NCBI GenBank assembly: GCA_947168725.1
Contig: CAMVNA010000005.1
Location: 1 to 64,000, forward strand
DNA: 64,000 nt
Direction of reading: 5' to 3'
From: an uncultured bacterium
GTDB taxonomy: Bacteria > Patescibacteriota > Gracilibacteria > Absconditabacterales > Absconditicoccaceae
Part shown: positions 1-64,000 of the stretch, one piece after another
How positions within the stretch are numbered: position 1 is the stretch's first letter
Layout: each line of letters opens with the position of its first letter
The notes under the pieces: model-generated
The model's database searches: none
Told to the model about the DNA's origin: nothing
What the model saw: only the letters and a program-made list of their open reading frames with translations
Translations under genes and position numbers: made by a program

Positions 1-66
1 ACTGAAAAACCTACTGAAACTGAAAAACCTACTGAAACTGAAAAACCTACTGAAACTGAAAAACCT
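1..66 (+). repeat. 18-bp coding tandem repeat (TEKPTE)
   Basis: Three full copies and one partial copy of the 18-base unit ACTGAAAAACCTACTGAA encode Thr-Glu-Lys-Pro-Thr-Glu at the visible start of the giant gene. The array is cut by the window edge, so its true length is unknown. The copies are identical at the base level, which suggests recent slippage or expansion. Confidence 0.85.
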
Positions 67-3000
67 ACACCCATTCCCACACAAATCGAACCAATAGCTT
101 TCGAAGAAAGTGTAATACTTTCCGATGTATCAGAATCTTATGAAGATCTAATTTCTTGTGAAGTAGAAAATGAAATTAATGAAGACTGGCATAATACCTC
201 TAAATATAACATCTTCAAAAGAGGAAAATTATTTTTGATGAGATGAAGAATTAGGAAGAATAAAATCAAAAAGATGAAAGAAAATTATGAAAGAACCCCT
301 TTCACAAACAATTGATTAATTAATGCTGAAATGAGTACACAAGCTGCACGTCACGATTTAGAACAAATTTTGCAATGACGTTGAATATCTCGTAATGCAT
401 TTTGAAATATTGGAAGGCAAAACATGATTACATCTAATGAAGTTTCCTGAGATCCTCTTCACGAAACAGCAAGATGAAAAGAATTTAAAGAAATGTGTCA
501 AAACTACATCGCTTGAAATATTTCTCAAATAGAATTTCAAAATAGATTTAATCAATTTGTGCAGAATAGGCTATGATTACCTAAAGAACAACAATTTGTC
601 GCAACTAATATTTTGGAAAAATTGAATGCTATTAAAAATGATAATACACTGTTAACATTCCTCACAAAAGATTTGGAAGAATATTTGGAAGATAATAATA
701 GTTCTCATTTTGATGCAATTCGTAAAGCAATCGATGATGATTTCAAAAAATATAGAAGAGATCCAAGATTTAGAAAAGAACTTATGGACATTTTATGAAA
801 TACCACATGATTGACTAAAGAACAACTTGATGAAAAAATTGAAAAATTCATAAAACACCAAAAAGCTTTAGCTAAAGCTTCAGCTAATAACTTACAAATC
901 AAATTAGATTTATTAACAAATGGTAAGTGAGCATATCAAACAAATAATAAAGACCGTGAAAATTGGTTGTATAAATTTGGTCATATGTTGGACAAAATGC
1001 CACGATGGGGACAGGCTTTAACTATTGCATGAATTAGTGCCTCATGAATTGCCGTATGACTATTATGATGAACAGCACTAGCTGCAACATTAACTACATC
1101 TGGATTAATATGAACAAAAGCCGCCATAAAGAAATTCACTCACCACACAAAAGAACAAAATACTTATGAAAAAAATTTGACTAGAAATTATGAAGAAGAA
1201 ATTGCTAAAATGAGAGAACGAGAAAACATTAGAACAGAAAAAGATAGTGAAGGTAAATATACACACTGACGATTCACTCGCTATAGAGCAAAAAGACAGT
1301 TAGAATTATATGGTAAAACCACTCAATCTGAATTACAAAAGGAAAACACATGAAATACTAAAGAGATTTCAGATTTCATTTATACTTCCTTAGACCGTTA
1401 TAATTACTTAGATTCAACGGAAAAGGATATGTTAAATTGTATACTTCTAGATGCAAAAGCAAGACTTGAAACTTATTGGTCGATGTGACATAATTTCTTA
1501 AAATCCAAAGATGTAAATCAAATTGAAAGAGATTTCTATAATTTAGAAAATGCTCTCAACTTAAGTGCAGTTCGTATTTTAGGTACATGAGCAACTCTAA
1601 ACGATATTTCATTAATACAAGCACACGATCCTACATGAAAAAATATAAATTACAATGATTTATTAAAATCATACAGAAAAGATTATAATTCTGCAACAAA
1701 AAAGTTTAGATGAGAAAGGGCATGGTTAGCTACTAAACGGTGATTATGAACTGCAGCGATTACATTTGGAACAAGTGCTGTCATGCAAGCAGCTACATGA
1801 ACATGAATGTTTGCAAAAGATGCTGTTGCATGAACTCCATGAACACCAGAATCTACATCTACAACGAATACATGAACTGTAACTGATAATTACTGAATGT
1901 GACAATATGAACTTTCTTGATGAAATCAAATTTTCAATACTGCACAAAATAATATTTCCGGTTTAAATTCTACTGATACTGTCACTCTACATTTATGAGC
2001 AGGGACAGATGGAACTGCCGTTCGTGCTGGAAGTATTTTACAAAATCATTCAACATATTTAGACAAATTAGCCCAAGTAAAGGATGTTGTTGCTAATTCT
2101 TCATTAAACAACAAAGCTGATTTAATTAGTCAATTAGATAAATGATTTGCTACGAGTGGATTTACTAACACAGATTTGCATGGAATGAGATGCCTAGAAG
2201 CAATTGAAGAAACTGTAAAATGAGCATGAAATTTTGCATGAAGCCTAAATATTAGTTATGATACTGCATTAAATATTGATTCAGCTGTCGCTCATGATGC
2301 TGCATCTAGAATGAGTCAAGCATTCTTAGAAATTTCTACGGTAGTACCTGGAGAACCATGACGTGAAGCTGTAAAAGGTGGAGCAAAATGGCTGGTGCTC
2401 GGATTACCATGGTTCTCTAATACTTTCAAGAGAAAAAATGATGGGAAACCTGAACAAAAACCCGTAGCTCCAATTATTGATGAGCCAAACGATAAACCAA
2501 GTGACAAGCCAGTCGATAAACCAAATGATAAATGAGATGATAAATGAGATGATAAGTGAAAAAATAAATGAGATGATCGTTCCCCAGAAGATGATAAACC
2601 TAAGAAGACTTGACCTAAACCTGTAGATCCTAAAAAAAATCCGGATGATGTTCATAAAGATGATGAGCCAAAACCAGAAGATGTATGAAAAAAAGTTTGA
2701 GAAGTAAAATGAATAGTAACAAGATGACAAAAGATTAATAAAATCGATGATAGTGATTTATGAATTGAATATCCTGGAGATGGTAAGATGTTGACTCCAA
2801 TTCAAGCTGCAGCAAATCTGATAATATGCCATTGGGAAGATAGAAAACATAGATTTTCTCCTGAAGAATTAGAAGAAGTTAGAAGAAATAAATTCTCACC
2901 TGAAGACATAGAGACCCTTAATTCCATTGCCGATAAGAATGAACAAATAATGTATTTAGCACAAAAAATAGAAGAAGATAGAGATAAAGTTGAAAAATCC

Positions 3001-3948
3001 GAAGAACAACAAGCATTAAATACAATGCTTCTTGAAATTGAAGAAGATTTACCAAGGCACTTAAAAGATATTTTTTGAGATGATTACAAATATTTAAATA
3101 CTCCTATGTCCAAAGATAGAATTCATTTAGTAGACGATCGCGATTTTTTAGCTATGGATTGCAATTCAAAAGACTGAGCTTTATGAGTTTTTAGGAGCAA
3201 AGAGTGAGATATATATATTAGCCAATCATTCTTAGAAGAGTCATGAGGATTAGACTGAAACGTGCTTTATAGAGAAGGAAATATTTCATATCCAGAATTA
3301 TATTTCAATATAATACATACTGTTGTGCATGAGATTATACATTCTATGAGTGCTATCAACTATTTTGATACGAAAAAGGAATGAAATAAATCAGATTATT
3401 TTCCAAGAAGAGTTGGTCTAAAACGTATTAAACTTAATAAAACTTGAAATATTTCTGCAGTCGATTGATGATGATTTAATGAAGCTGCCACAGAATCTCT
3501 TGCTTGGGAAATTGTAAGTAGATGGCATAAACCTTATAAGAATCCTGAACTTAAAATATATATGTGTTATAAAGATTACATCAATACTATTGAGCAAATA
3601 GAGAAAACTGATGGTGTTAAAAAAATAGATTTTTGGAAAGCTATGCTAATTAGAAAAAGAGAAGGAGATCCTAATAAAGTCGAAAAAAATACTCCATTGT
3701 TTGAATTAATTGAAAAAATAAATTGAAAAGATAGACCTAAGTATTATGATCTAGTAATGTATGCGATGGATAATGGTGTAAATACAAATAATATATTAAA
3801 ATTTATAAAAACTAAAAACATTAAACACTTAAAGGACTGACTACCTTCTCGTAAATCATTGTCTAAAGTGTTTCTTGATAAGAGCTTACTCACAAAAGAC
3901 TGAAAAGATTTTAAACAAGAGATTCTAGATGCATATAAGTGAAGTTAA
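1..3948 (+). CDS. Giant membrane-linked protein with HEIIH zinc-protease motif (5' partial)
   Basis: The frame is open from the first base to TAA at 3946-3948 (1315 residues visible) only if TGA is glycine; the start lies outside the window. The visible part begins with TEKPTE repeats, then a long charged helical region. Two hydrophobic glycine/alanine segments follow (about residues 335-375 and 570-600). A linker near residues 815-860 is rich in Asp, Lys, Pro and Gly. The C-terminal region holds HEIIH (His at about residue 1110), then NEAATE about 50 residues later, the spacing of gluzincin metallopeptidases (HExxH plus a downstream Glu). A membrane-anchored protease is an inference from these motifs. 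I do not recognise the family, and the two hydrophobic segments could be one hairpin. Confidence 0.75.
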
Positions 3949-4008
3949 TTTGCAATATCACAAAGATTTCATAAAATGACATTACTTTAATTCATAAACA
4001 AAATAAAA

Positions 4009-4302
4009 ATGAATATTGAACAAGAACAATTCCTAAATGATACTCTCATTATGGCATGATTTGATCCTAAAGAGGATGATTTTGAGATGCTTAAAGAGGA
4101 CATGAGGGCAATTTTGGATGAATATATCGAATTAAATCTATACAAATTCTTGAACGATCAAGAAAAAACTGAATATGATAAATCAAGAAAAGAAGATTTA
4201 AATTTGAAATTTTTTGAGGATAAACTTTCAAATTTTGATGCTATTTTAGCTGAATTGTATACAAACTGGCAAAAAGAGTATCTTGAAAATTTTAAGGACT
4301 AA
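4009..4302 (+). CDS. Small acidic helical protein, DUF5663-like
   Basis: The gene encodes 97 residues from ATG to TAA with one in-frame TGA (Gly in MAGFD). It is highly charged and predicted helical with no membrane segment. The pattern of a short N-terminal helix, a middle helix with LDEYIELNLYKFL and a following NDQEKTEYDK segment resembles the small DUF5663-type proteins common in candidate-phyla genomes. I compared this from memory, so it is tentative. It follows the giant protease-like gene by 60 bp and is closed by a strong terminator, so the two may be one transcript. Confidence 0.7.
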
Positions 4303-4320
4303 TTAATAATAAGTAAATCA

Positions 4321-4350
4321 ACGGAGTAAGTAATGTTACTCCGTTTTTTC
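4321..4350 (+). terminator. Rho-independent terminator
   Basis: A perfect 9-bp stem (ACGGAGTAA at 4321 pairing with TTACTCCGT at 4336) with a 6-base loop is followed by a T tract. It closes the small acidic gene ending at 4302. Confidence 0.9.
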
Positions 4351-4422
4351 TTTTCTTGTTTTTAGTCAGACTTTTATTATCATTATGTTTTGAATGAATT
4401 ATTTTATAATTTTTGGTGAACT

Positions 4423-6048
4423 ATGCATCTAAATATAGCATTTTCTGGACCTGCTGGATCTGGAATCAATACCGCATGAGAATTACTATCTGAACTATTG
4501 GCTAAAAAGTGATACTGCGTACGAGTGGATAAAGAATATGCAAGTGTGATAAAGTGAAACAACAACACAATGTTTGTAAACATTTCCAATGATGGGAAAC
4601 CTTATTTTTCTCGTAAAGTTCAGACTTTTATAGCTTTGGATAAATTGGCAATAGAAAAAATTTCTGAACTATTTGATTTGGAGGAGATTATTGATTTGAG
4701 TACTGTAAACACTACTAGGAAAAACACTTTTGCATTTGCTGTGGCTGTAGAAAAATTGAATTTGAAACATGAGGAAGCTGAAAAAATGCTAGAGGAAAAA
4801 TGATTTTTGGATAAAGATAGAGAATGAAATCTGAAAGCATTGGAAGAATGAATTGAATTTGGGAAGAATCATGGATGAGTAAAATCAGACTTTTCAAATG
4901 ATGTTTGAGATCCCCTATCAATGCAATTTGGTAACTGATTAATAGCTGATGGATCCGCTAAAGCATGACTAGAATTCTATTCAGCATATCCAATGACACC
5001 TGCTTCTACTATAATCAATGGTGTATTAAAACATCCTGAAATAACATTCCAACAATGAGAAGATGAAATAGCTGTAAGTATGATGATGCTAGGCGCTTCT
5101 TATGCATGAAAAAGAGCAATGTGTGGTACCAGTGGATGAGGATTTGCTTTAATGGTAGAGAGTCTAGCTTTTGCAAACCAGGCTGAAATATGATGAGTAT
5201 ATGTATTATCTCAAAGAGATGGGCCTAGTACTGGAACTCCAACTTTTGTGGCTCAATGAGACTTAAATATAGCTTTAAACGCTTGATTTGGGGGGACTAA
5301 ACCTATCGTTTTAGCACCAAGTACTTATGAAGAAGCTTATGAAATGATTTCACGAGCTTTAAATCGAAGTGAAATATATCAACACCCTGTGATATTTTTG
5401 GTAGATAAAACTTTATCTGAATGTTTAATGAGCTTGGATGTGAGTAAATTAAAAGAACCTGAGATTAAACGTGGAGAAATTGCTAAAGAATCAGATTCTG
5501 ATGAATATTTGAGATACAAAGATACTGAAAGCTGAATCTCCCCTAAAGCTATTCCTTGAACCAAAAATACTTTGTTTATTGCCACTTCTTATGAACATAC
5601 AGAAAGCTGATCAACAAATGAGAATCCAAAAATTAAAGTTCAACAAATGGATAAACGTGCTAGAAAAATGGAAACATTCAAAAAAGGAGAATTGAAAGAA
5701 TGAATTGCTTATGAAATTATCAATCCAAATGCAAAAAAATTTTTTATAACTCGATGAATCAATCGCTATCCTATTGAAAAAGTGATTAGTGAAAATAATG
5801 ACTGGTGATTAATCGTAATGAAAGTATTCCAACCATTTGATAAAAGTTTAAGGAAGTTCTTCAAAGAGAATGAAAATCAAATTGAAAAATTATTATTCGT
5901 TGAATTAAATCACGATGGAAGCTGTGAAAGATATATTCGTACACAGTGTTGACTAGTTACTGATGAGTGAAATGAGAAGATTGATCATCTAAGAAAGTTC
6001 AGCTTATATCCATTTATGGTAGAAGAAATCGAAGAAAAAATAAAATAA
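4423..6048 (+). CDS. korA: 2-oxoacid:ferredoxin oxidoreductase, fused gamma-alpha subunit
   Basis: This is a 541-residue protein of the 2-oxoglutarate/2-oxoacid:ferredoxin oxidoreductase family, which oxidatively decarboxylates 2-oxoacids to acyl-CoA and passes electrons to ferredoxin. Residues 1 to about 165 are the gamma domain (FSGPAGSGINTAG near the start). The alpha domain starts at about residue 168 with GNGLIADGSAKAG, then YPMTPAS, CGTSGGG and QRDGPSTGTPT, typical of KorA-type proteins. The gamma-alpha fusion is a common arrangement. The beta subunit follows after a 116-bp gap holding a palindromic repeat. Substrate (2-oxoglutarate or another acid) cannot be decided. Many conserved glycines are TGA. 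Confidence 0.93.
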
Positions 6049-6140
6049 AAAAATCCTCAGTCCTTCGGACAGCTCCTTTAAAAAGGAGCAAAGGACTTTC
6101 CCTCTTTTTAAAGAGGGTGGCTGAAAGCCGGGAGATTTTA
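6049..6140. repeat. Palindromic interspersed-repeat-like element between korA and korB
   Basis: About 92 bp form a complex imperfect palindrome. An outer arm (AAATCCTCAG...) pairs loosely with the far end (...CCGGGAGATTT), and there are two strong internal hairpins: GCTCCTTT/AAAGGAGC and CCCTCTTT/AAAGAGGG. The layout, CTCAG arms round two purine/pyrimidine hairpins with a CAAAGGAC core, resembles small MITE-like intergenic repeats seen in many bacterial genomes. It begins at the end of korA and lies just before korB, so it is probably transcribed. No second copy occurs in this window. Confidence 0.55.
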
Positions 6141-6164
6141 TATCAAATTATGCTATAATTACTC

Positions 6165-6767
6165 ATGAGAACAAATTTACAGTCCATACAACGATGCCCT
6201 TGATGCTGAAATTTTTTAATTCACTTAGCTATCAAGCAAGCTCTAGAAAGTTTATGAATAGAAAAAGAAAATGTAGTTTTCGTAACTGGAATTGGATGTG
6301 GAAGTAAAATGAGCCAATATATGGATTGCTATTGAGCAGAAACTTTACATTGAAGAGGTATACCTTTCGCAACAGGAGTAAAGCTTGCAAATCCTAAACT
6401 GACTGTAATCTCACTTTCTGGAGATGGAGATACTTATGGAATTGGATTATGACATTTACTTCATGCTGCTAGAAATAATATCAACATTCTACACATAACT
6501 TGTGATAACGAAAATTATGCTTTAACTACTGGTCAAGCCTCTCCCACTACTCCATTAGATGTAAAAACTAATTCTACTCCAAATGGAAATTATACTAAAC
6601 CTTTTGACCCAGTTAATTTACTAGAAAGTGCATGATGTGGATTCGTAAAAAAAGTAGATTGAAAAGATTTAAATTGAATGAAAGAGACAATAAAAGAAGC
6701 TATCCAATATGAATGATTCGCTCATATTAATGTAAATCAACCTTGCCCTAGTTGGAGAAGGTGGTAA
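6165..6767 (+). CDS. korB: 2-oxoacid:ferredoxin oxidoreductase, beta subunit
   Basis: This is the thiamine-diphosphate-binding beta subunit that partners the upstream gamma-alpha protein. The N-terminal CPGCG motif (both glycines affected, one TGA) is the usual family mark. GDGDTYGIG at about residue 90 is the ThDP/Mg2+ motif, followed by CDNENYALTTGQ, as expected for the cofactor region. It is 200 residues against a usual 270-300, so the C-terminal part is missing or reduced; it stops at TAA after PSWRRW. The ATG at 6165 starts directly before the conserved N-terminus. About 10 of its roughly 22 glycines are TGA, useful as a reference for normal glycine codon use here. Confidence 0.92.
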
Positions 6768-6788
6768 TCTTAAAAAAACATTTAAAAT

Positions 6789-6822
6789 AAAAAAGTCGTC
6801 CCCTTTTTGAGACGACTTTTTA
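6789..6822. terminator. Terminator between korB and the SLH gene (convergent)
   Basis: AAAAGTCGTC at 6791 pairs with GACGACTTTT at 6811, with A and T runs on either side. It can therefore act for korB on the plus strand and for the converging surface-protein gene on the minus strand. Confidence 0.88.
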
Positions 6823-6841
6823 ATATTCTTATATCAAATTT

Positions 6842-9397
6842 TTAATTATTTTTTACGCTTCTCATAAGCATAATCATTACATATCCTCTTAATTCGTGCA
6901 TATTAGGATTATCAACTGTGATAATATTTTCATCTAATAATTTTTGCATATGAGTTTCATAATATAGATTTTCTCCATCAGCTAAACCAAACAACATTCT
7001 AGATAATGCAGTTACAAATTCTGCTCTAGTTACCAGATCATCAGGTCTAAAGTTTTCTATATTAACTCACATGATTCATAATTGATAAGCTAATGTCACT
7101 CCATTATTATATTCAGCATCTAATTCTGCACTAACATCTGGGAATGAAATAGTTTTAGTAGTATTTGGAGTCTTTTTAAGCACATTGATTGCATATTTAG
7201 ATAACATCTTTGCCATAGCTATTCTAGTTAATGGAGAATTCATATCAGCTGCTTGAATATTTGGCATAGTCGTAATTCCATTTTTGAATGCAAAGTTATA
7301 AGCATTATGAAATTCTACATTATATCCATCATCCAATACTTTTCGTAAATCTTCAAATGCAGTATCAGATGTGTCAGTAGTATCTACTTTTTCCGTACCC
7401 TCCTTATCTGCACCTACTGGAGCTTCACTTGATTTTTCACATTTTTCATCTTTTTCATTTCGAGTATAACCAGCTTTACATTGGAATGTACATACAACAC
7501 CTGTATCAGTACTATAAGAATAATTTGTATCTTTCTTTGGTTTAGATGTATTGTTCACTACAGCATTAGCTGGCAAACTTTTACAAGAGTAAGAACTACT
7601 GCTTCCACCTCAACCACCACCTCATCATCATGATGTACTTGAAGAAGAAGTTGATGATGAAGTCGTTCCTGTTTCAGTATAAGCTACAAAAGTAGATGCT
7701 GAACATGTATAGATAACGGCAAAATTATTTACTGGAGTAATATCTGTTCATGTATATGCGTCTGATGCTACACTTCAATCAGCATTACAATCTGCATCAG
7801 GATTTAATGTTAATCCTGTATATCCATAAGTATCTGTTCCATGCTTTACTTTAACTTTTACGGGACTTTCTCATGATACAGGAATTCTAATAGCAATTGG
7901 TGTTGAGAATACAGCGCTTCCTCAAAAGTCTAATAATACTGTTCATACAACTGTAGCACTTTGATATCAAGCATCTTGAATTTCTCATGTTAACACATTA
8001 TCCTCTATAGATACAGCTGTATCTATATCTCAAGATAAATAAGCTGTAATATCATCCGAAAGATCCATAGTTACATCTCAAGCTCATGTATTAACAGTTA
8101 CTCATTCTGGTAATTGAATATTTGCTGTATTTGATTCATCTGTTGCAGCATCTGCAAGAGACATAACATAGAATTTTGACTCTTTTTCTAATGCAGTGTA
8201 TCATTCCTCAATATAATCAGATGGGTCTAATGAAAATATTCATCATTCTAGAAAATTAGATACATTCTGTGAAAAGACATCTCAATTAAAAATACCATCA
8301 GTTACTCTAATTGCAATATCTCCTGTTGCTATTTCATTTTGGACATCTTCTTCATACAAAGCCTTTACTCAATTAAAGGTTCATGAATTAACTATTACAC
8401 TAATAGGTAAATCTGTTGTATGTTGGGAAACTGCAATAGCTGCTCATACAGTAGTTGATCCATTTCAATTAGGAGTTATTGAAAAATTATCTGCTGTTGA
8501 CGTAAAAGTTCCTCCATTAACAGTTAATTCACCAGCTCTAATTTCTATGGCACTTGCAGTACCTGACATTTTAGCACCATCTGCTATAGTTGTTTTACCA
8601 TATCCTGCTAAATATAAACCAACTGTTTCATCTCCATCCGTAACAATTTCTGCATTACTACCAATAGTAATAGTTGGACATTCAGTTATTGATGTAATAT
8701 TACCATTAATTGTAATCCCTACATTTGAACCTCCAACATAACCATTTACATTTACATTACTAGCATTTTTATTAAGCTCAACTTTTTCTGAATCAGTTTC
8801 ATCTGCTACTAAAATTCCATTTATACCTACCACTTTAGCACCTTCATTTACAGATAATGTAGAAGCATTATCAAGCATAATAGCAGTACCATCAATATTA
8901 ATTTCACCGTTAATAACCACCATATTATTAGCAGTAGCATTATATGGATATAAATCTGATATAATTCCAACTCCACCACCTATAATTTTAGCAGTATTAT
9001 CCAACGTAAATGTATTACCATTATTTAAATAGAATCAAAAACCTCCATTTACATTGACAGTACCATTGGTTACAAGTAAAGTAGATTCATAAGTATCAAC
9101 TCCATAATTTCCAACAGTTAAAGTTTTATTTCCTAAATTTAGGATAATATCTTTTTCATCAATAGTAGGAGATTCTTCCCAATCCTTTAAAAGAACGACT
9201 TCGGTTTGTTCATCACCTACAGCTCCTATTGCTGCAGCTAAAGAACAATAATAATTTGTCGTTGAACCTACTGTAATACTAGCTACATGCTCAGCTTTTA
9301 ATCCCGTACTAGTCTCACAATCAGCCAAACTAACTCCTCCGAATCAGATTCCAGCTAAAAATGTAGCCATTAAACTAAATAAAAGGCCTTTTTTCAT
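6842..9397 (-). CDS. Secreted surface protein with beta-solenoid-like body and SLH domains
   Basis: An 851-residue protein. It begins with a signal peptide (MKKGLLFSLMATFLAG..., cut probably after SLA). A long Gly/Thr/Val/Asn-rich body with short repeated strands (such as TLSVNEGAKVVG) suggests a parallel beta-helix or adhesin-like fold. A Ser stretch and a run of nine glycines, mostly TGA, act as a linker near residues 590-605. A cysteine segment, CKSLPANA...CTFQCKAGY...C, is of a kind seen in secreted proteins of these recoded lineages (from memory). Three SLH-type repeats occupy about residues 684-850 and would tether the protein to the cell envelope. Function: probably cell-surface display or adhesion. 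The ATG at 9397 precedes an obvious signal peptide. Confidence 0.87.
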
Positions 9398-9628
9398 GTT
9401 CTTATTGTTATAAAGTAAATAACAAGTTGATTATTAAAATAATAATATTTAATTCAATTTAAACTACTATTTTTACCCACATATATATAAGAATTTAATT
9501 ATTATTTATTGACATATAATGTAGTACAATAATATGCAAAAAAATATAGATAACTTTCGTTTCCACCGCATTCAACTATACTAATCTATTTTCAAATAAA
9601 AAATCTGAGACTTTAGACAAAATCTAAC
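9398..9628. promoter_or_regulatory. Divergent intergenic region with promoter-like TTGACA
   Basis: This AT-rich stretch separates the minus-strand SLH gene from the plus-strand cassette gene. It holds TTGACATATAAT near 9509 followed by TACAAT/TAATAT, a plausible plus-strand promoter. A 16-codon ATG...TAA frame begins at about 9534. I see no recognisable product; a leader or small RNA is possible. Confidence 0.35.
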
Positions 9629-9656
9629 TTGACTTTTCATGAAAAAAATATAAATT
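9629..9656 (+). promoter_or_regulatory. TTGACT promoter of the 9.7-kb cassette gene
   Basis: TTGACT at 9629-9634 is followed by an A-rich spacer and TATAAAT at about 9649-9655 (spacing 14-16, slightly short). Because the promoter lies here, the upstream TTG-initiated version of the following frame is unlikely and the ATG at 9695 is preferred. The core ACTTGACTTTT is shared with other TGA-free genes in the window. Confidence 0.55.
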
Positions 9657-9694
9657 CCTTATCAGGAAGAAACAAAAATAAAAAACACACAACT

Positions 9695-10156
9695 ATGAAC
9701 ATTTATCAAATTTTTGCGGTAATAATTGGTATACTAATTATTGCCCACTGCTTTGTTTATGCAGTATTTAGGCCAAAGGCCTTTAGTAACATTACAGACA
9801 TAATAGTTTTCGGCGGTGTTGCAATTGGCTCAACTTCGATGGCATTAGCCCATCCATCATGGTGGACTGTAGGGATATCAATGTACATTCTCATATTATT
9901 CCGTATATCTGTATGTACTAATACGAACCGGGAATTATGGAATTTTGGCTACTACGGATATAATCTCAGCCATTTCCGAAAGTTCTTAAGAGTTTTATTA
10001 TCATGGATTACTCTAATAACCATGTTTATAATAAGCATCAAAATGCTATTGATAAGTAATGGTTGGTCTATGATTATAGTGTATTTCCCTATTGCTGTTT
10101 GGGTGCTAATAATCGTCAGCTTACACGTTAAAAGAGCATTAGAGAGCCTCGATTAA
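9695..10156 (+). CDS. Multi-pass membrane protein, TGA-free cassette gene
   Basis: A 153-residue hydrophobic protein with about four membrane segments: the start to residue 22, about 35-55, about 60-75, then two near the C-terminus (roughly 105-125 and 127-145). All eight glycines use GGN and none uses TGA, unlike the neighbours. Codons such as GGC, TCG and CGG are also more common. It is a single gene between its own TTGACT promoter and a strong terminator. I recognise no family and no catalytic motif. An unknown inner-membrane protein, probably acquired from a standard-code organism or kept free of TGA, is the most I can say. Confidence 0.75.
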   Translation: MNIYQIFAVIIGILIIAHCFVYAVFRPKAFSNITDIIVFGGVAIGSTSMALAHPSWWTVGISMYILILFRISVCTNTNRELWNFGYYGYNLSHFRKFLRVLLSWITLITMFIISIKMLLISNGWSMIIVYFPIAVWVLIIVSLHVKRALESLD

Positions 10157-10175
10157 CAAAACCGTATTTCTACTT

Positions 10176-10208
10176 AACCGTCCTATGTTTTTCTTAGGAC
10201 GGTTTTTT
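10176..10208 (+). terminator. Strong terminator after the 9.7-kb cassette
   Basis: AACCGTCCTA at 10176 pairs perfectly with TAGGACGGTT at 10195, followed by six T residues. The stem is more GC-rich than most others in the window. Confidence 0.92.
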
Positions 10209-10264
10209 ATTTATTGAAAAATTAATTCAAAAATTTTATGTTATTACATGTAGAAATCATATTA

Positions 10265-12496
10265 TTAGATGAATATATCTCTTCATCTAGCTCAATCCTG
10301 TGGTCATACAATTCCCCTTTCCTCTAATGTATCCATAATTCTAGCAGCCCTAGCAAATCATATTCATAATTTTCTCTGAATCATTGTCGTAGAAGCTTTT
10401 CTAGTCTCTGCTATAATTTGAATAGCTTGATTAATCAAATCTTCATCATCTCAATTTCCACTTCATCATACATTATATGATCATCAAATTTCTGATTTTG
10501 ATTCTAATGCGTTAATGATATCTTGGTTATAAACATCGTCTTCTGTCAATCATACCATATATTTATGTTTCAAGTGATCTACTACCGCATCAATTTCTTT
10601 CGTATCTACAAATGCTCACTGAATTCTAAGATCTGTAACTTTTGTATCCATATAAAGCATATCTCACCTTCATACTAATTCTTCCGCTCATTTATGTCCA
10701 AGAATTGTCCTAGAATCCACATCAGAAACGACACTGAATGCTATTCTAGCTGGAATATTTGCTTTAATAAGTCATGTAATTACATTTACAGATGGCCTCT
10801 GTGTAGCAAGAATCAAATGGATTCAAACTGCACGAGCTTTAGCTGCTATACGATTGATACACGTTTCAGCTTCTTTTCTATTTGCTGCAGATGACATCAT
10901 CATATCAGCCATTTCATCAATAATGAAGACTATACGATACATCTTTTCTTCTGGATACGCAGCATTAAATTCTGAAAGTTGTTTCAATTTCCTTTGAGAT
11001 AATATTGAATATCTTCTTTCCATCTCCTCTACTGTCCATTGAAGCAATTTAACTGCCTTTCAAGAATCATAAACGATAGGAGCTAGTAAATATGGGAGTC
11101 AGCTATACATTCATAGTTCTACTTGCTTTGGATCTACCATTAAAAATTTTAATTCTGATGGAGAATTTTGATACATTAATGAAAGAATAAAATTATTGAT
11201 TCCAACTGATTTTCAGCTTCATGTGGCTCATGCTACGAGTAAGTGAGGCATTGAATCAAGCTGTGAAATAGCAATAGCTCCATCGATTCCTTTTCAAAGT
11301 GCGAGTGTCGTTTCAGATTTTTGCATTCATTTTTGAAACTCTGTCGAAGATAATATATCTCATAGACAAACCATTTTTGGCTTTGGATTTGGAATTTGGA
11401 TTCAGATACAATCAGTTCATGGAATTGGTGCAACCATTCTAACTGATTTTGTACGTAATGATAATTTGATATTATCCATCAAATTCGTGATTGCCGAAAT
11501 TTTAACTCATTCTGCTAGTTTAATCCTAATTTGAACTACTGATGGTCAAATGTCGAATCATTCTATAGAAATATAAATTCAAAATTCTGAAAGTTTATTT
11601 TGTAGAGCTTGTGCCTTTTCTACAATAGTTTTTTCATCTACCTGTTGAGCTTCTGAAAGATTGGACGTAAGAAGTGAAGTAGAAAAAGTGGGCTTATCTC
11701 ATGAAAAATGAATCTGTGGACGTGGCTTTTGTTGTTTTTCTTCTATTTTTTCTTGCACTTTCTGTTTAAAAAGCGAACTAAATCCATCTTTTAGAAGTGA
11801 ACCGGAATTTGATGGTCTTTCTACTTTTGATCATGTTCAAACTGCAGATTGTTTCTTTCAAGTGGCCTGTGCTAATTTTTTTAGTAAATCTGAATCAGAA
11901 GTTGTTTGAGATTCACGAGTGAGATACGGAGTAGTCTTAGTTTGTTTTTGTTTTGGAGCTTCTTCACGCTCTACATTAATCTTTGGAAGTTTGGGAAGTT
12001 TAACATTTAATACATATAAAACCCAAGCTAAGACTCCAAGCAACATCAAAATTATTAAAATTTGAATTGCTAATTTAGCTGGTCCAAATATAGATTCAAG
12101 CAATCGATAAACCGGCCACGAACAATATCATCCATGATGAACTGATTGTGTCCAATTTACCAAAGTATTTCATCATTCTTCTATCGCTTGAAAATTTAGT
12201 ATTCCTGATGTAAGAAACATCAAACAAAAAAATTGCTTAATTAGAGTTTTCATCAGGTATCCTCTCAAAAGAATAAGAATTCCTACCAAAACGCATAATA
12301 TGAAAAACACTACCAATCATGTTTCTCAAAACGCATAACTTGTTCCTTTTGAAAGTCGTCAAAGAATTGGTGCATCTGGAGCAAACTGTTTTGCAAAAAA
12401 GAATAAAGCTCACAAAACTATGAATCCAATTCATATATGATATTTATTAACTTTAAAGGTTGATCTTGACCTTGAACGTCTTCTCCTCCTAGCCAA
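10265..12496 (-). CDS. ftsK: DNA translocase FtsK
   Basis: A septal DNA pump that moves chromosome ends during division, 743 residues. About four N-terminal membrane segments (residues 15-200) follow an Arg-rich start. A charged linker comes next, then the motor domain with Walker A GATGSGKSVGIN (Lys about 429; its glycines include TGA) and the Walker B region [11 protein letters not shown]. The C-terminal gamma winged helix ([31 protein letters not shown]) is intact. No ATG is available after the in-frame TAA at 12518, so I chose TTG at 12496; this start is uncertain. It is shorter than E. coli FtsK, like most non-proteobacterial versions. Confidence 0.93.
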
Positions 12497-12594
12497 AGCA
12501 AAAATTAGAAAAATAAATTACATATGTTCAAGATACGATTCCTTTTATATTTTTCAATTGAAAATTAGAAAAAATCTGACTTTATTTTAATTAA

Positions 12595-13596
12595 TTATAT
12601 ATAATTTTTTATGACAAAAGATGTCGTTTCAGTAACTGCATCTCATCATGTTTGAAACTCTGCAAAAATCTGATATACGATTAATAAGAATCCGAATAAT
12701 ACCAAAGCCGACAATAAAATATTTAATAAAATATTACCAGCTTTTTTGAAATTATTTCCACTTCATCCATCCGTAATATACAGGTATCATGCAACTATTA
12801 CCATAATAACAATTAATACTCAGTATATATATCCAAACACCTTTGCAACATTGATAATAAAATCTGATGCATTTGCTACAAAATTACTACTATCTACCGC
12901 GAGATAATATATGAAATCTACTCATTTTATAATTAACAAAGCGACTACAACATTTATTATTCATTTTACTAGCTTCTTTCATTTTTCTCAATCTCATGCT
13001 GCCATTACTTTAAATCATGTTAAAACTATCATTATAATGGCCAAGAAAAATGCAAATGCTTTAATTGCTGAAAGTATCACAAACAATACTCATTTTTTTC
13101 AAATAAATGATTGCGTTACTCATTCAATACCTGTTTGTGTTCAATCTGACGGCGTAAAATCTCAAGCATTAAAATTCAGCACCTCTCAAAACAATCGATT
13201 TGCACCATATATAAATACTCATCATAGTAGGATATACAATATACCCGTTAACTGTTTTTTACTTTCTTCAGGTTTTTTAAATAATAAAGTGGCTCATGCC
13301 ATAACCAGAAATATTATCATAACTCATAATGTAATATCCCTTATAACTTTGTATATTGAATTTTGACCATATGTTGAAGGATAAAATAAAGACAATATAT
13401 TTTCACGTAAAGTTTTATCCGAATCTACTCAAAATTTATCTGGATTTAAAACATAATTTTTTAAGTGTGAAGTAAAATCTTTATCGTATTTTGGAGGAGC
13501 CGCTTCAACAAATGTATTTAAAGAAAGAGAAAATCATATAATTACTAAGCAACTTAATATAAGTTTACCTAAGTTTTTTTTCAAATATGACCACAT
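12595..13596 (-). CDS. Multi-pass secreted/membrane protein, type IV secretion-like
   Basis: A 333-residue protein with a signal-peptide-like N-terminus (after MWSYLKKNLGKLI...), a periplasmic-type segment (about residues 30-90) with a conserved Tyr/Asp pattern, and then at least five strongly hydrophobic helices. Membrane glycines are mostly TGA. Size and topology suggest a VirB6/TrbL- or pilin-like component of a type IV secretion or DNA-uptake machine. This is an inference from topology and from the VirB2-like gene next to it, with only 32 bp between them. No motif fixes the family. Confidence 0.65.
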
Positions 13597-13628
13597 TTAT
13601 TAAATTTTGTTATCTTATAAAAATATTT

Positions 13629-14111
13629 TTATTCTGCAACCAAATTAACGACAGATACAAATATATCAATTACATAGTAGAATCAAATCAAAAGGACAAC
13701 TCAAATTACGATATATATTAAATTCTTTTTAAATTCTCCTATCTGTTTTCATTGATCTGAAGCCGTAACAATTTTGAATCAATTCCATATTAACAAAATT
13801 GTAGCTGCTGTAAGTCCTATGTACATTACATATTGTAAATAATCTTTTATGTTTGCTTTTATATTACAAAGTGTTCTAGTTAAAGTAAATCTAGAATCTG
13901 GAGCAATTCAGTCGCACGCAGTCCCTTTCGATGTTACCTCATCCAAATCTGTTTTTTGTACAGCATCCTTGTCATTAGCTTTTGTTTTAATTTCATCAAC
14001 TATTCTAATAGGAGTTTGATTAAAATTCCAGTCTGCTTTCACTTGAAATATCGGCAACAATATGGAACACATAATAAATAATACTATCCCTATGTTAAAT
14101 AATTTTCTCAT
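13629..14111 (-). CDS. VirB2/TrbC-like pilin
   Basis: A 160-residue protein: signal peptide (cut after VKA), about 60 polar residues, then two membrane helices (about residues 95-115 and 130-150) joined by a short polar loop with TASDQGKQIGEFKKN. This two-helix hairpin after a leader is the TrbC/VirB2 pilin pattern, with a longer N-terminal part than plasmid pilins. It probably forms one transcript with the larger membrane protein downstream (12595-13596). A role in a type IV pilus/secretion fibre is inferred. Confidence 0.7.
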
Positions 14112-14280
14112 AACAATATAATGTATATAAACACTTAATTATAATCAGACATTATTAAAAATGCAAAAAAAATCAGACTTTTTTGTTTGATATAAATATC
14201 AATTTTCTTTCATTTGAAATATTATCATAAAATCATATCATGATTTATGATATTATATTTTATTTTCTACCATTATAATC

Positions 14281-15633
14281 ATGCAAGACTTTTTTGATGA
14301 AATTTGAGTAAAAGTGCCTGAAATTTATTTACCAAAAAAATGAACAGATTTATCTAAATGGTCTGTCGTAGCTTGTGATCAATATACTTCACAGCCAGAA
14401 TATTGGAATGAAGTAAAAAGCATAGTTGGAGATTCTCCTTCTACGTTAAAAATCACATTCCCTGAAATTTATCTGGAAGGATGACATAAAGCTGAAATAA
14501 TTGAAAATATTGTAAAGACTATGCACGAATATGATGAAAATTGAGTTTTAGAAAACCAGTGAATGTGATTTGTATATATCGAAAGACAAACTGCTCATGT
14601 ACCTGTAAGAAAAGGTTTAATTTTAGCATTAGACTTGGAAAAATATGATTTTAGTAAAGGATCTCAGACTTTAATTAGAGCTACTGAATGAACAATTATT
14701 GAGAGGATTCCACCTCGTGTAGAAATTAGAAAAAATGCAATTTTTGAATTACCTCATATTATGGTATTGATAGATGATCCTGATAAGCAAGTAATTGAGC
14801 CTTTGAAAGCTAACGTAAAAGATGAAAATCTGCTTTATGATTTTGATTTAATGATGAATGGTGGTCATATCAAATGATGGAAAATTAGTGATGAAGAAAC
14901 TATTATACAGATTGTAAATGGACTCAAAAGATTAAATAATCCTGAAAGTTTTAAGGAGAAATATTGATTAACTGAGAATTTGTGAGTTTTGCTTTTTGCA
15001 ATGGGAGATGGAAACCATTCTTTTGCTACAGCAAAAGCCATTTGGGAAGAGAAGAAAAAAACTCTTAGTCCAGAAGAACAATTAAATGATCCTGCAAGAT
15101 TCGCTTTAGTTGAAATAAACAATGTACATGATGAATGAATTATTTTTGAACCTATTCATCGCGTATTATTTAATGTAGAAGAAAATAGTTTTTTGGATGA
15201 TATGTGAAGATTCTTTAGAAGTATTTGATCAGATTTGAAAGTAGAGGAATATTCAAATAAAGAAGAATTAATGCAAAATATGAAAAAATCTGACTGAAAC
15301 ACACACTACTGTCGATGAGTTTCAAAATCTGGATATTATCTTTTCTGAATAGTAAATCCTAAATTAAATTTGGAAGTTGGAAATATGCAAGCATTTTTGG
15401 ATCAATATTTGAAGGACCACAATAATTCAAAAATTGATTATGTTCACTGAGATGATGTGGTTGAAAGACTTTGAAAAGAAAATGGAAATTTCGGAATCCT
15501 ATTCCCAATAATGGATAAGTCAGATTTCTTCAAGACTGTTGTTGTTGATTGAGCTTTACCTAGAAAAACATTCTCTATGTGAGAAGCAGACGAAAAGAGA
15601 TATTATCTAGAAGCCAGGAAAATTGTAAAATAA
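14281..15633 (+). CDS. DUF1015 family protein
   Basis: A 450-residue cytoplasmic protein of the DUF1015 family (Pfam PF06245), recognisable from the start: PEIYLPKKGTDLSKWSVVACDQYTSQPEYW (quoted in part) and PSTLKITFPEIYLE. The central AMGDGNHSFATAKAIWE segment matches the family's conserved DGxH core, a ParB/SerK-like fold. Related ParB-type enzymes include free-serine kinases, so a small-molecule kinase role is possible but not shown. Length is normal. It converges on the LtaS-GDPD gene, whose 3' end overlaps the terminator. Confidence 0.88.
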
Positions 15634-15641
15634 TAAGTTAT

Positions 15642-18185
15642 TTAATATATAAAATCCTCAGAATCTACTTTTGAGGATTTTTTTAGATTTGGTATTTCAA
15701 AACTGTGAGGAACAGGATAATGTCTAGTATTGTTATATTCTTGAAGTAAATCAATTCTATCTGACATTATAATATTTACTCACAAGTCTTTCATTGCTTG
15801 GAAATCTCATGTTTCATTAACTGTATATGTAACTACTTCTTTTCATAAGTCTCTAGCTTTTTGAACTATTTCTGGTGTTAATATATCATACGGAGCCAAA
15901 AAATATTTACTATTATTCTCTCATATAAAATCTAAATCGTTTATATCAAAAGTATCCCGTCAATATATTATATCTGGATCAGCATCTAAAACTTCCCTCG
16001 CTGCATCTGAATAACTAATAAAAATTACTCTATCCTGCATATTCAAATCTTTCACTGTTTGTATTATCTCTTCTGCTTGTTGAGCTCAAAGCTTTTCATT
16101 ATAAACTTTAATTTCAAGGAAGTAATAATCAAACAATCAATCAATAAGTTCCAACATTTTTTGTAATTTCATATACTTTTCTCCGTTCTTTATGGTACAA
16201 TTATTTTGTATCCAATCAAAATTATTATTTCAAACTTTTCTATTTTTACAATTTGAAGCATAAAGGAGATCTCAATGTACAACTATATTTTCATGATCTT
16301 TTGTATAAGATACATCGAATTCTATTCAATCTGCTCATAGGTCTTTTGCTGCCAAAAAAGATTCTAATGTATTTTCTGGAGAATTTTCGATTGCTCATCT
16401 ATGTCATATAAATTTGATAGTATCAGCATCTTCAGATTTACCTTCTTCCTTTTCCTCTCAAAATTCAAATAACACATATGAAGAGAAATAATCATATATT
16501 GGACTATTTTTCGGTAAATTAGAAATATTTCTAAACAAAAATACATCTCCATCTTGTGAGGATATTGTATATCTATTATTTTCATAAAATTCTGAATTTG
16601 TTATTCCTCGATTTCTATTTGTTTGTTGCGTAAAAATATCATTATATATACTATCCACTTCTACACTTCAATATCATATAATTCTTTTCAATGAATTATA
16701 AAAATCTGTATGCTGAACTAATTCTGGATTGATAGTTCACGCTTGAATTCATGATCAAACCACTGTTGCTACAGACTTAGTATATCGATTTGGTCAGAAA
16801 AGATCACGCTCTCATTCTTCGATAGAATTCATCTTTCTATGATCTCACATTATAACTAAGATCCCATTATCAAAAAATCAGATTTCTTGCAGATTTTGAT
16901 AAAATCTATATAATTCATCATCTGAATATTTTAATGCCAATTCTTCAGTTTTTCAATATGGTGTATTATATGGTTTATGAAATGATATAGTCTGAAGTCA
17001 TATAAAATATTTTCACGTCTGCGCTTGAACCTCCTGTAAAACTCTATCATATAAATCTTCATCTGGAGCCGATTCAAAGGTATATTTCTTATTCTTCTCA
17101 AACTCTTCTTCTCATATTATTTTTTGAAATCATGCTCAAGAAAGAAAATCTCTCTGTTTCAAAAAATTTAAACTAGCGGCACTAATAAATGTGGTTGTGT
17201 ATCATTGATTATTAAAAAACTCTGGAAGAGATTGCATTTTCAGTTTATATCAACTATATGACGTATTACCCATTTTCATGTTTATCAACGGCACAACTCA
17301 TAATAACGTTGATATGTGTGCTGTATCAGATGTCGTTCAATTTGTGACAAAATTTGTGAATGTAATTCAATCCTTTTGTATTTCATCAAATTTCGGCATA
17401 TTATTATTTCATCACATATTGGATGAATCTATAGCTGATAACGATTCAGCAAAAACTAGTATAACATTCAAATCTTTTCATTCTCACTTAATTCTATCAA
17501 TCTGATATCCATTATCATCAAATTCAACCTCTTGATAATCTAGATTTATATCATCGTTTTTAAATTTTTGTATATTCAACGAAATCACATCTTTTACATA
17601 ATTTATATTTGCATTTGAAATTATAATTATTGCATAAAATAGAGCATAAATAAATGAAAAAATGGAAAACGCTATAAGCATATTTTTACCTGATTTTTTC
17701 AAAAATTTCATTTTTGTTTGTACTAAGAAAAACGTGATGAGTCATACTAAAATCAATACTATAATCCATAATCTTATGATTCAATTAAATCAAGATGAAC
17801 CATTACTTCAAAGTGCAAATATATCTACTAATGACACTCTACTATGAAATACAAATATAGTAAACACATCTATTATGTATAATAACAATACAGTGAAAAC
17901 AATAACATCGTTTATCAATCTATATTTACGTTTTTTTACCCAATAATTAATTATTATCAATAAATGTGCAAAAAATATTACAGGGATATCACTGGCTAAA
18001 TATGATATAACATTTTCTCGTGGATTTAGATTTTTATAGGAAAAATAAACAATAACTAATTTTGTAATTAAAGCTACAAACAAAAGTATAATCAGCGTTC
18101 TTCAATATAACGGGCTGCTCTTTATACTATTTCTAATTCACGAAAATATAGATTTTGATTTTTTATTATTTATTTCTGAATGCAT
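15642..18185 (-). CDS. LtaS-like sulfatase fused to glycerophosphodiester phosphodiesterase
   Basis: An 847-residue two-enzyme fusion. Residues 1 to about 215 hold about five membrane helices. An LtaS-type alkaline-phosphatase-superfamily domain follows: FAESLSAID, the nucleophile region NGTTSDTAH (Thr about 285) and VIMGDH (Asp448, His449). After a short acidic linker comes a complete GDPD domain from about residue 590: IGHRG (His595), ENTLESF, DGIEFDV and VHGD, ending in ILTPEIV...DRIDLL. LtaS transfers glycerophosphate to polymers at the cell surface, while GDPD hydrolyses glycerophosphodiesters. Both domains should face outside, so the protein could make and trim a glycerophosphate polymer. 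That coupling is inferred. Confidence 0.88.
15651..15684 (+). terminator. Terminator of the DUF1015 gene, inside the converging coding end
   Basis: AAATCCTCA at 15652 pairs with TGAGGATTT, followed by seven T residues. The hairpin lies inside the last codons of the minus-strand gene that ends at 15642, so it doubles as coding sequence. Confidence 0.82.
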
Positions 18186-18419
18186 AAAAACTTAGATAAT
18201 CCTCTTTATAAAATCAGAATACCCATAATAGAAGTTAATCATATAGGATATATCTCACGAGAGTGAGTATAAAATTTTTAATTTTGAATGCAATAATAAA
18301 AATTACAAACTTTTTTGATAGAATTTCATAAAAAAGTCCCATTTTTTTTGACAGAAAAAATTTTTTGAATATAATTAAGTGAGTGAATATTTCACGATTT
18401 ATTCATTATTTCAGTAATC
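18186..18419. promoter_or_regulatory. Divergent region between LtaS-GDPD and pilT, with pilT promoter
   Basis: TTGACA at 18348-18353 and TATAAT at 18370-18375 are 16 bp apart, an almost consensus plus-strand promoter about 45 bp before the pilT start. The rest of the 234 bp is AT-rich and shows no gene. Confidence 0.75.
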
Positions 18420-19502
18420 ATGCAATGAATTTGATTAGACATTGAGTCGATTTTGAGACTCATTGCAAACAATCAAAACATCTCAGACCTACATCTTTCT
18501 GCTTGAGAATCCGTTGCGTATAGACTTAACGGAGAAATCGTTAGAAAGGAAGAATTAGGGAAAATCTGAGATGAAAACATGGAAATTTTACTTAAACAAC
18601 TCTTCAAGAACAATCCTCAAAGATATGACAAATTCTTGGTGGATAAAGAGGCTGATTTTGCTTATGTAGCAAAAGATGATACTGCATATAGAGTAAATGC
18701 ATATCTTAGCACATGAAGAATCAACGTTGTCATGAGAAAAATTAATAGCACTCCTAGGCAGTTAGAATGAATTATGTTTCAGAATATTTCTGAGTCTATA
18801 AAGAAAAATGTTCTCGCAGCACCTAAGTGACTATTCCTTGTAACATGACCTACTTGATGAGGAAAATCCACATCAATTGTAGCTATGCTTGAAATTTTGA
18901 ATAAAGAAAAACCTTATAAAATTATCACAATTGAAGATCCTATTGAGTACGTATTTAAACCTCAAAAATCTCTAATATCACAGAGAGAAATTGGTCATGA
19001 TACACGATCTTTTGGAGCTGCAATTTCATCTACATTAAGAGAAGATCCTGATGTAATATTTGTATGAGAAATAAGAAATAGTGAAACAGCTGAGGCTGTA
19101 CTAAATCTAGCAGAAACAGGACATTTAGTATTCTCTACATTACATACCAATTCTGCTACACATACATTAAATAGATACCTTTCTTTCTATCCTAGTGATA
19201 TGCAAAATTCTGTACTGGAAAGAATGGCTGACTGTTTAGTAGGAATAATGTCTCAAACTCTTGTAAAGACAAAGGATGCTCAATGAAGAATCTGAATCTT
19301 TGAACTTATGCTAAATAGTAATGCAGTGAAAAATAATTTGAAAAAAAGAGAAGTAGATCAAATGCAAAACATTATTGAAACTTCGACTCAAAATTGAATG
19401 ATTTCAATGAGACAATATGCCAAAAAATTACTTGAAAGAGATATTATAAATCAAGAAGATGTAGAACGGTTGTTGAATAATAAATCAACTTCTCAAGTTT
19501 AA
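18420..19502 (+). CDS. pilT: Twitching motility ATPase PilT
   Basis: A hexameric retraction ATPase of type IV pili, 360 residues, the usual length. The N-terminal PAS-like domain includes SDLHLSAG. Walker A is GPTGGGKST (Lys149; two of the glycines are TGA), then the Asp box IEDPIEYV, Walker [15 protein letters not shown], and the His box [14 protein letters not shown]. The ATG is preceded by a strong promoter. The next genes (59 and 136 residues, then two pilin-like proteins) follow closely and may be co-transcribed. No PilB or PilC is present in the window. Confidence 0.95.
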
Positions 19503-19520
19503 TTCATAACTTATAATAAA

Positions 19521-19700
19521 ATGTGGGAATGATATCAAGGGGGATGATGAAGACCCAAAAGGATGACAAAAAAACAGATAGAAGAAATGATAAAAAATAT
19601 GTGAAAATCAAAAATCATAAACGAAAAATCCAACAAATATCATGAAGATGAAGAAAAAAAAGCTGATGATATACTGAAAAAGATACAAAATAACAAGTAA
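19521..19700 (+). CDS. Small basic protein after pilT
   Basis: Fifty-nine residues, ATG to TAA, starting 18 bp after pilT. A glycine-rich start (WEGYQGGGGRPKRM, with TGA used for several glycines) is followed by a charged Lys/Glu helix. I recognise no family. Use of TGA in a plausible glycine run and the tight spacing support a real gene; role unknown. Confidence 0.55.
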
Positions 19701-19733
19701 AATTAATTTTATTTATTTACTACTCACAAAAAC

Positions 19734-20144
19734 ATGGTAACACAAGAAAGCATAGAAAAACATTTACCTGAGCGCCTACGAAAGGTCGCCTTGGATTACA
19801 ATATTCCAGATGACATGATGAAAAACAACTCTGATTTAGTAGTTCTTGTCTTAGAGAGTAAATCAATTAACGAATCTAAGGAAAAACAAAGTTGGTTCGA
19901 CTTATACTCTCTCATGAATCAAGAACAGATAGATAAATTAAGAGATATTTTAACTAGAGAAAAAGAAAAACTTGCCGAAATTGAAGCAAAATATCAGGCA
20001 AAACAAGATGAAATTAAAAGAAAATACGAAGAAACTTATGCATCTGGTGCTTATCAAGCAAAACAAGATGAAATTAAGCAATCAGAATTATCATCTCGTC
20101 AACAAGAAGAAGTTGAAGCTGACGCTTTACTTAACCAAATCTAA
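19734..20144 (+). CDS. Coiled-coil protein of the pilT cluster
   Basis: 136 residues. An N-terminal globular part (residues 1-60) is followed by a long charged coiled coil. That coil contains two copies of YQAKQDEIK about 20 residues apart, a small internal duplication. There is no signal peptide or membrane segment. Only one glycine is present, so the lack of TGA says nothing. It ends 4 bp before the next start, consistent with one operon. Function unknown. Confidence 0.72.
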   Translation: MVTQESIEKHLPERLRKVALDYNIPDDMMKNNSDLVVLVLESKSINESKEKQSWFDLYSLMNQEQIDKLRDILTREKEKLAEIEAKYQAKQDEIKRKYEETYASGAYQAKQDEIKQSELSSRQQEEVEADALLNQI

Positions 20145-20148
20145 CCTT

Positions 20149-20751
20149 ATGATAACAAGATTTTTTAAAATAAAGTCTTACATTATATATTTAATAGGAA
20201 TATTTTTGGTAACATCTATTTTTTTTCGATGAACTTCTTATTCAGCCGATGACCTACTAAAACAACTAATAGAACCTGCCCAGCAAACTGACACCGTGAT
20301 TAATTTAGGAGAAAATGTTAAGACTGTTTGAAATAGTATAATAGGATGATCTACTGAAATATCTATAGATTGAATAGGTAACAACTGATCTTTAATCGTA
20401 AGAATTACTAGATTTATATTAATATTAACCATTGCTCTAGCTGTAACAATGATACTATATAATTGATTTTTATATATTGTACAGTCGTGAAAATGAGAAG
20501 ATTGAAAAAAACATATAACAAATGTAATGCGAATAATAGTATGAATTCTAATAGCATTATTTAGTGTAATCATCATAAATCTAATACAATCTATTCCAAA
20601 AACATTAGATGAAGAATTGGTTAATAAGTCCGATTTAAGTCTAGAAAAAGAAGATAAACAAATTTTTAAAGAAGAAAAAGATCTCATAAAATGAAAGAAG
20701 ATAAACTGGAATGATGTAGGAGCAGAATCATTAAATAATATATTGTTTTAA
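20149..20751 (+). CDS. Pilin-like membrane protein (VirB2-type topology)
   Basis: 200 residues: signal peptide (to about residue 28, SYSA), a polar stretch with a short amphipathic part, two membrane helices (about residues 85-110 and 125-148), and a charged cytoplasmic-type tail. Glycines are largely TGA. The leader plus two-helix hairpin resembles VirB2/TrbC proteins, as do the proteins at 13629-14111 and 20843-21211. Its place next to pilT suggests an envelope machine, by inference only. Confidence 0.62.
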
Positions 20752-20842
20752 ACGTGACATATGAGAACCTATACAAAAAAACAACAAGAAAGTGAATTAT
20801 AAGATAAATCAATACAACTATTTAATTGATAGTAACGACATA

Positions 20843-21211
20843 ATGACAAACACTAAAAAACTAACTAGCATTTGAACAATCACGATAATTGGGTTTATAT
20901 CGAAAGTTTCTGCCATAACAGTTCAAACTATCAAGAGAACAACAGATACTGCGGATCATGACCTATCTCAAATTGATGGTAGTCGTTCAATTTTTGACAT
21001 AATATCCCTTGTTAACAGCTATTTATGGTTTGCAATCTGATTTGTATGTTTTCTATTTATGATTATCAATGGCTATAAATTAATAATAAACAATTGAGAT
21101 GAAAAACAGACATCTACAGCCACTAGTTGATTATTAAAATCTATCATTTGAATAATTATCTGTTTATTGGCTTATGTAATTGTAAATTTGGCTGTAAAAA
21201 TATTTGCATAA
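20843..21211 (+). CDS. Small VirB2/TrbC-like pilin
   Basis: 122 residues. The N-terminal leader (to about SKVSA) is followed by a short polar part and two hydrophobic helices (about residues 53-73 and 95-118), with INNGDEKQTSTAT between them. This is the standard TrbC/VirB2 layout and the smallest of the set. It is closed by a terminator at 21238. Confidence 0.68.
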
Positions 21212-21237
21212 AATTTTTGTTGGATATGATTCTGTAG

Positions 21238-21266
21238 AAACTGGATGTTTATATCCAGTTTTTATT
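21238..21266 (+). terminator. Terminator of the pilT cluster
   Basis: AAACTGGAT at 21238 pairs with ATCCAGTTT at 21253, followed by T residues. Confidence 0.85.
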
Positions 21267-21383
21267 TTGAACAAAAAATAGTGTAAGTGCTAAGTTTTAA
21301 TAGTTATTATTATATTTTATAAAACGAATAAGTAAAGGTGCTTAGATTAGCAAATTATTATAGAGTTTCAATCTATATTTTAT

Positions 21384-21599
21384 TTATCCCCATGAGTACT
21401 GTCATAGGTCAGTGAATATATCACTGGATGATGCTGAATTATTTTGCAATATATTTTTAGTTATGTTTTCTACATAACCCCTAGTTTCCTTTGGCAATTT
21501 TGATAAATCTCATGATGTAAGGCTCTTTTCCCCTATTTTCCCCTTATAATTACCGGGCCCCCAATTGTAACAAGCCAAAGCAGATTGAAAGCTACCAAA
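21384..21599 (-). pseudogene. Out-of-frame C-terminal half of a lytic transglycosylase (SLT) domain
   Basis: Read on the minus strand, this frame gives GSFQSALACYNWGPGNYKG, then LPKETRGYVENI, and ends at TAA. These are the hallmark last motifs of SLT/Slt70-type lytic transglycosylases. No start codon is available: a TAG lies just upstream in this frame. The larger gene at 21592-23577 runs into it in another frame and ends at a TAG inside the same stretch. A +1 shift at the end of that gene (GTT-T-GGT) would join them without loss. The catalytic Glu half of the domain is not visible upstream. Confidence 0.7.
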
Positions 21600-23577
21600 C
21601 TAATTTATCCATTTCAGATTTTTCATCTGATGTTAAATCAGACAGTGTACTGCTATGATTCTCGGCTCAATTGTTATTTCAATTATTATTTCAGGTTTCG
21701 TTTCAGTTATTGTTTCGATTATTATATCAATCTTCTCCTCAATTATTATCTCAATTCTCATTTCATCTTCAATTGGCAACAACTCACCCATAAGTCACTC
21801 AATAATTCTCTGGTAAAAATACTTTAGCCTTTACTCACTCAATTACGTCTTCTTTATCGGCATATAATGCTGCAGTAAAACATATAACTAAATCATCAGT
21901 ATTGTGTATAGTGTAATAAAAATCTTTCAAATCGTTATAATTTTCTTCTAAATGTTTTTTCATATTGCCGATATGTAAATGCGTTAATTCCCTCTTTTTA
22001 TCTTCCGTAATTTTTGATACATCAACTGATATTTTCTCTTGTTGTTTTCAGTTAACTGTAATAACTTCTTTTTTTAAATAGTCATTTCATAATGTTTGCT
22101 GTACTACAGAAACAGGAATCTGATTTATATCAATATTTTTTGCCATCGTATCACGCAAATAATCTCATTTAGTTGAAGATGTTTTATCCAAATCTGTAAG
22201 AGCAAAATCTGCTAAAGCTGAAGAACAAGAATTACCATCTGTGATTGATACATCACTTCATTTTCAAGCTAATTTTTGGTATTCTTGAAAAATTTTGGAT
22301 ATATTTTCGTTTTTTTCATCTGTAAGATTTAATTTATCCAAACGCCATTTCTTCACCATTCATTCTAATCATCATGTAACTCATATTAATTTACACACAA
22401 AATCTATAATTCTATACCAGAAACCCCTATTCTCTACCGGTTTATTAATCTCTCATATCAAATCTATTCCAATAATTTTTGTAACTGAATTCAGCGCATT
22501 GGCTCAATCTAGCAACCCATTAGCAACCTTCTGTAATCACGCAGATGCACCAAAAAATTTATCATGTTTATCCAACATTTTTACAATTAATGCTGTAGTT
22601 TTTGGACTATTAACAACCTGTATATTTCAAATCTGACTTAAAATATTTTGTCTTTCCTGTAATGAGATTCAAAATTCGAAAGTCTGATTTTCATCTACTT
22701 TAAATATATTATTATCTATCAAATTGTAAGGTGAAAAACCCTCACTAGCAAAAACTCCATCATTTAAATAATTTTTAAATTCGAGTGGGCTAGCCAAAAC
22801 TGCAGATTTTTCGGGTTTATTTAAAACTCAATTATGAACCGACAGATAATCTAATGCATTCATCCATTGGCTAAATTTATTAAACGATCATTTCGTTTTT
22901 TTAGCAAAATCTCACACTCAAGTGATTAAATTATTAAGACTATTCCAAGAAATCTTATTCATTCATTGTAACATATTAGTGTTTGTTTCATTTCACTGGT
23001 CTCTGAGCATCTCCATCATACTCCACTCAAACGCAGGAGCTATTGTATTATTTATAACTTTGTCATTTTTTTCAGAATTTCATAATTTGTTTTTTAAGAA
23101 AAGAGTTACTCATTTGCGAATTTGAGAAAAAATATATTCAAGCTTTGCTTCTGCCGTCTCTCATTGGAGATTTGCAAATTTTTTTGGATTTGAAGAAATA
23201 ACAGTTAATAATCTATTATAAGTTTCAGAATCTTTTATAAGTTCGTATGTGGTTGGGGTTTGATTTTTCTCCCCCAATAATTCTATGGTTTTTCATTGAA
23301 CATATTGCCTTACTTGTTTATATTGTTCTAATCTGTCTTTTAATGATTGCAATGCTTCATCTTGTAATGAAGAAAGTTTATCTATTTGTTCTTCCATGTT
23401 TGCCAAATCTTTTTCCATTTTTTGAATTTCTACTTCTTTTTCTTGTTTCTTAGTTTGATCTGTTTCTGTTTGTATCTCTGATTTGAGCGTTCCTAGTTTT
23501 TTTTGTAATTCAGAAAAATCGTTTTTAATTTGGTTCTCTAATTCAGTTCTTTGTGTTTGAGCTTGTGATGTAGGCAT
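21592..23577 (-). CDS. Large coiled-coil protein with Gly/Asn linker, possibly frameshifted into an SLT tail
   Basis: 661 residues from ATG at 23577 (a TTG one codon earlier is less likely). Residues 5-95 are a Gln/Glu/Lys coiled coil. A long helical region without clear membrane spans follows, then a folded part with CSSALADFALTD. A TGA-rich Gly/Asn linker (about residues 595-640) precedes MDKLVW and TAG. There is no signal peptide. The linker before an SLT tail (next frame) suggests a cell-wall-acting protein whose last domain is now out of frame, or reached by frameshifting. Family not recognised. Confidence 0.65.
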
Positions 23578-23689
23578 CAATGAAGATTATGTTCGTATAA
23601 AATCCATCATAATTATACTTAAATTGTCTAAAAAATGCAAAAAAAACTGACCGAAATCAGCTTTTTTATCTTATATATATGCTTTGAAA

Positions 23690-24634
<945 letters not shown>

Positions 24635-24768
24635 ATTTGAAAACTTTAAAAATTTAAATCTGAATGAAATATATAATAAAAATTTATAAATTCTAGTCAT
24701 TTTTCTATTTGAATTTTATTGGTTCTTCTTTATAATTATTCATCAGTATAATTTAACCTTTTATTGAT

Positions 24769-25164
24769 ATGAAAAAAGTAATTCACTCTCCTGCCGAAAT
24801 GCATCAATTATGAATCGAACTTTCTAAATCAGAATCTACTCTTTTTTTAGTTGGAAATTTATGAAGCGGAAAGACTACATTCACAAAATGATTTGCTGAG
24901 TGACTTTGAATTGATTCTAAAAAAGTTCAATCCCCAACTTATACTTATGTGAATGTATATGATGAAAAATTATTACACATCGACATGTATAGACTGGAAA
25001 CTTTTGAAGATTTGATAGAAAAATGAATTATGGACTTAATTAATGAGTATGAATATATTTTGATAGAATGGCCTAAATGGACTGAGAAATTAAATCTTGG
25101 ATGAACTAAAACTCTTACGATAACAAAAACTGGAGACGAAGAAAGGGAGATAGAACTTTTATAA
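24769..25164 (+). CDS. tsaE: tRNA threonylcarbamoyladenosine biosynthesis ATPase TsaE
   Basis: 131 residues. P-loop VGNLGSGKTTFTKGFAEGLG (two TGA glycines), then SPTYTYVNVY, HIDMYRL and ILIEWPKWTE match TsaE, which works with TsaD and TsaB to make t6A on ANN-decoding tRNAs. It begins the run of closely spaced genes on this strand (14 bp to the next). Confidence 0.94.
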
Positions 25165-25178
25165 TAGACAAAACAAAC

Positions 25179-26276
25179 ATGCAAATACTAATCACTTGCC
25201 CTTTCTGATGTGCGTCATTATTAACCAAAGAACTAAAAAGGCTGAGCTTACCACTGATTGAAAGTCATCCAACCGCAGTTCTGAGTGAGTGAACATGGAA
25301 AGATATCTATCGCATCAATTTACGATCAAGAATAGCAAATAAAGTTTATGCTGTAATGTGAGAAGACAAAATCACAAATTTTGACCAGCTTTTTGATTTT
25401 GTTTTATCGTTAAATTGGAATAGTTTGTTTGTTCAAACTACTCAATTTTCATTACATGCATCATGCAAAAATTCTCAAATAATGTCAGAAAAATCTCTCG
25501 TTTCAGTGGCACATAAAGCCATTCTGACTTCTTTAAATGTTTTGGAAGATACAAAAACCGATCCAGAGAAATCGCAGGAAGTTTTCCTTTTCATGTCATG
25601 AAATAATCTAAAAGTCTGTATAAATACCTCATGAGCATCACTGCATCAACGCTGATGGAGAACTCAGACTGGACCGGCACCTTTAAAAGAGAATTTAGCA
25701 GCTACGATTATTCTGCTTTCATGATGGAAATTCAATAAACCATTGATTGACCCATTCTGCGGTTCTGGAACTATCGCAATTGAAGCTGCTCTACTTGCCA
25801 GAAATATCGCTCCATGAAAACATAGAAAATTCGCTTTTCAGCAATTCAAAAATTTTGATTTTAATACATGGAATGAAATCCTTTTAGATGCAAAAAATTC
25901 TGAATTTAACAACAATTATCAAATAGTTGCTCGTGATATAGATGAAAAAGTTTTAGGATATGCAAAGATTAATGCTGAAAATGCATGAGTAAGCGACTGC
26001 ATCAGTTTTGAGCATCAAGATTTTCAGTCAGGTTTAATGCTTTTTGAATGAGATTTTTGGCTAATCACCAACCCACCATATTGAAAAAGGCTGAATGCAA
26101 ATGATGATTTAGCTCCACTTTACGAAAAATTAGCTGATTATCTGAAAGAATGTTATGGATGAGTAATTTCATCTTATCCGTGAATGTGAAAACTATTCAG
26201 TTCAAAGCATTTCTCGCACAAGCAGTTGTATAATTGAGCTGATGAAGTTGATTTTTATTGGAAGAAACCTGTGTAA
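25179..26276 (+). CDS. 23S rRNA guanine-N2 methyltransferase, RlmL-like (THUMP + MTase)
   Basis: 365 residues. The N-terminal half (residues 1-165) fits a ferredoxin-like/THUMP RNA-binding region. The C-terminal half is a class I SAM methyltransferase with [14 protein letters not shown] (SAM loop), [13 protein letters not shown], and the catalytic NPPYGKR (Gly is TGA). This matches the RlmL-type N-terminal enzyme that makes m2G in 23S rRNA, without the second RlmK domain. Target position is inferred from the family. Confidence 0.88.
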
Positions 26277-26349
26277 TTATTATATAACACCTTGTATTTT
26301 TTTGAAAGTTAAATATAAAAAATTGTTTATCATTTTTAATAAAGCAAAC

Positions 26350-26970
26350 ATGAAGAAAAAAACAATTATATTATGTATAATTATTCTAATAATCATTGGC
26401 ATTATAATTTTATTAATAACAAAATATAACAAATTAGCAACAAATAAACAAGTTTTAGGAATAGATGGGAACGATTTATTAACAGAAAATCAAGATTTAA
26501 ATGTTGAGAACGAAGCCTTAGAAACGGAGTATAACAAGTTAAAAAAAGAGAACCAAAATTTAAAAACAGAAAATCAAAACTTAAAAGCAGAAAACCAAGA
26601 TTTAGAATTAAAATATAAAAATGAACATTGTAAATATGAAACTGACTTATATATAAATCGTATTTTAGATGAAGACTTAGATAAGCAACCTTTTTCTGAA
26701 TGATACAAATGGAATCATCATATAGATTGATGATATGCTACTAACTTATGACACTGTATTGTTTATCAATCATATGATGATGGTAAAGATTTACGTGATA
26801 ATAGATATAGAAGAACGATTTATTATAAAATAGAAGATAGGGATAGTGATATAATTATTTTTGATTGTAATTATACGGAATGAGATGGTTCAGAATGAAA
26901 AGAATGAGCTTGTAATCGGGAATCCTATGATAAAAAATTAAAAGAAATTTGAGTTTATGATAGAAAATAA
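26350..26970 (+). CDS. Membrane-anchored coiled-coil protein
   Basis: 206 residues. One N-terminal membrane helix (residues 5-28) precedes a coiled coil with heptad-spaced repeats of ENQNLK (about residues 55-90). A C-terminal globular part is rich in Asp, Tyr and TGA-coded glycine. ATG at 26350 was preferred over the earlier one at 26242, which lies inside the methyltransferase gene. It resembles short division- or envelope-associated anchors only in layout; function unknown. Its stop lies 26 bp before the chosen start of the next gene. Confidence 0.68.
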
Positions 26971-26995
26971 TAAAATTTTAATAGTTTGTTATTTA

Positions 26996-27592
26996 ATGGA
27001 CTTCCCTTACGAAATAATCTACAAAAATACTCGTAATGCTTATGCTAGAATCAATCGTGATGGTATAGTAGTTTTTACTATTCCGACTAGACTCAAAAAT
27101 AACGAAAAATTCTTAACTGAATTTTTGGGCAGAGGTGAAAAATTATACCAAAGATATTCCAAAAAAGAAAAACTAAAGTCCACTACAGATGAGGAACTTC
27201 TTATTTTTTGAGAACATCTTTCTCGGTCAGATTTTTTTGATAATGATAAAAGTTATTCCAATACTACCAAAGAAAAAAAGCTGAAAGAAATTCTTTTGGA
27301 ATATTCCAAAGAATGGGTGGATAAATTTTCATATCAATTATGAGAACCATATAAATCTCTTGCCATTAGAAAAATGAGAGCTCGCCGATGACAGTGCTCA
27401 TCCAAACAAGATATCGTTTTAAATTTACAGCTCGTTCATTTGCCACAGAAATATATTCAATATGTAGCTGCTCATGAATGTGCTCATTTAGTCCAGAAGA
27501 ATCATTCAGATAAATTTTGGAAAGTGGTTGAAAGTTTATATCCAAAATACAAAGAAGTCAGAAAAGAAATGAGAAAATTTATTTTAGAGTAA
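26996..27592 (+). CDS. YgjP-like M48 metallopeptidase domain protein
   Basis: 198 residues of the YgjP/DUF45 (SprT-like) family. The N-terminus is MDFPYEIIYKNTRNAYARI, RIPT-like basic segments follow, then KMRARRGQCSSK and AAHECAHL (zinc HExxH form, HECAH) with downstream HSDKFW. All are standard family marks. I chose ATG at 26996; an in-frame ATG at 26957 would overlap the previous gene. Biochemical role in this family is unsettled (protease or nucleotide pyrophosphatase have been proposed). Confidence 0.87.
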
Positions 27593-27648
27593 CTTGATAT
27601 TAAATTCAGAATTATTAATAATCTTTTTGTTTTTATTCAACTAATACT

Positions 27649-28257
27649 ATGCGCAAAATTATCCTAGCATCAAATAATCAACATAAGATAAAAGAATTTA
27701 GAGAAATTTTTTTTGATGCTGAAATTCTGTCATTAAACGATATTTGATTTCATAACGATATAATTGAAGATTGAAAAACTTTTTTAGATAATGCTCTGAT
27801 AAAATGTAATACTGTTCGTAAATTCTTAATAGAAAAATGAATAGATGCTAATATTATTGCTGATGATAGTTGATTGTGTGTTAATGTTTTAGATTGAGAA
27901 CCATGAATACATAGTGCTAGGTACGCATGATGACATTGAGATGATGCTGCTAATAGAAAAAAGTTATTAAATGAATTAAAATGAAAATCTGATAGATCCG
28001 CTTACTTTAACTGTACAATTGTGGAAACATTTCCAAATGGAGAATATATTTTCAGTGAATGAAAAACTTATTGAACAATATTAGAAGAAGAAATATGAGA
28101 TAAATCTTTTTGATATGATTGTTTATTCTTTTCTGACGATTTGCATAAATCTTTCTGAGAAGCTACAGCCGAAGAAAAAAATAGCGTTTCACATAGATGA
28201 AGGGCTATTGCTATTTTAATTAATAAAGAAAAAAACAATGGGTGAGACAATAAGTAA
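27649..28257 (+). CDS. rdgB: XTP/dITP diphosphatase (RdgB/HAM1)
   Basis: 202 residues. The N-terminal KIILASNNQHKIKEF, EDGKTFLDNALIK, ADDSGLCV, PGIHSARYAGG and the C-terminal SHRGRAI show the Ham1/RdgB family, which clears non-canonical purine nucleotides (ITP, XTP). It overlaps the next gene by 20 bp, implying co-transcription. Confidence 0.95.
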
Positions 28258-29308
28258 TCTATGATTCAGATGTGTACTAACTCTATTTTGCACATGAATG
28301 TTTTTTTATGTAATACGAAGATTTTTTGTAATTTATCGTAATAATTCAAAAGTCACTCCTCTGATTATTGCTATAATTTTAGCATGTTTTGTGGTTTTAA
28401 TATTCATGTATCAAGGTAACAATAAAATTTTAGGCACATTGTCTACCATTAGTTCTTGGATTTTTGTACTATGATTTTTACTTATGATTATATTATTAAT
28501 CGAAAATATTATTTCTGTTTGGTATAAAATAAATCCACGAATTATTATATGAACTATCGTTTTGATTTTATGATTGTGAGCTTATTTTGCACTACATACC
28601 AAAATAACAAATCTGAATATTCAAACAAATAAGATTCAAAAAAATACAAAGATTTTGCTTGTAAGTGATATTCATGCTGAAGATGTTACACAAACATTTC
28701 ACATAGATAAAATTAAAAAAGCTATCGAAAATGAAAATCCCGATTTTGTAATCATTGCATGAGATCTAATGAATAGGCCCAATACCAATTATACAAGCTA
28801 CTTTTCAGAATTAAAATCTGAAAAATTTCCACCAATTTATGCTGTTATGGGAAATCACGATGTGATGTGAAATACTGAAATTGTGAAAGATATCCCAAAC
28901 AAATCTAGTATAAATTTTTTAAATAATGAAAGTATTGAGATTAATTGAATTCAATTAATTTGAATTATTGATAAAAGTTTATGGTGAAATCTGAATATAA
29001 ACGAAATTATGGATTGAGTTGATTTAAACAATGATTCAGATTTATTTTCTATCTTAGTTACTCATCAACCGATTTGATTAGAAAAATTAAAAAATTATCC
29101 TATCGATTTAGAAGTTGCATGACATACCCATCGTGGACAATTTTATTGAATGCGTAAAGTGGTAGAATGGATGAATGATTATGCATATTGAGAATATAAA
29201 CTATGAAATAGAATTGCGTACGTAACTGAATGAATATGAACATGGTGATTACCATTCAGACTTTGAACTCAAAGTGAAATGGTGATAATAAATTTAATAA
29301 AGAAATAA
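28238..29308 (+). CDS. Membrane-anchored metallophosphoesterase (YkuE/YaeI type)
   Basis: 356 residues. Four hydrophobic helices occupy about residues 1-125. A calcineurin-like phosphoesterase domain follows with the ordered motifs LVSDIHAED, IAGDLMNR, VMGNHD, THQPIGL and AGHTHRGQ, all metal ligands present. This membrane-plus-phosphatase layout is typical of YkuE/YaeI proteins, some of which act on lipid pyrophosphates such as UDP-diacylglucosamine. Substrate here is unknown. The start overlaps rdgB. Confidence 0.92.
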
Positions 29309-29310
29309 CT

Positions 29311-30021
29311 ATGTATCAAGAAATTGTTGAAGATTTAGAGAAACTAAAAAATCCTGATAAAGCTAAAATTTTATCCAGGTTTTTTAAAACCTGAAAATGA
29401 GAATATGGAGAATGAGATAAATTTTTATGAATACCTGTTCCACAGCAAAGAATTGTTGCAAAAAAATATTTTGAGAAATGCAATCTGAATGATATAGAAA
29501 AATTATTAAAATCCCCGTATCATGAAATTCGTTTAACAGCTCTCCTAATTCTATGCTATAAATATGAATCTGTAATAAAGAAAAAGTTATACGATGAACA
29601 AAAAAAGATTATATATTTTTACTTATCACATTTGGAGTATTGTAATAATTGGGATTTAGTAGATTTAGTTTGCTATAAAATTTTGTGAAACTATCTTTTG
29701 GATAAAGATAGACAAATATTGTACGAATTAGCTAACGATAAAAATATGTGGAAACAAAGAGTTGCAATTGTCTCAACCATGACTTTTGTAAAAAAATGAG
29801 AATTTGATGATACTTTGAAAATTTCTGAAATGCTATTGAATCATAAACACGATTTAATTCACAAAGCTGTATGATGGCTACTAAGAGAAGTTTGAAAAAA
29901 AGATGAAAGAGTCTTAAAAGATTTCCTGGATAAATATTCTAGCAAGATGCCAAGAACTATGCTCAGATATGCTATTGAAAAATTAGATGAAAATGAAAGA
30001 AAATACTATTTAAGTAAATAA
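29311..30021 (+). CDS. DNA alkylation repair glycosylase, AlkD family
   Basis: 236 residues of HEAT-like helical repeats. FFKTGKGEYGEGDKFLGIPVP near residue 30, then HEIRLTALLIL, NWDLVDLVCYKI and WKQRVAIVSTM are diagnostic of AlkD, a DNA glycosylase for bulky alkylated bases. The last part (VGWLLREVGKKDERVL and MPRTMLRYAIEKL) is complete. It starts 3 bp after the phosphoesterase and ends the run at a terminator. Confidence 0.93.
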
Positions 30022-30024
30022 AAA

Positions 30025-30056
30025 AATCGGAGCAAATACACTCCGATTCTTAGTTT
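30025..30056 (+). terminator. Terminator of the tsaE-to-AlkD run
   Basis: AATCGGAG at 30025 pairs with CTCCGATT at 30041, followed by a weak T tract. It lies between converging genes. Confidence 0.75.
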
Positions 30057-30073
30057 TGGATTAATTCTTTTTG

Positions 30074-30580
30074 CTAGAATACTAGCCATGCACCGTAACT
30101 CTCGTGGAACAGTTTAGCAAACTCTTGTGTAATTCTCACAGCTTGCCTTGCAGTTCTAATAAGTTTTTTTCTCTCAAGAAACGAAGCGATTTCATCAAAA
30201 TCTTGTTCGTCAAACTCCACTTTGGGATTTGTGTGCCTACTCTTGTGACATATACATTTGAAAACGTCGTCCTTGAAAAGATGATTCACTGAGGATAATC
30301 TTTTGGATCTCTTCGACTCTTCTTTTAGTAATGCCCAAATAAAAAGGCTTCCCTTAGATGATGGAATGATTTTTGATTTTTCTGTTTCTCGAACTTGAGT
30401 GCTCTGAGAGTCTTCCATGAAAGCTTTATAGGCTTCCTCTGCCTCTTTACTCTCAAAGAAAGGTTGGCTGATAACATCAACCGATTCTACATCTTGTTCT
30501 AATCTCAACTTCCCCCACAGCTCAAGTGGGTTCAATTCAGAAAACAACACTTCCGCTTTTGGTTTTTCTTTTTTTTTCAT
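30074..30580 (-). CDS. Hypothetical soluble protein, TGA-free cassette gene
   Basis: 168 residues from ATG to TAG. It is highly charged with no membrane segment. A Cys/His cluster, CICHKSRH, sits near residue 110, followed by a helical C-terminus ending AKLFHESYGAWLVF. None of its glycines is TGA, and codons such as CTC, AAG and GAG are commoner than in neighbours. It is a single gene with its own TTGACA-type promoter. No recognisable family; the Cys/His cluster could bind metal, but that is a guess. Confidence 0.7.
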   Translation of the reverse strand: MKKKEKPKAEVLFSELNPLELWGKLRLEQDVESVDVISQPFFESKEAEEAYKAFMEDSQSTQVRETEKSKIIPSSKGSLFIWALLKEESKRSKRLSSVNHLFKDDVFKCICHKSRHTNPKVEFDEQDFDEIASFLERKKLIRTARQAVRITQEFAKLFHESYGAWLVF

Positions 30581-30610
30581 AACAACATTTTATTGGTTTG
30601 CAGTTTGTAT

Positions 30611-30638
30611 AAATTATTGATTTAATATAAAATGTCAA
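30611..30638 (-). promoter_or_regulatory. TTGACA promoter of the 30.1-kb cassette
   Basis: On the minus strand TTGACA (30638-30633) is followed by TTTTATATT and an AT-rich -10 region (TAATTT or TTATAC). TTGACATTTTATAT is the same core seen before the gene at 58530. Confidence 0.5.
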
Positions 30639-30794
30639 TCTGCTTTTAGTTAATTACACAAAAAACATTTTACAAGTATAATATCTTTTATTTTTAAGAC
30701 CAGTTCTTTTAACTTGTTTTTTATATAAAAAAATATATATATTCACTTGTTATTGATAATTTTTTATCTTTTTTATTTATTTGTGTGCAATTTC

Positions 30795-33005
30795 ATGAAA
30801 TCGTTTTGGAACACTCGTAGAAAGGTTTATGGAGCTATAATTTTTCTTTCTGCTTTTATTGTATTTTTCGTTTGACGGACATTCAATAGCGAAAAGATGA
30901 GTAGACAACTTTCTTTCACGTGAAATGCTATTACTAATTTTAGGAAATGATTGGATATCTCTGGAGGTACTAGGCTTACATATAGAATAGCTTATGATAC
31001 ATATGAACAAACTTATTCTGGAAATACTGCAGAATTAGCAGCTGTTAAATCCACAGTTGAGAACATAATTACTAAAAATATTGATAGTAGGATTTCAAAA
31101 TTATGAGTTAGTGATTATAAGTCATTCACTCAACAATTAGACAATGAAACTCAAATTGTAGTAGAAATATGATGAGTTGCAGATCTTGATCAGGCTAAAG
31201 AATTAATAGGTAAAACCGTTGAGCTTGAGTTTAAATTACCTAATGAAAAAGAATGAACAGACGCTGAGAAAGCTGAAAGAACTACCATCGCTAAAAATTT
31301 ATACAGTGATTTACTAGATAATACTGATAAATTTGAAGCCATTGCATGATCTAGACAATCAGAAAATATTGTTTATAACAAGTACAACAAAGTTACACTT
31401 TCACAACTGCCAAATATATATCAAGATAACGTTTCAGTATTAAATGAGACTCAAGAATGAAAAATTTCTCCATTAATGGAATGAGAATATTATTCTTATC
31501 AATATCAAGATGAAAGTGGAAATGTTCAAAACATAGACATGAATGGTTACACATTTTTCCATATGATATCTAAGGAGAAATGATCTAGAAGTGGCGTTTC
31601 TTTGAGTGATATTCTGGAGGTTGCTACCAGTTTATGAGCAACATATGATGAAAAGTTTAACTTAGTTAAAGATTGAACTGATATTAATTCTGGATCGTAT
31701 AATGTAGAATGAACTGTTTTAAAGTATAATAACGGTGAAGTTTATCCAAATGAAGAGGCTTATGATGTAAGAATTCTCGCTATGATTCCTGATACAACTA
31801 CAGAGACTGAGGCTAATCAAGCCGCTTTTGATAATGAAGTTAATTCTGCTAAAGATGCTCTTCTCGCCGACAATGATGCTGAAATCGCAGAAGCATCACC
31901 TGTTCACGAATGAATTATCTCAAATACAGAATTAAAAACTGCAATTCCTTCTTTTGATGCTAACAATACTGATGCTGTCCAGACTTATGAAACTGAATGA
32001 ATAACATATTTAGTTGTACTAAAAGATAGAAAATCACCAACTGATCATTGGTATAATTTTGCTACTGTAAATTGAGTAAATAAAGAAGAGTTTAATAAAG
32101 CATTGGAATCTCAAACATTCTATACATTAGAAGAGGTGTTTGTTCAAGATAAATTAGCTTGGGTAAATGCTCAATCTTCAGACTGAAAACTATTAAACGG
32201 AGCCAATTTCAAATATGCTTCAGTTAGTACATCTCAGCTTGGAGAACCTGTAGTTCTAATTAGCTTTGATGATATGTGAAAGGCTATTTTCTGTGATATT
32301 ACAGAAAATAACATTGGAAAACAAATGGCAATTTTCATCTGAGGAGAACTAATTACTAGTCCAGTTATTCAGGCTAAAATATGTGATGGTTCTGCTCAAA
32401 TTGATGGAAATTTCACTGCCGAATCAGCAAAAGAGCTTACTAATCAATTAAATGATTGAGCATTGCCTGCACCATTAGTTTTGATGCAAGAAGAAAAAGT
32501 AAGTCCAACTCTTTGAGAAAATGCTTTCAATTGAGCATTACTTGCTATGGGTATTGGATTCCTCGCTATATGGTTATATATGTCATTCATTTATGGTTGG
32601 AAAAAATGATTAGTTAGTCTAATTTCTCTAAGTGTTTATACAATGGTATTATTTGCTATTGTGAAAATTATAGACTATGCATTATCATTGAGTTGAATTG
32701 CTGCTATTATTCTTTCTATTTGAATGGCTGTGGATGCCAATGTGCTTATCTTTGAAAGAATGAGAGAAGAAAAAGAAAATAAAAAATCAGATAGTGAAGC
32801 AATTAACATAGCTTACGATAGAAGTTGGAATGCAATCCGTGATGGACAGATTTCAACATGAATGATTGGATTATTACTTATGCTTATGTGAATCAATATG
32901 TTCAAATGATTTGGAACTATGTTAGTTATTTGAGTATTATTGACATTATTAATCAATGCTCCTGTCATTAAAGAATTATTACATATCTTCTACAGAAAGA
33001 AGTAA
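30795..33005 (+). CDS. secD: Protein translocase subunit SecD
   Basis: 736 residues of the RND-type SecD subunit that uses the proton gradient to help preproteins leave SecYEG. It has one N-terminal helix, then GLDISGGTRLTYRI (the family's D1 motif). A large periplasmic part includes a long Asp/Glu/Ala-rich insertion (about residues 330-440) not usual in SecD. The C-terminal membrane domain has GMAVDANVLIFERMREE and IRDGQISTGMIGLLLM. SecF does not follow: a terminator is next, and PBP1A begins afterwards. Confidence 0.93.
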
Positions 33006-33024
33006 TTATAATAATTTAAATATT

Positions 33025-33051
33025 AGCTGGTCGAAAGATCAGCTTTTTTTA
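33025..33051 (+). terminator. Terminator of secD
   Basis: AGCTGGTC, a GAAA tetraloop and GATCAGCT (one G-T pair) are followed by seven T residues. Confidence 0.9.
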
Positions 33052-33139
33052 TTATAAAATCATTTGTTTTTATCACGTGAATAAATAATATGAATTTGTT
33101 CAGAAATGCTCTGATTTATTTTTTATACAATGATTAATT

Positions 33140-36100
33140 ATGACTACACCTCGTACGCTTTTTGCTTATAAACAACTTAATGCAAACTCTAAAAATTGGT
33201 CTGAATGAGCAAAAAAGCTTTCATGAAGAAAAAAATTCTGATTTTGGAAAACTTTAGGTCTTTTCTTATTATTTTTCATCATCGCAGGAATTTTGGTTGT
33301 CTCGATATGGATGGAAATAAATGTTTTCAAAAATCTACCTGATGTTAGCCAAGTAAAAGATATGGTTTTCTCACAAGCCACGGTGATTCAAGATAGAAAT
33401 GGTGTAGAATTATACAAATTTTTCGATGAAAATCGTGAATATATTGATATTGAACAGATGTCTGATAATATGATTAATGCTATAGTTGCTATGGAAGATC
33501 AGAATTATTGGGAGCATGAATGATTAGATCCTTGGGGAATTTTTCGTGCTGCTATAAAAGGAAAATGATGAGCTTCTACTTTACCTCAGCAGCTAATGAC
33601 AAATGTTTTCAAATTAAAAGCATGATTAACGAGTGCAAATAAAAGTAAAATTGGATATTATGCAGATAAAGTTGCTTATAAACTACGTCAAATAGTATTA
33701 GCGAAGAGATTAAACTCTACATTTCAAAAACAAGTAAAAAAAGAAAATCCAAATCTTTCCAATAGTGAAGCCAAAAAGGAAATGAAAAAAAAGGTTTTAG
33801 AATTATATTTAAACTATATAGAATTCTGAAATAATTCTTTTTGAGTAGAAGCTGCTGCTAAATCTTTTTTTGGTGTCTCTGCAAAAGATTTAACTGTTGC
33901 TCAATCAGCTATATTGGCATCATTACCAAAATGACCATGATCATACTCTCCTTTCACAGAATCCGGAAGAAAGAAATTAATGTGATATTTCAAGATTACA
34001 GATGTTGCTTGAAATGAATATCCTTATGATGGTACTTTAAAAGAAAATATCATCTCTAGATTCTCTGATGCCGTACAACAAGCTGACTTTTCGAACAAAA
34101 AGAGTTGAAATTCTTCTGTAAATCTTTTGCAATGATTAGGATCTTTCACATTGGTTATGGATGGTAAAGAATATTATGTTACATTCTATAACTGAAGAAA
34201 AGATGTTGTATTAAGTAGGATGTTTGAAGATGACTACATTACAGAAGAAGAGTATAAAAAAGCTGAAATCGAATCATTAACTGTTGAATTTAAATCTGCT
34301 GCATTTTCTATAAAAGCTCCACATTTTGTATTTTGGGTAAAAGAATTATTGGAGGAACAATACTGAGAAGACGCTGTATTGGAATGATGATTAGTCGTAA
34401 AAACATCTCTAGATTATAATATCCAACAAATGGCTGAGCAAGCATTCCAAAACAATGTTCGTACATTATATGAAAATTGAGCGAATAATTCATCTCTGCT
34501 TTATGTTAATACCGATAACTGAGATGTCCTTGCTTATGTTGGTTCTTTAGATTATTTCAATGAAGAAATCCAATGACAAAACGATATGGTAAAAAGTCGT
34601 CGTCAGTCTGGTTCTTCAATTAAGCCTCTAATTTATGCTCTTGGATTTATGAAATTACCTATTACTCTTGATACACCTATTTATGATATTGCATACCAAG
34701 TTGGACCTGATAGACCAAATAATGCTGATAATAAGTTTGATTGATTAATGACATTAAAGGCTGCACTATGACATAGTAGAAATATTCCTGCTATTAAAAT
34801 GTTTCTTGCCGAATGATGAGAAAATGTTGTAAAACCTTTCTTACAATCTTTATGATTGCCATTAAGTGACGATATAAATTACTGATATCCTTTGGCAATA
34901 TGAGCTGCAGAAATTAATCTTTTGGAATTTGCTGATGCCTATTCATATTTAACGACAGAAACTCCTGCAGAACTTGATCCTATATTAGAAATTACATCAG
35001 CTGATTGATCAGTTTTGTATACAAAAGAAGTCGTAGAAAAGGAGGATCTTATTCCTGCATGAGTAAGATACTTAATATGGAAAATTCTTTCAGAACCTGC
35101 TAACAGACTAGCTGGATGGGTAAATAAATTTAATGTCTCATGACTAACATACGCTCTTAAAACATGAACATCGAACATGAAAACTGAAAAGTGAAATCGT
35201 CCAAGAGATGGTTTAGTTGCTGCTTATACTCCTGATAATCTAATTTTGATGTGGGCTGGAAACGCTGATGCTTCTCCTATGAATTCAAATGCTTACTGAT
35301 GAACAATTCATGCCCAACCTCTAAAGGAATTCTTATGATGATTAGTTCAATGATGATATATCACCAATAGAGAAATGACAAATGTTGATACTGCAAGTGT
35401 TAGCATTTCAAAAATAACATGAAAAATACCTTCCCAGACTACACCTGCAGAATTTATAACTTCTACTTTATGATTTGCTGGTAATTTGCCAAAAGAATCT
35501 GAAGGAGAAGTTACAGTATATGAATATGATGCAGCATGTTTATGAGTTGTAAGTCCTATAACTCCTATAGAAGAAGTTAAGAAATGATATTATATGAAAT
35601 TATCATCATTTATGCCTAATAACGATGATTTGGAATGAATTAAAGAATGGTGGGCTACTAGAGCAAAAATACCTGTGGGATGAGAATGAGCTGCAAGCTT
35701 TAACATTTTGTCAACAATACCTGAATGATATTGTGAAAACAGAGAGCCTACTATGAGTGATGCTATCAAAGTTTCCATCATAGATCCTGAAACCAACCAA
35801 AGAATCTCTTCAAAACCTTCAATTATGTATTCTGTAAAAAGTGATTCATTACTAAGAAACTTACAAATAACCGTAGACTGAACTTTGGTTTTCTCTAAAG
35901 AATATAAAAGACAAACTGAAGATTTATCAACTACTGATATTGATTTATCAAACTTTGCAGCATGAACTCATACAATTACAGTTCAAGCAATGGATGCCAA
36001 TTGAAATATGAATAAAGCTAGCATTTCTGATGTATTGGAAGCTGGCGATGCTGAGCCTCCATATTTAGTTGCTGAGCAATCAAAGAAACAGGATAAATGA

Positions 36101-36304
36101 GATTGACAGTATCAAGTTACACTTGTATTTGATGATCGCTTGTCATGAATCCCTGGAGGTAGTGTTAGCGTATGATGAAGCGTAATCACTTCATTCCCAT
36201 GAAGATTAGTAACATTTACTACAAGCGCCGAAAGCGTTGATGTTGAAGTAAAAGATAATTTTGGAAATATATTACACCAAACTATTAATTTAGCAGATTT
36301 ATAA
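33140..36304 (+). CDS. Bifunctional penicillin-binding protein 1A
   Basis: 1054 residues. After one membrane helix (about 35-55) comes the GT51 glycosyltransferase domain, with EDQNYWEHEG and STLPQQLMTN, then EFGNNSFGVEAAAKSFFG. The transpeptidase follows with SSIK (Ser492), SRN in GHSRNIP, and KTGTSN (Lys674; its Gly is TGA). It makes and cross-links peptidoglycan. About 300 residues after the transpeptidase form Ig-like beta domains (TPIEEVKKGYYM onward), an extension seen in many class A PBPs of candidate phyla. Confidence 0.95.
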
Positions 36305-36330
36305 TAATTTATTTCTATCCCATTCCAAAA

Positions 36331-36528
36331 ATGGCTAATGATTTAAAAGAAACTGATTCTGCACTATCAAAAGCTATGAAAAATCCTCTTGCAGAAGCTT
36401 CAAAAAAATATGATGTAGCTAATGCGATTTCTGATAATAAAACAAAAAAACTTGCCCCGAATCAGATTTCGCCTCAACTTGATAAATTTGAAAATTCACT
36501 AATTCATAAAAAAAAATTTAGTGAATAA
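36331..36528 (+). CDS. Small hypothetical protein after PBP1A
   Basis: 65 residues, ATG to TAA, 26 bp after PBP1A and before a terminator, so probably co-transcribed with it. Polar, Lys/Asn-rich, no glycine, no membrane span. No family recognised; the position is the main support. Confidence 0.5.
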   Translation: MANDLKETDSALSKAMKNPLAEASKKYDVANAISDNKTKKLAPNQISPQLDKFENSLIHKKKFSE

Positions 36529-36542
36529 TATTGTTTAAAGTT

Positions 36543-36574
36543 AAAAAAGATTGCATTGTGGCAATCTTTTTTAT
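36543..36574. terminator. Bidirectional terminator
   Basis: AAAAGATTGC pairs with GCAATCTTTT across ATTGTG, flanked by A and T tracts. It touches the last codon of the converging mtaB gene at 36571. Confidence 0.88.
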
Positions 36575-37773
36575 AGTGTAATATTAATAATATCTCATCT
36601 GCTGTGATCCCCCTCTACTTCAACTTGAATATAATTTTCCGTCCATCATCTCCATCTTCAATTTCTTCTTTCCTCAATTAAAACTTTATGCTTTGTTCAT
36701 TTATTTTGATCTATAAAATTTTGTCTAATTTCATCTCATTTGGAAATAAGTTTTCTTTCCCTTTCTTTTTTTATTTTCTGATTAACTTGATTTGGAAGAA
36801 ATGAAGCTGGAATTCTTTCTCTTTGCGTATGATCTGAAAATGGGAAAGCATGCAATTTTGTGACTCAAAATTCTTCAATTCATCTATATGTATCAAGGAA
36901 ATCTGATTCTGTTTCTCATGGGAATCAAACAATTATATCTGCTCCGATAGAAACCAGATTTTTCTTTTTTAAATCTCTAGTTTTCTTTAAGACTGTTTTT
37001 AACCCATCTGCAGAATAATGCCTTCACATATCTTTTAAAACATTATCTGAAAAACTCTGGATTGAATAGTGAAAATGTGGCAAAATTCTCTCATCTGATA
37101 CAACTTCAAAAAATTCATCATTGGCATATTCTGGTCACATACTAGAAATTCTAATTCTAGGAATTGTTGTCTGTTTTAGAATTCCACGAAGTAAATATGG
37201 AAATTTTGTTTCTTCTGGTTTAGTAGAATTTGAGCATCATCGAGCAGCCAGATTTATTCATGTTATTACGATTTCTTTTCATCATTGTGCTTCTATTTCA
37301 TAAATTTCTTGAATTATTTCATTTAATGGTCTACTAATATGTGGTCATCTTTTGGCTACCGTGAGACAAAATGAACAATGGTTATCACATCAATTCTGAA
37401 CTACAAGAAAATGTTTGGTATAAACTGAAGATTTTCATCAGATTTTATATTCGAATCAATTTTTTTCTGGGCTTTCTGGTAAAAGTGTAATTTTATCAGA
37501 ATATTGTTTTAATTCTGGGTATATAGAGTAGAATTCTAATTCTGATACTAGATTTCAACGAGAAAAGCTTCCACATCATGTAATAGCTACATTCAATCAT
37601 TGTTGAATTGCATGTTTTACCTCTCTCACCCGTTTATTTTTTGCTCTATCTGTAACTACACATGCAGCAATCAATAAAGTATTATTAAGGTTATTTCAAT
37701 TTTTATAAAAAAAATCCAATCGTTGATTAAGAAAATATTTATTGACTTTACACCCAAAAATTTTGTATGCCAT
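36571..37773 (-). CDS. mtaB: tRNA methylthiotransferase, MtaB-like radical SAM enzyme
   Basis: 400 residues. The N-terminal UPF0004 domain begins FGCKVNKY, with further cysteines in AACVVTD and TGCGSF. The radical SAM cluster motif is CDNHCSFC at about residue 138. The core has GPHISRP, SMGPEYAN and GADIIVGFPGETESDF. A C-terminal TRAM domain ends in GWTENYIQVEVEGD. The FGCKVN start favours MtaB (ms2t6A37 in tRNA) over MiaB or RimO. The TRAM frame runs to TAA at 36571. Confidence 0.9.
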
Positions 37774-38016
37774 CAAATTGAAGTATTAAAGTTTAACTCA
37801 TTAAATATAGGATTTTCATTATAAAAAAGAAGATATCTCAAAAAAATAGACTTGACTTTTGTGAAAATAGCATTAATTTAAACGTATATATTATGTATCA
37901 AAAACAAAAAAAAGAAAGATAAAATTTAGTTAAATAATAACGAATTTTTGATTATTTTTGTATAGTGAATATAATTAATCTATGATCTATATTTTAATAG
38001 AATTATATAATACAAT
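37774..38016 (+). promoter_or_regulatory. Promoter region before the 1523-residue gene, with a vestigial mini-frame
   Basis: TTGACT at 37852 with TAATTT about 16 bp later matches the ACTTGACTTTTGTGAAAA core found before the cassette gene at 47520. It is followed within 25 bp by a nine-codon frame (ATG TAT CAA ... TAA). A second possible -10 (TATAGTGAATATAAT) lies near 37965. No other gene is seen in these 243 bp. Confidence 0.45.
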
Positions 38017-41000
38017 ATGATAAATCATATGGATTTAAGAGAAACAGTTCCAATAAATATTGTAAAATGAGCAAACCTAGAATCAACTATTAATGAATTG
38101 TTCAGAAATTTTGAAGCATGAGAACAAAGAAATGCTGAATTGGTAACCAGATTTTTTAATCAAACATACTTTAAATGAGAAGAAAGTTTAATTGATAAAT
38201 TTATTGAAGTAAATCCTAATTTAAATTTTGACTGGATTAAAGATGAATGAATAAATCTAGCTCTCTTAGAATACAATAACTTACAGTGGGATTTTAAAAA
38301 TTGCCTGAATAAAATAACCAATGATAACATAAAAAAGGCTTTTATTCAAAAGATTTTTGAAGAAGTTCGCACAAAAATCTGATGAGTACCTTGATGAGCT
38401 GCACCTCCAAACCCGTATAATAGTTTTGATATCGATTGTTCTATCCCTTGAGATACAAATGTTTTATGATACTTTCAAAAAGTTGTCGATTATCTAACAT
38501 CAAAATGAGGCAATTCAGAAAAAACCATAGAAATACTAAAAGATATTACTATCACAAACGAACAATTAAATACACTTCTCCCTCCATGAGAACAAATTCC
38601 AGTATGAATAAATTTAAACAATCCTGCAATACCAGGCAATACGAAGAACGATTTTGATGCTTTATTGTCTTTTGAAATTTGAAAAGAGGCTGATCGTACA
38701 ATAGATATCGCCCAGAATTTTTCCAAAAATATCCAATGACTAGTTACTAATACTTTACCAGCCATAAATACAATTATATGAGAAAGTGATGAATATAAAT
38801 TCGATGAAAATAATTTATCAAACACATACCCAGAATACGAATGAAGACTCCAAGCAATAAGAGATAATACAAGTTTAAATGAGAAAGAAAAAGATAAAAA
38901 AATAAACGAAGTAAAACGAGAGTTTTACCTACAATACTTAAAAACCAAAAATTCAAAAATCTGAAATACATTAGAACAACTTTATAATAATGATTTTGAC
39001 TATTCTAAGATCGAAGCTAATGTATTAAAAGATTACCTTGATAGAGTCGCTGATATTCGTTTAAAAATGCTTTTCGACAAATGATTAAACGAATATATTA
39101 AAATAAATCGATGAAATATTGATGAATTTAAAAATTTCTATAAAAATCTCGCCGATCCTACAAAAAGGAATATAGTATTAAACGATACAAATATAGTCGT
39201 CCCTGGGGGGACAGCTACATTAGGTGCAATTATTCCAGTTCAAAAAAAAATTGTAGAAGGAAAAAACGAACGACTAAAAGATATAGAACAATTCTGAAAA
39301 AATGCAGAAAAATCATTTGATACTTTACCTATAGAGTTTACCATTTATAAAACAGATATAGATTCTCTAAATCTTACAATAGAAGATAAGACAAAGCTCT
39401 TAAATTTACTATCTAAATTTGATCAATGAGATAAATATGAAATAAAATGAGAAGATATTTGAATTCTAATCTATTTGTTTTTTGTAATAAATAACAAAAC
39501 TAAGATAAGTGAGATAGATCCTGAAAAGCAAAAAGAAATTGAAAATTGGTTTTGAAAAGCAAAAAACACAAAACCAAAAAGTAATCCAGAGGAAAATAAT
39601 GAAGATACTCCTGAAAAATTTAAACAAGCGATAGAAACTCACTGACCATGAAAATTCGAAAATTGATCGGAAATATGGTTACCCATGTGAAATAGTGAGC
39701 TTCCTGGATGATGATATCAACGAATGAAAATCAAGCTTAATAAAATAAACATGAGAAATTGAACTTTCACATGAACTGTATATTGATGAGAACTAAAATT
39801 TAGTAATAAAGTTGAATGAAAATCAAGAGAGTTTAAAATGAATAAAGAAACTTTTGAAGAGTTTAACAAGATATCAAAAGATTCTAATAAAGTTTGGCTA
39901 CAACCAGATCCAGATAATTCAAATTTTAATTCTTTTAAAGATAGCCTAAACAATAGATTATGAACCAGTAATTTAACATTTCCTACTTCATGAATAACCT
40001 GGAATGGTAATAAATTTATACAAAAAATCACTGACAATAATTGAAAAGAAAAAGAGGTTGAGGTAAAATATTTTTGAGCTCCATCAGACGATAAGTCTAC
40101 TTATAAAATTGAATATAATCCAATAAGACACTCGTTTACCGTTTCATCTACATTTAATTGAGATGAAAAATGAAAAAATTGAAAATCTGAGAAAAAACGT
40201 TTTTCATACAAACGTGATATGGACCGAAATAATTTTTTAATATTTTTTACTCAAAAATGATTGATTCCTCAAACAGAAGAAGAAGCAAAAGATGCAGTTG
40301 CAAGACAAGATAAAGATTTTAAAATGGTGAATGGATGAAAATGGAAATTAAATCGGTTTAGTATAAATAATCTTAAAAACATATTCAAGAATATAAAATG
40401 AAACATTAAGAAAAAGATGGATGAATACAATAAATCTCAAGATGAAAAATTAGAAGACATCTTAATTTGAGATCGATGATTATATAATAAACTAGCATGA
40501 GTGCTGGGATTTATCCCATCAATGAAAGGATGATTGTGAGAGTTACAGCAAGAATATTATAATGAGAGAGATAATAGGACTCGAAAAAAAATTGAATGAT
40601 ATCTTAAAATATTTCAATCAGATCCTGATTTTTGAACAACATTTGAACAAGTTCCACCTTTTGCGAAAATTTTATGATGAAAATCATATAAAGATTTCAT
40701 AACAGATTTGGCCAAACCTAATAGATCAAGATCAAAGGATGATGTTCATAAAGCTGCCGCTTTGCTATTGGCTAATATAGAAAAGTGATCATCTCCTTAT
40801 CGTTGATTAGCTGGTGAAGAAAATTCTGGACTTTGGGTAAGAGTCTTGCTTGGTGATGAACATTATGCTCAATTTATGAGAGATAAACAAAAATGTATTA
40901 ATGATCTTAAAAAAGAACCAAAAGAAAAAGATCAAATACAAGATGTTTTGGCTACTTGTGAAATGGATTATATTATAAACAATATCAATTGAGCTAACTG

Positions 41001-42588
41001 AAAACTTAAATATTTTGGTAGTCATGAATGAAGATGAATTCCTGGAGAAGAAGGTACAGATTATATAGACAATCCATCAAAGAGACTACTATCTGACCAA
41101 TTTGCAAGTAAATTAAAATGATCATACAAATGACGGTTTAATAAATCATCAGTTGAAGAATCATTTGGAAAAATTTCACATAACGACTTTAATCTAGCCA
41201 AAGAAGATTTCAAAAAGCTGATCAAATCTTCTAGATTTCCATGAGCCATCGCAAATCTCAAAAAAATGTTTTTATTAGCAAAAACCCCAGAGCAGCAAGC
41301 AGATTATCAAAAATGCTTCCTATTATACATGCTCAGTGGTGTACTAGATGTAAATGGGAAAAAAGATTTAAGAAAACAAACCTATCAATGGGCAAAAACC
41401 ATGTGATTTTTACCATGAATGCTAGCTAAAGAAACATCCCATTCTCAAAAAGTAGCTACACTATTAGACGATTTTTGTCAAGAAGAATGATATGGAAAAT
41501 TTTCAGATAGCGTTAAGTCATATTTCCATGAGTGAGATTTGAAAGATTGAAAATTAAAAATTGGAAACTTAATTGAAGAACTTGATTCTCGATGGGATGT
41601 AAACAAAATGAAAAATTTTGAAAAATATTCTAAATCTGTCTTTCCTTCCAAAGTTTTCCCTGAAAACTCAGTTTTGAAAAAATTACAAAAGGATGCTCTA
41701 GACTCTGGAATGGAGAACATAGACAATTCATTACTTGATAATCCTGTAGTAGCCAATAGCTGATGATTACTATCTAATGCCAATGTTGTACGTGATAGAA
41801 TGGCTATTAAAGATTGATCTTTTGATTGAAAAGATCCTGATGAAAGAAACAACAGAGCTGAATTTTGGAAACAAATTGCAAAAGAAGTTGGTGATATGAA
41901 TCCAGACTCTCCTGAAAGCGTAAATCTAGTATTAAATCAGTATTTTAGCCGATTTGGATTAAACTCTGAAGCTGATAGACAAAAAGCGTATAAACGAATA
42001 CATACTGCATATTACTGGAAAAATAGGATATGACAACCTTACGCATATAACTACAATGGAAAATGACAATATTTAGATATGTGAAACATTTCTTGAGAGG
42101 AAATAAAAGATATTTTGTGGTATACTTTTCAATGAACTGTTCGAAAAGATTGTTTCTCCTCTCGTAAACTACCACCAGAAATGGAAAATGCTTTAAAATC
42201 ATTCCAAACTTTTTTTGAAGAGGCTTTTGAAAAAGGGATTTTAAATAATTCTCTCGTAATAAAAGAAGCATTTAAAGCAGATTGAATAAAGACCGAGCCT
42301 ATGTTACTATGATCACGTAATGTATACAAAGATGTCTTTGCTGGAGACTGAGAATACGAATACGATAATACTGAAATATGAGACGAAACAGATGTATTTA
42401 AAAAAGATTGAAAGAAGCGCAGGAAAGCTCAAAAAAGAGCATTTCAATCATGACGTTTTATTAATCATGACATCGCACAGATTGAAAAATCATTTAAAAA
42501 TCGTTTACCTTCAAGTTCATATAGGGTAATAACTCAAGATACTTCATCAGATATTGAAACTAGGATAAAACGATTAAATGCTACATAG
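38017..42588 (+). CDS. Giant 1523-residue protein of unknown function
   Basis: Open from ATG at 38017 (or ATG 38029) to TAG with very many TGA glycines. It has no signal peptide and no clear membrane span, and is rich in Lys, Asn, Asp and Glu. A proline/glycine patch near residue 125 reads GVPGGAAPPNPYN. A beta-rich part around residues 550-680 and helical stretches elsewhere suggest several domains. There is an acidic region near residue 520. No catalytic motif or family was recognised. It is flanked by its own promoter region and a terminator, so it is a one-gene unit. The 3.9-kb gene at the window start is similarly large, but I see no sequence match between them. Confidence 0.72.
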
Positions 42589-42606
42589 AAAAAAGCTTAA
42601 ATAACG

Positions 42607-42635
42607 AAAAAAGTCCTCAATAGAGGACTTTTTAT
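42607..42635. terminator. Bidirectional terminator
   Basis: AAAGTCCTC at 42610 pairs with GAGGACTTT at 42623 over a four-base loop, with A and T runs on both sides. It separates the converging giant gene and ybaB. Confidence 0.9.
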
Positions 42636-42655
42636 TTTGTAAATAAATATTATTT

Positions 42656-43024
42656 TTATCATAAGCCAGGCAATCATCCTCATCCAAGCATTCCAGCTAA
42701 ATCGTTTGTATCTACTCAAAGAATTTCCTTTGTCTGTTGAGCAACAACTTCTTGTGCTTTATTTTGAGCTTTTTGAATAGCTGTAATCAACAAATTTTCA
42801 AGTTCAGGTTTTCTACTTGGAGTAAATAATGATTCATCGTTAATATGTAAATCTCTTATCTTCATTTCTCATGAAATATCGATAACTACTTGATCTTTTT
42901 CTTCTCAATCCTCTATATATTTTCATTCTTTTGCTCTAATAATCAAACTTTTTAATTTTTTGTCTAATTGCTTATACTTTGAATACATTTCTTTATACTG
43001 TCAAAGATCTTTTAAACTGACCAT
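42656..43024 (-). CDS. ybaB: YbaB/EbfC family nucleoid-associated protein
   Basis: 122 residues. It starts with a helical region of the YbaB type (QYKEMYSKYKQLDKKLKS), followed by the beta core and a long helix. It ends with the glycine-rich MLGGGLPGLG tail (TGA used several times) typical of the family. YbaB dimers bind DNA and often lie near recR or dnaX; here relA/spoT lies upstream instead. Confidence 0.87.
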
Positions 43025-43093
43025 CACTACGATATTAATAAATATAAATCTGAGATTAATATAGGATTTCTCATAAAATATTCAAGTTATTAT

Positions 43094-45343
43094 TTATCTT
43101 AATTCCTTACTAACAATTTCAATTCATGGATGATTTTGACGAAGATCTGCTAGTAAAAATCAGATTTTCGCTGGATTTGAAATATCTCACTGAATATTAG
43201 CAATTGTTTTTCATTCTTCCTTTCATAGTTCAAATTTAAAAATAGGGATAGAAAATGTGCTAAATAATGCTATTACATCTATAATACTAAGTCTTTTGGG
43301 TGAAAACCTTAATTGTATATTAAGTATATAATTTGTAGAAACTTCACTCTCCTTTCGATGAGCCTCCAATAGTGACGAATATGATAATGTTTTTAAAGCT
43401 TTACACTTTAATGTGTGAATCTTTATTCAATCACGTCCTGATTTTGCAATAATTTTATCTCACATTGCCGGATTACATTCAGGACAGAATATACAATGGA
43501 GTAATTTATCGTTATCAACTATTACATCTGATGATTTAACATCAGTTGATATTGCTGAAATAATTTCGGACTTTAATTCCTTTTGCAATAAATTTGCGTC
43601 TGTAAGCAAAGTTTTTCATTGGGTTTCTTTTTTTAAGTCCGGATAAGCAGCACGTACTAATCATCCATATGTCTCCTGTTTATCTAATACTTGTAATAAT
43701 CTCCTCTCAACTTCTAATGGTTCTCATAATTTTTGAATCAAATCAGCATCCGAACGAAACATTGGAAGATTCAGATTTCTTAGATATTGATTTAATCCAT
43801 CAATAGCTTCATCTAAACGTGCTTCTCTTTCTTGGGTACGAATGTATTTAATCAATTGCCCACGTGCTGATGGTGTATGTAAATAATCAATCCAATGTTT
43901 AACTGCAGAATAACGATTCTTAAAAGTATTAATTTTTATAATATCTCATGTTTTGACTATGTAAGAAAGAGGCTTAATCTGACCGTTAACTATAGCGTTT
44001 TTGAATCTTAGTCATATTTCTGAGTGGATACTAAATGCAAAGTCTAACACAGAAGATCATGCTGGCAACTCTTTTATATCTCATTTTGGAGTATAGACGA
44101 ATATTGTTTTATCAAGAATTTCTATATTCAATGCATCTTTAAATTTTTCCTTATCTTCCGATACTTGATAATCTGCTACAATTTGTTGCAAACGTTGAAT
44201 CCACTGTCATTGCTGAGATGGGGCAATTACACTGGCATTACTCTCAGCATAGGCAAAATGTGCGGCCACTCAAAATTCAGCCACCTCATCCATCTTCTTC
44301 GTTCTGATTTGTATTTCTACAGGAAAACGGAACATTCATAGAATTGTTGTATGAATGCTTTTATATCAGTTAAATTTTGGAATGGCTATATAATCTTTAA
44401 TTTTTTTGATAAGTGGAGTGTAGTATTTATGAATAATTCATAGAATCATATAACAATCTGTAATAGTTTCTGTAACAACGCGAAATGCTAATAGGTCCAT
44501 AATTCTACTCACATCTTCTGTATGATATTTTTTATTCATTTTTTCGAAAATTCTGAATGGACTCTTAATTCTTCATAATACTTTAAAATCTTCGATTCAC
44601 TCTTTTTTTAGAATGTCCGTTAAGTTTTTTATTCATTTATCCAAGAATTTAGATCAATCATGAAATTGCTTAGTTAAATACAACATAATTTCTTCAAATT
44701 TTTCTGGATATAACACACGAAAAGATCAATTTTCTAAGTATAATTGATAATTATAGAGTCATAATCTTTTTGCAAGTGGGGCATAAATTTTGAGAGTTTC
44801 TGTGGCGATTTTAACTCTTTTTGCCTCTTCTGGATGATATTGTAGCGTTTGAATGTTATGAATACGATCTGCAAATTTTACAAAAATTACACGTAAGTCT
44901 TTGGCCATCGCAAGAAACGTTTTTTTGATTGTTTCCAAATCACGATCTTCTCACTTATATCTTACTTTTGATACTTTTACCAATCATTCACAGATATCCG
45001 CGATTTCTTTTCAGAATAGTTTTTCAATGTCTTCATACGTATAATCCGTATCTTCGATTACATCATGAAGGATGCAAGATTGTATGGAAACAACATCTGG
45101 GTTTATTTCCATCAAAAATTCAGTAGCTCTAAGTGGATGAATTATATATGGTTCTCACGATTTACGGTAAACTCATTTGTGTGCTTCACGAGTAAATTCA
45201 TAAGTTCTAACTATTTCATCGATTTCTTCCTGTCTTAAATATTTTCTAGCTTTACCTAAAATATTCTCCAAAATATCAATTGGATCTTCTTCATTACATG
45301 GCTTATATTCAAAGAATGTTTGAAAACTTTGTAAATCTTCCAT
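43094..45343 (-). CDS. RelA/SpoT family (p)ppGpp synthetase/hydrolase
   Basis: 749 residues. The N-terminal HD hydrolase domain has GEPYIIHPLRAT and HDVIEDTDYTYEDI. The synthetase domain has RRIKSPFRIFEKM, IMDLLAFRVV and KFNGYKSIHTTI. TGS follows (IFVYTPKGDIKELPAGSSVLDFAF), then helical and Cys-containing regions (CIFCPECNPAMGD) and a C-terminal ACT-like part. It is the single stringent-response enzyme visible. The hydrolase HD motif appears intact, so it is probably bifunctional. Confidence 0.93.
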
Positions 45344-45490
45344 ATTTGAGAATGAAGTAAAGTTTTTTTAGAATAGATAAAAAAATCTAACTTGCAAGAT
45401 AAATATTAAGTTTTTTAATATGCTTTCTCTTGCATTTATAATTTCAATGGCTAAAAGAATTAATAGAGTTTATCCTTTAATAATTTAGCC

Positions 45491-46897
45491 ATGCAAAGAG
45501 AACAAAAATTTACGAGCATCTCATCACTTTACAAGAATTTTAAACCTATATTGAATAATAATATTACTGTAAATTGACGAATTAGAACAATCAGAGATTC
45601 TAAAACTTTTGGATTTATTGAATTAAATGATGGTTCCTGCCTTAAAAATTTACAAGTAGTATTTGAAGATAATTTACCTAATTTTGCTGAAATATGTAAA
45701 TTATGAATCTGTACTTCATTGATAGTTGAGTGAACCTTGCTTGAATCTCAGTGAGCAAAACAAGATTTTGAATTAAAAGCTAATAAAATAACTGTAATAT
45801 GAGAATCTCCACTTGACTACCCTCTCCAAAAAAAGGGACACTCCATGGAATATTTACGTACGATAGCACACCTACGTCCGAGAACAAATACTTTTTCTGC
45901 AGTATTCAGAGTGAGAAGTTTAATAGCGTTTGCAATTCACAAATTCTTTAACGAAAGATGATTCGTCTATGTTCACACCCCATTAATTACAGGAAGTGAC
46001 TGCGAATGAGCGTGAGAAATGTTTCAAGTTACAACACTTGACTTAGAACATCCTAATTTAAAGGGAGAAGATTGAAAAGTGGATTATAGCAAAGATTTTT
46101 TTGGAAAACTTACATCATTAACTGTAAGTGGACAATTGAATGGAGAAGCTTTTGCTACTGCATTTGGAAAGATCTATACATTCTGACCAACATTCCGTGC
46201 TGAAAATAGTAATACAACTCGTCATGCATCAGAATTTTGGATGATTGAACCAGAATTTGCATTTGCTGATATCACTGACAATATGGATTTAACTGAAGAT
46301 TTGTTGAAGTATGTGTTCCAATATGTATTAGACAATGCACAACAAGAATTAGATTTCTTTACTAGATTTATAAATCCTGAGGTAAAAGAAAGGTTAGAGA
46401 AATTTACTAAAGCTGATTTTGGAAGAATCACTTATACTGAAGCTATTGAAATATTAGAAAAATCTGGGAAGAAATTCGAATACCCAGTTCATTGGGGAAT
46501 GGATATGCAAACGGAACATGAAAGATATTTAGCTGAAGAATATTTCAAATGACCTGTCTTCGTAATTGATTATCCCAAAGAAATTAAAGCCTTTTATATG
46601 AAATTAAATGAAGACTGAAAAACTGTTGCAGCTATGGATCTTTTAGCTCCTGGAATTGGAGAAATTGTTTGAGGTTCTCAGCGTGAAGATAGATTAGATG
46701 TATTAACTCAAAAGATTATAGATAACTGAATGAAGCCCGAAAATTATCGATGGTATTTGGAACTTAGAAAATGGTGATCTGTACCTCATGCATGATTTGG
46801 AGTTGGATTTGAACGTTTAATAATGTATGTAACTGGAATGGAAAATATTCGTGACGTATTACCATTCCCTAGAACTCCTAAAAATTGTGATTTTTAA
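45491..46897 (+). CDS. asnS: Asparaginyl-tRNA synthetase
   Basis: 468 residues, class IIb. An N-terminal OB-fold ([22 protein letters not shown] in part) is followed by the catalytic core. Class II motifs include [25 protein letters not shown] (in part), [21 protein letters not shown], and motif 3 GFGVGFERL. The [10 protein letters not shown] and SEFWM features favour AsnRS over AspRS. Single transcript with its own terminator. Confidence 0.95.
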
Positions 46898-46907
46898 TCA
46901 GAATATT

Positions 46908-46947
46908 AAAGTCAAGATACTTTTTTGAAATTTATCTTGACTTTTTT
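46908..46947 (+). terminator. Terminator of asnS, overlapping a -35-like site
   Basis: AAAGTCAAGATA at 46908 pairs with TATCTTGACTTT at 46933, then T residues. The second arm contains TTGACT, a possible -35 for the next gene. Confidence 0.88.
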
Positions 46948-46999
46948 GCTGTTTTTAATAATTATATATTATAATTATTAAAACAAAAAAATAAAAGAT

Positions 47000-47377
47000 A
47001 TGTTTTTTTCGAATCTAATTTTTACTGTGCTCATATTATTTGTTGGAGCATTTATTTCTTTTGTGATTATCCCATTCTTTGGGGTTAAGTTCTGTAAGGG
47101 TGATGATGATTTAACTGGAGAGAGTTTAGATTCTCATGTTTCTATGTGGGACTTTATCAAGGAATTTCCAGCATGGATATGGATATTATCTTTACTTGTA
47201 TTTCAGGCTTGCATTATCTATACTCTCAACTTGTGGTGTTCATCTTTATTTGATGACTGTAGATGGTTATTGAGTCTTTCTCGTTTTTTCTGCTTTTTTG
47301 CAATCATTGTATACCTAATCCTTGTAAATGTAACAAATGATGTTGGAGAGATCAAATGGTTTAAAAAGAAAGAATAA
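47000..47377 (+). CDS. Three-helix membrane protein, TGA-free cassette gene
   Basis: 125 residues with three membrane helices (about residues 5-27, 55-78 and 92-112), separated by an acidic loop with GDDDLTGESLD. All five glycines are GGN. It sits alone between an AT-rich promoter region (TATATTATAAT near 46966) and a terminator. No known family; it resembles the other small membrane-protein cassettes at 9.7, 47.5 and 59.8 kb in size and layout, not in sequence. Confidence 0.72.
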   Translation: MFFSNLIFTVLILFVGAFISFVIIPFFGVKFCKGDDDLTGESLDSHVSMWDFIKEFPAWIWILSLLVFQACIIYTLNLWCSSLFDDCRWLLSLSRFFCFFAIIVYLILVNVTNDVGEIKWFKKKE

Positions 47378-47396
47378 CCTAAATTAAACTAATACA

Positions 47397-47428
47397 AAAC
47401 TCCCTCTGAATCCAGAAGGAGTTTTTTT
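47397..47428 (+). terminator. Terminator of the 47.0-kb cassette
   Basis: AAACTCCCTCT pairs, with one mismatch, with AGAAGGAGTTT, followed by T residues. Confidence 0.85.
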
Positions 47429-47445
47429 GATGTTAAATAATACAC

Positions 47446-47473
47446 TTGACTTTTGTGAAAAAGTCAATATATT
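47446..47473 (+). promoter_or_regulatory. TTGACT promoter of the 47.5-kb cassette
   Basis: TTGACT at 47446 and TATATT at 47468 are 16 bp apart. The core ACTTGACTTTTGTGAAAA is identical to the one at 37850. Confidence 0.65.
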
Positions 47474-47519
47474 CTATATTGAGATTATTCAAATAAAATA
47501 CTAACAAAAATTTTGTGCT

Positions 47520-47804
47520 ATGATTTTATTCAAGATTGTTGTAACCATTTGTTGTTTGATTTCAGTCGTTGTACTTGGCTATTGTTCAATAATCCTTAAT
47601 AGGAGCCGTATTACAAATCGGACCCCCATTGGATGGTGGATTGTTGGGGTGGGTGTTATACAACTCTTCATCATAATGATTCCTGCAGTTTGGTGGAATG
47701 AATGGTGGATTGATCATGCGTTAATTTTGAGCATCTCTGCTGGAATAGCCATAGTATCTAGTATTCTATGGGCCATCATCGAAGTTGCTAGTAGGTGGCA
47801 CTAA
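47520..47804 (+). CDS. Small membrane protein, TGA-free cassette gene
   Basis: 94 residues with three hydrophobic helices (about 5-25, 38-60 and 68-90) and a Trp-rich part (WWNEWW). All five glycines use GGN. Its own promoter lies about 50 bp upstream and a terminator follows. No family recognised. It lies next to another cassette (47000) but shows no clear sequence similarity to it. Confidence 0.7.
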   Translation: MILFKIVVTICCLISVVVLGYCSIILNRSRITNRTPIGWWIVGVGVIQLFIIMIPAVWWNEWWIDHALILSISAGIAIVSSILWAIIEVASRWH

Positions 47805-47819
47805 TAACAAAAACATCTA

Positions 47820-47852
47820 AAAAACTCCTCTTGTATCTGAGAGAAGTTTTTT
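47820..47852. terminator. Terminator between the 47.5-kb cassette and typA
   Basis: AAAACTCCTCT pairs imperfectly with AGAGAAGTTTT, with A and T tracts. It may serve both converging genes. Confidence 0.75.
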
Positions 47853-47864
47853 AATCAAATAGTA

Positions 47865-49661
47865 TTATATCAATCAGGCTTTTCTAGCTTGATTCCTAGC
47901 TCATTCTGTAAGATATTTTTTTCTAATACGAATAGATTTTGGTGTAATTTCTACTAATTCATCTAATCAAATATAACCAAGAGCATCTTCAAGAGTCAAA
48001 TGTCTAATTGGATTTAGAAGCATTGCTTCATCATTTCATGAATTACGAAAGTTGTTTTGTTGCTTGTTGATTGTGAGATTTACTGTCATATCTCATCATT
48101 TTAAGTGCTCTCCTACTATCATTCATTCATAAATTGGTTGTGCTGGATCGATGAAAATTGGTCATCTTTCCTGAAGTTTGAAGATTCCATAATTCATAGC
48201 TGTTCAAGTAGCAGAGGAAATCATAGAACCTACATCTCTTTTCTTAATTTCTCATTTCCATGGTTCATAATGAGAAAAGGACGAATACATTATTCATTCT
48301 CCCTTTGTTTCAAGAATAAACTCTCCACGAAATCAGAGTAATCATCTCGTTGGAATCTCGAATTCTATGGTAGTGAGTCAATTTAACGAATTCATAGTAT
48401 TCATCATACCTTTACGATGAGAAAGCATCTCAATAATAGTTCAAGCTAATTCATCGTTTACACTTACTACCAAAGTTTCAATGGGTTCCCGTTTTTCTCC
48501 ATCCACTTCACGAAAAATTACTTGTGGTGCTCCGACCTGTAATTCTCGTCATTCACGACGGATACTTTCGATAAGAACAGACAAATGAAGTTCTCATCTT
48601 CACGATACTAAAAATTTTCAGTCTGAAAAATCTACTTCAAGTCAAACATTTGTTTCTAGTTCTTTTTCTAGTCTTTCGCTTAAATTTCTGGTGGTCATAT
48701 ATTTTCACTCTTTACCTGCAAACGGAGAATCATTCACGAGGAATTCCATCTGTAATGTTGGTTTATCAATAGCAATTGAAGGTAAAGGCTCTACATTTCA
48801 CGTTCAAACAGTTTCTCAAACAAAAATATCTGGGATTCATGCTATCGTAATTATATCTCAGCATTGAGCCTCTTCCTGTTCGATTCTCTGAAGTCATAAA
48901 GTTGAAAAAACTTTGTTTACTTTTCATGTTCTAATTTTTCATTCATGATCTATAATCTTTACTTGAGTTCATGGCTTAAGAGTTCATTCATATACACGTC
49001 CAATTCACAAACGACCAAGAAAATTATCATAACCTAAATTCACAATCTGCATTCTAAAATCTTTTTCTGGAAAATTCGGAGCTTCCGGTACATATTTTAG
49101 TATTGCGTCAAAAAGCGGTGTCATATCTTTCTTTTCATCATTCAAATCAGCTACCGCATATCATTGTTTTGCACTAGCATACATAATTGGAAAATCTGCT
49201 TGTTCATCTGTAGCTCAAAGAAGGATGAAAATGTCAAAAAGCATATCAATAACCTCATTAACTCTCGCTGTAGGCTTATCAATTTTATTAATTACTACAA
49301 TTGGTTTAAGTCAAAGTTCTAATGATTTTTTTAGTACAAATTTAGTCTGAGGCATTGGTCATTCATATGCATCTACAACCAAAAGAACCGAATCCACCAT
49401 ACGTAAAACTCTTTCCACTTCACTACCAAAATCAGCATGACCTGGAGTATCTACAATATTTATTCTTTCTCATTTATAGATTATCGCTGTATTTTTAGCA
49501 TAAATCGTAATTCCACGTTCTCTTTCCTGATCATTATTATCCATGATTAAATCCTGTCACTCAAGAGCTTTTAATGTTCATGACTGTTGTAACAGTTGAT
49601 CTACTAATGTAGTTTTACCATGATCTACGTGTGCAATAATTGCAATGTTTCTAATTGCCAT
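47865..49661 (-). CDS. typA: Ribosome-associated GTPase TypA/BipA
   Basis: 598 residues, normal length. G motifs are complete: [12 protein letters not shown] (G1), ERERGITI (G2), [10 protein letters not shown] (G3) and INKIDKP (G4). Domains II/III and the C-terminal BipA-specific part follow, ending [18 protein letters not shown] translational GTPase involved in ribosome assembly and stress growth. Several loop glycines are TGA. Confidence 0.96.
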
Positions 49662-49810
49662 TTTTTTGAAATTTTTATAATTTGAAAAACTGTGTGGTAG
49701 TATAGTGAATTGTCAACCTTTTTCTAGTTTAAATTCTAGGCAAAAATTTGCATTTAAAGCGATTCTGAATATAATTGTAATGGAAAATTTTTATTCTGTA
49801 AAGAATAGAT

Positions 49811-50311
49811 ATGCAATTTATCAAAACAATATGAATTACTTTAATTAGTATATTTGGATTATTAGTTATAAATTTTTGATATTGCGGTTTAGATACACCA
49901 TGACCTAATACTGATAAATTTAACTGAGATTCTACTCCTATAATAAACTCCCAAGAAGAGTTCCAGGAAATAGAAGGTATAAACCAATGATCAAAGACTT
50001 TTAGTGATAAATTAGAATGAATTCTACGCCTTCCACAAAAAAGTAACTATCCTACATCTTTATGATATGTTACTTCATTAATTCAGATTACGATTAATTG
50101 GTTATTATGAATCTTAGCTTCTGTTGTTTTAGTATATATGTTATATTGTGGATTCTTAATATTATCATCATGATCTGATGATAAAAATGTATCAAAAGGT
50201 AAAAAATGAATCTCGAGTGCAGCAATTACCATTGCTGGGGTGGGACTATCTTGGTTAGTGATTAGTGCCATGATTTGGTTTATTAATTTAATATCAAAAG
50301 GAAATTCTTAA
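49811..50311 (+). CDS. VirB2/TrbC-like pilin
   Basis: 166 residues: leader helix (residues 5-25) with a Cys soon after (YCGLD), possibly a lipobox variant, then about 60 polar residues. Two membrane helices (about 90-115 and 135-160) are joined by a SGSDDKNVSKGKKGISSAA loop. This is the TrbC/VirB2 pattern again. It begins a three-gene set with the next pilin-like protein and a TraC-like protein, which strengthens the type IV secretion reading. Confidence 0.7.
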
Positions 50312-50335
50312 TTTTATACATTAAATAGACACAAA

Positions 50336-50920
50336 ATGGTAAAAAATTTTATTAAATACTGATTATTTACTTTTCTTTCCGTATGATTCATCTCTTCATT
50401 TTGTTTTTGAATATGAGAATTATGAGATAATGGATTAGATTCATCTTTTCCATATGAGAATGAACGTACTAATGCATTAGAATGCGATAGTACTAATTTG
50501 TGAGACTGTACAAGCATTAAAGAGGATGAGAAAAAACCAGTAGAAGATACTATAATTAGGAGATTATTATGAGTTTTTGGGTTAGATACTAGTACAGAAA
50601 GAGATTTAAAATTTATAGATTATGTAAGGGCGATTATAAATATAGCTCTTACGTTAACAGCTTTTATTGCTTTAATTATGACTCTTTACACGTTCTATAT
50701 GGTTATATTCTCTGAAAGTGAAGCAGGAATAAAAAAAGCAAAATGAAATTTGGTTGGAATTTTTGTTGCTTTAGCTATTATTTGATTAGCTTGGTTAATT
50801 GTTAGCTTTATATTCCGATGGTATAGAACTAATTGGTTTGATAGAAATAAGGATGAAGACATCGAGGAAATTACCATGATAAATTACGAATTAAATGATT
50901 GAATTTATTTCACTATTTAA
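50336..50920 (+). CDS. Secreted two-helix membrane protein, pilin-like
   Basis: 194 residues: leader helix, a Cys-containing polar segment (ECDSTNLGDCTS), then two helices (about residues 100-122 and 135-160) with a charged tail. It follows the VirB2-like gene by 24 bp and precedes the TraC-like gene by 6 bp, so the three are very likely one operon. Related in layout to 20149-20751. Confidence 0.65.
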
Positions 50921-50926
50921 TAAAGG

Positions 50927-51631
50927 ATGTGAATATTAGATTTTGATAAATCAAAAGTAAAAAAATGAAAGCCTGATAATCTGTTTAACACAGAGACAAT
51001 GCTTCCTATTTCTGAAGTGAAAAATGGGATAGTTATTTTAAAAGATTGATGAATGCGTTCTGTTATTAAAGTCGATGGATTGAATTTGGATCTAAAAAAT
51101 TATGATGAACAGCAAGTGATAATCGAACAATATAAAAGATTTTTAAATTGATTATCTTTCCCTATTCAGGTTTTAATCCGCAATACCTATCTTGATTTAA
51201 CAGAATATTTATCATATTTAAAGAAGAATTTAAAAGAAATCGATAATCCTGCACTGAAAAATCAATGAAACAACTATGTAACTTTTCTTGAATGAATCAA
51301 TAACCAACAATGATTAATTTATGTCAAAGAATTTTATATTGTAATTCCTTATTACTGGGATGAAAGAGACGCAGAACAGGTTAATAGATCTTGGTGGGAT
51401 AAATTTTTAAATATTTTAAACGCGAAAGATGATGTAGAAATGATTGTTGAAAGATATAGAACATTTATAAAATGTGAACAGAATATTCAAACCAGAGAGA
51501 ATGTGTTGATTGCAGGATTAAATGATTTATGAATGTCTGCAGAACGTTTGGATACTGCTGGTGTAGTTTCTTTATTATTCCGTATGTATAACCCATTATT
51601 GGATAGTTCTCAGGCTAGATTTATAGAGTAA
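50927..51631 (+). CDS. TraC/VirB4 N-terminal-like protein
   Basis: 234 residues. The segment from about residue 25, MLPISEVKNGIVILKDGG then RSVIKVDGLNLDLKN, followed by IEQYKRFLNGLSFPIQVLIRN, matches the N-terminal (TraC-like) domain that precedes VirB4-type ATPases in type IV secretion loci of candidate phyla. No ATPase motif is present, so it is a stand-alone accessory domain. ATG at 50927 is preceded by AAAGG. Confidence 0.72.
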
Positions 51632-51757
51632 AATATAAATATTAATCATATAATATACTCCACAATGTGAAGTTTTTTAATCCATAATTTTTATTGTTTT
51701 AAAATATATTTTATTTATACAATATATTTATGAATATTTAAAATAAATTTTGAAATT

Positions 51758-52687
51758 ATGCTATTACTTAAATGAAAAGAAAAATCAGAGTGACTAAAAG
51801 GACAATATAGAAAATTAAGAACTCAATATTTTTGAGATAATAGAAAATTTATTGCTGTTTTATTTTTCTGAAAAAGTAATCCATCGCAAATTTATGTGAA
51901 CTTAAAGAAAAAATATGCACAAGAAATCTGATTTGATTTCTTAATTTTTGGACAATGAGAAACATGATTTGAAAGAGAATATCCTGATCTGATAGATTTT
52001 CAAAAAAAAGAATATTCAAATAAGGATGAGGTGATAAGATTGGTAGAAATCTTAAATAATGATGAACGTTGTGTATGAATAATCTGTCAATTACCATTAA
52101 CTGAAGAATTAAAACCATATCAAAAAGAAATTTGTAATACTATAACTCCCATAAAAGATATGGATTGACTATGAGATAAATTACAAAAACGGGCTTTTGA
52201 GTGAAAAATTGAATTTTTACCAGCAACAGCTCAAGCTGTGATTTCATTATGGAATGCTTATGATTTATGAAATTTTGAATGAAAAGTAATATCTGTAATA
52301 TGACAAAGTGATATAGTTTGACGTCCAATTGGTAGATATTTACAGTTGAAATGAGCTAATGTGTATACATTTGATATTAATAATACACCTGAGGAAATCA
52401 TGAATCAAACTAAGAAATCTGATGTAATTATTTCATGTACATGAGCACTACATCTAATTGATGATAGATTTATAGATAAAGAAAAAAATCAAATTATAAT
52501 AGATGTTTGATATGGATTCTTGGATTGAAAATCTACAGGAGATGTAGATTTTGAAAAAGTTAAGGATAAAGTTTATGCAATTAGTCCCGTTCCATGATGA
52601 GTCTGACCAATGACTGTTGCAAGTTTGTTTGGTAATGTTTTCAGGATTTGGTGACAGAAAGAGAAAATTAAAACATTATCTAAATAA
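51758..52687 (+). CDS. folD: Bifunctional methylenetetrahydrofolate dehydrogenase/cyclohydrolase
   Basis: 309 residues. FolD links 5,10-methylene-THF and 10-formyl-THF in one-carbon metabolism. CVGIICQLPLTEEL, the ITPIKDMDGLGD loop, LPATAQAV, GQSDIVGRPIGRYL and the C-terminal PVPGGVGPMTVASL are family motifs. The usual VxG(R/K)S NADP motif appears as VIGQSDIVGRP. ATG at 51758 follows an AT-rich leader. Glycines in the GPMT loop use TGA. Confidence 0.93.
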
Positions 52688-52714
52688 AAAATCCTCCGCC
52701 TTGGAGGATTTTTT
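52688..52714. terminator. Bidirectional terminator
   Basis: AAAATCCTCC pairs with GGAGGATTTT over GCCTT. It lies between the converging folD and SLH-like genes. Confidence 0.9.
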
Positions 52715-52736
52715 ATATTTTTAAACTTAATATTTT

Positions 52737-54101
52737 TTACAAATTCTTCGCCTTCACGAAAGCTCATCTTGCACATCAATTTGTTTTACCAAGTTCGTTT
52801 GCCTTATTCCAATAAATAACTCTAGTCTGACTTCTATCATATATATTTACAGTCCATCACTCTAATATTCATTTCAATGCCATATATGTTTCGCAAGATA
52901 TTCTTTTACTTGGATTTACATCGAATCAAATCATCGCTTTTTCCTGAGCTGTTTTGAAATATGGATATAACTCGTTAGATTTAGCTACGTATACAAAAGC
53001 TACATCCTTTTTAGTTGAAAGAGTATATCATTGCAATAAATGCTTTATTGCCTCTCATCGTGTCACTTCCCTGTTTGGATTGTCTGATGGTGTAGTAGTT
53101 TCAACTGTTTCTGTTGGTTGAGTTTCCTGTCTAACCTCTGGCTGAGTATTAGCAATTATTCAACTACTTACTGTATTTTCTACTACATTCTCAGTTATTC
53201 ATGTTTCATTTTGAGCTGCTCATGTATTGTCTAAAATATTAATGTCTCACGTATCTGTAATCACCTCTCCTGTTCACTCAAATACATATATAGCATCTCA
53301 TGAACCTAAATCTGAGTCATCTTCTGAATTAAATAGATCTTTTACATAAGATACTGCTCTATCTTTTACTAAATTAAGAGAATTATCATCTTGCATTGCA
53401 TAAATTCCATAACACACTCATGCAAGGATTAATATAATGTATAACCAATTTGTGAATAAATTTTTAGCGTTATAGAAACCATTAACATCAAATAACTTTC
53501 AGATGACTAAATATAATATTCGTCATAAGAATAAAGCTATTGCTAATCATCGATTACCTAAGAATTCCCACAATGTCCAAGCAACTACTGCTGCTATTCC
53601 AAGAGTTATAAACAGTATTAATCGTTGTCACCGTTTCACTTCTTTCTTTTTCTTTTTACTATTTGAAGTAGAATGTCATGTAAGAGGTTGAACAATCTTT
53701 GGAATTGTTACACTTTCTCTCATAGGTTTATCAGATATTTTTTCTTCAGATTTTTCTTCTGTATTTTCAACTAATGATTCAGCTTTTTCTCATGTGTTTT
53801 CATCTTTATCAGTCTCAACCACTATTTCTTTTTTTGCAACTTCAACAACAGCAACTCCATTATCACTTTCTATTCTTGAAAGCTTTTCTTCTGATTTTTC
53901 AACTAATTTAACTTTATTATCAGTATCAGATTTATTTTTAGATGATTTACAAAGTGCTGATACAATCCAACTAATAAAGAATACTCATGCATTTAATCCT
54001 GCTAATTCATATAAATTACAATTATCTAACATCCATCCTAGCAAAGCTGGTTGACCTACTAAAATATAAAATGCTAAGAAAAATTTAAGTCAATTTGTCA
54101 T
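52737..54101 (-). CDS. Membrane protein with acidic linker and SLH-like C-terminus
   Basis: 454 residues. Two short N-terminal hydrophobic segments (about 5-50), a long Glu/Lys/Ser/Val linker (about 60-160), then three helices (about 175-250). An extracytoplasmic Asn/Thr/Glu-rich spacer with several TGA glycines follows. The C-terminal 90 residues (VTRGEAIKHLLQGYTLS ... DVNPSKRISCETYMALKGILEGW) resemble an SLH repeat pair. It may tether the membrane to the wall or S-layer. Family not named. Confidence 0.72.
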
Positions 54102-54251
54102 GTTTTGTCTATAAATTATGTAAAATTTGAGCCAAATCTCATATTTTGGACTAACATCCCTTATAGACAATGGTTTTTGTATTTCAAGTCAAAATGTCTA
54201 AATTGACGATAGCAATTGGTTATCATTTTTTCACTAATAAAACTTTTTTTG

Positions 54252-54285
54252 AAAAAAAACTGGTGGGAAAATCCACACCAGTTCT
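54252..54285 (-). terminator. Terminator of the 54.3-kb cassette
   Basis: On the minus strand AACTGGTG pairs with CACCAGTT and is followed by eight T residues. It starts about 20 bases after the TGA at 54305-54307, which fits TGA being the gene's stop. Confidence 0.9.
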
Positions 54286-54304
54286 CATTGAAAAGGATTT
54301 GGCT

Positions 54305-54478
54305 TCATCTACCTCTCTTAAAGTTTTCTACTAAGCCAAGAAAAACTTGCCTAGAGATGTTGTCGGTTTCTCCTTTGTAGAATTCTCTTTTACAGAAATC
54401 GAGGAAGACCGAAACTTGATCAGCCATAAAATAATCCTCTGCCCACTCATAAAGGGGCTTCATAGTTAAAAAACCCAT
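54305..54478 (-). CDS. 57-residue protein ending in TGA before its own terminator (cassette gene)
   Basis: From ATG at 54478 the product is MGFLTMKPLYEWAEDYF..., ending FKRGR, 57 residues. A promoter just upstream (TATACT at 54528-54533) excludes the longer frame from 54556. All four glycines are GGN. The frame ends at TGA (54305-54307). Reading that as glycine would extend it straight through the terminator hairpin to TAA at 54161 (106 codons), which makes little sense. So TGA is either a true stop here or a relic of a standard-code origin. No family recognised. Confidence 0.62.
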   Translation of the reverse strand: MGFLTMKPLYEWAEDYFMADQVSVFLDFCKREFYKGETDNISRQVFLGLVENFKRGR

Positions 54479-54527
54479 TTTTTCTTTGTTTTTTAATGTT
54501 AGTACTAATTTTAAATCTGTATCGATT

Positions 54528-54556
54528 AGTATAATGATATACATATTAAAAATCAA
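54528..54556 (-). promoter_or_regulatory. Promoter of the 54.3-kb cassette
   Basis: On the minus strand TTGATT (54556-54551) and TATACT (54533-54528) are exactly 17 bp apart. The start at 54478 is about 45 bases beyond. Confidence 0.65.
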
Positions 54557-54670
54557 GATTAAATTTTGTAAATAGTTTTTACCTAATCATCATGGCAAAA
54601 ACTCCCTTGCTTTCATACAAACAAAGAGTAGAATTAAAGTTAGATTTATTTATGGATTTTATCATAAAAT

Positions 54671-56077
54671 ATGCAGTGAAATATCGTTTTCGTATGAGCT
54701 GGTGGGTCCTGACTAAGTAATTTAGTCTGAATTTTATGGGATTTAGGATTTCATAATTTAATATGAATAGATGAACAAGAATCTCAAATTACTCAGCAAT
54801 TACAACAAAAATGAGTTCAGATTTTTAAGCATTGAAGATATCAGGTGAAGAGTGATGATGCTGTAATATATTCTGCCGCGACCAAAGAAAGTCCTGAAGT
54901 GTTGAAATCTTTTGAACTTAAAAAGTCTGAACATAAACCATTCCTAATCTGGGATTATTTCCAATTCCTTTGAGAAATGACCAAGTATTTCAAGAGTATA
55001 GGATTTACAGGAACGAATGGAAAATCTAGTTCAAGTGCCATGTGAATTTATATTGCATCACATTGTTTACCAAATTTTGGAATAGGAATAGTCGGTGCTT
55101 TAGTGCCTGATTTTGGTGGGAAAAGTTATATGCTAAACATGAAACATAAGGATGAATTGAAAAATATTTTTGACTATATTTTCACGTGAAGAAAATTGGA
55201 TTATTCGCTTGTGAAGAAATATTATTTCTTATTAGAATCTTGTGAATATCAACGCCATTTCTTGAATTTGAATTTAGATGAAGCTATTATTACGAGTCTA
55301 GAATTGGAACATACAGATTATTTCAAAGATTGGGATGATTATGAGTCAGCTTTCTTAGAAATGATCGCAAAAACTAAAGATAAAGTTTACTGCTTAAGAG
55401 ATTTGAATAGTAAAAAAATCCTGAACGAAAATAAAGTAAAAATTGTAAATAGAGAAAATTTTGATATGCATTTCGTATGGTGAGAACATCAACAAGCAAA
55501 TGCATCGCTTGTCTGCGAACTTTTGAAATGATTGATGAAAAATGAATGAATTGAAGAATTAACAGCAGAAGATAAAATTCGTGGATATTTGAGAGATTTT
55601 AAGTGAATCTGGAGAAGAATGGAATTTTTGAAAAAAACAGAAAATTGAGTTCAGATTTTTAGTGATTATGGACATGTGGCTTCAAGTATAGAATTATGAT
55701 ATAAAGCCTTGAAAGAAAAGTTTCCTGACAAAAAATTAATTTGCATATTTCAGCCACATCAGATGCATAGAATTTTGGTTGGATGGAATGAATTTCCTAA
55801 TGCTTTGAAACTATACGATGAAAGTTATATTTACGATATTTATGCAGCTAGAGAAAATATCGAAGATTTTGCAAATGAAGAAATTTTCAAAGATTTGAAT
55901 TTGAAAAGTGTGGAAGATCTTTGAAATGCATTTGCCAAACATTGCGGAAATACTTATCTGAAAGAATTTAGCGAAGTAGAAAATGTAATAGAAAAATCTG
56001 ACTGAAACTCAATAATTGTAGTTTATTCAGCTGGAAATATAGATTTCAAATTAAGACAATATTTGAGTGTGTTGTAA
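54671..56077 (+). CDS. murC: UDP-N-acetylmuramate--L-alanine ligase (MurC)
   Basis: 468 residues of the Mur ligase family, adding L-alanine to UDP-MurNAc. The N-terminal Rossmann part has VGAGGSGLSNLVGILWDLG (TGA glycines). The ATP loop is GFTGTNGKSSSSAMG. The central part has LESCEYQRHFLNL and LELEHTDYF, typical of MurC. The C-terminal domain has SDYGHVASSIELGYKAL and FQPHQMHR. The in-frame TAA just before ATG 54671 fixes the start. Part of its 3' end is repeated at 56499. Confidence 0.92.
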
Positions 56078-56088
56078 ATAAAAAAGTC
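56036..56088 (+). repeat. Direct repeat, copy 1 (murC 3' end)
   Basis: About 53 bp covering the last murC codons (GNIDFKLRQYL..) and its TAA recur at 56499-56551 with about six differences. Confidence 0.8.
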
Positions 56089-56094
56089 TAATAT

Positions 56095-56355
56095 TTATCC
56101 ATATTTTTTCCTAAGCTTCTCCGTCGTTTCTATCTCTCTTTCTACTCTTTTTTCTATTGCTTCCTCTCTTTTTTCTTCATCTTTTTTTCTTTTCTTATCC
56201 AATTTTATACCAGCTCGGCAAAGATAAATAAAAGCAATAAGTATTACCGCCCACGTTCATCAACCCCAATCATAAATAATTTTAGGGAATAATTTGCAAA
56301 GTGATATTCAAATGAGTAATCATATATCGATACCTATTGCATATTCATTATCCAT
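56095..56355 (-). CDS. Small two-helix membrane protein
   Basis: 86 residues: two hydrophobic helices (about 8-25 and 32-48) and a long Lys/Glu/Arg helix. TGA is used for glycine four times, so it is a native-code gene. It sits between two copies of the murC 3' end. No family recognised. Confidence 0.68.
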
Positions 56356-56498
56356 AATTTACACTTTAATAAATAAAAAGGAAGAAAACAATATATATCT
56401 ATATTATATTTATATGATTTATTTTGTCAATTTTTTATGGAATTAATTACTGTTCATAATCACTCTTCAGATTAAACTATACAAAGAATTTTCTTGAA

Positions 56499-56551
56499 AA
56501 TATTGATTTCAAATTAAGACAATATTTGAAAATGTTGTAAACAGAAAAAGC
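56499..56551 (+). repeat. Direct repeat, copy 2 (murC 3'-end remnant)
   Basis: Encodes NIDFKLRQYLKML then TAA in the murC frame; no further murC sequence precedes it. It is either a remnant of a second murC or a duplication made when the 56095-56355 gene was inserted. Confidence 0.78.
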
Positions 56552-56690
56552 AGTAGTAGGTCATACCTGATCTCACCCCTGTGGCGTTGCTCAACTACTA
56601 CTGCTTTCTGTTCAAGCAGTCTCTTCTCCATTCAGGCTAAGGTTTACAGAAGAAGTATTACTACTTGCATTAGTAGTAGTATACTCATTT
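56540..56690 (+). ncRNA. Candidate structured RNA (two hairpins sharing a GTAGTAG arm)
   Basis: The first stem is 18 bp with a 2-base bulge: AACAGAAAAAGCAGTAGTAG (56540-56559) against CTACTACTGCTTTCTGTT (56595-56612), with a 35-base loop. The second pairs AGTATTACTACT (56654) with AGTAGTAGTATACT (to 56685). The first loop is locally more GC-rich than its surroundings. No match to SRP, 6S, tmRNA or RNase P motifs that I could find. Strand is uncertain. Confidence 0.4.
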
Positions 56691-56737
56691 TCTTCATTTT
56701 TTTCAAGTTTTACGAATTAATATACTAAATTAAAAAA

Positions 56738-58357
56738 TTATGGATTAATCCTAAAATTAACTACAGCTTGCAACTGATCTTCAGTCTTTACCGTACGTAA
56801 CGTATAATTCAATCATTGTGCAAAATCAGATTGAAAATAATTTACATTTTCTACATCTCATCCTACTGAAGTAATTTTCATATTTCGTGGATAATAAACC
56901 ATTCATTTTTCTCGCCACATACGCTCAGGCTTCCCATCATAATGATTTACTGGACTAAGAACTAAAATTCATTCCTCTCTTGGAGTGATTCATATTTCAT
57001 ATTTTTTTTCTAATCAACGAATAAATTTTCTATAACTTTCTGGCACAAAAAAATAATAATCAATTACGAGTTGATATTCTCATATTGGCAAATCTGAAAG
57101 CGAAAGAACTTCATTTTGCTGTGAAGTAATTAACTGTCATGTCAAAGAATACAGTTTTAATCGCTTCGTAACAAAATCATCTGATTTATTATTTGCTATA
57201 TTCACATCTCGTGCATATATTTTTCATCATTGAAACTTCGTATTCAAATTGTTTCTAGCTATCATATCTCTAAATTCTTGGCTTACAAACATATCAGAAA
57301 GATAAATTTGAATATACCTTTTGTTTAAAACTTCATCTCGATTATTTATCAAATTTCTAGCGATAGTTGTAGAATTTTTATAAAAGTAATCCAAGACTTC
57401 AGCTATATATATTTCCTTTTTATTTCAACGAACTTCGCCACGAATTATATCAATTGAAGCGTTAATAAACTGCCATTCCCTCATTTTATCAGAAAATCAT
57501 GGCAACAATTCTTCAAGTAAATTTGAATCAAGGAATATTACTCATTTTATATATTTATTATGCAAAAGATTCCGTTGCTGTTCACTATACATTTCTCTTA
57601 CTTTATCCATTTCAAAATCTTCATTAAAAGCTTTTTCATACATAATTTTCAAATTTTTTCAGTCTATATCAGTAAATCAAAACTTGTTTCATGCCACAAA
57701 TCATAATTGATATTCTCCAAAATATTGAGAATATCGTTCTGGTAAATTCATTCTAGATTTTGGAGCAATATAATCAGCTAAGTATGAATCAATAACTTCA
57801 AGATTTTCTATATGTCAGCCACTTAAAGTCACGAAAGCAAACGAACCAAAGAATCATCCATTTGGACGTTTTTCATTTCAGTTTTGAAGTGGAATTAAAT
57901 AATTATACGAATAATTTTCTCATAATAACGCATAAACTTCCTCACGATGATCATACAAATCTGATAAAAATTTCATTAAAGATTCATAACGCTGAAATCA
58001 TAATGATGAAAGATAATTTTGATTATTGATTATATAGTACCATACCTCTTCGATTTCAGATTTTTTAGTTTTAAAAATATTTTCTCAGTTTTGATAGGAT
58101 TTGACTATTGTATCTAGTGTATAAAGTTCATGAGAAACTTCCTTATCAATTGGGAGGAAATAAATTGATAAAGTTTGTAAATCTTTGGTAAAAATATCTA
58201 ATGCAGACCCCCCAAAAAGTATGTTTGTAATATTTGAATATAGGCTAAATCCCCGAAAAAAAATTAGAAATAATAATGAATATATGAAAAATTGAATTGG
58301 AGGCATACCTCATCTTTTCTTCTTTTTTTCTTCTATTCAGAATTGTTTTTCTGTCAT
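56738..58357 (-). CDS. DUF4012-containing membrane-anchored protein
   Basis: 539 residues. One membrane helix near residues 20-40 precedes a large extracytoplasmic part. PLQNGNEKRPNGGFFGSFAFVTLSGG with the following LEVIDSYLADY is the DUF4012 signature (usually LLLLQNNxExRPTGGF). The rest (residues 230-539) is beta-rich with FFVPESYRKFIRGLEKKY. DUF4012 proteins are widespread in candidate phyla and some Gram-positives and are thought to act in the envelope; exact role unknown. Confidence 0.85.
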
Positions 58358-58458
58358 TAGTTATTTTATTAAAATCCAACAAAATCTGAGAATATTTTAA
58401 TTCTCCTATCTGTGAGTGTAGGATTTTTTTTGTAAGTTTCAAGTAAAATAAAAATTAC

Positions 58459-58486
58459 TTGACATTTTATATAAAAAGTGTAATAT
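58459..58486 (+). promoter_or_regulatory. TTGACA promoter of the 58.5-kb cassette
   Basis: TTGACA at 58459 and TAATAT at 58481 are 16 bp apart. The block ACTTGACATTTTATATAAAAA is nearly identical to the one before 59174. Confidence 0.7.
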
Positions 58487-58529
58487 TATGTACTGAAATA
58501 AAATATCAAACAAATAAAAATATTAAGTT

Positions 58530-59039
58530 ATGGGAAATTTAACTAAAAGAGAGCTGTTATCTCATGTAATGAAGCTACATGTGATAATAGAACTCATTAA
58601 CACAGAAAATTGCTACGATAAAATTGTAAAGTTCTTCCAAATTACCAGCGAACTACAAGATCGTAGTGAAGAAATTATGAAATTACTTCCTCCTATAGAA
58701 GGGATCAATTTCTGTGGGTGGAAGTCAGCAAAACGTAAGCAATCGGAAAATTCTCGGATGAGAGCCGAGATAAAACTTGATGGGCTTTTGCGTGAAATTA
58801 ACAAAGCAGGAAGAGATTCTTTTGGACACAACCGTACAAAGCCTGGAGAAGATGTAACTAAGGATAACGTCTATTTTGGAGACGTATGGGGTATTGGAAC
58901 TTTTAGCATCAGAACGTTCGAAGAGGAATGCAAGAATGACACATTTGTCCAGACACACATACGCAACCAAATTACTAGATTTGTGAAATCCTATGAAGAT
59001 ATCTTCAATGCTAATTGGCTCATGTTCTGAATCCATTAA
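58530..59039 (+). CDS. Cassette protein A (paralogue of 59174), TGA-free up to a TGA three codons before TAA
   Basis: 166 residues to TGA at 59028, or 169 to TAA at 59037 if that TGA is read as glycine. It is soluble and mostly helical. Shared with the 59174 protein along the whole length: ENCYDK, LQD, FCG, NKAGRD..GHNRT, DN.YFGDV and ECKND-like blocks, with three aligned cysteines. All ten or so glycines are GGN. The paralogue ends at the same place as this TGA, so TGA was probably the ancestral stop. No known family or catalytic motif. Confidence 0.75.
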
Positions 59040-59046
59040 TTTTATA

Positions 59047-59075
59047 ATGTGGTAGGTATATCCTATCACATTTTT
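59047..59075 (+). terminator. Cassette terminator (ATGTGGTAGG type)
   Basis: ATGTGGTAGG pairs with CCTATCACAT across TATAT, followed by T residues. Nearly identical, with compensating base changes, to the terminator at 60206. Confidence 0.9.
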
Positions 59076-59096
59076 AAATTATATTCATAAAATTAC

Positions 59097-59125
59097 TTGA
59101 CATTTTGTATAAAAATATATATATA
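59097..59125 (+). promoter_or_regulatory. TTGACA promoter of the 59.2-kb cassette
   Basis: TTGACA at 59097 with TATATA at 59120, 17 bp apart. The leader also resembles that of 58530 (AAAATRTCAAAC). Confidence 0.7.
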
Positions 59126-59173
59126 CAATACATACAAGAAAACAAAATGTCAAACCATTAAAAAATTAAAAAA

Positions 59174-59671
59174 ATGAAATTATTTTCGAAAAATCAGTTC
59201 GTTGCTGAGGTTAAGAATCTCAACCAGATCATCAACCACATCAACGAGGAGAATTGCTATGACAAAGTGGTGGAATTCTTCACTATCACTAGCTATCTCC
59301 AAGACCACGCCAGGGAAATCGAGGAGTTTTTGCCCACTGTAAGAGGCTTCAAATTCTGTGGAATTAAGTCATCTTATAGGAAAGAATGTGAATTCAAGAG
59401 GGCTAAAGCCAAGCTCGGACTCAACGAATTCATGAGTGAGCTCAACAAAGCTGGCAGAGATAAGTATGGGCACAATCGGACAGAAAGCGGAGAAGCTGTA
59501 TCCAAAGACAACATCTATTTCGGTGATGTCGCTGGGATCTGGACCTTCTGTATTGCCGATTTTGAAAACAAATGCAAAAACGATGCCTACGTCCAGGAAA
59601 ACATCCGAGCTCAAATTACCGGATTTGTGAAGTCCTACGAAGGCTCCTTTAACCTCGATTGGGTTGCTTAA
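59174..59671 (+). CDS. Cassette protein B (paralogue of 58530), GC-rich codons
   Basis: 165 residues, ATG to TAA, soluble and helical. The same conserved blocks as its upstream paralogue occur: NHINEENCYDK, FCGIKSS, NKAGRDKYGHNRTESGE, DNIYFGDVAGI and KCKND. Codon choice is strikingly different from everything around it (AAC, ATC, CTC, GAG, AAG, GGC), and all ten glycines are GGN. This fits recent arrival from a higher-GC, standard-code genome, or strong codon selection. Function unknown. The conserved GRDxxGHNRT..GE block is a candidate active or binding site. Confidence 0.77.
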   Translation: MKLFSKNQFVAEVKNLNQIINHINEENCYDKVVEFFTITSYLQDHAREIEEFLPTVRGFKFCGIKSSYRKECEFKRAKAKLGLNEFMSELNKAGRDKYGHNRTESGEAVSKDNIYFGDVAGIWTFCIADFENKCKNDAYVQENIRAQITGFVKSYEGSFNLDWVA

Positions 59672-59692
59672 AATTAATTAACTTTTTAATCG

Positions 59693-59723
59693 TACGGCAG
59701 GTTTATCCTGCCGTATTTTTTTA
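59693..59723 (+). terminator. Terminator of the 59.2-kb cassette
   Basis: TACGGCAGG pairs perfectly with CCTGCCGTA over a five-base loop, followed by eight T residues; an unusually GC-rich stem for this window. Confidence 0.93.
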
Positions 59724-59760
59724 TTAAAATGACCTTTAAATTTTGATTTTCAAAAAGCAC

Positions 59761-59790
59761 TTGACTCTTTGATTAAAAAATACATATTAT
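59761..59790 (+). promoter_or_regulatory. TTGACT promoter of the 59.8-kb cassette
   Basis: TTGACT at 59761 is followed by TATTAT at 59785 (18 bp). The preceding GCACTTGACT matches the cassette promoter core. Confidence 0.6.
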
Positions 59791-59823
59791 ATATCGATAT
59801 ACAAATATACAAAAGTTTTTTAT

Positions 59824-60180
59824 ATGAAAAATTTAATTATTTTTAATTGGCTTGCGATTGTGGGACTTACCTGCTGTCTGGGTAACATCGCAAACATGCC
59901 TGATGACTGGTTCCCTGGAATTAGGGTATTTTGTGTCGCAGTAAGCACCTCCATTCTTGCATTCTTTTCCGCTAAATTCGACAACTATTCTGAAAAGCGG
60001 CTATCTAGTAGAGAAAGAACCTATGAGACAAAGCTGTATCTTGGTACAGCTATCCTTGCGGCAATAATACTAATGATTTGTTGCATTACAAGTTGTCCAT
60101 CCCTGATTACCATGACAGTTTGGATGATTTCGCTCATTGGTATATGTGTGCATCGAATTTCACACAACGAATTTGTGTAA
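59824..60180 (+). CDS. Four-helix membrane protein, TGA-free cassette gene
   Basis: 118 residues with four hydrophobic helices (about 3-22, 34-52, 75-93 and 96-112) and a charged middle loop (DNYSEKRLSSRERTYETK). The layout recalls small phage or superinfection-type membrane proteins only in outline. All five glycines are GGN and codons are mixed, with more C-ending choices. Own promoter and terminator. No family recognised. Confidence 0.72.
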   Translation: MKNLIIFNWLAIVGLTCCLGNIANMPDDWFPGIRVFCVAVSTSILAFFSAKFDNYSEKRLSSRERTYETKLYLGTAILAAIILMICCITSCPSLITMTVWMISLIGICVHRISHNEFV

Positions 60181-60205
60181 AGAGTCTCGACTCCAAAATG
60201 TAAAT

Positions 60206-60238
60206 AATGCGGTAGGTATTTCCTATCGCATTTTTATT
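60206..60238 (+). terminator. Cassette terminator (ATGCGGTAGG type)
   Basis: ATGCGGTAGG pairs with CCTATCGCAT across TATTT, then T residues. Almost the same sequence as at 59047, though the two genes they end are unrelated. Confidence 0.9.
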
Positions 60239-60279
60239 TTAAAATTTTGTTTTAAATGCAAACTAAAATCAGATTTCTC

Positions 60280-60307
60280 TTGCATTTTATGTGAATTTTT
60301 TTATAAG
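60280..60307 (+). promoter_or_regulatory. Promoter of secE-nusG
   Basis: TTGCAT at 60280 and TATAAG at 60302 are 16 bp apart, about 45 bp before secE. Confidence 0.55.
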
Positions 60308-60353
60308 TATTCGTTGTAAACGCTCGCGTTTTTTATTATTATGAAATTGCAGA

Positions 60354-60545
60354 ATGCTTGACTTTATTTATGACAGTTTGGATACGGTAAAAAGCCTAAA
60401 ACATCCAGACAAAAAAATGTACCTTACTTTGACTGCTGCCATTTTTGGTGTGGTTATAGTAACTGGTTTATATTTTGTGCTTGCTGATTATATTTTCAGC
60501 GAAGGATATCAAATTTTCTACCAAGCAATGACTGGAACTCTTTAA
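60354..60545 (+). CDS. secE: Preprotein translocase subunit SecE
   Basis: 63 residues: amphipathic N-terminus with KSLKHPDKKMYLTL, then a single membrane helix (AAIFGVVIVTGLYFVLADYIF). Short single-span SecE, as in most bacteria outside Proteobacteria, and placed just before nusG, its usual neighbour. Its four glycines are GGN, too few to mean much. Confidence 0.88.
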   Translation: MLDFIYDSLDTVKSLKHPDKKMYLTLTAAIFGVVIVTGLYFVLADYIFSEGYQIFYQAMTGTL

Positions 60546-60607
60546 TATTGAATTAATAATTAGAAATTGAAAAGTGATGAAAAATTTTATTCTCTTCACT
60601 AAACATT

Positions 60608-61189
60608 ATGCAAGAAACAAATACAGTAGAAATCAAAAAACAAATTGAAGATCGTACATTTAGACGATATGTATTAAGTGTAAACTCTGGTCAAGAAGAA
60701 CTTGTTCTTGAAAATCTAAAAGAGAGAGTGGCTAGACAATGACTACAAGAAGACGTAATTGAATTACTAAATCCTAAAGTGAATGAGATTTCTATAAGTA
60801 AAAAATGAGAAAAGGTTATTAAACAAAAAAGGTTATATCCAGGTTACTTGTTCTTCAAATCTAGAATGAATGATAAAATCTGGTATGTAATCAGAAATAC
60901 ACCATGAGTAAGATTAATTGTGTGAGCTGATACTCATCCTGTTCCACTTACAGATGACGAATTTAATCAAATGATGCAACAAATTCAGGCTTCTGAAGAT
61001 TCATTAGATATTAAGGTTCCGTTCAAAAAGGGTGATTTGGTACTTATCAAATCATGAGATCTAAAAGGGACAAAATGAACTGTTATCTCTGTTGATTCAG
61101 ATAAATGATTAATTACTGTAAGTGTTGAATGGTTAGGACAGCTTACACCTACAACAGTTTGAATGGATACTGTGGAAATTGCTCAATAG
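60608..61189 (+). CDS. nusG: Transcription antitermination factor NusG
   Basis: 193 residues. The NGN domain has RYVLSVNSGQEELVLENLK and LYPGYLFFKSRM, then TPGVRLIVGA. The C-terminal KOW domain is FKKGDLVLIKSGDLKGTKGTV. It binds RNA polymerase and links it to Rho or ribosomal S10. Follows secE by 62 bp. Confidence 0.96.
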
Positions 61190-61212
61190 TTTTATCAAGC
61201 AAGATTCCAACT

Positions 61213-61905
61213 ATGATAGAAAACAAAAAAGTAATTACTCGATCATTGATATTTCTATTCCTTAGCTTATCGATTGTGTATGCACTTACTTATCAAAAAA
61301 AAGAAAATTTATTCAAAGCTACACTAAAGGATTGAAATGAAATAACTAATCAAACATGAAATCAGATTTGATGATTAGTTGCACAAAATTCTGTAAATCT
61401 TGATGAAGATTCTGAAGATGTTTATATTTCAGATTCAGTTTCTTTGTGAGATGTACAACCTAGTTGAGTAAGTATCTCAGATACTCAAACTCTTGATATG
61501 GATGAATCTTATACTTCTGTAAGTTTAGGTTCGACTAATACAAAAATACTTCCTGGTACTACTGAATATTTCGGTACTCTAGATATTGTAAACATTTTAT
61601 GAGAAAAGCCTGAATTTACATTACAAGATTCAAAGTGAAATTACTTTGCATATTACGGAAGTCATTTAGACTTTGTGCAAACAATTCAAACATTAGGAGG
61701 AAATGTCTACGAAATGGTGACAGAGTCAGAAATTCTTCAAAATCAATTATTTGGAGATAGAGTAAGTTATATAAATCTGTCCATGTTCAAAGATGTTCGA
61801 GTGATGATGGTCATTGAAATCGATAATGATGTTTGGTTATTGCAAATACCTGCAGACAAATATCATTATAGCAAAGACTATCTCAGATCATTATTTATTC
61901 ACTAA
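61213..61905 (+). CDS. Single-span membrane protein of unknown function
   Basis: 230 residues. One N-terminal helix (about 10-28), a Ser/Asp/Gly-rich extracytoplasmic stretch, and a folded C-terminal domain (KILPGTTEYFG ... VWLLQIPADKYHYSKDYLRSLF). TGA is used several times, so it is native. It lies between nusG and rplK, an unusual interruption of the operon. Confidence 0.7.
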
Positions 61906-61916
61906 TCTAACTACAG

Positions 61917-62759
61917 ATGGCAAAAGAAAAAAAATATGTCAAAGTTGAGAGTGAAAAATCTGAAAACAATGAAGTTTATGGAAAGGATGAACATGGTAAA
62001 ATTATAAAAATTGAACAAACTGGAGATCCTCAAAAAAGAGCTACTTGTAAAAGAGTGTGGGCAATTATATTATGGATTATTGCGATTGCATTCGAAGTTA
62101 TGGGGATATTAAAATTAACTGAGGTCATCAATTGGTTCAGCGAATTAGATACAATGTGGTTTTTATTAATCTGTATTGGATTGGATTTATTATTCTTCAT
62201 TCCCGGTTCATTATTGCGGAAGAAAGCAAATCATATTGATCCAGCTTCAGAAAAAAACAAAACAAAATTCTGGATATGGAATAACTTATGAACGATTCTT
62301 TCAGTATTAGCTTTCTTGCCTATTATCATATTTGTATTTACAGACAAAAAATTAGATAAAAAAACTAAAGGTATAGTTGGAACTGTTGCTATCATTGCTC
62401 TAACTATTGCAGGATTTGCAAGTTATGACTATAATCCGGTGTCTATGGAATGATTAGAAAGGGCTGAACAAGAAGTGTTACAGGTTAGTCCATCTGGAAC
62501 AGTATATTGGGCCCAATATAGTAAAAAATATCACGTAGATAAAGACTGTCCTGCTTTCTCAAACAGTGAAACAGTATATGAATGAACAGTTAGAGATGCT
62601 TATGAAAGATGATTAACTGATCCTTGTAGAAGATGTATTCCTGAATATAAATGAGATGATATTGATGAAGATATTGAAATTGAAGATAATAAAAATGCAG
62701 TAGAAAATAAAGACGAAAATTTGTGAATATGAGATTTACTTTGATGACTCTTTGAGTAA
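61917..62759 (+). CDS. Membrane protein with C-terminal Cys motif
   Basis: 280 residues. Hydrophilic start, then about four helices (roughly 48-72, 82-103, 125-143 and 150-168). A short domain with KKYHVDKDCPAF ... DAYERGLTDPCRRCIPE follows, a His/Cys arrangement (H-x-C ... PCxxC) like small metal-binding motifs of the Ada/nuclease kind. It ends in an acidic TGA-rich tail. Also located between nusG and rplK, 11 bp after the previous gene. Confidence 0.72.
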
Positions 62760-62919
62760 AATCTAATTAATTTATGTTGAGTAACTATCTCAAATACTCA
62801 AATTCCTATCTGGCCTGAGTCTTCTACCTCAGAATGTCTAAGCTTCTACGAATGTTCTACATTTGTTAGACTGTCCAAGTATGGGAAATTAAACATTTAT
62901 TTGATTATTAAGCTTGAAA
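62760..62919 (+). promoter_or_regulatory. Structured leader before rplK
   Basis: Two hairpins are visible: CTGAG (62815)/CTCAG (62828), and GTCTAA (62836)/TTAGAC (62866). The word TTCTAC occurs three times (62822, 62844 and 62855). Autoregulatory r-protein leaders are usual before rplK; which protein binds here is unknown. No tRNA was found. Confidence 0.45.
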
Positions 62920-63363
62920 ATGGCAAAAGTGCAAACTATTCTCAATCTTGAGATTCCTGCCGGGAAAGCTCAACCAGCTCCTCCTCTTGGACCTATGCTT
63001 TGAGCAAACGGTGTAAATATCGGTCAATTCACAAAAGAATTCAACGAAAAAACTTCAGATTATATGAAAAAGTTCGCCCCTACAGATGTTAAAATTAAAT
63101 GTAAATTGACTATCTTTGTAGATAGAACCTTTCAAATAGAAATCTGAGCTCCTATTACGTCAGGATTAATAAAATGGAAGTTACATCTTGCTAAAGGTTC
63201 TGGAGAACCTAACAAGAATAAAGTTGGGAAACTTTCAAGAGCAGATTTGGAAGAAATCTATGAAATTAAGAAGGACGATTTAAATGCAAACAGCGTTGAA
63301 GAGTGAATTAGAATTATTGCTGGAACTGCTAGAAATATGGGAGTTGATTGTGATTTAAAATAA
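62920..63363 (+). CDS. rplK: 50S ribosomal protein L11
   Basis: 147 residues. [28 protein letters not shown] is the universal N-terminal block (one Gly is TGA). The C-terminal domain, with IIAGTARNMGVD, is complete. It binds the GTPase-associated centre of 23S rRNA. Confidence 0.97.
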
Positions 63364-63458
63364 GATTTCTATTCTCTTTAGAGAAATGAAATATTACTGT
63401 GGCAGAAAGTAAAGACTTTCGCTATGGACCACTTTTACTTTGATTATTTGTTATTATT
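63364..63458 (+). promoter_or_regulatory. Intergenic region before rplA with hairpins
   Basis: TTCTC/GAGAA near 63371 and AAAGTAAA (about 63406)/TTTACTTT (about 63434) can pair. A possible L1-binding or mRNA control site, by position only. Confidence 0.35.
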
Positions 63459-64000
63459 ATGCCAACACACGGAAAAAAGTATGTTGAAGCTAAGAAAGCT
63501 ATCGACAATCAAAAGCAATACAGCGTTGAAGAAGCTGTAAAATTAGTTAAACAAACTAACTACGTTAAATTTGATGCAACTGTAAATATTGCTATCAAAA
63601 CTAACGCAAATCCTAAGTACAACGATCAAATGCTTAGAGCCACAACTATCCTCCCTCACTGAACAGGAAAAACTAAAAGAGTTGCTGTATTCGTAAGTGA
63701 TGATAAAGTTGAAGAAGCTAAAAAAGCTGGTGCAGATATCGCTGGATTTGAAAGTTTGTTAAATGATATCAAAACTGGTAAAATGGATTTCGATGTTTTG
63801 ATTACTACTCCTGAACACATTAGAGATTTAGCTCCAGTTGCTAAACAACTTGGACCTAGAGGTTTAATGCCTAGTCCAAAAGCTGGAACTGTCGCTATGA
63901 ATGTTCCTCAAGCTGTGGAAGAAGTTAAGAAATGAAAAATCGAATTCAGACTTGATAAAACTGGAAATATTCATGCAGGAGTTGGAAAAGTTTCTTTTGA
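63459..64000 (+). CDS. rplA: 50S ribosomal protein L1 (3' partial)
   Basis: The first 180 residues of L1 are present; the window ends inside the gene. It has KYVEAKKAIDNQKQYSVEEAV, VNIAIKTNANP, LPHGTGKTKRVAVF (TGA glycine) and LGPRGLMPSPKAGTV. L1 forms the mobile L1 stalk and represses its own operon in many bacteria. Confidence 0.96.

Follow-up and report, generated by a model that had tools for sequence, protein, structure and literature searches.

The small gene that ends at 54,305 in the window (the whole stretch of DNA that was analysed, 64,000 nucleotides long) very likely evolved with TGA as its stop codon, within a chromosome that uses TGA for glycine. It is one of a class of TGA-free cassettes in which TGA, TAA, and TAG are interchangeable as stops, just as they are under the standard code.

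Genetic code and anatomy of the unit

By the usual criteria, this genome uses code 25, in which TGA encodes Gly. There are 8 ORFs of at least 150 aa in the window under translation table 11 and 57 under table 25, and many of the latter hold dozens of in-frame TGAs; a tRNA with a TCA anticodon is present in the genome; and only one gene for a PCRF-domain release factor was found, with the context PETESQ-GRVHTS, which we take to be RF1-type. It is because the table-25 ORFs are TGA-rich, the TCA-anticodon tRNA is present, and the sole PCRF factor is of the RF1 type that we conclude that TGA is read as Gly. The assembly is about 91% complete, which limits any claim that a second release factor is absent.

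Genome-wide, 62–63% of Gly codons are TGA, as against 23–27% in the S10 operons of G003, G004, G020, and G053 (G numbers are our handles for genomes, G000 being that of the window) and about 6–11% in EF-Tu genes. That the ribosomal and EF-Tu genes (L105–L108, S10 operon regions) lie far below the average is apparently an effect of expression on the reassigned codon; despite their low TGA, highly expressed native genes have a GC3 of about 0.18–0.22. The use of TGA for Gly differs strongly among close relatives, with TGA at only 13% of Gly codons in our sample of G002, a member of the same genus, and at 3–7% in the S10-operon regions of G007 and G002 (L109, L111, L120). A search of the window's own assembly did not recover ribosomal protein L2, and the ribosomal operon is probably missing.

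The unit lies on the minus strand and consists of the following features.

54528..54556, minus strand: promoter, with −35 TTGATT (54556–54551), a 17-nt spacer, and −10 TATACT (54533–54528); conserved upstream of homologues
54479..54527, minus strand: A-rich 5′ leader, 66% A over the last 35 nt; the same leader type marks the class in G000, G004, and G020
54308..54478, minus strand: TGA-free ORF of 57 aa, a member of a 12-member small-protein family
54305..54307, minus strand: TGA, very likely the evolved stop codon (Gly in the cell's own code); homologues end in TAA, TAG, or TGA
54250..54283, minus strand: intrinsic terminator, an 11-bp hairpin (54283–54258) and a T run; the CTGG...CCAG stem recurs in relatives
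54161..54304, minus strand: would-be read-through extension, 47 codons to the TAA at 54163–54161; in reality the terminator and the upstream region of the next gene

The initial annotation, made from the letters alone, had claimed a 57-residue frame ending in TGA before its own terminator, a promoter with exact 17-bp spacing, and a frame which, with TGA read as Gly, stays open through the hairpin to 54161, and all three claims held: the frame starts at ATG 54478–54476, runs for 57 codons to TGA 54307–54305 and, if read through, closes only at TAA 54163–54161. It had also described a perfect hairpin about 20 bases further on, followed by eight T residues, and this held in part. The hairpin at 54283–54258 begins 21 nt past the TGA and reads AACTGGTGTGG-ATTT-TCCCACCAGTT, then eight T; the outer 8 bp of its stem are perfect, but the full 11 bp contain one mismatch.

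By itself, the promoter-like match is at chance level (17 found versus 17.2 expected); it is credible because a conserved TTGATT-17-TATAAT precedes the homologous genes of G003 and G004. No Shine–Dalgarno sequence is present in the leader (54479–54527).

The frame at 54478–54305 is a real gene, since tblastn and profile searches recover a homologous protein family. A reading of the locus as a structured RNA (MFE z-score −2.8) was considered and rejected: the tblastn matches are those of a protein family, and the Rfam covariance models gave no match at the curated gathering thresholds, only matches with sub-gathering scores. The ORF has a GC3 of 0.40 (native genes, about 0.20), and its small product is predicted by AlphaFold2 to be mostly helical, with a mean pLDDT of 90. 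No significant match to the protein was found in Pfam, NCBIfam, PHROGs, or PADLOC, nor to its structure in PDB or BFVD. The gene is flanked by a Mur ligase gene on one side and a chromosomal membrane-protein gene on the other.

The small-protein family and its stop codons

The family comprises 12 fast-diverging members in two Gracilibacteria-type genera of one family, identified by tblastn and profile search. Homologues occur in G003 (three in tandem), G004, G005 (two in tandem), G020 (two), G053 (two), and G045. Those of G003 and G004 occupy the same slot, from the Mur ligase gene to the membrane-protein gene, and those of G005 adjoin the same Mur ligase gene. This slot is hypervariable (L037 1492–2330; L038 1903–2408), with one to three diverged tandem copies per species next to a Mur ligase that is 93–95% identical. 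Beyond G003–G005, a comparison of the slot found no conserved synteny and no empty site. Most family units carry a TTGATT-type promoter, an A-rich leader, and a terminator with a frequent CTGG...CCAG stem.

Nine of the 12 members stop with TAA or TAG and three with TGA. Besides the gene at 54,305, these are two genes of G053: in one (C5), the TGA is followed by a hairpin and the next TAG lies beyond it; in the other (C21), a TAG follows seven codons after the TGA. The C-terminal ends of the family members align to within a few residues, and the homologues in G003, G004, G005, and G020 stop with TAA or TAG at the matching position, immediately before their own terminators. Past the terminator at 54,250, the DNA is 78% identical to that of G004, where it likewise serves as sequence upstream of the next gene, and the comparison with G004 shows no conserved frame in it. 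Because this DNA is kept as an upstream region without a conserved frame, a protein extension past the TGA is not conserved. The check on homologues proposed in the initial annotation thus has an answer: relatives end at this position, and the conserved C-terminal extension that would have refuted the proposal is absent.

The family also avoids TGA within its frames, with none among 25 Gly codons versus 62–63% genome-wide, and has a GC3 of 0.34 versus 0.18–0.20 in the S10 operons of G003, G004, G020, and G053. This avoidance, like the family itself and the anatomy of the unit, is shown. Between G000 and G004, the ORF DNA of the small genes is 53% identical, while the noncoding flanks are 77–78% identical. 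In the neighbouring membrane protein, which is about 62% identical between the same two genomes, TGA and GGN have switched at 5 of 25 conserved Gly codons, and most newly arisen Gly codons are TGA. Although more diverged than this neighbour, the small genes have gained no TGA.

Two accounts of the locus were set aside. A recent foreign insertion at this one site cannot be the sole account, as family members fill the slot in four related species. A low-TGA donor from the same genus, such as G002 (13% TGA, GC3 0.32), would account for the scarcity of TGA, but not for the TGA stops.

A class of TGA-free cassettes

We sampled 583 kb of G000, 198–240 kb each of G004, G020, and G011, and smaller stretches of G003 and G002; the survey therefore rests on sampled stretches and not on whole genomes. 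In ORFs containing six or more Gly codons, the fraction of these that are TGA has two peaks, the main one near 0.65 and the other, set apart, at zero. When binned by TGA fraction, GC3 is 0.29–0.35 at zero versus about 0.20 above 0.2, and the latter bins include highly expressed native genes.

Across G000, G003, G004, G011, and G020, there are 57 TGA-free, GC3-rich units with a terminator. Their GC3 is about 0.35 (native, 0.19), and they stop with TAA (38), TAG (9), or TGA (10). The unit at 54,305 is one beyond these 57, the scan having missed it by taking an upstream ATG. Extrapolation from the sampled stretches suggests several dozen promoter–ORF–terminator cassettes of this class per genome. 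About 20 class proteins were tested against Pfam, and three gave matches (Clp protease, NDK, and a GNAT domain). The TGA-free class includes a Clp-type protease with an N-terminal extension (L084 12419–13336) and a nucleoside diphosphate kinase (L148 8906–9409). On L074, the TCA-anticodon tRNA gene (346–419) adjoins a class unit (812–1210) that ends in TGA before a terminator.

The window itself contains seven further units of the class.

9695..10156, plus strand: membrane-type protein of 153 aa, TAA, terminator; homologue at L147
30074..30580, minus strand: 168 aa, TAG, terminator
47000..47377, plus strand: 125 aa, TAA, terminator
47520..47804, plus strand: 94 aa, TAA, terminator
58530..59030, plus strand: 166 aa, TGA at none of 10 Gly codons, TGA stop, TAA two codons later, terminator
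59174..59671, plus strand: TAA-ended paralogue of 58530–59030 (54% identity), GC3 0.55
59824..60180, plus strand: membrane-type protein of 118 aa, own promoter and terminator

The last three are consecutive TGA-free monocistronic units (58530–60180), two of them paralogous, just before a secE-like gene and nusG; no clearly similar homologue of these units was found among 40 related genomes. The structure predicted for the product of the 59174 unit had low confidence and carries no weight here.

Could the terminal TGAs be accidents? Eight TGA-ended class units have no TAA or TAG before the hairpin. Directly upstream of 352 strong terminators in four genomes, counting only bodies without TAA or TAG before the hairpin, we found 10 TGA-ended, GC3-rich bodies of at least 45 codons versus 0.9 at random positions, and 8 versus 0.03 for bodies of at least 90 codons. 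Where a GC3-rich ORF contains a single TGA, it falls within the last 16% of the frame in 7 of 13 cases; GC3-poor ORFs with a single TGA (n = 9) show no clustering near the frame end.

Homologous pairs, moreover, swap stops. L101 (G000, TAA) and L124 (G020, TGA) are 40% identical and each end in Glu-Ile; in L124, a hairpin lies 6 nt after the TGA and the next stop is 52 codons on. Within the window, the unit at 58530 has TGA and its paralogue at 59174 has TAA, and across species the unit at 54,305 has TGA where G003–G005 have TAA or TAG. Because such pairs exchange TGA for TAA or TAG at the same end, the three codons serve this class interchangeably as stops, in the manner of the standard code, and the use of TGA as one of three stops is shown.

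The class also has expression signals of its own. In G000, the motif TTGAC[AT]TTT precedes 14 of 22 class units versus 7 of 169 native genes whose upstream region is free (p = 5e-11); the A content of leaders is 56% in the class and 37% in native genes (p = 8e-10). In G020, AAACAAA is found in the upstream regions of 13 of 20 class units versus 3 of 55 native genes, and leaders are 56% versus 35% A. The class leaders of G011 are not A-rich; there, a Shine–Dalgarno sequence is commoner (4 of 6 versus 7 of 62 native genes). Bacteroidota-type promoters, tried as a pointer to a host, were not enriched. These tests are independent of TGA content, and the contrasts persist when starts are bounded by an in-frame stop, though start-site errors may blur the native set. 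A class-specific promoter and leader are, like the stops, shown. For the survey as a whole, one should keep in mind that it uses MAG data from sampled stretches, that the class is partly defined by the absence of TGA, and that there are no RNA or protein data.

The unit at 54,305 lacks what would be expected of a native code-25 gene: TGA for most Gly codons (which its family lacks as well), TAA or TAG before the terminator, and a GC3 of about 0.20 with a native leader. Nor do the unit and its family look like highly expressed native genes, with a GC3 of 0.34–0.40 versus 0.18–0.20 in S10 operons. The claim of the initial annotation that TGA was the stop where this unit evolved has therefore held, on the evidence of the homologue ends, the class-wide TGA stops, and the TGA/TAA pairs. 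Its wording, that the arrangement "only makes sense" in this way, was too strong for a single locus, since TAA or TAG ends the genes of relatives in that slot, and loss of the stop by change from TAA to TGA is possible.

Explanations, precedents, and meaning

The best explanation, and one that we consider as likely to fail as to stand, is that these cassettes are written in the standard code and were imported from cells that use it, or shuttle through such cells. The unit at 54,305 would then be a standard-code gene cassette carried by a chromosome in which TGA means glycine. Placed in a cell with the standard code, it would have its translation ended at 54305 by release factor 2 and its transcription by the hairpin, about 50 nt further on. 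In its present cell, the TCA-anticodon tRNA would decode the TGA as Gly and ribosomes would continue into the terminator, with a stalled nonstop complex or a 105-residue extended product as the outcome. The cassettes would come from, and still exchange with, standard-code cells, be they prey, neighbours, or elements moving between them, and selection would maintain their readability under the standard code. Both the exchange and the fate of the transcript in the present cell are inferred.

In support of import are the TGA-free Gly codons of the family (0 of 25), the zero peak with its raised GC3, the excess of TGA ends at terminators, and the class's own signals; further support comes from the L101/L124 pair, the finding of an RF1-type factor alone, the TCA-anticodon tRNA, and a dapD gene in G011 (L122 11341–12495, minus strand). 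This dapD has a GC3 of 0.72, is 75% identical in DNA to that of Escherichia coli, stops with TGA before its own GC-rich terminator, and is preceded by an AT-rich TTGACA/TATAAT-type promoter and a GGAGG site. It looks like an unrecoded import, and is likely evidence that standard-code genes do enter unrecoded.

Against import, the class members tried have no homologue in phage, plasmid, or IMG/VR collections or in other sampled Patescibacteria (for the one family tested, no relative was found in 380 sampled genomes of the phylum). The family has apparently diversified where it sits, as it occupies one slot in four species and its tandem copies share a promoter, and simple import is strained because such diversification should have let some TGA accumulate. 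Finally, a promoter and leader common to the class within a species suit one regulated set better than random imports.

A rival that we consider unlikely is that the class is meant for expression in the host or prey: the episymbiont would deliver DNA (or RNA), which the prey's RNA polymerase, ribosomes, and RF2 would read, and promoter, leader, and codon usage would therefore be kept in host style. In its bolder form, equally improbable, recoded episymbionts would keep a regulated standard-code gene set for the host cell, with TGA stops that need host RF2. Both the transfer and the host expression are inferred. In favour, TGA stops only where RF2 exists, and an RF1-type factor alone was found here; the avoidance of TGA survives in-place diversification; and the signals are unlike native ones and lineage-specific (A-rich leaders in G000, G004, and G020, Shine–Dalgarno in G011). 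Against it, no delivery route was found: searches for a type IV coupling protein came up empty in G000, G003, G004, and G011 and gave only weak matches in G020 and G053, so that a T4SS route was set aside for the window's genome. We know of no earlier case in which these bacteria deliver DNA, and several class members have housekeeping-type folds (Clp protease, NDK). As an account of why standard-code units persist, import or exchange is the more conservative.

It is also unlikely that this is an ordinary native gene whose TAA stop was lost by point mutation to TGA, so that its product is now extended or trans-translated. In its favour, TAA or TAG ends the genes that occupy this slot in relatives, the change from TAA to TGA is a single transition, and the evidence at the locus comes from one MAG. 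Against it, TGA before a terminator also closes two other members of the family and some ten unrelated units, a clear excess over chance, and this body, without TGA and with a high GC3, does not resemble native genes.

Two further rivals are very improbable. Very high expression would avoid the TGA glycine codon and leave a TGA-free body without deeper meaning, in line with the low TGA of ribosomal operons and EF-Tu, but highly expressed native genes do not share the GC3 of the class, and the terminal TGA is left without account. A phase-specific native regulon, in which TGA terminates in the cell itself (e.g., with the TCA-anticodon tRNA absent and an unknown factor releasing), would fit the class's own promoter and leader and the action of TGA as a stop in this class only, but an RF1-type release factor alone was found, albeit in an incomplete assembly.

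We found no report of a TGA-free class with a shared promoter and leader in the literature searched; there are three partial precedents. Liu et al. 2023 (PMC10746230) described code-11-compatible phages of Gracilibacteria and Absconditabacteria, in which backup stops are reported, and prophages of these hosts rich in in-frame TGA. The likeness to the code-11-compatible phages lies in the lack of in-frame TGA in or near a host that reads TGA as Gly, and in being thought readable in both codes. Unlike them, the class consists of single chromosomal cassettes among native genes; several units, including that at 54,305, have no backup stop before the terminator (58530–59030 has one); and the unit at 54,305 is not in a phage or prophage and has no phage, plasmid, IMG/VR, or PHROG match. 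The absconditabacterium Vampirococcus lugosii (PMC8080830) is reported to have 126 acquired genes, and the aberrant read-through of foreign UGA stops was discussed for it. It too is an epibiont with TGA as Gly that has taken up foreign genes, but we know of no TGA-free class with a shared promoter and leader and a retained TGA stop described for it. Phage morons are single ORFs with their own promoter and terminator, as are the class units; these, however, are not inside a prophage, form a whole class with common signals, and include a family without a PHROG match.

Two gene populations in two genetic codes within one genome are unexpected. In practice, code-25 gene callers would extend the proteins of this class through their terminators, and a search for TGA-free, TGA-ended units is an easy way to look for interaction genes in uncultured episymbionts from sequence. 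Should the standard-code set prove to be imported, it illustrates how foreign genes enter recoded lineages and what limits the code sets on their uptake; should it be intended for the host, one bacterium would have a novel means of acting on another.
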